64,000 nt of DNA, taken from NCBI RefSeq assembly GCF_964340395.1, contig NC_135566.1, forward strand, positions 19,343,297-19,407,296, in the 5' to 3' direction. Shown here in pieces: positions 1 to 64,000 of the stretch (positions are counted from its first letter, which is position 1; every line of letters starts with the position of its first letter). Source of the stretch: Glandiceps talaboti (taxonomy: Eukaryota; Hemichordata; Enteropneusta; Spengelidae). The notes below the pieces were generated by a model. It was not told where the DNA came from. It did no database searches and worked only from the letters and a program-made list of their open reading frames with translations. Position numbers and translations under genes: made by a program.

Positions 1-558
1 CTATCTGGAGTTAATGTGCCGCGTTTGTGGAAAACACATTGGTGGCAATTCCACGAAAGCTATTGTGTATGATTCCGAGTTGAGCAAATTATATAACATC
101 AAGATAAGTTCCGATGATAAACAGGTGAGTGAGTCCAACTTATATCTTATGTGACTCAGGTTACAATATGATTAAAATCTTATGCATAAGGGCATGCATG
201 ATTATTATTATAATTATATAATATTTAATTTCAGGTTCACCCAACAAAGCTTTGCAAGGCATGCACCTCTCGACTGCAGAGATGTAGGCGGTCGTCAAGC
301 TTTCAACCAATGCCAGTTGAGGTGTTTGTCTTTACCCCTCATTCCATCGAAGATTGTGCTATTTGCATCACTGGTGAATCTTTACAACTTTCAGGTACAA
401 CAAGGAAAAGGGGGCGCCCACCCAAAAGGAAAAGTGGGGGCACTCAGGGAGGGCCAGGCCGAGGACACAAGACAACAAAGAGACCTGATGACAACAGTAA
501 TGAACCTTCGACAAGTTCAGGTGCTGGAAAGACAATTGACACAACGAACTGTACTGAA

Positions 559-590
<32 letters not shown>

Positions 591-2335
591 GATAATAGAT
601 ACTGATATTACCAGTATAGCTGTAGAGAGATTTATAGAAAGAGACATTGCTGAACACTATGTCTGTTCAATCTGTCAGGGTGTGCCAAAGGTTGCACGAA
701 TATCCCCATGTCAGCACGTATTCTGTGAAGGTTGTATTGTGCATTGGTGTCAAAATTCAGGAGCTTGTCCCACTTGTCGGGAGGTGCTTGAAATTGATGA
801 TATTGACAATTTGACTGGAAGTTCTTTGAACATGTATGACTCTCTAAAACTTCATTGTGTTTTTGATTACCTTGGATGTGATTGTACTTTAACATTGTCT
901 AATCATGTTGATCATGAATCAAAGTGTAAATTCAAAGGTAAAGGTGTCCGTTCAACGTATGGTCAGAAAAGGGTGAAGCAGCCATTAAGAACAGCAAATA
1001 GGCAGTATTGTAAACAAAAACGATTGAAACCCTGTTTTGATTTCATCACTAATTTCTGTTCTGAATACTCAGAAAGAAAAGAAGATGTTTTGTTTTCCTT
1101 ACTGAGATCAGTTCTCAATGACTCCGGAGATAGGGAAAGGGCAAACAAAATTGACGAGGTGTGGGCAAACACCTTCAGCATGATGACTCCCGGTGAGTGT
1201 TGAAGAATGTCTGGCTCACTAGTGCAGTTGGTAAAACACTGGAAGAAATTGAACCAGATATAAAGTTAAATCTTGAAGCCCTGGGGGTTAGCGATACAGA
1301 CATAGTCTTGCAAACCTTTGTGAAAGATGGATCAGATGGGATGGGAGATGTTGAAATTTATCGTAGAAAAGGTGAAAGGACTCTCCCAGGGAATGCATTT
1401 AGGTCTGCATTTGCAGTTGTCAAATGTGAAATAGAAATTGACGGTAAGGTGTCTACTGTGTATGAACAGAAAAATCCAAATTCTGTAAGGTGCAACAGAT
1501 CACACATAGAAGCACTCACTGAAGAGAACTGTAGATCATCAGTTTCATATTGTCTTTTGCCAATGGAAGGAGAGAAATCTCTAATGAAAGATAAAATTAT
1601 GAAAATTCATTGTGGTAATTACTGGCGAAATCACTACTTGGTGTTTTTGACATCTATGGTTGATGAGAAACTTGACCGAAGTAGTGGGGGGGGGGGGGGT
1701 GTTACAGGGAGTGGGGTCAAGTTATCAGTGTACTTTGTGCGATTGTTCTCAAGAGGAGGCTGTGTCTAAATTGTGAACAGAACACTTTTTGACACTTGTA
1801 AATTAGCAGAATATGAATCCACAGAAAGTTTCACAAAGTGCACTGATCGTGAAGTCCAAAGGTGTTAAATCATAGACAGTGGAGGGAGACTCCCTATGGT
1901 TAAATGTCAACCATTGTTAATTCAGAGCCTGTTGATCGAGGAATTGATGCAACTCATGCAAATATTAATCTAGCTTCTTTCTTTAGAAAATTATTAATCA
2001 GAGAAATTGCTGAGTTTACCCAGTGGGAGAAAACAGCTGATATTAAATCTATTCTAGATTCTTCAGAAAAGAAATTAGATGAACACCTGAAAGCCACAAT
2101 AGGTATAAATCCTAGTCTTATGTTGCCGGGTAATTACGCTAGGGTATTTTTTGATGAAAAAATGAAGTATCTATTCTCTCCCATATACCAAATGTACATA
2201 GAAGGCAAATTTTCTCATCTGTTTTATGCAAATTTAGATTCATAAGAAAGTTGTACAATGCAAAAAAGACCACAAAGTGATTTTCAAGGTGACCTTGTGA
2301 ATTTGAAACAGATGGGAATTCAATTGGGCAGACTA
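1..2335 (+). pseudogene. RAG1L: RAG1-like (RAG1L) transposase/recombinase relic
   Basis: Remains of a RAG1-like recombinase, the DNA-cleaving subunit of RAG-type transposons and of V(D)J recombinase. The window opens inside the gene. Positions 2-124 encode a zinc motif (MCRVCGKH) and end in a CAG|GTGAGT donor. A 110-bp intron (125-234) leads to an exon starting VHPTKLCKAC. In order follow a basic GRP-core AT-hook-like patch (about 400-435), an Asp run (GAT repeats, about 560-588), a C3HC4 RING finger (CSIC...CPTC, 664-777), a C2H2-like zinc segment (about 850-930) and a nonamer-binding-like basic domain (about 940-1180). The catalytic core reads KDGSDGMGD (first Asp near 1335) and VDEKL (second Asp near 1662), then the YQCTLCD zinc motif (1723-1743) and DATHANINLASFF (about 1940-1980), all matching vertebrate RAG1 blocks. 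The frame changes near 1195 (with loss of roughly 130 residues), at the G-run 1685-1699, near 1771 and near 1866, and a TAA lies at 2243. It cannot make a full protein as read. Confidence 0.9.
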
Positions 2336-2339
2336 TTTA

Positions 2340-2424
2340 AAGGGCGACCTTCCCTGTATGACAGTCCCCCAACATATCATAGCAGATGGTTAAAGAACCA
2401 GGTAAATATGTTGCAGAGTGAAAT
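2340..2424 (-). repeat. Displaced copy of a RAG2L Kelch segment
   Basis: About 85 bp nearly identical to 3308-3387, in the same orientation, apart from a 4-bp difference and a few substitutions. At 3308-3387 the minus strand reads as a Kelch blade (AICYVGGLSYREGRP). Here the extra 4 bp destroy that frame. The segment is read on + as the last residues of the broken RAG1L frame, which makes that frame look longer than the RAG1L homology really is. It is probably a local duplication or a fold-back rearrangement during decay of the element. Confidence 0.75.
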
Positions 2425-2734
2425 GATAAGAACAGGAATGTACAGTACAGGGTATAGTATATAGGCCTAGATAGATAGATATCTATATTTACTGTATCAG
2501 TTGTTTGCTTGTTTGTTAGTTTTTTTGTGTGTTTGTTTGTTTTGAACTAGTTTCCTACACTCTCTGTGGTTCATGTTGTGTAATTTTGTATAAATAACAA
2601 CATAACAATGACATTTTAATTATATGTACAATGACATTTCATCATAATGTAAACGGTATATTTTACAGGAAATATCAATCAGTAATGTATTTTTTTAAAC
2701 AATATGTTTTCAATGTAAACTCAAAATTGTATAC
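2425..2734. other. AT-rich spacer between RAG1L and RAG2L
   Basis: No coding potential is visible. The stretch is AT-rich with short GATA and TTTG runs. It separates the 3' ends of the convergent RAG1L (+) and RAG2L (-) relics, so it probably derives from their 3' untranslated regions. Confidence 0.5.
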
Positions 2735-3700
2735 TGATTATTTCTTCTTGAAGGCGCTCTAGCAGATTTACATATATCACAAATGAATTTTCCCCTCGTT
2801 ACAACTTCCAGTCCTACACAGAACTGATGAAGCCACCTACTGCACCTTCCTTCACACTGAATCCACGCAATAGGGGACATTTCTTGGGTATCCTTAAATT
2901 TACACTTCTCCTTCAGATCACATGGAGCTAGATACATAGGTTTTGGGGTGAAAACAAACATACTCTTTTTGGTTCCCCCAAACCCCAAGATACTTGAATT
3001 ATCTAAAGGAATGAGGGATAGACCTGCACTTGCTAAATTAGATGGAGCTTTATACAAATCAAGTGTTCTTCTGATAGGGTCTAGGATAAACATAGCCGGA
3101 GATGGCTGAGGACTATCTTCATTGTCTTGTACTAATTAGTTCTCCTGGTTGTAGCCCCATACACTATTATTTTGTCTTTAAATAAAATGGAGCTGTGCAC
3201 TGATAAATGGTGAGGCGATGACAGGGGCACACAAATGGTCTGTAGAGTACACTGATGACTTGAATTAACTGTAAAAAATGTTGCCTCATTAACTGGGTGC
3301 CTCTTCTAAGGACGACCTTCCCTGTATGACAGTCCCCCAACATAGCAGATGGCTGAAGCACCAGATAAATATGTTGCAGAGTGAAATGCATGTGGCTCAA
3401 ATTTAGGTGCCTCCAATTTCTTCCATGTTAATGAGTCAGTGTTCAAGATATAAAATTTTCCATCGATGGTGTCCTGTGTAAAATTTGGCACTCTGTGAAA
3501 GCGGCCTTACATTTCTGCTCCGACAAACAAAATGGCAGTATTCTCCCCTGGTACTTGGGTGAGAGTGAAGCCACATCTCCCACTTGGAACTTCTCCATTT
3601 TGATGCAGTTCTTCTTCAATGTGGAAACTGTGATCATACTTACCTTTGTATATGGTGCAATCTGCGGTTTTGCCCTTTACATCAATGGTGATGGCTTCAT
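2735..3700 (-). pseudogene. RAG2L: RAG2-like (RAG2L) Kelch + PHD relic
   Basis: Remains of a RAG2-like protein, the Kelch-propeller partner of RAG1. Read on -, about 3700-3507 gives a Kelch stretch (PSGRCGFTLTQVPGENTAI), 3491-3306 another (FYILNTDSLTWKKLEAP and AICYVGGLSYREG), and about 3230-3130 a third (SSILFKDKIIVYGATT). 3093-2735 gives SILGFGG followed by a C4HC3 PHD-type finger. With residue 1 taken as the Met codon at 3093-3091, the zinc ligands are Cys58, Cys64, Cys80, Cys84, His89, Cys92, Cys105 and Cys108. The blocks lie in different frames with stops between them, and the N-terminal propeller is lost where a LINE fragment joins at about 3700. The tail-to-tail orientation to RAG1L is that of ProtoRAG elements and of vertebrate RAG loci. 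Retention of the PHD is like echinoderm RAG2L and unlike amphioxus. Confidence 0.85.
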
Positions 3701-4095
3701 CATCATCATCATCATTAATTAAAGTCGATTTCTTCCCCGTGGCGGGGGGGGGGGGGGGGGGGGGGGGGGTGTCACCGACTGTCCTTCTTTCCATGTGGCA
3801 ATCACATTCCTCCATTTCTGCCTGTTCCCATAGTCATTGATGTTTAATCCAATCTGTTTACATTGTCCTTCCACCATACTCTTCCATGTCAGCTTTGGTC
3901 GCCCTCTCCCTCTTTTTTCCATCCACCTCCAGATTCCATGCCCTCTTCACTCCTTCTCTCTCATCTTACCTCAGCACATGTCCACACCATCTCAGACAGC
4001 TATGCCTTGCTACCTCTACAATTGACTCACATAGACCTAGCCGTTCCATTATAGCATCTCTGAGCCAACCCTGTCACTCAATTTGACACCACATA
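3697..4095 (-). mobile_element. 5'-truncated non-LTR retrotransposon (LINE) 3' end
   Basis: On - this reads as the C-terminal tail of a LINE reverse transcriptase protein: LRWCGHVLR (about 4000-3970), then KRGRGRPKLTWKSMVE and NRQKWRNVIATW (3922-3780). This pattern is typical of RTE/BovB-like and related ORF2 ends. A C-run (3747-3769, G on +) and a tail of ATG/GAT trinucleotides (3703-3719) follow, and such simple-repeat tails are common at LINE 3' ends. RAG2L sequence resumes immediately after the tail, so the element landed inside RAG2L. There is one in-frame stop after the GHVLR motif. It is dead and truncated. Confidence 0.8.
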
Positions 4096-5100
4096 TCTTT
4101 CACTGGTACAAAATAGAGTGAACAGATCATACCCTTCCCGTATTAGGAATTTTGTTGTTGAAATATCTAGTATCTCACCAGCATGAAGCGTTGATATTTT
4201 GGCACCTTTGAAAGTCATTTTTCTGACAAAATTTGATTGTCAGCTTTCTTCATAGATTGTCAGGCATTTTAATACAGAACTTTGTAGGAAAACATTCACG
4301 CAATTAGTGGGTGTATAAAAGAACAAACCATATGTGATCTGACTGTAGAAATGAGTACACTATATAATTAAATAAACACATCTGGTTTTAGATCATTCAT
4401 ACTGAAAATATTTATGGCAATTCTCTTTCAGCTCCTTGATTGCTTTCCATTGTACCTTCTAGTAATGTACCTACATTTACTTTTAAATTTGTCATTGTAA
4501 AACTCGGATGACTGCACATTTCATGAAATTTGTACTTTTAACTGTTGCATTTATACGACACATAATTAGCATGTTTTTTCAGTAATATGCATACAATCTG
4601 ACTATTCCGCTATCATCACTACATGATGTGTGTGTGTGTACTATTTTGCAACCTGCTTTTGTTTTCGTTTTCTTTCAATGTGCAATGCCATGATGTATAT
4701 ACAATTTACAAATGCAAATTAGCACTGTGTTTATATTGAATATAGAAGTTCCAAAATTATGATTAAACAAATCTAAATAGAAAATAACTATTGATGTATT
4801 TTATGTTTTTATGTATGTATGTATGTATGTATATATGTATGTATGTATGTATGTATGCATGCATGCATGCATGCATGCATGCATGCATGCATGTATGTAT
4901 GTATGTATGTATGTATGTATGTATGTATCTTCGTACGTACACGTACGTACATACACATGTTGATTGTATTGTATGTGTGCATATCTATCCTGGGTATGTA
5001 TGTGTATTCGAATTCGTGGTTGCTCAGGTAACAACTGTTCTGAAAGGATAAATGTGGAAACAGTACCATGTAAGAAAAAAAAACAAGTTAACTGGGTAAT
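4096..5100. other. Intergenic AT-rich DNA
   Basis: No gene is recognised. The stretch holds a compound microsatellite (4811-4928, listed separately) and otherwise unremarkable AT-rich DNA. The far (right) end of the RAG-like element should lie within or before this stretch if it survives, but no terminal repeat can be identified because the matching left end is outside the window. Confidence 0.6.
4811..4928. repeat. Compound ATGT/ATGC tetranucleotide microsatellite
   Basis: Runs of GTAT units flank a central block of GCAT units. The open reading frames here (Met-Tyr-Val-Cys, or His-Thr-Tyr-Ile on the other strand) are artefacts of the repeat. Confidence 0.95.
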
Positions 5101-5108
5101 TGAAATAT

Positions 5109-5114
5109 TTTATT
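5109..5114 (-). terminator. Candidate polyadenylation signal of flotillin-2
   Basis: TTTATT on + is AATAAA on -. It is the most distal plausible signal downstream of the flotillin-2 stop codon at 8730. Other AATAAA-type signals on - lie near 5756, 6016 and 7183, so the true 3' end, or several alternative ends, cannot be fixed by reading alone. Confidence 0.3.
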
Positions 5115-8100
5115 GCACTAAAAATAATAACAGGAGAACACAGCTATTAAAACAGATCAGCATTCCAAAACCTACTAACACTCTTAATGTCTTTGAACAG
5201 TAAAAGTATACAATGCCTGAGAATCTGGAAAATAGAAAGGACACAGCAGTAAACCTTTCGTGTGACAGCGCCCTCTACATTTCTCAGATGCAACTTTGGG
5301 TGATATCACCCTATGTTGTCAGACGCAAAAGAAAAGCCAATCCAAAAGTTGTACCATGCAGTCTATGTACTACACAAATATGGTAATATGGATACTTTAA
5401 TTCAACATTTTGGATCCATGGGTAATGCGCAAAAACATGCAACCTTTGTCAAATACAATTTTGAACCCTTTCATTTCTGAAATAGCGGTGTCAATTTCTG
5501 TTTTATTGTTTACATGCACTAAAAAGAGTAACACAACTATGCTTCAGCCTGTCACCAATACTAAACATCACACATATTATTATCATTATTATATCATAAA
5601 AGGAAAAGATTCACCAAGCAGTACAAAATGAAGTGTAAGACTGTGTATATACAAATATGTGCGAGGGATTAGGCTTTTTTTTTCTTTTTTACAATATTCA
5701 TTCTTAAAATACCCCATTTTTCCGTACAGAAGTTCATTGTTTTGCCGTGCACATTTTTTTTATTTATTTGGAACCACCTTGTGTAATGACATTAAAAGTT
5801 GATATGGAGTTTGAATGTTTACAATAACTTGTCTACTGTGAGTTTTTATATTAGGTTAAATGTACATTGTAGTAAAGACAGAAGATACCTGTATAAAAGA
5901 ACACAACAATATGAAATTATTTTTCTTTTTTTCTTTTTTTTCTGATACATTCGACTACAGTTATCACATCTATAGATAAAAATCCTAAATACTAGACATT
6001 GCTAAAATAGAGTATGATTTATTATTTGAAAAAAAGGACACTGTCTAATGTACAAGGGTGGAATTATTTGTTCAATATTATATTCAGAGCTTCATATGTT
6101 ATAGGCCTGCACTGCAATAAACTTAGATTGATTAGTTTTTTTTACTTTTGTATCATTTTGAGTATTGTGGGAGTATGCTGTACACCCCTATTTTCTATAT
6201 TACTAGTATTCTGTAGCAAACGTTCACATAAATGTTTATTTTGTGGTACACTTTGGGTACAATCTGTTTATTGTGGTGCAGGCCTTGAAGACATTTAATA
6301 AGCTTCATGGTGGACTTCTATGTTTTAAGTACATGTAATACTATACAAGTAAAATACAATAATGCTACACATTGGAACTTTTTTTCTTCCACACTATTAA
6401 AACCACAACACCCTTACTAGCAGTCAGTTGACCAGAATTCTTCAGTTTCTTTTTCAGAGATATCACAGAAATGTGACTGAGTTAACAAATTACCAAGTAC
6501 CAATCCAAGCAATAAATGAACAAGATCTCAGTACATATGACAACGGTGTGTCTAAATCATACATAAGCTAGCTAGCTAGAGTCTTGAATTTTAAAAAATA
6601 TCTATGACAGAAATGGGAAAAAAAAACATTATTTCATAGCACACCATACTCAAATATTGTTCATTTCATTTCTGGGTCAACATGTTCTGATTTCTCACAA
6701 GCCATATTTTCCCACTGACGAAACAGAACATCACAGTGAGCTTCGGATGGTGCTGTACAGACACCAGTGTTTTGCATGAAGATAATTTCAAACACTGAAT
6801 ATCTTGACAGATCTAAGGGTCAACAAGACATGGGGTCAAATCAAAGACTTGGTGAAAAACAAAGGTCAACTGACAAGTCCAAATTTAAATACACAAACCT
6901 CAAAATACTTCAAATACAGTATCATACATTTTTTAATCGCGATAGTAATATATTATATATGATCCTACAACAAGAACTAAATGTTTTTTTAAAACCTAAA
7001 AATGGCAACATACTTCTTAAAAATACTGGACAAAACTTCCAAGTAAAAGAATTACAAAAAAAGAGGAAGTAAGAATAAGAGGAATTGTCATTGAATATAC
7101 AATATACACTCGGAATGAGTTCTAGAAGACTCAAATTAGGATATACATACGACAGGAAGTTTGGTCTGATGGCCTTTCAGAATTTTATTTTAAATTAAAA
7201 TGGTTTAATCCTAACATATAAATGACAGCAGAGATGGGTTGGATTCATCCACTATTTGGTTACTATGGAGTGGATTCATCCACTATTTGGTTACTATGGA
7301 GTGGATTCATCCACTATTTGGGTTACTATGGAGTGAATTCATCCACTATTTGGTTACTATGGAGTGGATTCATCCACTATTTGGTTACTATGGAGGGGAT
7401 TTCAATTCAAAGTCAAAGTTGGCACTTTGTAAACATTTCATACTGCGTATTGTAATCATACATTTAAAATATTAATTTTGTTTAATCACTCCTTCACTAG
7501 AAGTGCCGTAGGGTACACTAGTTATGCTTTTCTAATAAACCTTTTGGATGGAGAGAGAGGGGTATTATTTTCATGAATTTTAATTTGGATCATCATACAC
7601 ATGTATCATAGACAGAAACCTTCTACAATAAGTGTAGCTGCTTAATGTATATTTTGTGAAAGTAAAAATGTTGGCATGTAGATCCAAATACAAATGTTGT
7701 GACGTACAAGTTACTTTACATGTTTTGGAATTTTGGCCTCTTTGCTCCCCAATAGTGAATACTACAAAAACACGTCTAGGCTTATATCAATAAACACTAA
7801 CTCAAGTCTCTTTCACAGACTTCACAATGATAACTATTTTTTTGAAAACTTTTTTGCTCTAGAAAAAAATAGTATCTTCACAAATTTGGAGAAAACAAAA
7901 AAACTTGAACTTGAACAGCAATCCCCTTCATTGCCAGTGACCTCTATAATAATTACATCACTGGATGACTTCCAGATGTTTTCTGATTTTAATCTTGCTT
8001 AAATACAACTAGGATTGTATTTTTAATGTTTGCACAACAACATGACTGGCCATCACAGAAAGACTATGCAAGTACTACTAATATGTTCAGACTATGCTAA

Positions 8101-8729
8101 CTATCTCTACTATACTCTGTCACGCCTTCTTTTAGAAAAAAACACAGTTGGCCGTACAAACCCTGAAAAATCAGATTTTGACAGCTTACAAATCAGTTGC
8201 AAGTACATGCCCTGAACACATACAATTTTTGCCTATACCACAGATTTCTATTCACAATTTTATCTTATCATCACTGAACAGTAATTGATTAAAAATCATA
8301 CAAAACTGAAACAGAAAACTTTGTTTCGTATACTTATAAAAATACTGTGACATACTTAAAACCAAACAGGACTATTTTTGATCTGCGTTGATGTATGTGT
8401 AAAATTGACAAGTGTAACATTACTGTCAACAAGCCATATTTGTTCTCAAACACTTTCAATTCAGTATTATTGACCTAAATTTGAGGCTGTTGCATTCATC
8501 TTGTGTGATCCCTCCCTCTTTGACATCACTCCTATTCCTACTCTCCATAGGGGGGCATGACACAGAATGAATGCAGTCTGTACCTACTTCTGACTGGTAA
8601 GCTGTACCACATAAATAAGAAATTGTCAGTTTTAAGAAAGACATCTTTTAGAATATCTTAAGAAGAATTTTGGGTTCCTCTTCTCATACAATCTAGATTG
8701 TGTTGATATATCATATCATACAGTGTCAG
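5115..8729 (-). other. Probable flotillin-2 3' UTR or downstream region
   Basis: No coding gene is seen in about 3.6 kb between the flotillin-2 stop and the distal polyA candidate. It is A/T-rich with a 31-bp tandem repeat at 7238-7393. It could be a long 3' UTR, or a shorter UTR followed by intergenic DNA. Confidence 0.35.
7238..7393. repeat. Five tandem copies of a 31-bp unit
   Basis: The unit starts GTGGATTCATCCACTATTTG and is followed by GTTACTATGGA. There are five copies with three single-base differences among them (one an extra G). Each unit contains the short palindrome GGATTCATCC. The high identity suggests recent expansion. Confidence 0.95.
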
Positions 8730-11700
8730 CTAAGCTTTGGCTCCAGGAACCTTTTTCAAAACCTACAAATAAAACAAAGAAGTAAAGTTAATTTTAAAAA
8801 AAAAGACATCTTGTGTACAAGGTTTTTCTTCTCCAACTATATTACAGTGCTCCCAATCAAAGTACGAATGACAAAGTACTGCAACATATTAATACATTAC
8901 CAAAGTAGGTCTGTGTATTTATAAAGAATTTAGTAGGGTCAGAACAAAGATGTGCTGCAATTGTGCGCGTCATTACTGATAACTTCAATCATAACAAATT
9001 TCAAATTTGGCACCTCTCACGATTGTGAGGTTTATTGTCTAATACATCACTCTGTACATCTAGCCATGATGATATCTACCAATAGACAAGGGTTATTTGC
9101 AACAATGAATACTGTGTGCTTGTTTGGCAGCATTATCAAAGTAAACTGTTATTCAACTTTGCCACTGAGTAGGCAATGTTGTGACTACTATAGCTAAATC
9201 TACATCAATGCATCAGGACAAGTTCAGTAATGTATCAATATGTTGCAGTACTTCACCGTTCATACTTCAATTGGAAGAAGTGTAACCTCTTCAACTTAAC
9301 AAAGTCTATAATCATGTCATACATATATGGTCCAAGGCTCTCTGTAGGGTTAATGCCTCAAGGTAATATCTTCTTCAGAAATATATGATAAATGTTACAT
9401 TAATAACATATCCAGAAAGTGGTGTGAAGTTGCACCTCAAAACAACAAAATATGGTTTCTCAGTTATTCATTCATTCATTCATTCATACATAACAAAGAC
9501 AGTTCTTTGGGGACAATAGATACTGTATCTCACCAACTTACTTAATGATTGTCTAGTGAACTCTTGAAAAGAGTGAGGGAGATAATAAGGTACATTTTCA
9601 ATAACAAAACAAAATCAAGATTTGATCAGTTGCACAAAGAGTAAAATGAATTAAGAATTAGTTGTAAACTAACCTGAGAAAGGTCAATACCAGTTAGTGC
9701 TTGCACTGCTGGTGGTAGCTGACCAACCAATTTAGTTACTTCATCTGTTGTTCTACTTTCACCACCTAACAATACAATCTCATCGGTCTTAGCCAGTGGA
9801 GCTGATACCTCAGCAGCGATCTAAAAGGTCAAAGAACATGGTTATATATGGTGAGTTGTATATGATGTTGGGGGGTGGGAGGAAGAGGAGGAAGGAGAGC
9901 TTTGATGGAAAATGTATGTAGAGTTTGGATGTATCATATTATTGTACACAACACACATTCTTGTGTGGCGGGTGAAGAGGAGAGGGGGCTCTCTGAGGAA
10001 AAGGCCATTTCAATCCCGCTTTTCCCAACTTGTAGGTTTTTTTTGTGAACAAATAAATACCCCCTGGTAGAAAGAAGATTAGAACACCAGGACTCAAATT
10101 AAACTTTTATACTTGCTTGTTAGATTTTGCTAAGTGAAAGTTTTCAGTAAAAATTTTCTATTGACTTCCATTGATCAAAAAGACTAACACATTATAAATT
10201 TGGTAGTCTAGATACAATGTTTAATAGTCTATGTACCTTGAACTACTACTAACATCAAACCCTGCCACCTTATACAGTACTTTAAACATATCATGAACCC
10301 CAAATGTACCATACATGTACATAAATTCATTTCAACATGTAATATCTTGAATGTTATATTTCATTGACCATACCTTATGTGAACATTACTATCAAAACAT
10401 TATTTCTTAATTGCTCTGGAATCATATTTTGTAGTAGTTCCAAACTCACAGCACTAATAATTTACCAAGAATATTTTCGACTAAATCACTCAGCTGTTAT
10501 TTTATACAATTCAATGATATAGACTTTTTACAACAGAAGGGCATTGTATACTATCCATGCAGTGTTCCTGTTTAATCACGTCACAATTTTCACAAAACAT
10601 CTCTATTTCAAATGTCTTATCTCTGTGCACCCAAAGACTAACTAGATACGTTGTATGTCCTACCTTTGGCATAGCTTCCAAGACAAGACTCATCATAGCA
10701 GCATCTCCATATTGTTTATAGGCAGCAGCCTTCATTCTCATTCTCTCAGCTTCAGCTTTACCAATAGCTTCAATAGCAGTAGCCTCAGCTGTACCGATAG
10801 CACGGATCTTTTCAGCATCAGCTGCAGCACTGAGGATAGTCTGAGTTCTAAATAACAACACAAAATACTATTTTACATATAGGCTAATATTTTGATATGT
10901 TCATGCCTACTTAACCCTGCTATTTATACTGCAATGTATAATTGTACCCCTTAATGTTGCAGTAAATGAGTACAATCTATAAATAGGGGGTGGGGGTGAG
11001 GGTATGGGTGGGTGGGGTGATTCAAGAAATCTGACCCAGTTTTGTGTAATCATTAGAATATACCGGTGTGGAAACAACCATCTGTTACTATACCATGTAT
11101 ACATTTCACAAACAATACTTCAACATAGTCAATTGGTTGTCTGCAGACAGACACACTGACAGACACACTGACAGACAACCCTATAACCTCCCCTCCCACC
11201 AGACCACCAACCCAAGTTACACACAGACACACCAACAGACAATGCCATCCCACCCAAGCCGGCCACCAACCCTAGCTGTACCTGTTGGCAATAAAACACT
11301 CAAGTTATAAACTACACCTTTGTACCATATGCCAGTTATTCCATTGTGTATTATCATCTCAACTTACTTGCTTATAACTGTGATGATGTTGGTAAAAATA
11401 TAGAACTAACTAAAGTATAAAATGTCACACTGACCTTTTACCATCAGCCAATGTCTCCACTTTAAATGATTCAGCTTCTGCTGGTCTTTTAACAGTTGCT
11501 ATCAGTTCCTTCTCTTTACGAGAAATTTCTTTCTCCTCAATGTCAATCAGTTTACGACGTTCTACAACTTCAATTTCAATTTCTTCATTTCTGATCTTCT
11601 GTTTGACTTTAGCTGCTTGTAGTTCATAAGCCAATTCTGCTTCTGCTTTCTAGTAGGACAAACAAAACAAATACAATTTTAATTCTGGCTAAATATTTAT

Positions 11701-14700
11701 CTACACTAGTTTCCTGTCTTGTCTCACTGCTAGGGCTTCAGAGATTGGCGACAGGTAAAGACTGCCATTTTTTGTCAACATGGTTAAAGTCTAAACAAAA
11801 ATGCTGGACTAACTATGTCATAATGTCACTTGACACTTACATTAGATTTGCTGATCAACTGACTAATTTAATGATAGAGGCCAACTGAATACACAAGCAC
11901 AACAACCAATCAGATTAGCATTTTGAGAACAGAAGACAAAGACTGACATTGGCCAATCAGATTGCTAGGAATTATTCCAAAGACAGCCATGCATAGATAA
12001 GCGTTTGCCTGTCCCCTTTCCCTGATGCCCTCTAGTGGTGAGAATGGGACAGGAAATCTGTCTAAATATTTGTCTTGATTTTCAAATACTGACAGCCATT
12101 GAAACACTGAGAAGAATATGGTTATTACTTCAAACATCTGTTGTAAAGATTACTTTAGTGTTTCACATTTTTATATGAATTACTACTTTCAAAATTTGTC
12201 TCAACCAAGTGGTAAGCATTTCTGTGGCTCCCCGCGATTATATTTTTTAATTACCAGTTGACTTAGATATACCTCGCAAAATAAATTCTCTACTTTTACT
12301 TTGTTCAAGAACACTCCAACCTATTTTTAGTTACAATCAATAAAAATATTCTGGGGTCACCATACAAAGTTTTGAAATAGAGGTCACAATGTTATTAAGC
12401 CATTTTAGAATCCAATATGGCTGCCAAATACTATGTTCACTCCATGAAAATATAAAAGATTAGCGATTGCCTTGAAAACAAGACTAGTATGATATGATAG
12501 TTTATTAGAGGTGACTTACCCTAGCGTTAACCTCCTTCTCAAAGCCTGCCTTCTGTAATTCATACAACCTATGAGAGTCAGCAATCTTTGTCTCGGCATC
12601 AAATTTCTCATCCATCATCTGTCTGTTGTATTCTGATTCCTATGTGCCAGCAAATAGAAAAAATTTAGTACCGCTATTTTTTGGAATAGATAAGTGAAAG
12701 TATTAGTTTCTTACATGTGGGAATAGTTTTATACCCTAAAAACACTTCAAATACCATATAGTATGTATGATAACTTGCTGCATTATTCCCGTCTTTCTGC
12801 ACAACACAGGATCAGTGAGAACCAGGCACAACTACCAATCCCATGGGGAAATTCAACAGAAAGGATATCAAATACATGTACAGTTATAAAAAAACTTGAA
12901 AAATACAATTTAAATATCACAGCTCATCAAAAATTATACCACAACCCTTGTAAATTTCTTTCTAGTTCATTTCAAATGTCAACTATTGGTAATCAATCAA
13001 TCAATCAATCAGTCAGTCAAATAATTAATTGATAAATTAATTAACTAATCAAGGAGTTTCAATATTCCATTTCAATTTGTTTTTCACTTTTTTCTTGCAA
13101 GTTAATCAAGTTTACAAAATACTGGGTTTTCATCAGCAGTGGTTGATGTGAAAACAGCAGTTGGTCCAACTACAAGAAAAGTTCGGCTACACTGACTTGA
13201 AAAATTTGAATTTGAGTCTGGTTGCCTACATCTAACCACCAACTATCTTTTTGTCTATTTTTTGTCTATGTGTTTACCTTGATTCCAGCATCTCTGTTAG
13301 CTTCAGCCACACCAATATCAGCATCTCTCTTAACCACAGCTGTTTGAGCTTTACCCAGTGAATCCAAGTAGTCTACTCTGTCATACACATCTTTGATGGT
13401 GAAACTGAGAATTTCAATTCCCATACGTCCTACGTCAGGTGATGCCACCTCTCGTACTAAAGCTGCAAACTGGTCTCTGTCTTGATAAATAGCCTCAACT
13501 GTCAGTGTACCTGTGTACGATCAAAACTTCTATGTTTACAATTCTGCTGAAAGGGAGCCCTCTTGTGTTGAAAAGTCACAAACTGTTAGAGGTGTGAAGC
13601 AAAAGTTCCCCTTCCTACACATCATTTTTTCAACATGATTAATAGTTTTAACATTTAGTACATATTGTTCATGCTCTACAACATTGGAACAATTATTTTT
13701 TCCATCTACTGCAAGGAAGTGTTTAACACAAGTCATCTAAACATAATGAGGTCTGCCTTCACCCCATGGGTCCAGCACATTGCAAAGACAATGATTTGTT
13801 ACACAGCAAACTCTCTCTTAACAGTTTTCATGTTGTATATCATCAAATTGAACTCTTTTCCTCGCTAAAACTGGTAGCAAGGAATATAATACTGTCTCAA
13901 CAGAGTTGTAGAGATGAGGCAAAAGCCAATAAATACAACCACCTCGCACTTCGCAACATCTGACCAACTACTTTCAGTAATCATTGACTGAGTTGAATAT
14001 TTTCTCCTTTGTTCTATAATCATTATCACATTGGTACTCCAAACATTCTTGCCAAATAGGTCTATCTACTTTATTAGCAGAATATGGTGGCACACAGTGT
14101 GTCTTCTAAGCCAATTTGACATGCCACTGACGAATGCCAATTTCTTGTAACACACCCATGGGGTGAATCACAAGAAAACATGTTCTTTTCATAATTTATA
14201 CCCACAACAAATGCTGTGCTTTGTTGGATGGCACACTAGTGTCATTTTTATAAGAAATGTCTGCTAAAATCTAATCACCATATTAACTCCTGACAGACTA
14301 GTATGATGACATACATGTAGTCTAGTTCCTGATGACCGTGTTCCGATTTTAACATTGTCTGGAACTAGACTAATGATGACATAATTGATACTTACCAAGA
14401 ATGGCTCTGAGATGGCCCTCCATGGTTTGCAAAATCACACTTTCCACATGACTCTCTGACTTGCCAAGGAACTGTTCACAAGCTGTGGCCAGTAATTCAG
14501 GCTCTGTCATGACCTTGACCTGTGCTACACCTGTCACTGTTAGTGGTACACCTTCCGATGTCTCTACATGCTCACAGGTTGGATTCAAAGTCATCACTTC
14601 CAGACTCAGTCTCTGTACATCGGTAACAAGACACCAGGCCCAAGCCCAGCCTCCTATTACTGTCTTCTTTGTTGTGGCTCCGCAGCAACCACCTGAAAAC

Positions 14701-17700
14701 AAGCAAAGGAAAATAAGACATTTAATATGAGAATGTAATAATAATCTTTATTTATACTGGATAGTTCTTTAAGCATATAAACACTTGTCTCCCAAGAAGT
14801 CCAGTGAGAGCCATCCCTCATGGGTTCAGTGTTAATGCAGGAGGAAACCGGAGTAACCGCGGAAAACCTGCGTTGCTCGGTAGAGTCAAACTGAACAACA
14901 CTCTTCTTACTTACAGCGTGGTAAATTTAATCAAACCCTGAATGGGGTTCAAACCCCAACCGCAGTGGTAAGAGGCAAGTGGTTTAACCACTCGGCCACT
15001 GACAACCCATGTCAGTATAAAGACATTACCATCTGATGAATTCTTACCTGAAATAAAATTTCATTACATAGACGCACATAAAAATATTGATCATTCAATT
15101 TATTGATCAACACAATAACTTCCACACCATGCACTACATATGCATTACAATATGTCTGTATAAGAAGAAATTGCTTTTCTTGTTCTATTTTATATAACAC
15201 TTTTCTTCATTCAGCCGGAATGGGGGCTCACGTTTACTGGCTACCACCTCTACATGTATGCTGAGACTACTTAAGTAACGCAAGATAAACTCAAAATTTA
15301 ATGTATTTTTTAACTAATTTACATGTGATGTGATCTTTAATACAAATACTTTCAACTACATGCTGACTTCAACAGCACACTACACATGAAATCTAGAAGC
15401 TCAGCAAAGGTCGGGTACATTACTGCCCTTCTAACTACCCAGGTAGTCATGATACCTGTCTGCTTTCATGTCCAAATATTTACCTAATCAAATTGACTTC
15501 ACTCATTGACAGACATCACCTTTTTTTAACTGTTCATTGGATATTGTTCATCATTATGAAGAAAGTCCAACAATGTATTTATTTTCTGAGACGTTTAAAA
15601 GAAATTTGGAATGAGTTGTAGTACTTTATTTTAGTCAATTTTCACTACACTGTCAGAGAATATTTTAAGGTATGCCATTACCATCTGGTTTAACAACACC
15701 ACCAACAAACGATGAGTTGAATATACATGAGAGAGCTGTCCAGACAGCACAGAGAATCATCGGTACAGAATTACCATCTTTACAATCAATCTTTCATTCC
15801 AGATCCATTTGCAAAGCTACATCCATCATTAAGGATGCCAGTCACCCGGCACACACACATCTTTTGAACTGTTACCCTCTGATAGGCAGTATAGGATTAA
15901 AAGAATCAAAATGAAATCACAACGTTTTTTAGAATGAGCTTTTATCCATCTGTGATTCATATTTTAAACCAGTCCTAGGATCATTTTATTACATTGTACC
16001 ATTCATGTAAGTTTCATGTTGTCTGTCTCTGCATTCTTATCATTCTAGTTATAATCTTTTTAAAGATTTACCTTCATTTTATCTCTTGCTTATACATTTC
16101 ACTTGTATTTCCTTTCCAATGTTTTATTCAATTGCTTTCTTTCCAATATTTAGTTTTCAATTTTATTCACCTCTTTTTATGAGCACATGGAAAGCCAATT
16201 CCCATTTGCATTTTTTACCCAAATAGCAATAACATCATCTTATTATTACTGTTATTATTATTAATATCAGACAAGTCTGCTTGAATCAGTATTAAATTAT
16301 CTTTCCATTCATTTATTGTGATGTCATTTCAGCCATTCCAGCTGTTACTCTTCTTAATCACATTTCATTTTTTCTCCACATGGTCACGTTATTACAATGT
16401 ATGTTGTTTATACATATTTAGATTTCTATTCTATTAAATGAGTATATTTTGTGTCAATCATGTCACCTACAGCTGATCACAGAATGTAATATTGACATTA
16501 TTTCATCTACACTCACTTCCAACTGGTGATTCTATCTACATGTATACCCAGTTCTGCACAATATGCCTGGCTATCAAATTATATGCAATTCCAGAAGACT
16601 TTGTAGATACTGCATTGGTTCAGGGACAACCTTTGCTGTTATAATTTTTTTAGGGAGGCTTGTGATTCAAGAAATGGATGTGGTGTGTTTATACTTAAAC
16701 ACATGTTGACTGGTTATATTATGGCAACATCAATTTGCCTCTCTAGCTTGTGGGTCACTTATAGTCTGGATGCCAAAGTGGTCTCTATCTAACTAAACCT
16801 TGAAAGCGGAGGTGTAAATTGTAATGATACCATATAGGGACTAGACTAGTGGGTAACCTCAACAGTTCACTGAGTTTGTTTTCACAATGACAGAGAACCA
16901 AGCAGTGTCAATGTGACCTACAGTCTGTGGAAACAGTCATGATATTGTCCTTCAACATGGTGTACATTTGTAAAACTGAATCTATTTCCTTGAAAAAAAT
17001 GACTGTGCTGCACTCAATCCCTATATCTAGTGAGTGGGTGAGGGAGGGAATTCAAAGCTAAAACACACCTTACATTAGATGTTTTTAACGATGCAAATGT
17101 TGTTAATAGACTCTAGATGTCATCACAATTAATACAGAATCTACTTTGGTATAAATAACTGATCAATCTATTATTGTCTGAATGGCCTTGTATAGTGATA
17201 AAGAGGTAAATAAACACACACTGTATTTACCCTAATCATTATATACAATTTGAAAAGCAAAAGTAGTCTTTCATCCTAGTGTATTAAACTATGACTCATA
17301 CACTCTCTCTATTTACATCTTACAAGTAATTAACTCATTTGAGACAAATCAATAAACTATCCAAGAAAAGTGAACAAGTCTGGGTTCAATTCAACATTTG
17401 ACAATTCCAATGAATAACAAATTTGTATGCTAAATAAGAGTTTTGTTGGGGGTGTAGGGGGGGGGGGGGGTATTTTCCAATTTGGCAGAATGGAATTGGA
17501 TTAGAAAAATATTAGTAGAGTTATTTAGTTCTACAATGTACATGAAATTGATGGGCTTCATTGCTGTCAATGATGTCTGTCAAGCACTACTCATATAAAG
17601 TGATTTCATTTAGTCTCTATTCGAGTTGCGGTTATGCCATATCTATAATAGTATAATAGTAATACTAAGCTAGGGGGGTTTTGTCCGGGGGTATTTGCTG

Positions 17701-20700
17701 ATTTGGCAGAATGGATGAGGAAGATTTTAGCGGAGTTATGTTCATGTCTGTTCTACTTGAAACTTGTGGATTTGACTGTCAGCGATGCCTGTCAAGTGCT
17801 ACTCATAGGAAGTGATGTGACTTACTAGTCTTGAGTTGTTGTTATGCCATATACCAAGTTTCACTAGTAACAAAATATGTATATAAATGTCCCGTGTGAA
17901 ACACAGGCTATTTTCTAGTGTTAAAGATTTAGGATATTTGTTAAAACTTATGATGTTGAGTAACAACAATTATCAGGAAAAGGAAGCCATTGACCTGACA
18001 ACATCATCTAGTTCTTATAGATCATTTGATAACACAAGTACTTCATATACATCATCTAGTTCTTATGATAGATCATTTGATAACACAAGTACTTCATATA
18101 TACAATACCTCCACAGTTAATAAATTGAGACATTCTAAAAACTATTCAATAAATTCGTCCTTGATAATTCACCCAGATTACTCGGAGACAAATTAACAAG
18201 ACTAAGTATATATAATCTAATATGATGTAAGTTTGTTTCAATAACTGAATGTGTTATCTCCTGAAAAAGTCAGCAATTCTATCCTAGACAGCTCATCAAA
18301 ATCAGAGATTATATGAAATATAATCCAATCCAATCTAATCTAATCCAATCTAATCTAATCTGATCTAATCTTAGTTTCAAAATCAACTAATGTATTATGT
18401 ATAAGAGGTACCTGTACTGAATTAAACAGTTCAAGTGTCTCTTACAATTATATGCAATTTGAAAGTATTCACAAAAATTATCATATACTTTCAACATTAT
18501 TCACATTTATTGGATATGTAAGATAGCCATTTTTTCACACCTAATTGTCATTACCACAACTTGTACTAATGAGTATCTTAAAATATCTGTACTAATTACA
18601 TAACTAAATTGTTGACTAATACCAGTAGATATGTTTATATATTAAAAGTAATATTCATGAGGAGGGAAGCTGAGGGTACTAAGGTTTTTACATATTTGTT
18701 TGTAATGTCCTCAGTGTCCAACATATTGTGAGGGATTTGGTATTTCATTGTGGATAAAGTTGGTAGCAGCTGTTTTGTCTGAATGTCATGAAACAGATTT
18801 CAGGCCTGGGCTCCACATTAGCAGTAGTCTAGGACACACTTAGACTACTAAACATTGCAAATAGACTATCAAATTATAAGGTGGTGGTCTGAATAGAAGA
18901 ATGGAAATCAATAGAAAATTGTAGGTGAAACAGTTCACTTGGCTAAAGCTGACTACCCCAGTCTTGAAGTTAAATTAGAGCCCTGCAAAATCTAAAATAT
19001 AACATTTACAAAACTAAAAGTTCACGCAAAAAAATAAAAAATTAGTGTGGTTTGCAAAATAGAAATTGTGCAAACAGAAGTCAATATTTTTTTTGAAAAA
19101 TGAAAACCTAAATTACAGTTATTCAATAGAGATTTGTTTGATTATTTAGACCATTACCTTGACCACTGAAAATAAGCAACTCTTTACAACTTTTCATTTT
19201 TTCATTTTCATTTTAATAAACAGATCTACAATGTATGAGTATGGACATAACTAAATAAGTTTATAATTATCACATTGAAAATCTTTTCTTCTTCAGTTAT
19301 ATAAACATAAATAGATATAAAATGTTTACCAGTGCTATCAATTTCCTGTAATACCTAGGGAAAGGTGTTTGATAATGGGTTTTAAAATGCACAAAGCATA
19401 CACAGACCCTTCTAGAAAAACACATGAATAATTATGAAGGGGACCCCATCTAATAGAATACTGAAATGTATGTACATAGCATACATAATGAATATTCCGG
19501 ACGATTTATGTATAAAATACGACCATTTTTTCAAGATTGATAGCCTGAAAGCTGTTCTCAATGTACCTTTAATCTAAAGAATACCAAAGGTCAACTCCAA
19601 TAATGATATGAGGACATCAGTTTTCATCAATACATACAGAAAACACTAAATTTGTACTAAACACTTACCAGAGATGATCAAAGCTTCATTGGGTCCTGCT
19701 ATATGGATGTTACCCATCTTTTTGACAATGTTTACAAAGCTTATATCCAAACTAATGTTTTCTAAAATATAGGAAAAACCTGAATTCTGCAATTATCTTT
19801 CCATATTTTGCCATGGTCTAGACAAATGCCAGGGAAAACAGCCACCTAGCTGACGACAATGATCACATGATCTACCAGTGAATCTGATTTTCGTTGGTGG
19901 ACTATACCACTATGTCTGAAGGGGGCATTGCCATACGTCATGCATATAAATATCTATGTAAACAGAATTTTTGAAAAAGTTTAACATGTTTCAACATGTT
20001 TGCTATAGAATTTATGAGAAAGTAACAAATTTGACTTTCTGGACTGACAATTACCAATGTCTGTCAAACTATTCTAATTATGGAGTAGACTGAAATAAAA
20101 GTACATGTTGTTACGCACGTACGATTGCCCTTTTTTCATTATGTACAGTATGACATTTGAGACTTTCAAAAAGCTTCTAAAAGTGACATTTTTCAAGTTT
20201 CATTATGAAAAACTTGACAGAATGAGAGGGTTCACTGAATTGTAATTTAAATTTACTTTCCGGCCAGAACATGAAAATAATACAAGTTCCTTTCACTGTT
20301 GTAAACAAACAAAAACATCAGGTGAAAAAAATTTACCGAAAGTCTCACAGTTGGCAACAATGTGATTACCATGGCTTCTGGAAAACTTGCATTCCTTTTA
20401 TTTCACATTTTCATACTCATCATCTCATGCAAAAATATTATTTTCAGGGTTGTTAATATTTTTTTTGGGGGGGCAGCATATCTAAATATTAAACATTTCA
20501 AATGTTGTGTATGGCAATGTACAATGTATGAATTATTTTGTTGATACATAATGTGTGGAAAATGCATGTAAATTATATTGCTACCATGCATAAAATACAT
20601 GTACTTTCAAACTGACTGAACAAATTACTGATAAAGTAAATCAAAATGTACAAAATTTCACCACAGTTGGGTTTATTTAAATTTTGGATTGACTTTTTCT

Positions 20701-23700
20701 TACTTGTTGTCATGGTTAAAACTCATTACATTCCCAATGCAACTTTGTCAACTGTTTCCTTCAAGCTCCACTGTCACAAACAATATCAAAGTAATCACCT
20801 AACACATTTTAAACATACATGTACCCCAGGTAGAAATTAGAGAATAGCAACTAACTGACATAAAATGCATGAATATCTATCAAACAAAAATTTGATTAAT
20901 TAGAAAATCCACTGTCACAGATCTATTGGGAATTCTTTGGATAGTATATTTAGTTGCCTGTCAATGTACAATTCATTGAAGCCCATCATACTAAATAACA
21001 GGCTTCAACAGGAAATATATACAATGTAGGTTTGAAAATGGATTGAATCTCTGACTAGTTTTACACCTCAGCACGCTTTTTAGTATCAAAATCTGATTTG
21101 AACAGAACATTTTATTACTGTAAAAATTCTATAGATGAAAGATCATACACAAGCAAAGCCAAAGGCAAGTCAATTACATGTCTGTGTATTTAGAATATCA
21201 ACATAAACAGATCATACAACCTGAATTGAACTTTTAAAAAAATGTAAAAATAAAAATAAAAATAAAATAAAATGTATCTGGTCTCCACCATAACTGCTGA
21301 CTGGTTTTACATTGTAATTTTTATGCACATACAGCATTTACAAGTAAAGTGTTATTGTTTGATGCCTCTCACCTCATTAGAATTAATATTTTGGGTAGGA
21401 AAATCAGTTGTCTGGGAGAGCTATACAAAAAGTGGGTCACAACAAAAGAATGGTCCTATTTTTGGCTTAAGAAGGCACACGCTGGGATTGAAACATGGGA
21501 GCCATTAGTGGAAATTAATAGAATAATACCTTCTGTGTTTATATTAAGCGCACTTCTCTTCAAGTTAAACTTTGTAGATCTCATAGGTTTTTACAATTTA
21601 CATTAATCATATCTGGAAAATATGAAAATGTACCACATTTACCAGATTTAATTTTAAAAAGTATTTAAAAACGTACAAGCCTTCATGGAAGACTGGAGTG
21701 TTATATGTCAAATTTATTGTGCAAATTTGAATGTTGTCTCTAGATACAAAACTTGATAATTTATTGACTAATTTGCTATTTGCCCATTGGGGACTACACA
21801 AAGTACACTGTAAAAGTAACACTGAATGTGCGAATAGTAATATTACATGATTGTATGTGAAAACTATTATCATTAATGTCTTCATAAATAATCTATGAAA
21901 AAGGGGTGTGTCTAGTAACCATAGCAACCATAGCAACAGAGATAGCTACATTAACAGCACTAATGTCAACTGTTCATAACACTTTGGAATGTGTATGAAT
22001 TTGAATATGCATCATATAGAATTACTCATAAGCTGAACATGATGGTACCCTGAACTACGGTAGTACACTGTGTACAATATTTCATTTTTTGTTCATGGTA
22101 CGCGTATGGGAGCATTATCGTGCAGGTATACACGTAATGATGCATACAAAGTTGTGTTTAGTTACACGTTCACTTGAAAAACATTGGGATGTGCATGCGC
22201 ATTGGAATATCCTGTCCAGAATGCCAAACAGATGACTTTGTTTTCAAAACATGTCGGTATTTTTATTTTTTTTCCTGCAACTACCCAAACAAAATATCAA
22301 TCAATTCATTTACAGCTACATGTATGCTTCCGACCTTTGATATAAAAAATAACGACATTTAACAGAAGAAAAATGACAAAAACTTAATACATGTTTACAG
22401 TTACGTGTACACCACATTTTGACAGCATCGTCTGATACAGAACGCCTAGGTTGCTTCATATCAAGTGACTATGGCTACACTTATAACATACACATAAATT
22501 CATGCATCTAAACCTCTCTAATATAGAATTTCTGTATACACACTGAGCAACTACACAACCACCTCAATTTTTGAATGTCAGACATATTAAATATATTCAC
22601 ATTAAATATTGACACACATGAATTTGGTATTAAATTATACACTGAGTGCCACGTATCAAATATCGTTGGCTATACTATATGTGTACTCAACATATTAAAG
22701 CCTGTTGGGTGATTTCACATTAGACTTTTACTATATACATTTGTATACCTCAAAGGATGTTTCAAGTATACCTAACCAATAACAAGCTTTTAAATGAATA
22801 CATTGATATGTTGACTTATGCTAGCCCTAAACCACAAACTAATCAGCCACATCAAATTTAGTCTACTAATGCTATATCTGTGGTTGTTTCCTATGATCTC
22901 TCTCCACCATATAGTCAAATGGGTTTCTCTAGCACAACATTCCGTTCTCACCACTGTCAGCACTAATGTAAAAATATTGGAGCGTTGATATAAATGTGAT
23001 GACATTTTCTCATTCTCATGTGACTTACTTCAACTTCAAGACTGGACGTTAAACTTATGGTATAAAACTGAATGAAGTAACCAATTACAACCACTTGTCA
23101 GTGTGTGACGGATTACTACTGACATGCACTGTTTACCCTTTCCCTAGCAGGAGATTTAGCTAGACTTTTGGTAGAATTTGTCCATTTCAATTTGATCAAT
23201 ATCAGTGGACAGGACAGTGTTTTTTGCTATGTAAATCAAATCTACATTGTACCATACATGTATACTTAACTTCCCCTGTCACATTATCAAGATTCCCAAA
23301 CCAATTATAGTAACAACAAGTGTTTGCAAAACAATCCAAGTTTCACCACATTCCCCTTTCTGTTAGCAGTGTTCCTCACCTTTGTACATAATATTTTAAT
23401 ACTAAAAACACTGACTGAATTATGCAATTATAATAATCTGACACCAGAGATGATTTGATTTGATATATTTGCCATACATTACAAGTACTGTATTAGTGTA
23501 TAAGTCATTTACTATCTATTTTGTATTTTCTTTGGGTATTTGCCTGCTCCCTAATGTACATGTACATACACAAAAGATAAACCCAGAAATATGTTAGATA
23601 AATTAAATCCGCCCTATCTAAGATAAGATTGTAGTCAGCTTGGCAATTGCTATGTGAAGTATAAATTGCTGTATCCTACATGACGCTTTCCTTTCCATGC

Positions 23701-26700
23701 TTATCTTTCCTTTGATACACATTATCAAAACTTTGATTTGAGATAATTTAACTATAAAATTGTTATTTGAAATAGCACTGATGCAACAGACATCAATAGT
23801 CAATTTTCCGGTTCCAAGATGCATTGCGTGAGATGATGTTGCTTATGTTGTTACATTTAGTCTTGTTTTGTCAAGATTACGTTTGAAATAACATTTTCAT
23901 CAGGAAATTATGGAAACACATGTTGACCTCTTTAATTATATGAGTGTTTTCATAGAACAAAGACTAAATGCCATCAATGACAGCAGTGTGCCCTCTAAGC
24001 CAATTTGATACACCACTGATGCACACAATTTCGAGTGACGCACCAAAATTTGGTGTTCCTCTATCTCTTACTATGTGGTAACTCACAAGAAATACCAGTT
24101 TTTCTCATTTTGACTCACAACAACAAAATTTGGCTATCATTTGAGGGCGCACTGAATGACAGACAGTGATTTTACAGGTGAACCCAGGGTACGGCCAAGT
24201 GACAACCATCCCCTGAGTAGCATATACACAATACATGGCATTGTATGGAGAGACACGCAATGCACCTTAGAACCGGCAACAGGTCTATGGATGTCTAGTT
24301 TATTATACAATGCCATGAGAGTACTGTACAGTATACAATATAACACATGCAGAACTTAAGTCAGACAAACACTACCAATTAAATAATTGTTCATACTCAG
24401 GGTTGGATTCAGTATGAAAAGTATATACTTTGCAGATATTCTGATGCAAGGTCGCCATGTTTGAAAACAAAGTAAATAATTTCAATAAAGTGTGAGGGCA
24501 GTGTTGTCTATCACATGATGACTGATAAATCATCTTACATGTAGGTCACCTTTCCCAGGCTGTTACAATCTACCTGATGCTGACAACAATGATACATTCT
24601 GAGAAAACGATATCCTGCAGTGTTTCTGTGACCTGCTTTGCTCTTATTTATATACTGTATCATAAATTATTGAAAATGACTGAGAAAGTGCAGAAAATCA
24701 TGCATTGTTAAAACATGTTAAATAAATAAACCTGTGTCATGATATACTTGGCATGTGCAAAGAAAACGATGGCAACTATTTGGTAGAAACGGAAGATAAC
24801 ACTCTCTTGTATGAAATTCTGAATTATTCATGAACTTCACTAGCATAAAGAAAGAATTCCAGCTCAATACACTGGTGACTTAGAGTTAGCTAGTTACGAA
24901 GAATGTTAAAATATTAATTACAAATGTACTATCATCATGAAATATATTTTTACTTCAATGGATTCATTTTATTCAACAACAGAATTTTCATTTTTCCCTT
25001 TCGTCTAAATACCATGGTTCAGTCAGACACACCTAAAAAGTCTGGGTTAAGACATATACCCTCGGCTACAATGTAGTTTGAATTGGATTTCATTTGTGTG
25101 TGACAGTTGAGAACTACAAAGGTACAAATGGATTACTTGCCAAATAACTCGGAATTGTTGATTTCAATTACTCTTTCTGTGAACTTTCAACAAAAAATTA
25201 ATTTTCACATTTTATATCAACATTCTTGCAATGCATTCTAAAAACATTTTTCCATTTGGCTTTTTTTACACTTCCAAAGTATAACTGCATATTTTGAAAT
25301 AATATTACCAAATAAAAATAATGCCCTTCAAAAAAGATACACATGAAATCAAGTTATACATTAAGTTTTACTAAATACTCATTGCAGGTGAGACATTCTG
25401 AAAAAGGTAAATAAAAGTTTTGGGTAAAGTTTGTATCTGATAACAATTTTAATTTCATATTATTTCTATAACACTTGGAGATCTGTTCTTTGGAAAATAA
25501 TAAGTATTATACCATGCACAAGCCAAGCTGAACAAAACTATGGAATATATACTCTGGTCATTCTAAATCACGACAATGTGTATTTATGTCAAGACAACGT
25601 GTGTCTATGCCACTGGTTCTGCTATGTTCGAAATATGAGTCAAAACCAAAATTGCCATTACTTTACCTGATTTTTCTTTGATATTACTGGCACTGGTATA
25701 ATCATTTTATTCTCCAATATTTTTCTTTATTCAGTCGGTAAATACTCATGACCTGAGGGTTGTCACTACACGTCTAGCAACACGTAGTGACAAAGGCCCC
25801 TTAGGTCACTGGTATTTTTCTTGACTGAACAAAGAAAAATATTGGGGAATAACATCTAAAGATCCCTTCAAATTGCAAAAGTAAATTAGCATATATCCAG
25901 TTTTACCAAATACATATTTTCAAACAAGGTTATGCTTTTAATAACACTCAATTTCAGTAAAAGTATTTCTCTAATATTTGGGTCAAGCCTAGAAACTCAT
26001 TGGTTTCATTAATTATTGGAAACTCTAGATTTGAAACCAGTAAGTCTCTAGGCTATCTATCATTCAGCTATCTCTCTCCTTGTATATCACTAATTAAAGT
26101 ACTGCTGTGCATTTGTTTTGGTAACCTGCAATGATATTTTACTTAATACAAAAGATAAACACACCCTATCCATTGATTTCTATCAATTATCTTTTCACTA
26201 TCTTAACATACAAAATCAATATCACATTACAAAGTGTATGCTAATTATTAATCTTTGCAGCATTCAGGTCTAGTACAGGAAGTGACAAAGCCAAAGCCAA
26301 ACTTGAACTACATCACAAAATAGAATAATCAAAATAGATTATATTGCTATTGTATTGTAATAATGCCTACCAAGTCTTGTTGGTACATGTTAGACATCCA
26401 ATGAATGAAGTGTGTACATGTATGACAAAGAATGTAACACACACAAGGAAGAAATAACAAAAGGCATATAAAAATGAAATATATCAACATGTACAGGACT
26501 CAAAATTAGTAGTAGTCCAGGACATATTGTATCTTGACTACCAAATTTATGAGGTGGTAATCTGCTGAAACAGTTCCTTTGGTCAATTCAGACTACTAAG
26601 CATAAAGTTAAATTTGATAGGAGCCTTGGATGTTTTAGTTCTTCAGGCTAACTGTCATAACCTATTTCCTCATGAGTTCTTTTCTGTTGGTAATGCTGTA

Positions 26701-29700
26701 AAGTAAACATATTTTCTATTGTCCTGTTTGCTCTGTTGCTAGCAATGCAGTAAAAGAGGCCACCCCTGTATTGACAGATGATCCATGAAGGTCAAAGGTC
26801 ACACTGCACTATAAATAATCATATTATAATACACACAAGCCTTGGAGTCATACACCAGTACACCAGTTGTTCTACATTTTTGTACATCAAGACAACCAGG
26901 ATGACAACTCACATCTATGTTAGAGGTTCTATGGTACACAAAATATCATCCAAATTCTTTTCGATTTTCATAATTATGCTTGATGAGATATAATCAATAT
27001 ATTTGGCAAAATTTTTCTTCATTTCGTCACAAAATACTCCTGTCATTAAACTAAAGGGTTTGTCTCTACCCATCAAGCTACTCAAACTGACAAAGTCCCT
27101 TTACATATTCTTTCCTTTCAGCTAAAAAAAAAAATTAGAAGGAATATCTAAATGTTGACACACAACCAGGTCATGTATCAATATTCATAACTGATTTTCA
27201 TCGCCGAAATATGACAACTTTGGAAAAGTCAATTTTTCACTAATTAATGTTTTAAACATCTGATGAAAAGATTTCACATCAATTTATGTCAATAAATAAT
27301 GAAAATATTATCTGTCAATACCTACAAGTCAGAAGTAAATTATTACAGTTATTAATATATAGTATTGTGAATATCATTATTAATTCAAAACCACAGTATG
27401 TTTGATGGGGGGGGGGGGGGGTTGCCTTGGAATAGAAAAATCACCTAAATTTCACTGAAATTAAAAAACTGACCTTAATTTCTAAGAAATGCGTTAACTG
27501 AAATGAAGCTTTGCATTTATGATGACAATGACAGTGATAGGATGCCATTCCTGCATGCTACATGTACATTTCACAACAAACCACATAGTACTATTTCACT
27601 AGCAATTTATGTCACAAGGTTATGTTTCAGACACAAGTGCCTGGATTATATAGTTCAACCAAGTAGCATACACTCTCATAATAATCCGGCTCTACATAAT
27701 GTAATACAGCAATAAATAGAACAGTACACTGTAAGTCATCTACTAGTAGTGTCACTGAAATTTTTTGTTGTAGGTCAAACTAATAAATCTTAGTTTCCTT
27801 GTGAGCTGCCACATATTGTAATACAAAGAAGGGAAACCCTAAATTTTGAAGTGCATCAAATTGTCTTAGAAGGCATACTGGTTAGTAATGCAGTTGTAAG
27901 TACAATTCAGTAAAACACAGAATAGAACTACGACAGAAATATAGACAGTCATTCATACGACTGCAAAATTATGTGTATTATTATACGTACTCACTTCCAA
28001 CACAAACATTCAAATATTGGATAAATTATCAAAATTTATTGCTATATCCCTCACCAATCACATAATAACTTTGTTTGGGTCATAAATATAGGTACATATC
28101 TTATATGTGGTGGTGGTGGTGGTGGTGGTGGTGGTGGTGGTGGTGGTGGTGGTGGTGGTGGTGGTGGTGGTGGTGGTGGTGATGACATAGAACTAACCTA
28201 CATAGATTACATTAACTTCACCTCTCCATGACCGCTGGCACTTTCATTGGAATGTGTACTGACACTAATAGGTTACGTTAGTGGTATTTCCAAATGTCAG
28301 TTTGTAAGTTTGGAACTCGATTTCTTCATGATTTGACTGTACATTTAAAATTAAGATACAACAAATATTGAACATCATGGGTATGTGTTAGATGGGTGGG
28401 GTGGGGGTGGTAGGTAAGACTAAGAGAGAGAAGAGGCTGATACTATACTGTGATAGTACTCTGACCTTGCTACATCAAATATGTACAGAGCTTGCTAATT
28501 TAGGCCAGCCAACTTGCAAGTCACTGCAATGAAGGCTGTATGTAATTTTGGTATGGGTCACTGGCTTGGTCTAAATTATGAATAATGAATTACATGTAAT
28601 GAGATGTACATGTACAGTGTATGTCTAGTGTAATTTATACATATGTACACCAGACTCGACAATAATTTCCCCTGAGACACAAAAAATATTATCATTAACG
28701 TAACAACGTTCACTTTCACAGCAAAAACAGTATTAAAGTGAAATAGTTCAAAAATAACCAAATAAACATGTATTTAATAATGGGTTTACATTTAGAGATT
28801 AGTTTCTCTCAAATTTTGCCAAATAAATAATAGGTTTAAAGGCCCAGTTCCAATTAAAACCTGGGTGAGAAAAACAGCTGTCTGGCAGAAATATAGAAAA
28901 ACTTGGTCTAGAACAAAAGAAAGATCCTACTTTACGAGGGCTTCTCTGATAAGCTAACACAAAGGAAACATGGTATGAAAGTTTTATTTGGGAAACCCCG
29001 GTAACAAAAGGGGGAGGGAGTCCAGAAAACACGGTAACAGGAGGGGGAGGGAGTCTAGGAAACCTGGTAACAGGAGGGGGATCTGGAACAACTTGGATGG
29101 ATTTCCATACATAATCTTGTACACACCTTACCCACACCCTTACCATAAATAACACTAAATGTAAAGTCAATTACATTGTGATATCATGGTATAATTTCAA
29201 TGGATGCTAACATCTCCTGCAAGATAACAATAATGTCCAAGCCATATGTACATTCTTAATGTTCTCACTACAATTATAACTCTTAGTATATTTATAAAGT
29301 CTTCACTTAAAATAGAACAGAGGTAATGGGAATAATTACAAGTACTTGGCATTAATGCTTCTGGTTGTTAATTACTACATAGTGTGTGAAATGTGTACAT
29401 AATGTATGCATGACTGGACTCCATCTTAAAATGTTATCATGCAATGTAATCTGTCTGAGACATTGTTGACTACTAGTATTTAGGGTCAATCTCTATTTAC
29501 CCTTCTTTGTTTACCTGAGCAACCTGTTTTGTTATTTAAAGACTATACTGATCTATGAACACCCCCATCCCACTCCATTCCACCCCACCCCCACACCCCA
29601 TATATCACTTAGGATGATTTTATGATTTTATCCATTTATATCACAGATACATTTTTTTTTCAATATTATCTGAAATATGGTCAAACAAAACTTCAAGTCA

Positions 29701-32700
29701 GCCTGTATAAGGCGACCAGATGAAATACAATATGTGACTGAAATGACCCCACTTTGATCCGCTTTGATAGGTCAAATGTGGTAATGGAAAATGTCATTGT
29801 CCTTTTTTTCATCAATAACTTGAATATTTCAGTATATAATACATACATCACATCAAATCATAACATATCAAAATAAATGCTACCTACCTACTAACCTAGT
29901 TTGAAATCAGAGCCTGCTCACAGTATTTACACTACATTTTAACATTGCAATACATCACCTTTTTACACTGACGTTTTATTTGCATTGTGCATATTTGGGT
30001 GTATAGATTGTCATTCAAAACAATGGCATAAAAAACCCAACCTACAAAATACATACATTTACACATAGCCATTTGACAAAATTTATGTCATGTATCCGTT
30101 CACATACCTTTCAAAAACAGGAAAGATCAGTATTGACAAATTTCAATTTTTAAAACGTTTTAAATTCAACTTCACTGAGAGCAAGTTCTTGTCATTTCAT
30201 ATTAAACTCGTATCTATCTCGTCAAGTTCTAGTCTCCCCATAAAGTGTACATTCTCATAGTCTAGTTCCTATATGGTATTGTTACAAGTGGTTTAGTTAG
30301 AGACCATTGTTGGCATCCAGACTAACATTCTCTGTAGTTGGACTCATCTTCGCTTATTCAACAAACTATATACTCATTATTTTTCCTTTATTTCTAATGT
30401 TCATGCCATTGCCATGCCATTTTCTTTGAACTACTACATACTAAAGGTAAGGGTCAGCAAGGAAAAAGTGGGTAGGGTCAGTAATTGAAACCATACTATT
30501 TTTACTTTCATTGGGGCTAAATTAGTAAATATATTATGGTAATTAGACTATGAATAGATTATTATAGTAATAGATATCATTAAGTACTGCCTATATGTGT
30601 TTCAAGGGTCAAAAGTTGTATTTGACACGGGATGCCCTTCTAATCTATACCCATTACATTTTATTTTATTCATTTCATTTTGTTATCTCCTTAAAATTTT
30701 AGACATTTCAATAGACTTTATCTACTGCATTTGCAGTGTGTCTAACAGTCACTGCATATGCAGTGTGTCTAATAAAAGATATAAAATGTTTGTTGTTGCG
30801 CCAATATGATGTGTGTGTGAAAAATTTGCTCTTCTTGCAAGTTATCAGTATCACATAGTATGCCATAGGGGAGCATCGAATGATCAAAAGAACTTGATGT
30901 ACAAATGTATGTAAGTAGCTTGCTACTTTCGCAGTGAGTGAGCTTTCACCATTTGTAAATAATCTTGGTAACATAATCTTACTCTTTATAAATATTACAG
31001 TTGAGGGCTAGATTGGACTTGCAGTTTATAGCAAATGGTCAAACTGATATACCAAGATAGTTTAGTGAAAGTAGTCTGGATGACCAAAATATGCACATGG
31101 TTTCTAACGGTGCCCTAACCATAACAACCGTCTGGTCATATCCCCTCAATCAGCACACATTTCTGTGCTCCCTCCTGCAGCACTGATATAAACATGATTA
31201 TGTTGTTGCGTCCCCATGTGATTTAGTTTAAACAGATTGGTGGTGGAGTCCTGGTTAGACATTGAACATCATCGAAACAGTTGTACCAAATGAATATTTA
31301 ATGAACGGTGACGACAGTTCATTATTACTAGTGACATGCACTTTTAGCTCTTCACTCAGTATGGGGCTGAACCATAATTAACACCTTTCACCAGGGTCTT
31401 GACTATACTGTATGAGTGAAGGTATGGATCATAACGATACTGTCTGGGAACTAGACTAAGTGAAAGCAGCAAGGCTGTGAGAGAGTGTACTAGTATAATG
31501 GCCTCAAGACCAATTTAACATACCAACACATACATGTACATGCATGTACACATGAACTGTGATCACCAAATTCCTGTGACACCAAAACTTGACCCATAAG
31601 AAAAAATGTTATCTTTCAGTGTTTCACAGGTCAGGGCATACCATGCATAAGGACAGTACATTATGCCAGGCTCTATATATACATATATACAGTACATAAA
31701 ACAAGACAAAAGTACAATGCCAAAGCATCACCATTACACCACTTTTATTACCACTAATACCCGGTACTACCATAAAAGGCCCATGTGGCTCTTCAACAAT
31801 GTGCCCTTTGACTGCCACTGACAAATGCACAACAATATCCTGTGAGCCCTCAAATTTGGCATTCCCCTATGTCTTACTCTGAGGTGACTTTACATGGAGC
31901 AAACTCTAGTTGTTATCATTATGACCCACAATAAAAATCTGTTGTTTTTTATTTAGAGAGCACTTTGCCTGACAGTTATAAAAGAACACTATGGAAGTAT
32001 ACCACAAGTGAACATCTTCCAAATATGCATATTGTTGAGGTGAAGAATATGACATTTTAGTAAATAAAAACACAATCCTGCTAACGTAGAATGGGTCTCC
32101 TTGCTTTCATTGCGAAAAGTGTTCTGTTACATATATATATGATGTAAACTATTTGGCATCATGATTTGTGGACTTTGTTTCAAAGCCTTCTTGCAATGCA
32201 TTTCATAATTATCAGAAATGTAGGAATGGTAAAGCATTTTCAATAATAAATGTGGAATAAAATTATTTGTTCTCCATTGAAATATTTTGTTTTGGGGTAA
32301 AATATCTACTGTTGACCCTTGCTCACCTTTACATCAGTTGTATGTTAAATTGCATCATGTATGTCATGTTATTAATCAAAATGAAATCATGCCATTTTAG
32401 CCCACTTAAACTGGTCAACATACAATGTACACCATGTATTTTATACATGTATATTCATTTTTTTCATACAACCTGATATCTACCCTGGGGGGCCATCCTA
32501 AATTACAAGAAAACTTAGGTCTGCTATTTATAGAATAGTTTGGCCACCACACTAGTAGATCTCCCATCTTGGCCACCAAGCTACTGGGTTTCCTATTGCT
32601 TCAAAAATACCAACAAAACATAGAAACAGTACATGTCACATCTCAAAACTGTGACATGTAACATATGAAAGTAAAATTGTATAGCATATAAAAAAAGTCT

Positions 32701-35700
32701 TTTATCAGAACAGGAAATCTAGTTGACTGAATTGACGGAAATTCATTGTATGATTTCCTATAGTAGTTCTGCCTCTCATTTTGTATTGTCATTAGTTCTT
32801 TCCTTATAACACTTCATCACTCATAATATTTCAATTTTATCACTGTCCACATTTTTCATCAAAGACTATTCCATTTACACTTTCTGAATATTCTATTATG
32901 ACAATATTGGCTTCTCTAAATTTTCCGATTCATAACACTATTCATTCTCATTTTAAAGTCACATACATACATGTAATTATTTATAAAAAATCTGTGACAC
33001 TAGTAATAGACATCTTGACATTCATACTCAATTTAAGACTTCTAACTATACAGGACAAGGCCTCCAGACAGAAACATGTGCTAACTTCTGTAAAATTGTC
33101 AAAGTTCGGGATATCTGGATATCAGGATATCTCCGAAAGTAAGAGCTTGAAAAAGTTCAGGATATCTTGTCTAAAAACATTACCACACACATACCTACCT
33201 ACATGTTAGCTATATCCATGCTCTAATGGAAAGCAAAACTTAGAAAACACATCAAAGTATTCCCCATTTTCTAGATCAGGATGAAACACTTTCAATACAT
33301 ACAGCTATAAATACAGATAGATATGAGATGTTGTGGTAAACATTTACTTGATGGACTTAGACTCTGATTAGCTACTTATAAATGTATCTTGCACTGACCA
33401 TAATGTACAATTGTATTGAGCAGTTTTTTCCTTTTCTTAGCAACCGATACACATGTGCCTGCTTTGTAGTGTAATCCTCTCTCTAATATGCCCTGAGGGG
33501 GTATTTCCAATTGTTAGTACACAAAAAAACTACAAACTGAGCAAAACAGGATTAATTAAGGCCAGGACTTAGGTTGACACTTGGTAACATGTGATAGGTA
33601 CTACTGTAGTCAGGTCACAGAAGCCCTACATGTAGTAATGAAATAGATAAGGTCCCATGCTAATGCACATCAAATCTTGAATTACAAATTGCAACTACAT
33701 ATACATGCCCTTTCTTAGATCCTCAGCAAGCTGGGGACAACATTTTAAGACACTTACTTGTTTACATTACAGGGGAGGTTGACCTCCTACTAGATATTCC
33801 TCACTATACACATATTAATGCTAAATTTTTGTTAAAAACTGACTGACATTTGGACCGATACTTTGCATGCAGACTTATACATGCTAAAATATGTAGTTGC
33901 AGACTGTCTTGTCAAACAAGCAGAGTGTCATCCTTATAAGGAACGCATGACAGGTCACAGGGTGAGATTATTTATATTATGGAGGCAAACTCCCTTACAA
34001 AGTGTTTTTTTTTTCTAAAAACAATGTTGAGTGCATTTTTGAGAGGTTGCCAAATAACTATAATTTCAAACAGTCTAGAATATGCATATTAATTTATTAT
34101 TCTGTGTATGTGAGGTGGGTCTTTCTTTATGACTGCAACATAATAATATTCAATATAAATTTCTAGTTCTATACATGTAGTTCTATAGCTTGGTGCCAGT
34201 GCATTCCTAAAACATGGAAAATGGATATATATGAGTCACATGCTACAAGTTCTTCTAAGTTCTATGACTCAATGTTTCCTTTGCACAAATTTGAAACTAG
34301 AAATGCAAGCCCTACATTTTGTAATTAATCTCACATGTCAAATGCCAAAACAGTGTCAACATTTTGAGAGTATCAGGGTACAACTTACAAGTTCTATACC
34401 TTTCAAGAAAAGATATTGATGCATTCTTTCAGTTTATATCAATTTTTTTATAAAACATATTGTCATTCAAATGAATGTACATTTGGTGGAACAATACCAC
34501 AACAATGGCTGAGATGTCAGATTTTATATATACATGTCTACAGAAAACAAATTTAAACAGGTGAGATTTGTTTCTATGTCAATACTAATGAGGTCATATT
34601 GAAGACATGCAAATCTTTTAAGCCAAATATTAACAACCTTCAGGGTCAAAGCGCCAATGTGTTTTTCTCTCTTTTTCCCAGATTTTACCATAACAGTAGG
34701 TTATAGGTAGACATGATAGAAGCTCAATTTGTTCTAAAGAACACCACATATCAATTCATGTTATTATTGTTGTTTCTGATATTGTGTGAACTGGTGTACA
34801 TGACCTTCAATTCTGACATATTGAGTGACTTTGAGTAAAGAGTTTGCTTTGCATGCTGACAATAATAATTTATAAGTTTACCTGCCACCACAAGAGCTTC
34901 ATTTGGTCCAGATATTTTAATACAACAGCAATCACACTCACAACACATGGTTCAGTAGTATTTAACAAGATGTAAAGATGTCACTAAATATGGCCGAACT
35001 ATGTACATTCATTATCTGTGTATCTATTTGCATATTTAAACACTCCTCTCTATTAATAATGTTAATATTTAACTTGTGGTTGATGTAATTTTTGACTATT
35101 AACACAGTTTATATCACCTTGGCAACAGGGTAAAAATTTAACAGGAAAGTTTTAAACTTTGTTAATACATAAACGCTCAAAGTTTAGGAGTGTGGAGTTT
35201 GATCAAGTTTTTTAGAACTATTCTGTGCATATATCTGCAGGCATTATGTACTACTTGAGGCATGTCAACATGGTGTGACTAATTTTTTCCATTCTACATG
35301 TATATTACATAACAATGATTGGGCAACCTGAATGTCTCAATCAATGCTAAAATTTAAAAGTTTATTTCATACAGCATCTGATATTGACAAGTTCTATGAA
35401 TCGAACACTGATGGAAAGATTTTAAATGTTTCCTTTGCACAAATTTGAACAAACTTTGACACGGTCACACCAGATGGCAATTTCTTACCCTGCATACCTC
35501 AAATACTCTGGCAAGCACTATAGTATTAGGGTACAAGTTCTACACTTTGGAGAAAAGCTTTGAAGCCGTATTTTCATAAAACACATCACTGAGCAAAACC
35601 TACACTAGGTGGATCCTTACAATCAGTGGCTGCAATGACTTGCATACGTGCTACAGAAACCAATGCAAAATTTGTAAATTTGTTTTTGTACATCAATGTA

Positions 35701-38035
35701 ATGAGGTCATGTTGAAGAAAGGCAAATCTTAAAAGCAAACAACTCTCAAAATGCAACTTTCAAGGTCATGGCATGCTTGTCTTTCTCTTTTTCCAGAATT
35801 CAACCATGACAGTGCAGTGATGCATGCAGACATCATAGACATGTTTAGAGTTTAACGTGTTCTTCAGAAAGCAGAAAAAACTTGCGACTGGTTTTGTTAG
35901 GGTGTGATCAACAATTAGATAACTTAGTGGGTGGACATGACATTCACACCTGACATGTAGACCAAAGAAAGAGTATGCTTTGATGACATAAAATAAACTA
36001 TAACTTAGTTTACCTGCCACTACAATAGCTTCATTTGGTCCAGATATTTTACAACAACAGCAGTCACAATCACAACACATGATTTAGCAATATTACAACT
36101 CCAACTTCTGATAAGACGATCACCTGTTATCGAATGTATGTATGGCTGTATGTACTAATCCAAGACATTATAGAATTTACATATTCCCATTAGTTATCAA
36201 AATGTTAATATTTAACTCATGTCAGGTAATTTGTTTAACTATTGAACTTACTGCAGTTTGTATCACCCTGATAACTTTTTAACAATTTCAAACTTCTGTA
36301 TAACACTCAAAGTTCTACAATGTATGAATATAGATTTTGATGAATATTAAAGAAATACAGTTTTCAATTTTTTTCTTTTAACTATGCCTATATTTGCCAG
36401 GTAATGTTTACTGTATGGCATGTCAACATAGCATAGCATACAGAGTGTGACTCATACCTTCCATTCTATGACACAACAACAATAGGTCAACCTGACCCTC
36501 CAGGCCATGTGACTTTCACATGACTGCCACAGAAAAACATGCACTATGTACGCAACAATTAGCTGGAATGCTCTTTCTGTGACAATACACGGTCAGAAAT
36601 TTCAATTCTTATTCCACTGCAGACTATTTTGTACTAAACTGTTACAGTTCTATAAAAATAAAAACATAACCAATAAAATTCTGCATTCTTCACATTTTCA
36701 AAACTATTTTCCTGAACACCTCTTTTTTCTCCAGTGTGAGTGCAATTTCTTCTATTTGTTAATACCATGACACAATGGCGGTTCATAGATATCAGAACCA
36801 ACCAATGAATTTTCTTAAGACACTGCATTATATTTTCTACCCTTATTGTATTATTTTGTTAACATTGCATAATTAGTATTTTTTATTTGAGGGAGGGGGT
36901 TATATTTTTTAGAACAAACATAAAAGTAGTCATTTTATTATTTCACTTCTCACATTACCATGATAAAGTCTGATTACTAATTTGATTTAAGTCAAAAACA
37001 AACATAAACATGACATATTAATGATAACATTTCTTTTGTTTGATCTTTACACTATATACTAATTATCAAATACATCTATATTTTATATCCAAACTTTCTC
37101 TAGGGCAAAATTTATGGGATAAAATTTGTTTTCACAAATGAAATGTAATTATCTCCTCAAAAATGAACTCCTATTGCAGACCGAACGCCATGATGGAAAA
37201 ACCGAGTGTTTAGCCTGTTAGTAATAATCATTGACATGATTGAATGATATATTTCCATGTGACCAGTCTGACGATCCGTATTTGGGTCACACACACCCTA
37301 TCACGGTATTTTCCTTACTTCACTACAAAACAATCCAAATTGACTTGACAATAATAACAGCTTCGAATATCATAACCGCATTTTCGACATTGTTATTTAG
37401 AAATTAATATTGATCGATGATTTTTAAAAATGCTTTGTTCCAATTTTACAAATTACATACATCTGTTATGTCGACTGTCCCGTTTGAGAAACTGGAATAT
37501 TTTCATTTGCGTAGTTCGCGTTACGTTCAAGTGTTTTGTGTCCACACAATCCTGTTAGATATGGAATTCTTGGGGATTCTGGTCAACAAAGATCATATTA
37601 AATGCATTCCATTTTTTCAATTCACAAAAGTAACATTATATAATATATTAGTTTTACCACGAATAAGCGTCAAAAGAACGTTACACGGAAGGAATCTAGC
37701 TGGGGAATCTGGGAGTGGGAAACCCTACTACACTAAACGTTCACAATCTTACCCTTTACTTCGCGAACTGTCAGTTGTATTTTGAACATCGCAAAACACT
37801 TTTTCACAGATATAACAAGGGCTCATATTTCGAAATAAGCAGTACAACGCCCACACGTAAATGAAATACTACGTAGGTACGAGTTTACGTGTAGTAGTAC
37901 AGTAGAGCGAGGTAGCGAAAGGGGTTGTCATGTATTAACTAATCTGCTCAATTTTCAACCAAATCCGAGGTCAAAAAGCCACTCACCGGAGACCACCAAC
38001 GCTTCATTGGGTCCGACGGTATGACAATTTCCCAT
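8730..38035 (-). CDS. FLOT2: Flotillin-2, complete, canonical first exon
   Basis: Membrane-microdomain scaffold of the SPFH/prohibitin family, which hetero-oligomerises with flotillin-1 at the plasma membrane and endosomes. Coding exons in transcript order: 38035-37987, 14692-14396, 13510-13278, 12639-12520, 11649-11435, 10847-10664, 9820-9674 and 8762-8730. They sum to 1278 nt, giving 425 aa plus TAG (human FLOT2 is 428 aa). All junctions are GT-AG and in phase. The start MGNCHTVGPNEALVVSG is identical to the human N-terminus as known for the family, with the Gly2 myristoylation site and Cys4, and exon 2 supplies Cys19/Cys20 (GGCCG). The SPFH domain runs over exons 2-3, with FTIKDVYDRVDYL holding the Tyr160/Tyr163 region. 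Exons 4-6 encode the Glu/Ala-rich flotillin coiled coil (EAEAERM-type repeats). The C-terminus ends VLKKVPGAKA. Intron 1 is about 23 kb and contains three alternative first exons. Confidence 0.96.
14314..14372. mobile_element. Short MITE with TAGTCTAG termini
   Basis: This 59-bp element contains TAGTCTAGTTCC at one end and GGAACTAGACTA at the other. It is flanked by an 11-bp direct repeat ATGATGACATA (14303-14313 and 14373-14383). Its interior (ACCGTGTTCCGATTTTA) matches the larger hairpin element at 41141-41258, of which it looks like a deletion derivative. Confidence 0.75.
14735..15008 (-). mobile_element. tRNA-derived SINE, full length
   Basis: On - it begins with a tRNA-Ser/Leu-like head. 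The A box TGGCCGAGTGG lies at 14998-14988 and the B box GGTTTGAACCC near 14955-14945. A body follows containing CGGTTACTCCGGTTTCC and ATGAGGGATGGCTCTC, and it ends in AATAAAGATTATTATTA. It sits in flotillin-2 intron 1, about 40 bp from exon 2, in the same orientation as the gene. The head is not scored as a working tRNA because it is fused to the SINE body. Confidence 0.8.
15550..16264 (+). mobile_element. LINE 3' fragment (ORF2 C-terminus)
   Basis: 15672-15914 reads NDELNIHERAVQTAQRIIGT and LPSLQSIFHSR, then KDASHPAHTHLLNCYPL. FYPSVIHILN follows near 15940. This is the typical C-terminal end of a non-LTR retrotransposon ORF2. A 3' UTR ends in a TTATTATTA-type tail near 16260. The same family is present at 40227-40870. 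It is degenerate and inactive. Confidence 0.75.
16759..16848 (-). mobile_element. MITE, TAGTCT family
   Basis: On - it starts TAGTCTAGTCCCTATATGG and ends near GGCATCCAGACTATAA. The flanking 9-mers GTGGGTCAC (16750-16758) and GTGGGTAAC (16849-16857) are a near-perfect target duplication. Same family as 30258-30324 and 47521-47598. Confidence 0.75.
17432..17855. repeat. Diverged tandem duplication of about 230 bp
   Basis: 17432-17650 and 17665-17855 share GGGGG-tract, TTTGGCAGAATGGA, CTGTCAAG(C/T)(A/G)CTACTCATA and TTATGCCATAT blocks in the same order. Both lie in flotillin-2 intron 1. Confidence 0.7.
18000..18099. repeat. Two tandem copies of a roughly 50-bp unit
   Basis: The unit ACATCATCTAGTTCTTATxx..GATCATTTGATAACACAAGT is repeated twice. 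It creates a Ser/Thr-rich open frame (17887-18120) that shows no other sign of being a gene. Confidence 0.85.
19669..19717 (-). CDS. FLOT2: Flotillin-2 alternative first exon 1d (MGNIHIAGPNEALIIS)
   Basis: Reads ATG GGT AAC ATC CAT ATA GCA GGA CCC AAT GAA on -, giving MGNIHIAGPNEALIIS plus the first base of a Gly codon, then a GTAAG donor. Its length (49 nt) and exit phase equal those of the canonical first exon, so it would splice in frame to exon 2 at 14692. It keeps Gly2 for myristoylation and the GPNEAL core, but position 4 is Ile in place of Cys, so the Cys4 palmitoylation site is lost. It lies about 5 kb upstream of exon 2, the nearest of the four first exons. No transcript evidence is available here. 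Confidence 0.85.
25707..25852. mobile_element. Hairpin MITE with arms of about 60 bp
   Basis: TTATTCTCCAATATTTTTCT at the left pairs with AGAAAAATATTGGGGAATAA at the right. Pairing continues inward through TTCAGTC, GGTCAC/GTGACC-type blocks and GTCACTACACG/CGTAGTGAC to a loop of about 10 bases near 25780. It is essentially one long imperfect palindrome, intronic in flotillin-2. Confidence 0.8.
28107..28181. repeat. (TGG)n trinucleotide microsatellite
   Basis: About 25 uninterrupted TGG units in flotillin-2 intron 1. No gene frame uses it. Confidence 0.95.
29002..29090. repeat. Three-copy minisatellite, about 35-bp unit
   Basis: Units contain GGTAACA(A/G)(A/G)(A/G)GGGGGAGGGAGTC and are adjacent. 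The third is cut short. It overlaps a dispersed repeat whose relatives lie near 53140 and 56300. Confidence 0.7.
30258..30324 (+). mobile_element. MITE, TAGTCT family
   Basis: Starts TAGTCTAGTTCCTATATGGT and ends GGCATCCAGACTA. It is flanked by ACATTCTCA (30249-30257) and ACATTCTCT (30325-30333), a 9-bp target duplication with one mismatch. Confidence 0.8.
31424..31458 (-). mobile_element. Shortened MITE, TAGTCT family
   Basis: Ends in GGGAACTAGACTA and is flanked by AGTGAAGGT (31415-31423) and AGTGAAAGC (31459-31467). An internally deleted copy of the family. Confidence 0.55.
34882..34948 (-). CDS. FLOT2: Flotillin-2 alternative first exon 1c (Cys-rich)
   Basis: On - it encodes MCCECDCCCIKIS, then GPNEALVVA and the first base of a Gly codon, followed by a GTAAAC donor. 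At 67 nt it leaves the same phase as the canonical first exon and would join exon 2 at 14692. Six of the first nine residues are Cys. The Gly2 myristoylation signal is absent, so the anchor would have to rely on cysteine acylation, or the cysteines may bind metal. It is the proximal member of a tandem-duplicated pair with exon 1b. Confidence 0.85.
36014..36080 (-). CDS. FLOT2: Flotillin-2 alternative first exon 1b (Cys-rich)
   Basis: On - it encodes MCCDCDCCCCKIS, then GPNEAIVVA and the first base of a Gly codon, with a GTAAAC donor. It is the same 67-nt length and phase as exon 1c, from which it differs by three conservative or near-conservative residues (Asp/Glu, Cys/Ile, Ile/Leu). Seven of the first ten residues are Cys. 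The amino-acid pattern is preserved although the surrounding duplicated DNA has diverged, which argues that the exon is under selection. Confidence 0.85.
37987..38035 (-). CDS. FLOT2: Flotillin-2 canonical first coding exon 1a
   Basis: Encodes MGNCHTVGPNEALVVS plus the first base of the Gly17 codon and ends at a GTGAGT donor. Gly2 (myristoylation) and Cys4 (palmitoylation) are the known anchor sites of flotillin-2. It lies just downstream of a CpG-containing promoter-like stretch, and is the farthest of the four first exons from exon 2. Confidence 0.93.
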
Positions 38036-38162
38036 ACTTCAAAATACCCGCTATATCTCACCAGCTGCGACGAAAATATGTGACAAACACCTGGAAAGGC
38101 TAGGTTTTGCGATATTGGGTCGTCAGTATGCAGGGACAACAAAAATGGCCGACAGCAACAGG

Positions 38163-38172
38163 GTCACGTGAC
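38163..38172. promoter_or_regulatory. GTCACGTGAC palindrome in the flotillin-2 promoter
   Basis: A perfect 10-bp palindromic E-box about 130 bp upstream of the exon 1a start codon. It matches the consensus bound by TFEB/MITF (CLEAR element) and USF-type bHLH-zip factors. An ATGGCC motif (38145-38150) resembling part of a YY1 site lies nearby. Regulation by these factors is inference. Confidence 0.45.
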
Positions 38173-38899
38173 CGTGAAAAAAAAGACGACTTTCCATTTG
38201 GAATATTCCATTCCTAAGATAGGGGACACTTTCACTTTTAGTACCAAAAAAAAACTCAACGTCTAAAACCAACGACAAATATCGGCAAATAATTAACAAA
38301 GTGTTTTCATAAATCTTTGCCTAGTAAGGTGACCAAAAACAACAGAGCAAAAGGTTACTGTTAAGATTTTTTAAAATATCCAATCTAAAACGACGTTGCC
38401 TGTAACAACCACATAAACATAGCTAGTCTATTATGACGACAATTTATTTTAATAATCCTTACTCGACCTTTTATTTTCAGAGTTCAAAATAAGGATCATG
38501 ATAACCACCATGCCCGGAAATGAAGAAAATCAATTATTACTTATTGCCTCTCAAGTCACAAGGGCTCGAGCTTAGTTAGTCGTGTTTACGAAAACACACA
38601 AAACAAACAAAACAACATAATTATAAACACTGACAAACATGAATGACCCCTCTATATGACATTAGTGGCCATTTCACATATATCAAAACATGACATTCTT
38701 GTTGCATAGACATATTGTTGATATTAATTTGTAATTACCATGTCCTTCATGTTACGGTGTTGTTTGTTTATTTGTTGTTTGTTGTTTGTTTTGTGCTTTT
38801 TCGTAAATATATCTATAACTAAGCCTGGGCCCTCTCTGTGCTCAAATTCGTTACTTTATGTCACTCTACGTTTCGATCAATTAATTATTCAATTTAATA

Positions 38900-38900
38900 G

Positions 38901-38966
<66 letters not shown>

Positions 38967-38979
38967 TGTCTATCAATTG

Positions 38980-39075
<96 letters not shown>

Positions 39076-39079
39076 GTCT
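38900..39079. repeat. (TCAA)n then (TCTA)n microsatellites
   Basis: 38900-38966 is TCAA repeats and about 38981-39079 is TCTA repeats, separated by a short unique stretch. Confidence 0.95.
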
Positions 39080-39449
39080 ATCTGTGTCTGTATGGATTTT
39101 TCTGGCAGTGGTTGGTTGGTGGCGCTCTAGCAGACGAGTTGCAGTATAATGAACCGATTGAAGATTTCGCATAGAGGGTGGGGGTACAACTGAATATTCA
39201 AGTTTCGCATGGGGATCTTGGGGAATGTGGGCATAGGGGCGTGTAATATTTCTTAGATTGTTGTTTTCCTGGTCTACAGGCTAAATATAACAACCTTTTG
39301 ACTATATATTCCTACCTGTAAGGAAAAACACTACTCTGCTAGTAGTATAGAGATTGAAACATTTGTAGCAGCATGATTCATACGATATTTTCTTGAACGG
39401 CAATTTGAGCACAATACGTGCCCCTGTAGATGTGGGTGGTATAAAAGAG

Positions 39450-39620
39450 CACACGCACGCACGCACGCACGCATGCACGCACGCACGCACGCACACACGC
39501 ACGCACGCACGCACGCACGCACATACATACATACATACATACATACATACATACATACATACATACATACATACATACATACATACATACATACATACAT
39601 ACATACATACATACACACAC

Positions 39621-39660
<40 letters not shown>
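39450..39660. repeat. Compound (GCAC)n-(ACAT)n-(CA)n microsatellite
   Basis: Three consecutive blocks: GCAC units to about 39521, ACAT units to about 39614, CA units to 39660. All overlapping open frames are artefacts. Confidence 0.95.
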
Positions 39661-39661
<1 letters not shown>

Positions 39662-40226
39662 CTCTAACGATCATTTTTAACATTATTAGGGGTACAGTCC
39701 ACGACTAATCCCCCAGATTTTCATCGAATTTTTACAACGCTATTCGACATCTCTCATAGTTTCCAGTTTGCAGTTACTCTGTCGAATTCAATTCTGCTCG
39801 AATTAAGAGAAATTCAATGTGTTTTTATACTAGAGAGATTCTCGAAGAATGGTAAACAGTTTTAACCGTTTACAGTACACCTGTGGATCTTTACTGTAAA
39901 AATCAGGCCCTTGCACTAGTGCAACCCTTTCTTCTTGTTATACGGTTGTTTATATAAATGTATATATGTCTGTTGGGACTTTTAATCTCGGTTTCATTGG
40001 GACTGAGGATAAACAAATGAGTGAATATATATGTCATAGGTACTGTGGAGGGGCCGGTGCGTGGGGTGGGGGTAGCTTAATTCAGGAGATGTATGTACTG
40101 AGTGTTACATACCTAACACTGGCCATGGAACAGATGAAGGCATCTTTACGCAAATCCAATTAGTTTTCTTTTGCGTGCCTTAGATTTTGAGAAGAAGAAA
40201 TAAGACAATCTGAACAGTGGTTTTAT
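39661..40226. other. Intergenic DNA
   Basis: No gene, RNA or recognisable repeat is seen between the microsatellite and the LINE fragment. Confidence 0.6.
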
Positions 40227-40870
40227 AATAATAATAATAGCTTCATTTGCCATATGCTAACAAAGCATTGGAAATTGATTTTTCACACGAGCTCATAAAA
40301 AAACGGGAATAAAACTAAGAATATAAAAGAATGACACAACAGACAATAAAACATACACGATACTAAAAACAATATTAAGACAGGTTATAATAAAACAGGC
40401 GGTAGATGTCTATGTTCGGTTTAAAATACGGATTGCAGATGGATAAAAACTCTTCCTAAAACGTCCTGTTCTTGTTCTGATGGTCCTATACCGCCTATCA
40501 GAGGGTAAAATTTTAAAGAAATCATGTGCTAGCTAGGTGGCTAATAATGGCTATTGCTTTGTGCATAGTACGTGACTTATAAATGGAATGTAATGATGGC
40601 AATTCTGTACCGATGATTCCTTGTGTTGTCCGCACAACCCGCTCAAGTTTATTCAATTCATCCTTGAACATATTATTGAACCAGGCTGTGATAGCATATA
40701 TGTTAAAATACTCTCTATAACACTGCGATAAAAGTTGTCTAGAATGGAATTACTCATGCCAATTTCCTTCAAACGCCTCAGAAAATATAGACGTTGTTGT
40801 GCCTTCTTTACCAGGTACAGTATTAGTTTGCCAAGACAAACGATTTGAAAGTTGAATGCCTAGAAACAAA
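40227..40870 (-). mobile_element. LINE 3' fragment (ORF2 C-terminus)
   Basis: On - it reads KDELNKLERVVRTTQGIIGT, LPSLHSIYKSR, then after a disrupted stretch TIRTRTGRFRKSFYPSAIRI. A 3' UTR ends in an ATTATTATTATT tail at 40227-40240. It belongs to the same family as the copy at 15550-16264 (QRIIGTELPSLQSIFHSR). Frameshifts make it inactive. Confidence 0.8.
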
Positions 40871-40908
40871 GGGCAAAGAATTGAAGTAGACTGGTAAGAT
40901 ACGACGTG

Positions 40909-40980
40909 ATAACGTTCCGCCCTCACCTCTCACAGAGGGGTTGGCCGATGTGTGAGGGCGCCCCATCACGGCGTACTTTA
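40909..40980 (+). repeat. Short dispersed repeat with CGCCCTCA/TGAGGGCG ends
   Basis: CCGCCCTCA, then GGGGTTGGCCGATGTG and TGAGGGCGC form a fold-back of about 60 bp. Related copies lie at 58463-58530 (+) and 60733-60785 (-). Confidence 0.6.
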
Positions 40981-41140
40981 CAGACTAAGAATTGAAGTTT
41001 CATATATAAGTAATATGTCATGGTATAACTCAGACTCTAGCTGAACAGGCAAATAAATCTATTTTCTTGTAAGTCTTTTTATCAGATAATTTTGACAACT
41101 CCCAGGTTATCTTAAGTTACTTTAAACACTAGCTGCAACT

Positions 41141-41258
41141 TAGTCTAGTTCCTTGATGGCTACTGTGTTCCGATTTTACACTACGTTATCGTCACACACC
41201 AATAACGTGTGAAGATAATGTAGTGTAAAATCGGAACACGGTCGTCAGAAACTAGACT
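41141..41258. mobile_element. 118-bp hairpin MITE with 10-bp target duplication
   Basis: The two halves are inverted copies: TAGTCTAGTTCCTTGATGGC... pairs with ...GTCGTCAGAAACTAGACT, and GTGTTCCGATTTTACACTAC pairs with GTAGTGTAAAATCGGAACAC. The loop is about 10 bases. AGCTGCAACT occurs on both sides (41131-41140 and 41259-41268), a perfect 10-bp target-site duplication. Confidence 0.88.
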
Positions 41259-41268
41259 AGCTGCAACT

Positions 41269-42935
41269 CAGTGGAAGTTTTTTGGAAGACCAAAAATCAG
41301 CGCCCTCAACGATGATCTGTTTGTCTGATCGAAAAATGACACTCCAGTTATAAATAGTGCAGTTTTAACAGATCTGGTGACATGACAGATTCAATCGACT
41401 TTTATTTGCGTGATTGTCGATTTGATGTATGAGGGCCTCAATGGATTGAAATAAGCCGACCCTGCAACGCTCTGTGTTGTTTGTAACGCTTATTGAGTTT
41501 TACCCTGAATAAAGATATAATAATATAATAATAATGAAAGTTTATCAATACCAGAGTATAGAATTGCTAAACACTCCTACGTTCTTTTGGTAAGGGAACG
41601 TGGTAAGATAAACTGGGTAACGTACATTTGTATGCCTTGATCACACCTTGATGAATCATGCATGGCGCTGGATCCACGAAATAATTTTATTCTTGCCTTC
41701 GAATTCTCAAAAAGGTTATGACGATTCCTGGCATCAGGAATGGTGGGGAGAATGTTCAAGCACAAGTCGTTTATATTAATATTAATAACTTTCCCAAGTC
41801 AAAAGATATACCCCACACTAGAAAACTATCTTCTTCTTATTCAAGTTAATAAACATCGATCGAAAGTCAAAGACACATGTACATTGTCCCAGATGAGCTG
41901 TTTGAGTTGCCAGGTAGCCGAATAGAAACAGTTCGGTGTGATGAATCATCGATTAGGTCGTACAAAGAGGATTTGTGAACTTTGTGAGTCTATGACAAGT
42001 TTCATTTTCTTTTTGACTGCTCCCTTTACTTTACCAACATCTTAGGGAACAATTACTACCACAGTGCACGGACATATTGACATCCAAGTCAACAGTAATT
42101 TTTTTTTCAAATAGAGATATTAAAATTATATATAACCTGCCAAAATTTGACTATGGAGCATTTTTATACGGGAAGGATGCTATCTCAGGGATCTGTAATA
42201 GCTAATTTTCCTTTGAGCGGCTGATTTATTCATTTGGTGTGTATTTTCTTCTTTGTTATTAGCTGGTGGCCGCGCCAAAGGCAATAAAGCATATTTTTTA
42301 TTATTTAAATCCAAAGGCAATAAAGTATATTTTTTATTATTTAAATATATACTAATTATCCAATATTGAAGAAATCCCCTCTTTGCACGTGTACCCAACC
42401 GGAAGTATGTTGCTATACATTAAATGCCATGTAATGTATGAAGAGAACAAGACAAGCGTGGGTATCCATTGGTGGTAAAATGTAATATTGTAATGTAATA
42501 GTACAGGAAGTACTTCCAAGAGAAAATTAAATATCGGGATCATTGTTTCTCTTTTATTTCAGGCCACCAAAAAGTTCAATAAAGATGAATAGCGCACAGA
42601 TGCAAAAGCTAGAAAACCGTTTACAAACATTTAATTAACTATACATAACACCATTAACTTTATACACATGTAATATAATATTAAAGCAGTGAATACGAGA
42701 GATCATCTTGAAATTGTATGGTGCGCCATCACCCGACCACTAGCTGAAAGCTAAACAGACGTACATCATCTACATGTACGTTACATATCGATTATAAATT
42801 CTCCATGGTTGGAGCGTGTTTAAACTACAGACTGAAGCAAAACAGACGACGTTAAACTTATTCAAAACAACGTTTAAGTATTTTCAATCAGTAAACCTGT
42901 GTTTTTGCTAGATTTTTCCCGCACTCTCTAGCTTT
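41269..42935. other. Intergenic DNA upstream of PPP4C
   Basis: No gene is recognised. It includes a 36-bp direct repeat around 42277-42346 (GGCAATAAAG(C/T)ATATTTTTTA). Near 41298-41365 there is a stretch shared with 61330-61397 (TGTCTGATCGA, AGTGCAGTTTTAAC). Confidence 0.55.
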
Positions 42936-42945
42936 CCATATATGG
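42936..42945. promoter_or_regulatory. CCATATATGG CArG box upstream of PPP4C
   Basis: Matches the SRF-binding consensus CC(A/T)6GG exactly. A CRE-like TACGTCA follows at about 42969-42975, just before the inferred first exon. Function is inferred. Confidence 0.35.
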
Positions 42946-42959
42946 CTATAAGTTAACCT

Positions 42960-43023
42960 TTGACCGTTTACGTCAGATAGACGCACAGACCGCTCACGGG
43001 AAGCCGCATACACACTTACTTTG
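42960..43023 (+). other. PPP4C: PPP4C 5' untranslated first exon (inferred)
   Basis: A GC-richer stretch ending TTG|GTAAGC at 43023 gives a good splice donor. The matching acceptor TCCCTCATAG|G at 44741 opens exon 2, which holds 59 nt of leader before the PPP4C ATG. The start of transcription is not determined. Joining these two exons is inference from position and splice sites. Confidence 0.5.
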
Positions 43024-43701
43024 GTAAGCATATTTTTTGTCGATTTTTCCTCTGATTTGAGGTTGTTTTGGATAAATCTATCTGCTTTGTTTACTTTACT
43101 TCACAATTAATTCAGTATCGTCAAGATCTTAACCGTAGTGTTCCCAGTTCTCAAGTAAAGTGTAGTTTTATAATGCCCAATTCAATGAGAGTTGTCTTGC
43201 GTACGTTTGGAGCTGCTCCACTCGTCGAGCTCCGAAGTTCAATAAAACGTCACCGGCAAACATGGCTTCCCCCGAGGTCCTTGGTACTGTGGAATGGAAA
43301 CAATCGTTCTATTGGACTTGGTGTAGTTCTTCAACTCAATACATTATGTGTGAAAGATTTTGAAATTGAATTATAAACAGCGCCACGTTTATTATATTTG
43401 CTTATTTACTGTTTCAAAACTACGTGGGACTCGACTACGCGTCTTGACAAAACAATGGTTTGCCTCGCCAAGCGTAGTCAGTGGCCTTGCCTTGTTGAAT
43501 AATCCGTTATGGCATGGGGCAGCCTGAAACGTAAACTTTAGGGTTTCTGTACCTTTTTACTACACCCAAACAAAATTGCCTTTGAGATTTGGATTTACAA
43601 ATGTAAACCCGTAGTCACTTATGAGCTATTTGTTTTGGATTTTTGGCAGTTCCTTTGGACTAATCACACCACTACACACATTTTTACAGTCACAAATACT
43701 T

Positions 43702-43702
<1 letters not shown>

Positions 43703-43780
<78 letters not shown>

Positions 43781-43810
43781 TACATACATACACACATACA
43801 AATACACATA
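43703..43810. repeat. (CA)n and (CATA)n microsatellite
   Basis: About 37 CA units followed by CATA units, within the first PPP4C intron. Confidence 0.95.
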
Positions 43811-43962
43811 CAGAGAGACAAACAGAGAGACAAATGTACCAGTCTGGTAATTAGTAAAAATTAGTCTTTGAGAACTAGCTGAAGACTGAAAGATTGCAAA
43901 ATTTTCTTGCAGTGAAAATATCAAGGTTTACAGTGGTGTAGACTTTTACTAGTTCTAGCCAG

Positions 43963-44078
43963 TCTATGTCATTGATCAGTGACTACGTAAACTCTCAGTC
44001 TACCTATCAGCTTGTTCTGGTACCCTATATAAGAATATTATGAGTGTTCACGTAGTCACAGATCAGTGATGTAGATAG
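43963..44078. mobile_element. Inverted-repeat element, arms of about 33 bp
   Basis: TATGTCATTGATCAGTGACT near 43965 pairs with the inverted copy ending near 44078 (CACGTAGTCACAGATCAGTG). The arms are separated by about 45 bp. Located in PPP4C intron 1. Confidence 0.65.
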
Positions 44079-44283
44079 TAAGCTAATGACTCATATATTA
44101 AAGGAACAAGGGAAGTTAATCTTTTTGGAGACTTTTAAACAAACACATAGTGATACCGAGACTGTAAGATATGTCGTGTTCTTCAGCTCTATCAGTGCTT
44201 CTTAACCACAATGAAGGCTGGCTGATAGTGTAGCACTAATGTCTGTATCTTAGAGACTAAGTGATACCCTAACTTAACTATTC

Positions 44284-44364
44284 TAGATGCTATCCATGGC
44301 ATCGAATCTTCAAGATCTCTCTTCACGCATAGATTTTGAGATTCAATGCCAGGGATAGCATCTA
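44284..44364. mobile_element. 81-bp hairpin element
   Basis: TAGATGCTATCCATGGCATC pairs with the inverted GATAGCATCTA end. The arms are about 30 bp and the loop is short. In PPP4C intron 1. Confidence 0.7.
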
Positions 44365-44800
44365 CACTATTATAACAACAGGCTAGCTATAGTTCAATGT
44401 TTTTTTCAAGGTTCATTAATACTTCAAACCTATCTGAGTTAGCCAGTCATGTCACCTGGGTTCCACACTAAAAGTCTGTTTAAGGATATAGAAATCTACA
44501 AGTTTTGCCAGATTTCCCCTTTCTGTTACCACTGTTTCCAAACCTAATGACAAAATACTGTTATTTTTTTTGCTTCATTTCATAACTGGTTTTTGTTCAT
44601 TATTTCCATCAATGCTCCAGGTAATTTGTCTCCACTAATTTCAAGTTTTCCAAAACTCATGAATCATATATTTGTAATTTGAAAACTAAAGTGTCAAATT
44701 TGAAATGTCTCACTATCTTTTTCTCTTTTTTTCCCTCATAGGAAATATCCTACTTTTTTATTGTGTATAATTTGTAAGGTATTCACAATTACTTTTCATC

Positions 44801-47800
44801 ATGAATGACAGCAGTGATTTAGACAGGTAAGAACACACTACATCAGTAGAAACCTTGGTACATGTATTTTACAAGTGCCGACATCAGAGTGTGAAAAAAC
44901 GGAAACTGTTACAAACATGGAACGTAAACAACTGAATTGGATTACAGTAATAACATTTGACACAAGGTGTCGGAAGTACAGAGACTTGTATTATACTAAG
45001 AACAGTTTTATGACCATTTTACATAGTACTTCATGTTCACAAACAAATTTCCAGTTCCCCTGGCATTTCATGTACAAATAATAAAAATGTTCTTATTAAA
45101 CCATGGTGCATAATACAAGTCTCTGCTGTTTCAACATGCTGAGCCAAGTGTTAATAATCCAATTCATTTGTTTGCTTTCCCTGTTTGCAACAGGTTCCAT
45201 TTGTCCATCTGATGCCGGCGGTTATAGATTATCCTAAACTAAGAAGTCTTTGATTATCATGTACCTTGGTATATGTAAAGTCCATGGTGTCATTTTCAGT
45301 TGACCCACTTGAGTTTTAATTTGAACACAAATGTAAATTGTGATGTCTCAGGAGTAGAAATAAATTAGCCAAATACGATGAAATTTGAAAAAAAATATCT
45401 GTTGGGACTTCATAGAGAGAACATGAAATGTGTTTCCACTTACTTGATCAACATATCAACTTTTGATTATTCTGAATCCTATTAAAACCAGCCATTATCT
45501 TTTTTACATGAACTTGACCTGGATTGTTATAATAATAGAATGAATTGTGAAATAAATTTGTGTCAAGAGGTCAAAGGGCAATTGTATTGAGAGGAAAAAT
45601 CATATATTCAATTCATGAAACATTAGATTTAAGATGCAATCCCTTACCAGTTACTCATTCCTATAAATGTATCAATCAGACTTCACTGATTCTATAAAGC
45701 AGTATTACAAATTCCATACCCATATTTGTATTACAATTCAATATTTAATTCAAGGTATACATTACAGGATGTGTATACCAACATAGTACTGATGCAGTCT
45801 TGTCAAAAATATCATTTTTATCATGTCATACCCTAGGCATTTGTTTGATAAGCCAAAGGGGAACATAATACGAAGTACAAAAAGTCATGTTTATCTTTAG
45901 ATGACTTGGAGGAGGTATAATTTTATGCGTGTTGACATATCTTCCATTGTGATACAGTCAGCCCAACAGTATATACATGTACATGTAAATACAAAATTTT
46001 GGCATACAGTTCAGAACTTGTAAAGGAAATTTATTCCGATGATGCAATAAGTTATTAGTAATTCAATCGCTGAAAATTGATAAGATTGTGTCAAATGTCT
46101 TTTAGATCTCTAGCTTCCTAGTGTTTGAAAAAATGTGGAAAAATTGAAATGAGATTTTGGAAATATTAAAAAATAGGTCAAATTTGGTCGTGCATTACCT
46201 TTATATTTCATTCTTATTGTTATCAAGAGTTATTATCCCGTAAACAAAAAAGACAATAGCATTGGAAAGAACCAAAAATATCTATTTTCCAAGTAACTAA
46301 ACCAGGAAATGGTGACCATTCTCCAATAAGTGAGCAGAGTTCATAATAATTTTGATATGTAGAGCTATGTTGTGTGTCTGTGTTTCAGATGTACACTGAA
46401 TTCATTGAATGGAGAATACAGTTTAAGTAAGTGTACAACTTGTTTCCTTCTTCTGCAGGCAAATTGAACAACTGAGGCGCTGTGAAATTATCAAGGAGAG
46501 CGAAGTCAAAGCCCTGTGTGCTAAAGCCAGGTTAGTAAATTTGATAAATGAGTGAATCTATTGAAGGAGTAAGAAGATACTAGTGAATTACATGACAAAT
46601 TGTAGTTTAGTGGGGATGAATACCACATTCACCTAATGAGGTCATACAAATGTCATACTGAGCTACATTGAAATCCTGTGTCTGTCTGTCTGACAGTCTC
46701 TGCATGTAGTCGGATTATTAAAAATAGATCTGTCTGTGTGGTGTCACAAGAGACCGTCTGTTTGTAGATCAAAAGAAACGATGACCTTACAATTAGACAT
46801 ATTTGAGTCTTCTGGGCAATGTGATACAAAACTGTTGTGCTTTAATTGCAAGTGTGCTTAGGGATGATCGCACAATGTCGCACAAACTCAATAAACAAAT
46901 GCTTAGGCCAAAACCTGCTCCCCTAAATGAATGTTCACATCTTTATGTTTGATGTACCGTGATGAATATTGTAATGGTCACACTACTATGATCCATGCAA
47001 TGTAAAAACATGATGGTAAACACATTAAAATACTACTGGACACCCAGCACTACATATCATACCAGCATTTGCCCAAGTTGAGTGACATTGCCACTGACCT
47101 ATCAGTAACCAGTAACAAAATAATCCTGTACATCAACACAGGAAAATTAATTAGAAGTAAATTTTAATCAATTTATCAACATCTCAGGAGTAAATGCAGA
47201 ACCTGTTATCATTGAAGGCATGAAAGTTTTCAAAATTTGGTTAGAAGTGCGAAAATGAAGTTCAGCAATCGCATTGACGCCAGACCCGTCCACCTAAATG
47301 ACTGAAGTTCATTTATTGAGCTTGTGTGACATTATGGGATCATCCCTTACATTCTTGTTTGTGTTTAGTTCTCTGTTTCCTGAAATGGAATTTTACAACT
47401 GCTGCACATCATAAAAATTACAATCATTCAATTTTATTGTCAACATCATGATTTCCTCCTCAAGCTCTACACATTCATTAATATAGGCACACATGAAAAT
47501 AAGTCAACCTTCTTGTTTTGTTTAGTCTAGTCTAGTCCCTACACAGTATCGTTATGATTTACATGTCCATTTAGTTAGAGACCAGGTTGGCATCCAGACT
47601 TGTTTTATGTTGACCCTCTAGCATGAGGTAAAATACTAGATGAAAACAATTTGTTTAGCTGTTACTGTCCTTGTTTGTACAATTTTAGAGGAATGTTTTC
47701 TTCCGTTAAGCAATTTTACCAAACACAGCCATAATTACAGATAAGAAATATGGCTACAATGTGTCTTTTTAAAAACATGTGCTGTTGAAAAGAACGAAAA

Positions 47801-49939
47801 TAACATGTATTGTATAACAATCTAATTGCAATCATAGTATCATGTATGAGTCATCTCAGTTGTTACCATAGAAATACTGTGACCTTTGCCCTTTTGCATG
47901 ACACCATTAAGATGAGATGGCAAACCTCTCATAATTACATAATTAAAATAAAGAGCTATGTCAATAGACTGTATTACACATGACATAGTCAATTATTGTC
48001 ATCAATTTAGTCTGCAAGATTGAGACATGGGATTTGTTGGGAATTGTAAAGCATAGTTTAGTTTCGTTCCTTTTGACTAGTGTATGGTGTATTGTGAATC
48101 ATATAATATACTAAAAATAAACTTACCTATTTGAATAGAATAGTCAGAATATTCCAACAATTTGTATTTCTACTATCTTTCTTGAAATGAGTTTCAAAAA
48201 ATATCTCAGTCCAGTTTTGTAAATTACGGTATTATTTATATATACACAATACCCAAAGGAGTGGCTTCTGCATTGTTTCTATTTCTGGGTCCCCTTTTGA
48301 ACATTCTCGGAAGTCCAACTTTTCAAAGACATCATTATATAGTTACGTAGTTTACTAGTATTACATGTGACTGGTTAGGGTATATATTAGGTTGAACATT
48401 ATCTGTTAGATTTTAAAGAGCACAGTGGGTATTTTTGTTTTATTTTGAAAATACATTGACATTGTTATATTTAAGAAAGTGTAGAGATAGCTCTCGTAGC
48501 TGACAGAGGTCATTCCAGAAATGTTTATGTTGTATAAAAGTAGTTATATGTAACAATACATAAAAAATCAGTATCCATTTCTGAGTTTCTTTGCATACAC
48601 ATATTGAACTACCTCATTATACTTTGTCAATAATTCTGTAATTATGTATTTATGTTATGTAAATTGACTTTAGTGGACCTCAGTTTGCAAACTGTCACTT
48701 TGTACAATTTTGGAAAACAATTAAAATTGGTGGGAATACTCCCCCCCCCCCCCCCCCATTCCCCACCCCCATGTCTGTTAACTGGACATTAATTGATCAG
48801 TTAGACATTACAAATTCATACAATGTCAATCAGTAGTACAACTAGTCAAGGGGCTAGACCGTCAGGCAATTCTACTAACTTTAAAAGTGACCACAGGTTG
48901 TATAGTGCCAAAGGCGTTATTTGGGGCTTGCTGCATTATCATTCTTCAGAAACCTTCCACATTCAGACGTGAGGTCTTACTACTACTACTAGTACTACTA
49001 CTACTACTACTACTACTAGTACTACTACTACTACTGCTAGACTGTATTGCTGCATCAACCAGGGACGGTTCAGTTGCTAACTGTCACCTTGTACAATTTT
49101 GGGAAGCAATTAAAATTGGTAATTGTGATAGGAGTACACCCCTTGTCTGTACAACTTGATGTTCTTCATAACGTTATTAAAGTTATGCACTGGATACCTA
49201 AGCATTTGTTGCTGCATCAATCAGAGACAAAATAGAGTAACAGGCTGTCACTTCAACTCATTCTTTATTGTTATTACAGAGAAATCCTTGTTGAAGAAAG
49301 TAATGTACAAAGAGTAGATACACCAGTTACAGTGTGTGGAGACATCCATGGTCAGTTTTATGATCTTAAGGAATTATTTAGGGTAAGTAAGCAGAGTATG
49401 AAATCTATAATTGTCATTGATTTGTCTGAGTTCAAGGATGCTGTGAGGACTGAAGTTGTAATATTTGTATATATCCTGTAGTATTACTTTAGGCTCATTT
49501 GTTATGATCAGATGTGTAAATGGGGTATTAGATACATGTTTGTGTTGACTTTGTTGTGATGTGTTGATTTTAAATACTACTACCATCCAACCACCCCCCC
49601 TTCCCCGGTAGTATGGTAGTTGATACAAGTAAGGGCAATTGCCACATATGTACATGAAAGACATTTTTTTGGAAAAATACAGTCTGGTGTATTTATTTGT
49701 TTGGTTCAATTAAGCTGTTGACAACAGTTGTATAAATGTTGAATTACCAGACAAATCTGTGTGTCTGTATGTATGTCTGTATGTATGTATGTATGTATGT
49801 ATGTATGTATGTATGTATGTATGTATGTATGTATGTATGTATGTATGTATGTATGTATGTATGTATGTATGTATGTATGTATGTATGTATGTATGTATGT
49901 ATGTATGTATGTATGTATGTATGTATGTATGTATGTATG

Positions 49940-49970
<31 letters not shown>

Positions 49971-52900
49971 GTATGTGTGTGTGTGTGTGTGTTTCTGTCT
50001 GTCTGTCTCTGTGTCTGTCTCTGCAAGTGTACATGAATGCATGTGCATATATGCATGTGTTTATGACTGACAAGGCAATGTCAGTATGCATAACTGTGTT
50101 TGTCTATTAAACTTGTATTTTTCATAAAAACACTATAATCAAAATTTGTATGAAAAGAAATGTGATTGAAATGAAGTGCTTAAATTACAGATAATACTAG
50201 TTGTAGACCAAGTATATTACTTGTGAAGATAGACTACATTGTTACATTATTGTCATCTGGTTGTTCATAGGTTGGAGGTGATGTTCCAGACACAAACTAT
50301 CTTTTTATGGGTGACTTTGTCGACAGGGGATTTTACAGTGTGGAAACGTTCTTACTCCTTTTAGCACTCAAGGTATGTGTAGTTTGTTCAATATAACATG
50401 TCAGTCTTTTCATTAGGGACGATGGCACAATGTCACACAAGCTCAATAAGTGTATTTTGTTAGTTTCAGGGTGGAGGAGGTGTGGCATCGATGCGATTAC
50501 TGAATTTTATTTTTGCACTTCTAGCCAAATTTCGACAGAAAATGTTCACTCATTCAATGATAACAGCTTTTGTATTTACTACTGAGATGTTGATAAGTTG
50601 ATAAAAATTAACTTCTAATGTGAGATACATGTATGGTGCTGGGTTTCTGGTAATAATTGCAATCTGTTTAAAGTGTTTACAATCATGTTTTTATATAATA
50701 CATTGACCATAGTGGTGTGACCATTACAGTTTTCATCATAGTTTACATCATATATTCATATATAAAGCTTGATGTTGCACTTGTGAGTGTTCATTTAGGG
50801 GAGGGGGAGGGGGTTTTGACCTAAACGAACAATGTTCATTTGTTGAACTTGTGCGACAATCACATTGTGCAGTCATCCCTTATAATGTTTGTCACTTTAA
50901 AAGTAGATAACTAACAACTACATGTAGCACAGCACAGCCAGTCTGTGTTTTAGTGTCATCTTTGATATTTGATTTGATAGGTGCACATCTATCACTGGCA
51001 TTATTCCAAATTTTCATTGCATGGAAGTCTGAGGGATGTCAGGAATTTAGTTGGAATTTTATTCAGCAGCACATTACGTATACCAACACTAGCTATAAAT
51101 CGATATTAAAGCGAAACTAGCTAGAACCAGAACGTGTTTTGAAACCTAATAATATATTGGTAACATTGTACACCCTTGTACAGTATTGACACACTCACCC
51201 ATTGATAAACAGTTGTGCTACACATGGTAGTATGGTGCACTATAATTGAATTTTGGGTGCACATCCAAAAACACCCCCCCCCCCCCCCCCCCCATGAAAC
51301 AAATATTCAACGAATTACTATACTACTTATGGATTATACAGACTTATGATTGACATATACAACGTGTAATTGTTGGTATTCAAACAATTTTTAATGAATA
51401 TATTGTTTGTTGTCTGATCAGAAAAATAATAACCTAGTTAGAGCTAGTTTTGTGTAATATAGTGGAAGGTTCCCATTCTGTAAAATAAATGCAATATTGT
51501 GAGAGTTAACACATTATTACAAGCTGGCAATGTGCTTAACTGTATTTGCAGTTTGGTGTAAACTTCAAATCTCTTGACAAGGCAAGCATTTGTTTAAATG
51601 AAGATGTACGTCAGGAAGAAGAACATATAGAACGAGGAAAGATCTGTTGATGATAACTTGTATATCTGAGCATGCCATCGTATTCAAATCTAATATGCAC
51701 ATGAGAGTGCTTAAACTTTAAAAGTGACTGTTTTCAAATACTAGGGCTTCATAATCTAAAATGGAAAAAACATTTGACTGTATTTCAAATTAAATTCTAA
51801 AGCGGCTTAGCCATATGTCAAACATTTGTGTGTTTTGAATAACCCTGAAAATTGCTGTCAGTTAGTTATCTACCTACCCCACCTATTCTCAAACAGAGTG
51901 TAATTGGAACCAGACAATTTTTTTAGGCCTTAGTAGACTCCCTAATTAATTTACTTTCAATCACATTTGCCTTTGCCAGTATAAATCTTGTATGAGTAGT
52001 ACCACAACTCTCACCATCACTTGACACAAATATAATGTAACTATCATCCAGACTCTTTCAGGAATTCATGTAGGCATGTTAACAATTATTGCTATCAACC
52101 CTGAATCACAATATTTATATTTAGTTTGCTGTCCTTGACATAAGAAATGTAAAAGTAATTATCTGCAGGAATGGTATGGCATAGCATAGCTGAACTTTGA
52201 TCTTTCTGTTATCTCATACTTTTGTACATTATTATGTGACCTGTCCTATATAAAAAAAAAGTCTCATTTAAAACTAATTTCACTATAGTATAGTATGTGG
52301 CTTGACTTTATTGTATGTACAGCCATCTCTAAAATAACACAGTACATGTATTACATTACTTGTTGACATATGCTGTATAATATATTTTTAATACTCATGG
52401 CCAACATTTACTATCTCAGTCATTAAACTTAGACTATTTATACTATTACTAGCTGTATTTATAGATTACAGTTCAGTTACTAAGTACTACTCATCAGCAG
52501 TAAAATGACTAGCTAGGCACCTCTTTAGGTTTTTCACTCTACACTACTCAAACTTTAAACTTAAAATATATGTACCATCAGTTGTATTGATCACTGACAT
52601 TTTGAACTGGGGTGGGTCTTTGATTAAAGTTTGTTAAGTGTGACTGGTTTGAGATTTCTTTTAACATGCAGGACAAGTGACCTACATAGTAATAGTACAG
52701 TCAACTAATACCCTGTACAGACACACAGTTATGTCAGTACTGTACTGGCATAAAGTTACAACTGAAATTGTTACAAGCTACCTAGTTTGACTGTCATACG
52801 CTGTACATAGTTTTAGCAACGCATGAGACAGGCAAATCTGGTAGATTGATAAAAATAAGTTGTAACTTTATGCTGATGCAACACTAACGTAACTGTGTGT

Positions 52901-55900
52901 GTGTCTGAACAGGGTATAAATTTATCAACATATGTATATATTGTACACTGTGTGATTTGAACACAGTGTATTTGTCAGAGTTGGTAAGTACATGTAGGTA
53001 GAATCTATTAATTTCTAAGTTCCCACGTATTTTACTGGGTTTCAAACAGGTAACCATATTAGCGGACTTTGTATGGAAAACATTTACCAGAACACCCTTC
53101 CTGTTAAAGGGACTCGCCACCAAACCTATGGTACAATGTATGGAAAGCCATACAAGTTTTACTAGATTTCACCCTCTTACTGGGGTCCCCAAACCCTATG
53201 TGTACCAAAAGTCTCTGTGTGTGTTACTAGTCAAAACACAGGATATTTAGTAGTAAAAGTATAGATGTGTGATGATTTGAATAGACATGTATGCTTTGTT
53301 CTGTCCACAGGTCAGATATCCAGATCGTATCACACTTATACGAGGCAATCATGAAAGTCGACAAATCACCCAAGTCTATGGTTTTTATGACGAATGTCTT
53401 CGAAAATATGGTTCAGTCACAGTGTGGCGATACTGCACAGAGATTTTTGACTACCTCAGTCTTTCAGCCATCATTGATGGAAAGGTAAGAATTAAATTAA
53501 AAAGATTGATAATGAAGCTACAGAAATTAAGATGTATACAGAAAGGCAATTTAATATGGCAGTGACATTGAAACATTACAACCATGTAAACTAAGTGTGC
53601 ATACATGCATGGTGTAAATGTCATAGTAAGCCATTTGTATATTGAGTGTTGTCGTTAAAGAAAGTCACTGTCTACAAGTTTCAAGGACAAGATCGGATTA
53701 AGATTAAAATTAGGATGTGTAAAACAGTCCTCTGGCAGACAGAGAAAAAGTTGGTCCAGAACAAAAGAATAATCCTATGTTATACTTAGAGTGTCACTGA
53801 TCAGACAAAACTAATGTGAGAACTTGGGATTGAAACCCTGGCCTTTAACAAGAGTATGTCTATGCACACTATTCTGTTGTTTGAGGTGTGAGGAGGATGG
53901 AGGAGGGTTACATAAAATTATATATGTTGTCATATACCTGCCATCTACTTATTCACATTATTTGAACACATGTTACTCAGATGTATGAAGTACATGATTT
54001 TTTTTGTCCATTTACTGTGAATTTTGAATTTGTTTTATTTTTATTGATATAATTTTCATAATTATCTTAGTCACCTAGATGTATGATATAAATTTTGAAT
54101 AATGTCTATTGATACACAACCAAGTAATTTGTTTTCATATCTACGTAACGGTCACAGGACTGTGTTCCCATACTCTGGACAACCTGTTGATGAATATTTG
54201 AAGTTCCAACATTATGAACCTGTTTACTGAGAATATGAAATATTTTGGATGTACATTTAACTTTGATGTTGAAATGTGTTATTTTATTTTTTTTTCTAGA
54301 TATTTTGTGTCCATGGAGGTCTATCTCCATCCATTAATACATTAGACCAGATTAGAACAATTGATCGTAAACAAGAAGTTCCTCACGACGGACCCATGTG
54401 TGATCTCTTATGGTCAGACCCAGAAGGTAAATATGATGTCCAGTCAAGTTTAAAGTTACACTACATGTCCTTGAACAAGACCCATACAGTTCAAGGTTGT
54501 GTGTTGAGGTTGAATTTCACTGGTTAACTCAAGTAGAAGTGAATTATTTATATGTTAATGAATAATACCTGCTGTACCAGACCATCCAATTCATAGTACT
54601 CTTAGATATTATTGCCAGTATTTTTGTTTGTTCAGCTAAAGAAAATAGGAGACCTCAGGGCCCTTGTAAGTGGTAACACAAGTTTAATTGAGAAACACTT
54701 AGGTGACAAGTATTTTATGGCTGATTATATGGCAATCCTCCTCTTTGGGGAATACTATAATTATACCTGTTGACATATAGTTAACAAAAAGAAGAAATGG
54801 GACTCCTGTAACCCAGAATCATTCATTGATAATTCACTAGAAATCTTAGATGATTTCCGTACATCAATTTTAGCCCAACTAAACTGAGGTTCAATAGTGC
54901 TTAAATGTGTGTGTGTACGCACATGTGCGTGCATGCGTGCGTGTTTGGATGTGAACCATGTCGTCAAAAACCATCTGACTGATTACCTTGGTATATGAAA
55001 ATAATGGGCCTGTTTGTAGATATATCCAGATGGGGAATTATTGATGCAATGTGGCCTGATTGTTGATATGATTTTCAGTGATGATGTTTCTAGGTATACA
55101 AATGTAGTTGAAGAGCTTTTGATGAAATGATTATACAGTCATTAATATGCATATTATTTCTTGAGTTTTGGTGAAAAATTCAAACTTTGAAATTACGTTG
55201 GTGGATTTACGTACTAAATGGAATACCTTCTGTATAAAGTAACAATATCGATTTCAATATCCGTTGTGCACAGTGCCATTGGTGCTATTTTTAACCAGAC
55301 ACCATATTTATATATTTACCTTCAGATACACAAGGCTGGGGTGTCAGTCCTCGAGGAGCAGGGTATTTATTTGGCAGTGACGTGGTGGCACAGTTCAATG
55401 CAGCCAATGATATTGATATGATTTGTCGAGCTCATCAACTTGTCATGGAAGGTTATAAATGGCATTTCAATGAGACTGTTCTGACAGTTTGGTCAGCTCC
55501 TAATTATTGTTACAGGTAAGATTACGGCATTCTCTACAACAGTTGAATACATTGGCAGAGGAGAGAGAGACAGAATGATATCATTGTGAATATGAGTACT
55601 TGCTGCCTAACAACCCTCTGGGTAATAGACATCTACTAGCACCCTCACAGGCCGTCATGGTGAGGACAATCCATTTTTCATCATGTCTGTCCAAGGGACA
55701 CATCACTATCTGTAATCAATGTACAAACAATGTACTACATTGTCATACCTTTGACTTTCCCTTGTACTTACCATGATTTTAACTCATATCTTTGACTTTC
55801 CGTTGTACTTACCACAATTTCAACTCATATCTTTGACTTTCCCTTGTACTTACCACGATTTTAACTCATATTCTTGATTTATTTACCAACAGATGTGGAA

Positions 55901-56518
55901 ATGTAGCAGCAATACTAGAATTAGATGAACACCTTCAGAGAGACTTTACAATATTTGAAGCTGCACCACAGGTATGATATTATTTGACTTAAGGTATTTG
56001 TTGTCAGTAAAATTTACAATATTATACAGCACTAGGTGAATTGGACTGAACAGTCATTAGTGTGTGAATAAACTCACCTAAATTAATGTACACGAAGTAC
56101 CTCACCTGTACCTAAAATACTGGACAGTCTGGTCAAATCATAGTACTGATAGATATTCCAAGTGTGCTTATCAAATATGACCAATTTTAGTTAGGTTAGG
56201 ATGGAAAGGAGAGATTTATTGAGGACCTCAGCAATTGTACATCCTTTTAAAGTGTTATTATAATTTGTAGGCTAGCAGTGTTTTTGCTAAGGTTTGGCAA
56301 ACTTGGTAACAGCATTTTAAGGGGAAATCTGGTAAAACTTGCATAGATTTCCATAATGTATACAGTGTGTTTTGCAAGGGGGGGGGGGGGGGGATTTGGT
56401 AAAATTTGCATAGAGTATGTAAATATTATGTGGGTACTTATTCGTATTTCACCTTTTTGTGTTACAGGAAACACGTGGGATACCAGCCAAGAAACCACAA
56501 GCAGATTACTTCCTCTGA
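44801..56518 (+). CDS. PPP4C: Serine/threonine-protein phosphatase 4 catalytic subunit, complete
   Basis: Catalytic subunit of PP4, a PPP-family metallophosphatase that works with PPP4R regulatory subunits in DNA-damage signalling, centrosome maturation and splicing-complex assembly. Coding exons: 44801-44826, 46459-46530, 49280-49382, 50271-50372, 53311-53484, 54300-54426, 55326-55515, 55893-55971 and 56468-56518. They total 924 nt, giving 307 aa plus TGA, the same length as human PPP4C. All junctions are GT-AG and in phase. Signature motifs: GDIHG (exon 3), GDFVDRG (exon 4), RGNHE (exon 5), HGG (exon 6), WSAPNYCYR (exon 7). The C-terminus [16 protein letters not shown] ends in the Leu that is carboxymethylated in this family. 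The N-terminus [20 protein letters not shown] is diverged only in the first few residues. PP4 is preferred over PP2A and PP6 because of the LRRCEIIKE and IPAKKP sequences. Confidence 0.98.
44866..45226. mobile_element. 361-bp MITE with long terminal inverted repeats, copy 1
   Basis: About 100 bp at each end are inverted copies. CCGACATCAGA, GTTACAAACA and GAATTGGATTA at the left pair with TAATCCAATTC, TGTTTGCAAC and GATGCCGGCGG at the right. Copies 2 and 3 lie at 59402-59763 and about 59940-60235. In PPP4C, between coding exons 1 and 2. Confidence 0.8.
46861..47346. mobile_element. 486-bp Harbinger-like MITE, copy 1
   Basis: The terminal inverted repeats begin GGGATGATCGCACAATGTCG and the right end inverts to GGGATGATCCCATAATGTCA. 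About 35 bp pair. It is flanked on both sides by TTA (46858-46860 and 47347-47349), the 3-bp target type used by PIF/Harbinger elements. No transposase frame. Lies between PPP4C coding exons 2 and 3. Confidence 0.85.
47521..47598 (+). mobile_element. MITE, TAGTCT family
   Basis: Begins TTTAGTCTAGTCTAGTCCCT and ends GTTGGCATCCAGA. Flanked by CTTGTTTTG (47512-47520) and CTTGTTTTA (47599-47607). In a PPP4C intron. Confidence 0.75.
48976..49035. repeat. (ACT)n trinucleotide microsatellite
   Basis: About 20 ACT units with two AGT interruptions, in the intron before PPP4C coding exon 3. Confidence 0.9.
49758..50023. repeat. Long (ATGT)n microsatellite with flanking TG/TCTG runs
   Basis: An almost perfect run of about 47 GTAT units (49779-49968) followed by GT and TCTG repeats. 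Intronic between PPP4C coding exons 3 and 4. Confidence 0.95.
50416..50879. mobile_element. 464-bp Harbinger-like MITE, copy 2
   Basis: The left end is GGGACGATGGCACAATGTCA. The right end inverts to GGGATGACTGCACAATGTGA. Flanked by TTA (50413-50415 and 50880-50882). Its interior is the reverse complement of copy 1 (for example GGTCACACTACTATG against CATAGTGGTGTGACC). In the intron after PPP4C coding exon 4. Confidence 0.85.
51273..51293. repeat. Poly-C tract
   Basis: About 21 consecutive C. Similar long G or C homopolymers occur at 1685-1699, 3747-3769, 17457-17471, 27408-27421, 48741-48758 and 56379-56393. Confidence 0.95.
52708..52917. mobile_element. 210-bp MITE with terminal inverted repeats of about 55 bp
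   Basis: ATACCCTGTACAGACACACA at the left pairs with the right end (GTGTCTGAACAGGGTAT). Inner arms GGCATAAAGTTACAACT and AGTTGTAACTTTATGC also pair. Located in the PPP4C intron before coding exon 5. Confidence 0.8.
55742..55872. repeat. Three tandem copies of a 41-bp unit
   Basis: The unit contains TCATA(T/C)CTTTGACTTTCC then TTGTACTTACCA. The array ends about 20 bp before the acceptor of PPP4C coding exon 8 and forms much of the pyrimidine-rich region of that intron. Confidence 0.9.
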
Positions 56519-57735
56519 GAACAAAACAACAATACATACAGACAAATATTATCACATATTGGCATTATCAGTGCTGAATGTTATACTTTTCATAAAATGA
56601 AACGAAATTGGCGTCTCCTGTGAATGAAATAGAATGTTGATTTATATTGTGAGGGGGCTGGGTAGTCATACGATGTATGGGGGGTGGGGATGTGGGATGT
56701 TTTACATCATTTTTTGTCGGCATTTACTGATATTTCTCTTTTTCATAACTTTACCTCTATTTTGCCGTCTACTGCCCTGTGTCAAACCTCCGAATAATTG
56801 ACTGTGTTAGTGGAATAGCTTCTTTGGTCACAAATCTTTGTACAGTATTTTAGTTAGTTGTAAAGTTCAGTTCTTTCAGAATAATTTTGTCCTGTACATG
56901 TATGTCTGGACTTTGTTAGAGGCCTGTCAATGGGATGGATAAACAAACACTACTTTGCAGCAAAGATATTATTTTTCTCCAAACGTTCAAGAATTCCATT
57001 TATCTGTAGTAATCATTTCTCATTATATTTGCACAAAACATGTAAGAAAAAAGGTTTCCTTCTCTCAAAATTATTCCGGTTAATGGTCAGATGCCAGATT
57101 CATAACATCTGCAGTTACATTCATTTTTCCGTATATTTTGCACAAAACATGTAAGAATGAAAGAGTCTCATTCTCTCGATTAATTCCAGTTTTTATCAAT
57201 TGCCAAATGAAATAGAATGAAAACCAAAAAAAATGTCTCGAGAATGTTTATTTTCTGAAATAGTACGAAATGTGGAATATTTATGAAACATTTTGTGCAG
57301 AGATTTGCATAGGTCAAAGATCATGTAAATATTGTATGTCTGCCAAAATTTAGAATATGACAGTAGTAATTTGTACTTATGAAATTAGTAATGACGAAGC
57401 TTAGTCTTTTCTTTGTATTTTGACGGCAGACTTGAAGCTTTTATAAATGTCAGGTGGCGTCATTTTATTGTTATTTGTTGTCGTATTTAGATTATTTTAG
57501 TTCGTGCACAGATAACTTTAAAAAACATCATGGAGGTATACTGTACATGTGATTTGACTGTATCAGCAATGGAGGATTGGGCGTTAGTCTTTCCACAGTC
57601 TGATTGTATTACCATCTCTTGTAGGAATATGGCTTGATTCCATCGTATACATGTAGTCAGTTGTTTTTATTTTGTTGTTCTGGCAGGGATAGCCTCTTTC
57701 TAGGAATAGGTAATCACTGCCACAATGACAATAAA
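56519..57735 (+). other. PPP4C: PPP4C 3' UTR with polyA signal at 57730-57735
   Basis: No coding potential. The first clear AATAAA downstream of the stop lies at 57730-57735, giving a UTR of about 1.2 kb. Cleavage is expected shortly after it. Confidence 0.55.
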
Positions 57736-57759
57736 AAGTAGTATGCAAAGGAAAAAAAG

Positions 57760-59400
57760 GTAGATAAAGGAATCGAACTGTATTCCTACATTAGATTTTA
57801 ATCATAGAGTGGTCTTTCCAAGGAGTATGTTTTAGGAAAAATGACAGTTTTGTAAAATTGCAATGAAGTAAAACACTTTGCTCATGTAGATATACCGGTA
57901 CTGCAATTGACTGTACATGTACAATTTATAATGGTGGGTCTTTCTAGCCAGAATTTGTCAAAGTTAAAGGGACACAAGCTGAGTTTATCCTTTTTTGGAA
58001 GAAAGTTATGTTGCATATTTAAGTCACTCATAATATTCTACTTACTGAAGCAGCGATAACCATCACTTGCTAACTCAGACCTTATATTAAGATATAACAC
58101 ATAATTAGTCCGATGACATAATATTTATACATATCAAAAAATGTCGTGGAATCCATACTAGGCAGTCAACTGTTCTAACAAAACCAGAAGGTAATTGTAA
58201 TGTCATAGAACTTGTGTATTAGCATTAATGTCCTATTAGAATACATTTAATCAAGGTTTTATGTTAGTATTTTGGCTTGAGTAAAATGTTTGTTAACGCT
58301 GATTGTGCCACTCTAAAGAGATCTCAAGAAAGTGCCACCTCATGAATATTCTGTTAATAGCTACTCATTTGTCTGATGTATTTCCAAGATGCATGTCCAA
58401 TTAGTAAGGTAACATGTGGCAACAGTTGTGGTTGCATTTGAGACTATGATTAGATATGTCTCACACCGCCCTCAACGGCCTGCACCTGTAAGGGGTTGGC
58501 TGATGTGTGAGGGCGCTCATCACAGCAGACCATCAGCTGACCAGTACATGCCCCAGCACAAGATAGGTGAATAAACTTGGCCATACAACTAGTGAGAATG
58601 TCTGAGAAGAGCAATGTCTCTGCTCTTTTACTCCACACGTGTATTTTATAATTTTGTACAAATGTTTAGTCACACCATCCGTCTAAGTAGACATAGTTCT
58701 AGTCTATACATCGAAAATGTACTTTAACAAGCATAACAGCAAAGTAACTTAAATTAAGTACGCTTTCATTGGTCATTTAACTATCTTGTTCCTTTAACAT
58801 TACCCATTCAGTGTATTCAGTGCATTGCTAAGGACTTTGTTATGGATCTGGTCACTGTGATGTTGTTAAGTTTATGCCAGTGATACCAGTAAATACTCAA
58901 TTCAAAGTCGTATTCAAAGTTTGTAAGACCGTGGTAAAATTAACAGAACTGATTTCCTTTCCACAAAATCTGTACATATCTATCAAAAACATGATAAATG
59001 TATTTAGTAACAAAATGTCCTCTATCAAGCCATGCTTGAAGGACCAAGCACAAGAAAATCACTTGCCACTGCTTTCATTGTTGGTTTGGGAGATAGTCTG
59101 GCGTCGGTATATGTTCCTGGTGTTTGATTAGAGGTACTTTCAGACCATTGGCATCAGTTTGAAGTCAGTCTATCAAGTCTTGTCTGTGTTTTGTACATCC
59201 AACTTGTATAACTCCCAAAGCAACATACCATAATCTATTTTCCATCATTGTATGTCTTTCTCTTTGTATATGTCTTTTTTTTTGAAAAATTTGCATCGAA
59301 ATATGTACGCCAATTTTACACAATGCAAATCAATTAAAGTATAATTAATGAAATGTTTTTGAGTAATTTATTGTGAATTGTGTATGGATGAAATGTAGGT
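57760..59400. other. Intergenic DNA
   Basis: No gene is recognised. A dispersed fold-back repeat lies at 58463-58530 (CCGCCCTCA to TGAGGGCGC), related to 40909-40980. Confidence 0.55.
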
Positions 59401-59401
59401 A

Positions 59402-59763
59402 TATTACAACTGCCGACATCAGACTGTGGATGAATGGAACCTGTTACAAACAGGGAAAGTAAACAACTGAATTGGATTAATAACACTTGGCACAGCATTT
59501 TGGAAGTACAGAGACTTGTATTATGTTTCATCATTTGATAAGGACAGTTTTTTGGCCTCGTTTCATAAGAGTCCACCTTCAAAAACAAATGTCCAGTTCC
59601 CCTAGCATTTCATATACATGTAAAGAGGCCATAGACCTGTTCTTATCAAACCATGAAATGTAATAGAAGTCTAGTTCCAACATGCTGAGCCAAGAGTTAT
59701 TAAATCTAATTCATTTGTTTTCTTTCCCTGTCCGTAACTGTTCTGGTGTTGGCAGTTGTAATA
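59402..59763. mobile_element. 362-bp MITE with long terminal inverted repeats, copy 2
   Basis: Begins TATTACAACTGCCGACATCA and ends GGTGTTGGCAGTTGTAATA. GAACCTGTTACAAACAGGGA and its inverted partner follow inward, as does GAATTGGATTA. The middle contains CCAGTTCCCC(T)AGCATTTCAT, shared with copies 1 and 3. Confidence 0.85.
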
Positions 59764-59939
59764 ACTGACAGAGGTCTTAGGGTGGCCCTATTTACTTTTC
59801 TGTTTCCCATGGCCTGTCCAACCTTTAATTTCTTGAACCTGGTCAAAGAAAAAACAAGACGTGAATGGTCAGATCAGAACAAATGTCAGTGATGGCAAAA
59901 TGATTACAAATGACATGCATATACAACCAGAGACATGCA

Positions 59940-60235
59940 AGCATTTACAAGCAGAACTTGTTATAAACAGGGAAAGTAAACAAATGAATATGATTAATGA
60001 CACTTGGCACAGCATGTTGGAAGTAGAGACTTGCATTACATTTCTATGGTTTGATAAGAACAGTTTTTTTAACAAATTTCAAGTTCCCCTGACATTTCAT
60101 GTACACATCAAGAGGACATAAAACTGTTCTTATCAACCCATGAAATGTACAAGTCTTTACTTCCAACATGCTGTGCCAAGTATTATTAAACCTATTCATT
60201 TACTAGTATTTACTTTCCCTGTCCCTGTTTTTTCT
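59940..60235. mobile_element. MITE with long terminal inverted repeats, copy 3
   Basis: Same family as 59402-59763. AAACAGGGAAAGTAAACAAATG and its partner TTTACTTTCCCTG lie near the ends, and ACTTGGCACAGCATGTTGGA pairs with TCCAACATGCTGTGCCAAGT almost perfectly. The outermost ends are eroded. It lies about 180 bp from copy 2 in the same orientation. Confidence 0.8.
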
Positions 60236-60239
60236 TAAA

Positions 60240-62148
60240 AATTTGAATTATCACGAAATTTATAGTGTGTAAGATACGACATTCATACCACACTAACAGC
60301 TACCACTCACGTCTACTACACTGTGGGTCTGTTCCTGTGAGATCAAAACATTTAGCCTCAACCCCAAATCCCATGAACTTGTGATTCCGAAGTTCAAACA
60401 GATGTTTGGATTCCTATGAAAATAGAAACCTGTGATCTATGTCACTTTAACAAATCTGGTTAGACTGTGCAGGATATTGGGCTGTTTAGTACATTCATGG
60501 TTTAGAAGCCTGATAACAGTGATAGAGCTGAACAGCATGACATATCTTGCAGTCTACCAAATTTCTGACCTTCAATAAATCTGAGAGTTCATAGTATCCT
60601 TTCATTTCTATGGCAACATGACTTAAAACTATGATTATGAACTGAAAGAATCACCAACATCTATAAATGTTTTTTATCATTCTTTTTTCAATTGACTATC
60701 CGAGCCTTTGTTATCAAGGTGGTGTGTAGTCTGTAAGCTATGGTGTGACGGGGCGTCCTCACACATCGGTCAACTCGGTTAGAGTGAAATGACATGCTGT
60801 ATCTTAAAGTCTAGGTGTGTGATGAGAAAACCGAAATATCATAAGAACCACTCTTACAATAAATAACACATTAATTTCTGTATATTAGTTATTACAAATA
60901 AATAAAGTTCTTTATTGACAGTTCAACTCAAATTCAAAGTATTACCCTCCATAGCCAATCACATGTACATATATATTTTTCTAATAAATTGGCCAGTAAG
61001 GAATCTAGCCATCGTTGTGCCTGTAAATTAATCACTTTGTTTTACATTAAAACTGCACTAGCTACAAATTGATTTCTTGAAACAGATTTTGTTACATATT
61101 ATGACTTCATCACAATTTTGTACATCCTAAACAGTATGGAATTACCTGTGGGTACTCATTTTGAGTAGCTATGAAACAACAAATCTAATCCAGTCAGATT
61201 TTTGGGTCCGCACCCTAAGATCAGTGTCCCAAATGCAATTACATTTTCAGCTTCTTACTGTACTATTTACAGATAAAACCGATCTCTAAGTAACATACAA
61301 TGTCTAATTATTGGTATTTTAATAATTTTTAGTGAATATATTGTTGGTTGTCTGATCGAGAAAATAATATCCTGTTACAGCTAGTGCAGTTTTAACCTTA
61401 AAGTCTTTTTAATTTAGAGCCATGAAAAGTGTTCAGTATAGTGTGGTTTGTACTCTATTTGAAAAATATGTGTGTGTGTGTGTGGGGGGGGGTTATGCAA
61501 ATATATTTGTTATAACCAAATGTTCACTATTTCTCGTGAGACTTCACAATTTTAGGATCTTATTATTTTTTTCTCAAATAAAGTTAAAAAAAAGTTTGGG
61601 GTCGGCAGTGAAAAGCTACATGTAGCTAGGTGGTCGTTTTTAGGCCTTAGCACAAATGTGGAGAAACAAAATGTGCTTGATTCTCTCAGGCCTTTACACA
61701 GTAGTGAGTTTCACTATACATGTTGTAGATTTTTGAGGGACTCCTAGATCTATTATGGATGAAATGGTTTATTGATAATAACAGAAAATAATTTCAATGT
61801 GTTCTTTTGCTGAAATGAACTATTTTTGAGTATCTTTTCAAATGAAAGTGCAATGTAAGTAGAATAACCCTACTACCTTGTAAAATCTTAGACCTTGTTA
61901 AAGTTCAGAAACAGGTCAGCCTCTCTTTCAATATACCGACGGTAACTATAGTAAGATACATTGCGAGTGTACAATGTACATGTAACTTGTAAACTTGTAC
62001 ATGAGATGTGGAGAGCGCCACCAACGGTCATTTATTACAGTGGTGGCGTGGAGCTTCTGTGACGTGAGTGCTTGTCTGTGATGAAATGTATAAAGCTCAT
62101 ACAGGACTTTACAGTGTTTATCTTGGAGAAAAACAGTTTATCTCATAA
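60240..62148. other. Intergenic DNA and probable 3' UTR of the 62.1-63.1 kb gene
   Basis: No coding exon seen. A TTTATT at 61768-61773 is an AATAAA on - and could end the 62149-63105 gene. Near 60450-60545 a segment is shared in inverted form with 44160-44220. 61330-61397 is related to 51396-51450 and 41298-41365. Confidence 0.4.
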
Positions 62149-63105
<957 letters not shown>

Positions 63106-63399
63106 ATTGAATTTTTGCTGTGACTCCTTTCAGTCAAGAACCAAACACCCTCCCTCCGGGAAAATTTGGTTTTTGGTATTGCTTCACCAGGAAAGACCAT
63201 ACATTTCAATTCAATTCCTCATATTCTTCATGTATTTGGAGTTTTTCTGGTGAAAGCTTATAAAATGTAAAAAATTAACACCAGCATCACCGCAAAAACA
63301 CCCACTCTGTGAAATATACCAAGGGGATTGCCCTGCAGAAGAATCGATTCAACACATGTCATTGGCCAATCAGATTTCGCGCTTGTATTTAAAACAGCA

Positions 63400-63478
63400 C
63401 AGTTGCTGTAATGTGACTAGTAATAGTCAATGGTCAGTTTACGTTCGTTCGCCCGATGTCTTAAAAAGTGCTAAACAG
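63400..63478 (+). other. Putative 5' UTR exon of a + strand gene leaving the window
   Basis: A stretch ending GCTAAACAG|GTAAGG forms a strong donor. It is divergent from the 62149-63105 gene, about 300 bp from that gene's start codon, suggesting a shared bidirectional promoter. The start coordinate is approximate. Confidence 0.4.
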
Positions 63479-63841
63479 GTAAGGAAAGATATCGTTACTG
63501 TTTACTTGCATTCAAAATAAAATCATTGTATCAGTGCATGTTTTGAGACTAATGATCACCATTTATCCAATCCAGAACTATGTGTTATGTCTTTATGATG
63601 CTTTTGTGTGCGCGGCTGCCAATGGCCGACCAAAATGAAACAGCAACGCGTTGAACACGTACACTACATGTTTGAATTTTGTACAGCTGTTATCAATATC
63701 ATCTCAGCTTTAGTACAATCATAACTTGGAATAATTCGCTTTCTATTACGAATTTGTCAAAAAAATCGAAGTGAAATGAGGTAGTGGTATTCGTTTACGG
63801 CGCTAACGGTATATTATTCCGTTCAATCTCTTATGTTGCAG

Positions 63842-63971
63842 ACGTACACATAGTAAGTCGGGACTCGATTCTGACATTGTCCCTAAAATCACATCCCGTA
63901 CAGTGTCTGCAAGCAGGACTAATATTGAACCACAACAGTTGGAAGGACGATGATTGAACGGAATATAAGTT
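63842..63971 (+). other. Putative second exon with start codon of the same + strand gene
   Basis: TTATGTTGCAG at 63831-63841 is a plausible acceptor and AGTT|GTAAGC at 63971 a plausible donor. An ATG at 63950 opens MIERNIS before the donor. The gene continues beyond the window, so its identity cannot be read. Confidence 0.3.
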
Positions 63972-64000
63972 GTAAGCGCCGTTACATGTAAAGGAGAATA

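Follow-up and report, generated by a model that had tools for sequence, protein, structure and literature searches.

The enzyme that rearranges human antibody genes descends from a transposon of the RAGL type. The question raised by the first kilobases of the stretch analysed here (the window; 64,000 nucleotides, contig C19, positions 19343297-19407296, of a genome of 590 Mb in 47 contigs) is whether the RAG1-like and RAG2-like sequences found there are the remains of such an element, of a gene pair once used by the host, or of genes that have nothing to do with RAG. An earlier note had read them as a broken RAG1L-RAG2L transposon of the ProtoRAG type beside flotillin-2. Profile, structure-database and tree evidence places both strands in RAG1L/RAG2L, and we regard the locus, with a probability of about 0.95, as a fossil RAGL cut-and-paste DNA transposon of a subfamily that the hemichordate Ptychodera flava shares; the relic is another copy of an already described RAGL type, with the front part of RAG1L still unbroken.

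In a six-frame reading the long coding pieces occupy the first 2.3 kb of the + strand and 2.7-4.2 kb on the - strand. RAG1L, on the + strand, comprises an N-terminal zinc motif, RING, a nonamer-binding-like (NBD-like) region, two catalytic blocks and ZnC2; RAG2L, with Kelch and PHD, lies on the - strand and is convergent (tail to tail) to RAG1L. This order is the one given in the earlier note, but the 4 kb allotted to it there were too narrow: RAG1L begins with an ATG at -37 (L007:9863 in the upstream stretch), that is, 37 bases outside the window, and RAG2L, split by an insert, reaches to about 4222. The features are as follows (P0002 is a RAG1-like protein of P. flava, 6b40 the solved amphioxus structure).

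1-124, + strand: RAG1L exon 1 with the N-terminal CRVCG zinc motif; 55% identical to P0002 residues 1-53
125-234, + strand: predicted RAG1L intron (GT...AG, 110 bp), read from the sequence
235-1203, + strand: RAG1L exon 2, an open frame with HPTKLCKAC motif, linker, RING and NBD-like region
664-780, + strand: RING finger (ZDD); PF13639, 4.9e-8
973-1200, + strand: NBD-like region; 6b40 RAG1L residues 9-85, 3.4e-13
1201-1217, + strand: junction of an internal deletion, P0002 residues 389-497 missing, with frame change; from alignment
1218-1685, + strand: RAG1L catalytic region, P0002 residues 498-655; from profile, 6b40 and P0002 alignment
1686-2335, + strand: decayed RAG1L to about P0002 residue 869, CTLCD at 1729-1743; from P0002 alignment
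2333-2425, no strand assigned: filler of ~90 bp, a copy of RAG2L of the same element (donor about 3301-3388)
2745-3701, - strand: RAG2L Kelch repeats and PHD (PHD 2767-2874); from Pfam and C1-based alignment
3702-4098, - strand: insert of ~400 bp interrupting RAG2L, with a C-terminal reverse-transcriptase-like frame and an (ATC)n tail
4099-4222, - strand: upstream blade of RAG2L, homologous to the copy on contig C1; the alignment, from 4227 to 4101, shows nothing disabling
4223-4811, no strand assigned: repeat of ~600 bp, outside the element as far as shown

The insert is presumably LINE-like; beyond it, homology of RAG2L to C1 stops at 4222, and the ~600-bp repeat occurs once more, in direct orientation, upstream of the relic (L007:6299-6907; the two are 93% identical). 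The proposed neighbour could be confirmed: exons of flotillin-2, matched with a query sequence that we take to represent this protein, lie on the - strand between about 9665 and 38035, the last matched one 5.4 kb from the relic; one exon matches Pfam SPFH/Band 7 with 3.9e-9, and for another the Flot match stays below the cut-off.

Among solved structures the best match of the piece from DGMGD (1335-1349, +) to VDEKL (1659-1673, +) is amphioxus RAG1L of 6b40 (E=9.3e-40), which is also the best match of the exon-2 piece, there via the NBD-like part. The Pfam RAG1 profile PF12940 matches 1197-1769 above cut-off (3.4e-10) and 1904-2245 below it (0.0034); present in this genome, it was found in 0 of 14 control genomes. 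To P0002 the window RAG1L is 60% identical over 758 aligned residues. On the - strand PHD PF23011 scores above cut-off (4.6e-7), PF00628 and the Kelch profiles below; the PHD-side piece matches solved RAG2L weakly (E=0.031), and a search of a large protein database with RAG2L gave no match at 1e-3. The strand is identified as RAG2L because it matches the C1 copy (89% identical over one 183-residue stretch), which itself matches amphioxus RAG2L of 6b40 with 2.6e-34; against a reference built mainly from the C1 copy, with the tail of the C15 copy added, its identity over 319 residues is 85%. The RING and PHD pieces match many unrelated chains too, as might be expected if the locus held a Transib, or some other RING protein, next to an unrelated Kelch/PHD gene, the alternative that the earlier note had itself set against its reading. 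Against it stand the matches of the RAG1 core and of RAG2L and the pairing of both genes again at C15, C12 and C1; moreover, Transib has a single transposase gene and no RING or RAG2L, both present in the window copy, and we consider this alternative extremely unlikely.

The affiliation of the relic is specified by a tree of 19 rows, in which the C15 copy, the window copy, the C1 copy (its row fills 17% of the columns) and P. flava P0002 and P0003 form one clade with support 100/100. The C12 copy lies outside this clade, the long branch of the mouse row makes its position unsure, and the tree gave no assignment to the RAGL_A, B or C family. With the C15 copy as query, a search of protein sequences returned 13 matches, the two best being P. 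flava RAG1-like P0002 (74%) and P0003 (69%); these are also the only two of the 13 whose listed name gives the species. The tree points to a hemichordate host, probably an acorn worm; horizontal transfer may lie behind the likeness to hemichordate RAGL copies.

Damage was scored by frame-aware alignment to P0002, covering residues 1-892, the last ~20 of which fall on filler. In this alignment no stop or frameshift occurs from -16 to 1200; at 1201, 109 RAG1L residues are lost, and the exon-2 frame closes at a TGA (1201-1203) reached past the deletion junction. Nothing disabling is found in 1218-1685, followed by eight disabling changes: a poly-G frameshift at 1686, stops at 1774, 1804 and 1873, and frameshifts at 1906, 1920, 2156 and 2263. 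RAG1L homology breaks off near P0002 residue 869, at position 2335; the segment 2246-2335, considered for a time to be non-RAG sequence, was recognised as frameshifted RAG1L by the C1 copy and the P0002 alignment. The filler, 88% identical to its RAG2L donor over 86 bp, occupies the place of about 650 bp present in C1 (the RAG1L C-terminus and intergenic DNA) and would stem from double-strand break repair with template switching. RAG2L carries four changes, stops at 3509, 3308 and 3138 and a frameshift at 3158; this count, made with the C1-based reference, replaces five obtained with the C15 copy, which was dropped as a reference because it lacks one stretch and is itself frame-broken. The copy is broken, as had been claimed, by 12 disabling changes, not counting the one that goes with the deletion. 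The catalytic triad, which we take to be D600, D708 and E962, is incomplete, the C-terminal part of RAG1L being gone with the third acidic residue, and the window copy is therefore filed as a relic and not as an active element. Without the region from NBD to core, the RAG1L C-terminal part and the 3′ end, it can no longer transpose.

Seven RAGL loci were found in the genome, the window copy included; the six others lie on five contigs.

C15: a stop-free frame of 680 codons that includes the RAG1L core but not the N-terminus; RAG2L frameshifted twice
C12: RAG1L disabled by two stops plus four frameshifts; RAG2L
C1: RAG1L C-terminus; broken RAG2L
C4, two loci (C4a and C4b) related by segmental duplication: parts of RAG2L, and in one of them also a trace of RAG1L
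C18: a 3′ end that includes roughly the first 18 residues of RAG2L

One genome search scored 47 of 130 candidates and listed 38 matches, among which a clear match beyond residue 388 occurs at C15, C12, C1 and C19 only; there may be further RAGL fragments in the genome. The intact copies sought on the advice of the earlier note were not recovered by these searches, in which the best candidates of the 590-Mb genome were scored: none of the seven loci holds a whole element. C1 and C19 differ by 6.1% substitutions and 9 indels that shift the frame, counted over about 1500 sites.

The ends of the family are seen best outside the window. Both C4 loci and C18 contain matches to a 134-bp block of C1, and C4 and C18 are homologous as far as a CACTATG, beyond which their flanks are unrelated. 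This end, a 3′ end only, is present at three loci, the mutual duplicates C4a and C4b, and C18; according to PMC8289069 and PMC7481187, CACTATG is the TR1 heptamer of ProtoRAG. In C4a, C4b and C18 it is followed after 43, 37 and 37 bp by CAAGATGGC, the reverse complement of the TR5 9-mer GCCATCTTG; the C1 end has kept the 9-mer, with CACATTG at the place expected for the heptamer. Since C4a and C4b represent one duplication, the 9-mer is found at three independent sites and CACTATG at two (C4, C18); mononucleotide shuffling puts the chance of meeting the 9-mer in a single block of this kind at about 0.001. The 9-mer is inverted here and 37-43 bp from the heptamer, in contrast to ProtoRAG, where the distance is 27/31 bp and the 9-mer is written in sense in these papers. 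The conserved block upstream of RAG2L had been considered a promoter only, a view given up as the sharp common end shows it to reach the element terminus; it may be terminus and promoter at once, and the 9-mer could just as well be a YY1 site belonging to the RAG2L promoter.

Flanking stretches examined at the C4, C1 and C18 ends contain no target duplication. For the window copy a paired-end scan found no TIR pair above shuffled flanks, a weak test because its 3′ end is missing; in the TIR scan of the C19, C12 and C15 flanks the best scores lay inside the shuffled range. A CAC-type terminal repeat upstream of base 1, suggested earlier, did not turn up either, as the 9.9 kb upstream of the window RAG1L contain no CACTATG or CACTATG-like start on the + strand. 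With neither TIRs nor a TSD found at the window copy, we infer its arrival by transposition from the family ends elsewhere in the genome, and it is in this form that the past transposition proposed in the earlier note can be upheld. A whole-genome search for the end pattern gave two exact matches (both C4) and one with 1 mismatch, versus one control match; the 1-mismatch match, C12:492407, has the 12-mer of the C4b, C18 and C1 ends at an offset of 22 instead of 38 and is possibly a 5′ element end.

Might the pair instead have been domesticated by the host and lost recently at this locus? Domesticated RAGL genes are reported for sea urchins (PMC9885083). A domesticated pair would be expected to have intact frames and no terminal repeats, as opposed to the 12 disabling changes counted here. 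Several copies at separate sites, one precise end common to two of them, and a nearest copy on another contig, 6% diverged, also argue against this explanation, which we hold to be very unlikely.

Several known RAGL systems can be compared with the relic. P0002 (975 aa; species from its NCBI/UniRef name) has the same zinc motif, RING, NBD and core and is full-length, whereas the window copy is without 109 residues and the C-terminus. ProtoRAG (amphioxus 6b40) likewise has convergent RAG1L and RAG2L, and its TR1 heptamer is identical in relatives of the relic in this genome. The relic, though, stands closer to hemichordate RAGL than to ProtoRAG in the strict sense: its RAG2L has a PHD, which is absent from ProtoRAG RAG2L (PMC7204232). 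RING is present in the window copy and in mollusc RAG1L and absent from echinoderm RAG1L (PMC7204232, PMC4411706), and molluscs are described as having both RING in RAG1L and PHD in RAG2L (PMC7204232). RAG1L-RAG2L pairs, intact or broken, are reported from echinoderms, lancelets, molluscs, a nemertean and cnidarians, and RAGL elements from P. flava, in PMC4411706, PMC7204232 and PMC9435367; broken, truncated pairs are also known from sea urchin, starfish and oyster, one of them inside a host-gene intron (PMC4411706, PMC7204232). A search of the hemichordate RAGL literature, made without a species name, returned no work tied to this genome.

The unbroken front part deserves separate consideration. 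The N-terminal frame of 376 residues contains zinc motif, RING and NBD and is without the catalytic core. It has an ATG and splice sites of its own and could have been kept as a truncated RAG1L that binds element ends or ubiquitinates a partner, acting as a repressor of RAGL, or that was exapted by the host. Truncated transposases that repress their parent elements provide an analogy. None of the 12 disabling changes (four of them in RAG2L, by the C1-based reference; this count replaces earlier tests on 13) falls into the 1107 aligned bp of this frame (binomial 0.008), and its RING cysteines and histidine align with those of P0002. A neutral simulation, with rates set by the substitutions and frameshifting indels between C1 and C19, gives the probability that the frame escapes damage as P=0.009 for a divergence of 3% per lineage and 0.00025 for 5.8%; at 1.5% P is 0.086, and C1, from which the rate is taken, is itself without the N-terminal region. 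On the other hand, the following 468 bp are equally clean though not translatable with this frame, and the clustering is owed to one 650-bp stretch (8 of 12 changes, P=0.0005), without which P is 0.12. The neutral-decay result was weakened once clustering was compared, and the odds of retention have been lowered for that reason: the evidence is only suggestive, and we consider retention improbable. The sole match of a protein search with the frame is P. flava P0015, a RAG1-like protein of 406 aa (54% identical over 79%) that has RING and NBD and likewise no DGMGD-VDEKL core; its boundaries differ (P0002 residues 74-451), and its function and orthology are putative.

In the history that we propose, RAG1L of the intact element would have been the transposase, recognising the heptamer and carrying the DDE active site, and RAG2L its Kelch/PHD cofactor; together they would have cut at CAC-starting terminal repeats and reinserted the element.

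The finding adds a further set of dead RAGL elements, probably from a hemichordate, and may help to date their death in this lineage. If the host is a hemichordate, the 3′ ends show the ProtoRAG heptamer in a second lineage of deuterostomes. On the same condition, the conserved TR5/YY1 9-mer near the end speaks against a lancelet-specific TR5, as it is called in PMC7481187; YY1 control of RAGL ends may be older than lancelets, and its age becomes testable. Finally, if the N-terminal frame is used, the RING-NBD part of RAG1 would survive without the recombinase.

The relic in the window lies between the two copies of a direct repeat of ~600 bp (window:4223-4811 and, in the stretch upstream of the window, L007:6299-6907), which are 93% identical. 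Two candidates for the first exon of its neighbour, flotillin-2, were obtained with the human protein as query:

window:37985-38035, candidate first exon, 100% over 17 residues
window:19661-19717, candidate first exon, 68% over 19 residues

Among the other RAGL loci of the genome, the copy on C15 retains the RAG1L core in a long open frame; its RAG1L lacks the N-terminus up to about residue 333, and its RAG2L carries two frameshifts. The sequence joined to the truncated RAG1L resembles, on the - strand, a TatD-type protein. The duplication on C4 is 98.7% identical across 5.4 kb, whereas the neighbouring RAG2L part reaches just 92-94%. The ORFs near the truncation points resemble ZMYM/QRICH1-type (Crypton-derived) proteins, and a 36-base part of a stretch on C1 has exact matches at many genomic sites.

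L008:8733-9998 and L009, C15 RAGL copy, stop-free 680-codon frame
L024/L025 and L026/L027, segmental duplication on C4
L012:6202-6621 (C1) and L026:5886-6781 (C4b), ORFs close to RAGL truncation points
L013:844-885 (C1), stretch with the repeated 36-base part, starting exactly at the element end

An additional CACTATG terminus was found on C12 and is perhaps the 5′ end of an element; it has 18 of its first 19 bases in common with the C4b end, and the two share the 12-mer AAAATCCAAGAT, at offset 22 in C12 and 38 in C4b.

L057 (C12:492250-492600), CACTATG terminus

Two further open frames combine a RAG1-type N-terminal zinc motif and RING with a C-terminus different from that of RAG1L:

L053:185-1345 (C4:6849284), 386 residues
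L054:36-1271 (C20:13360662), 411 residues

Their identity to the N-terminal part of the Ptychodera flava RAG1-like protein (P0002) is 32% and 26%, respectively, and both resemble the N-RAG-TP / Chapaev type known from the literature. These frames are relevant to the question of how the N-terminus of RAG1 originated.
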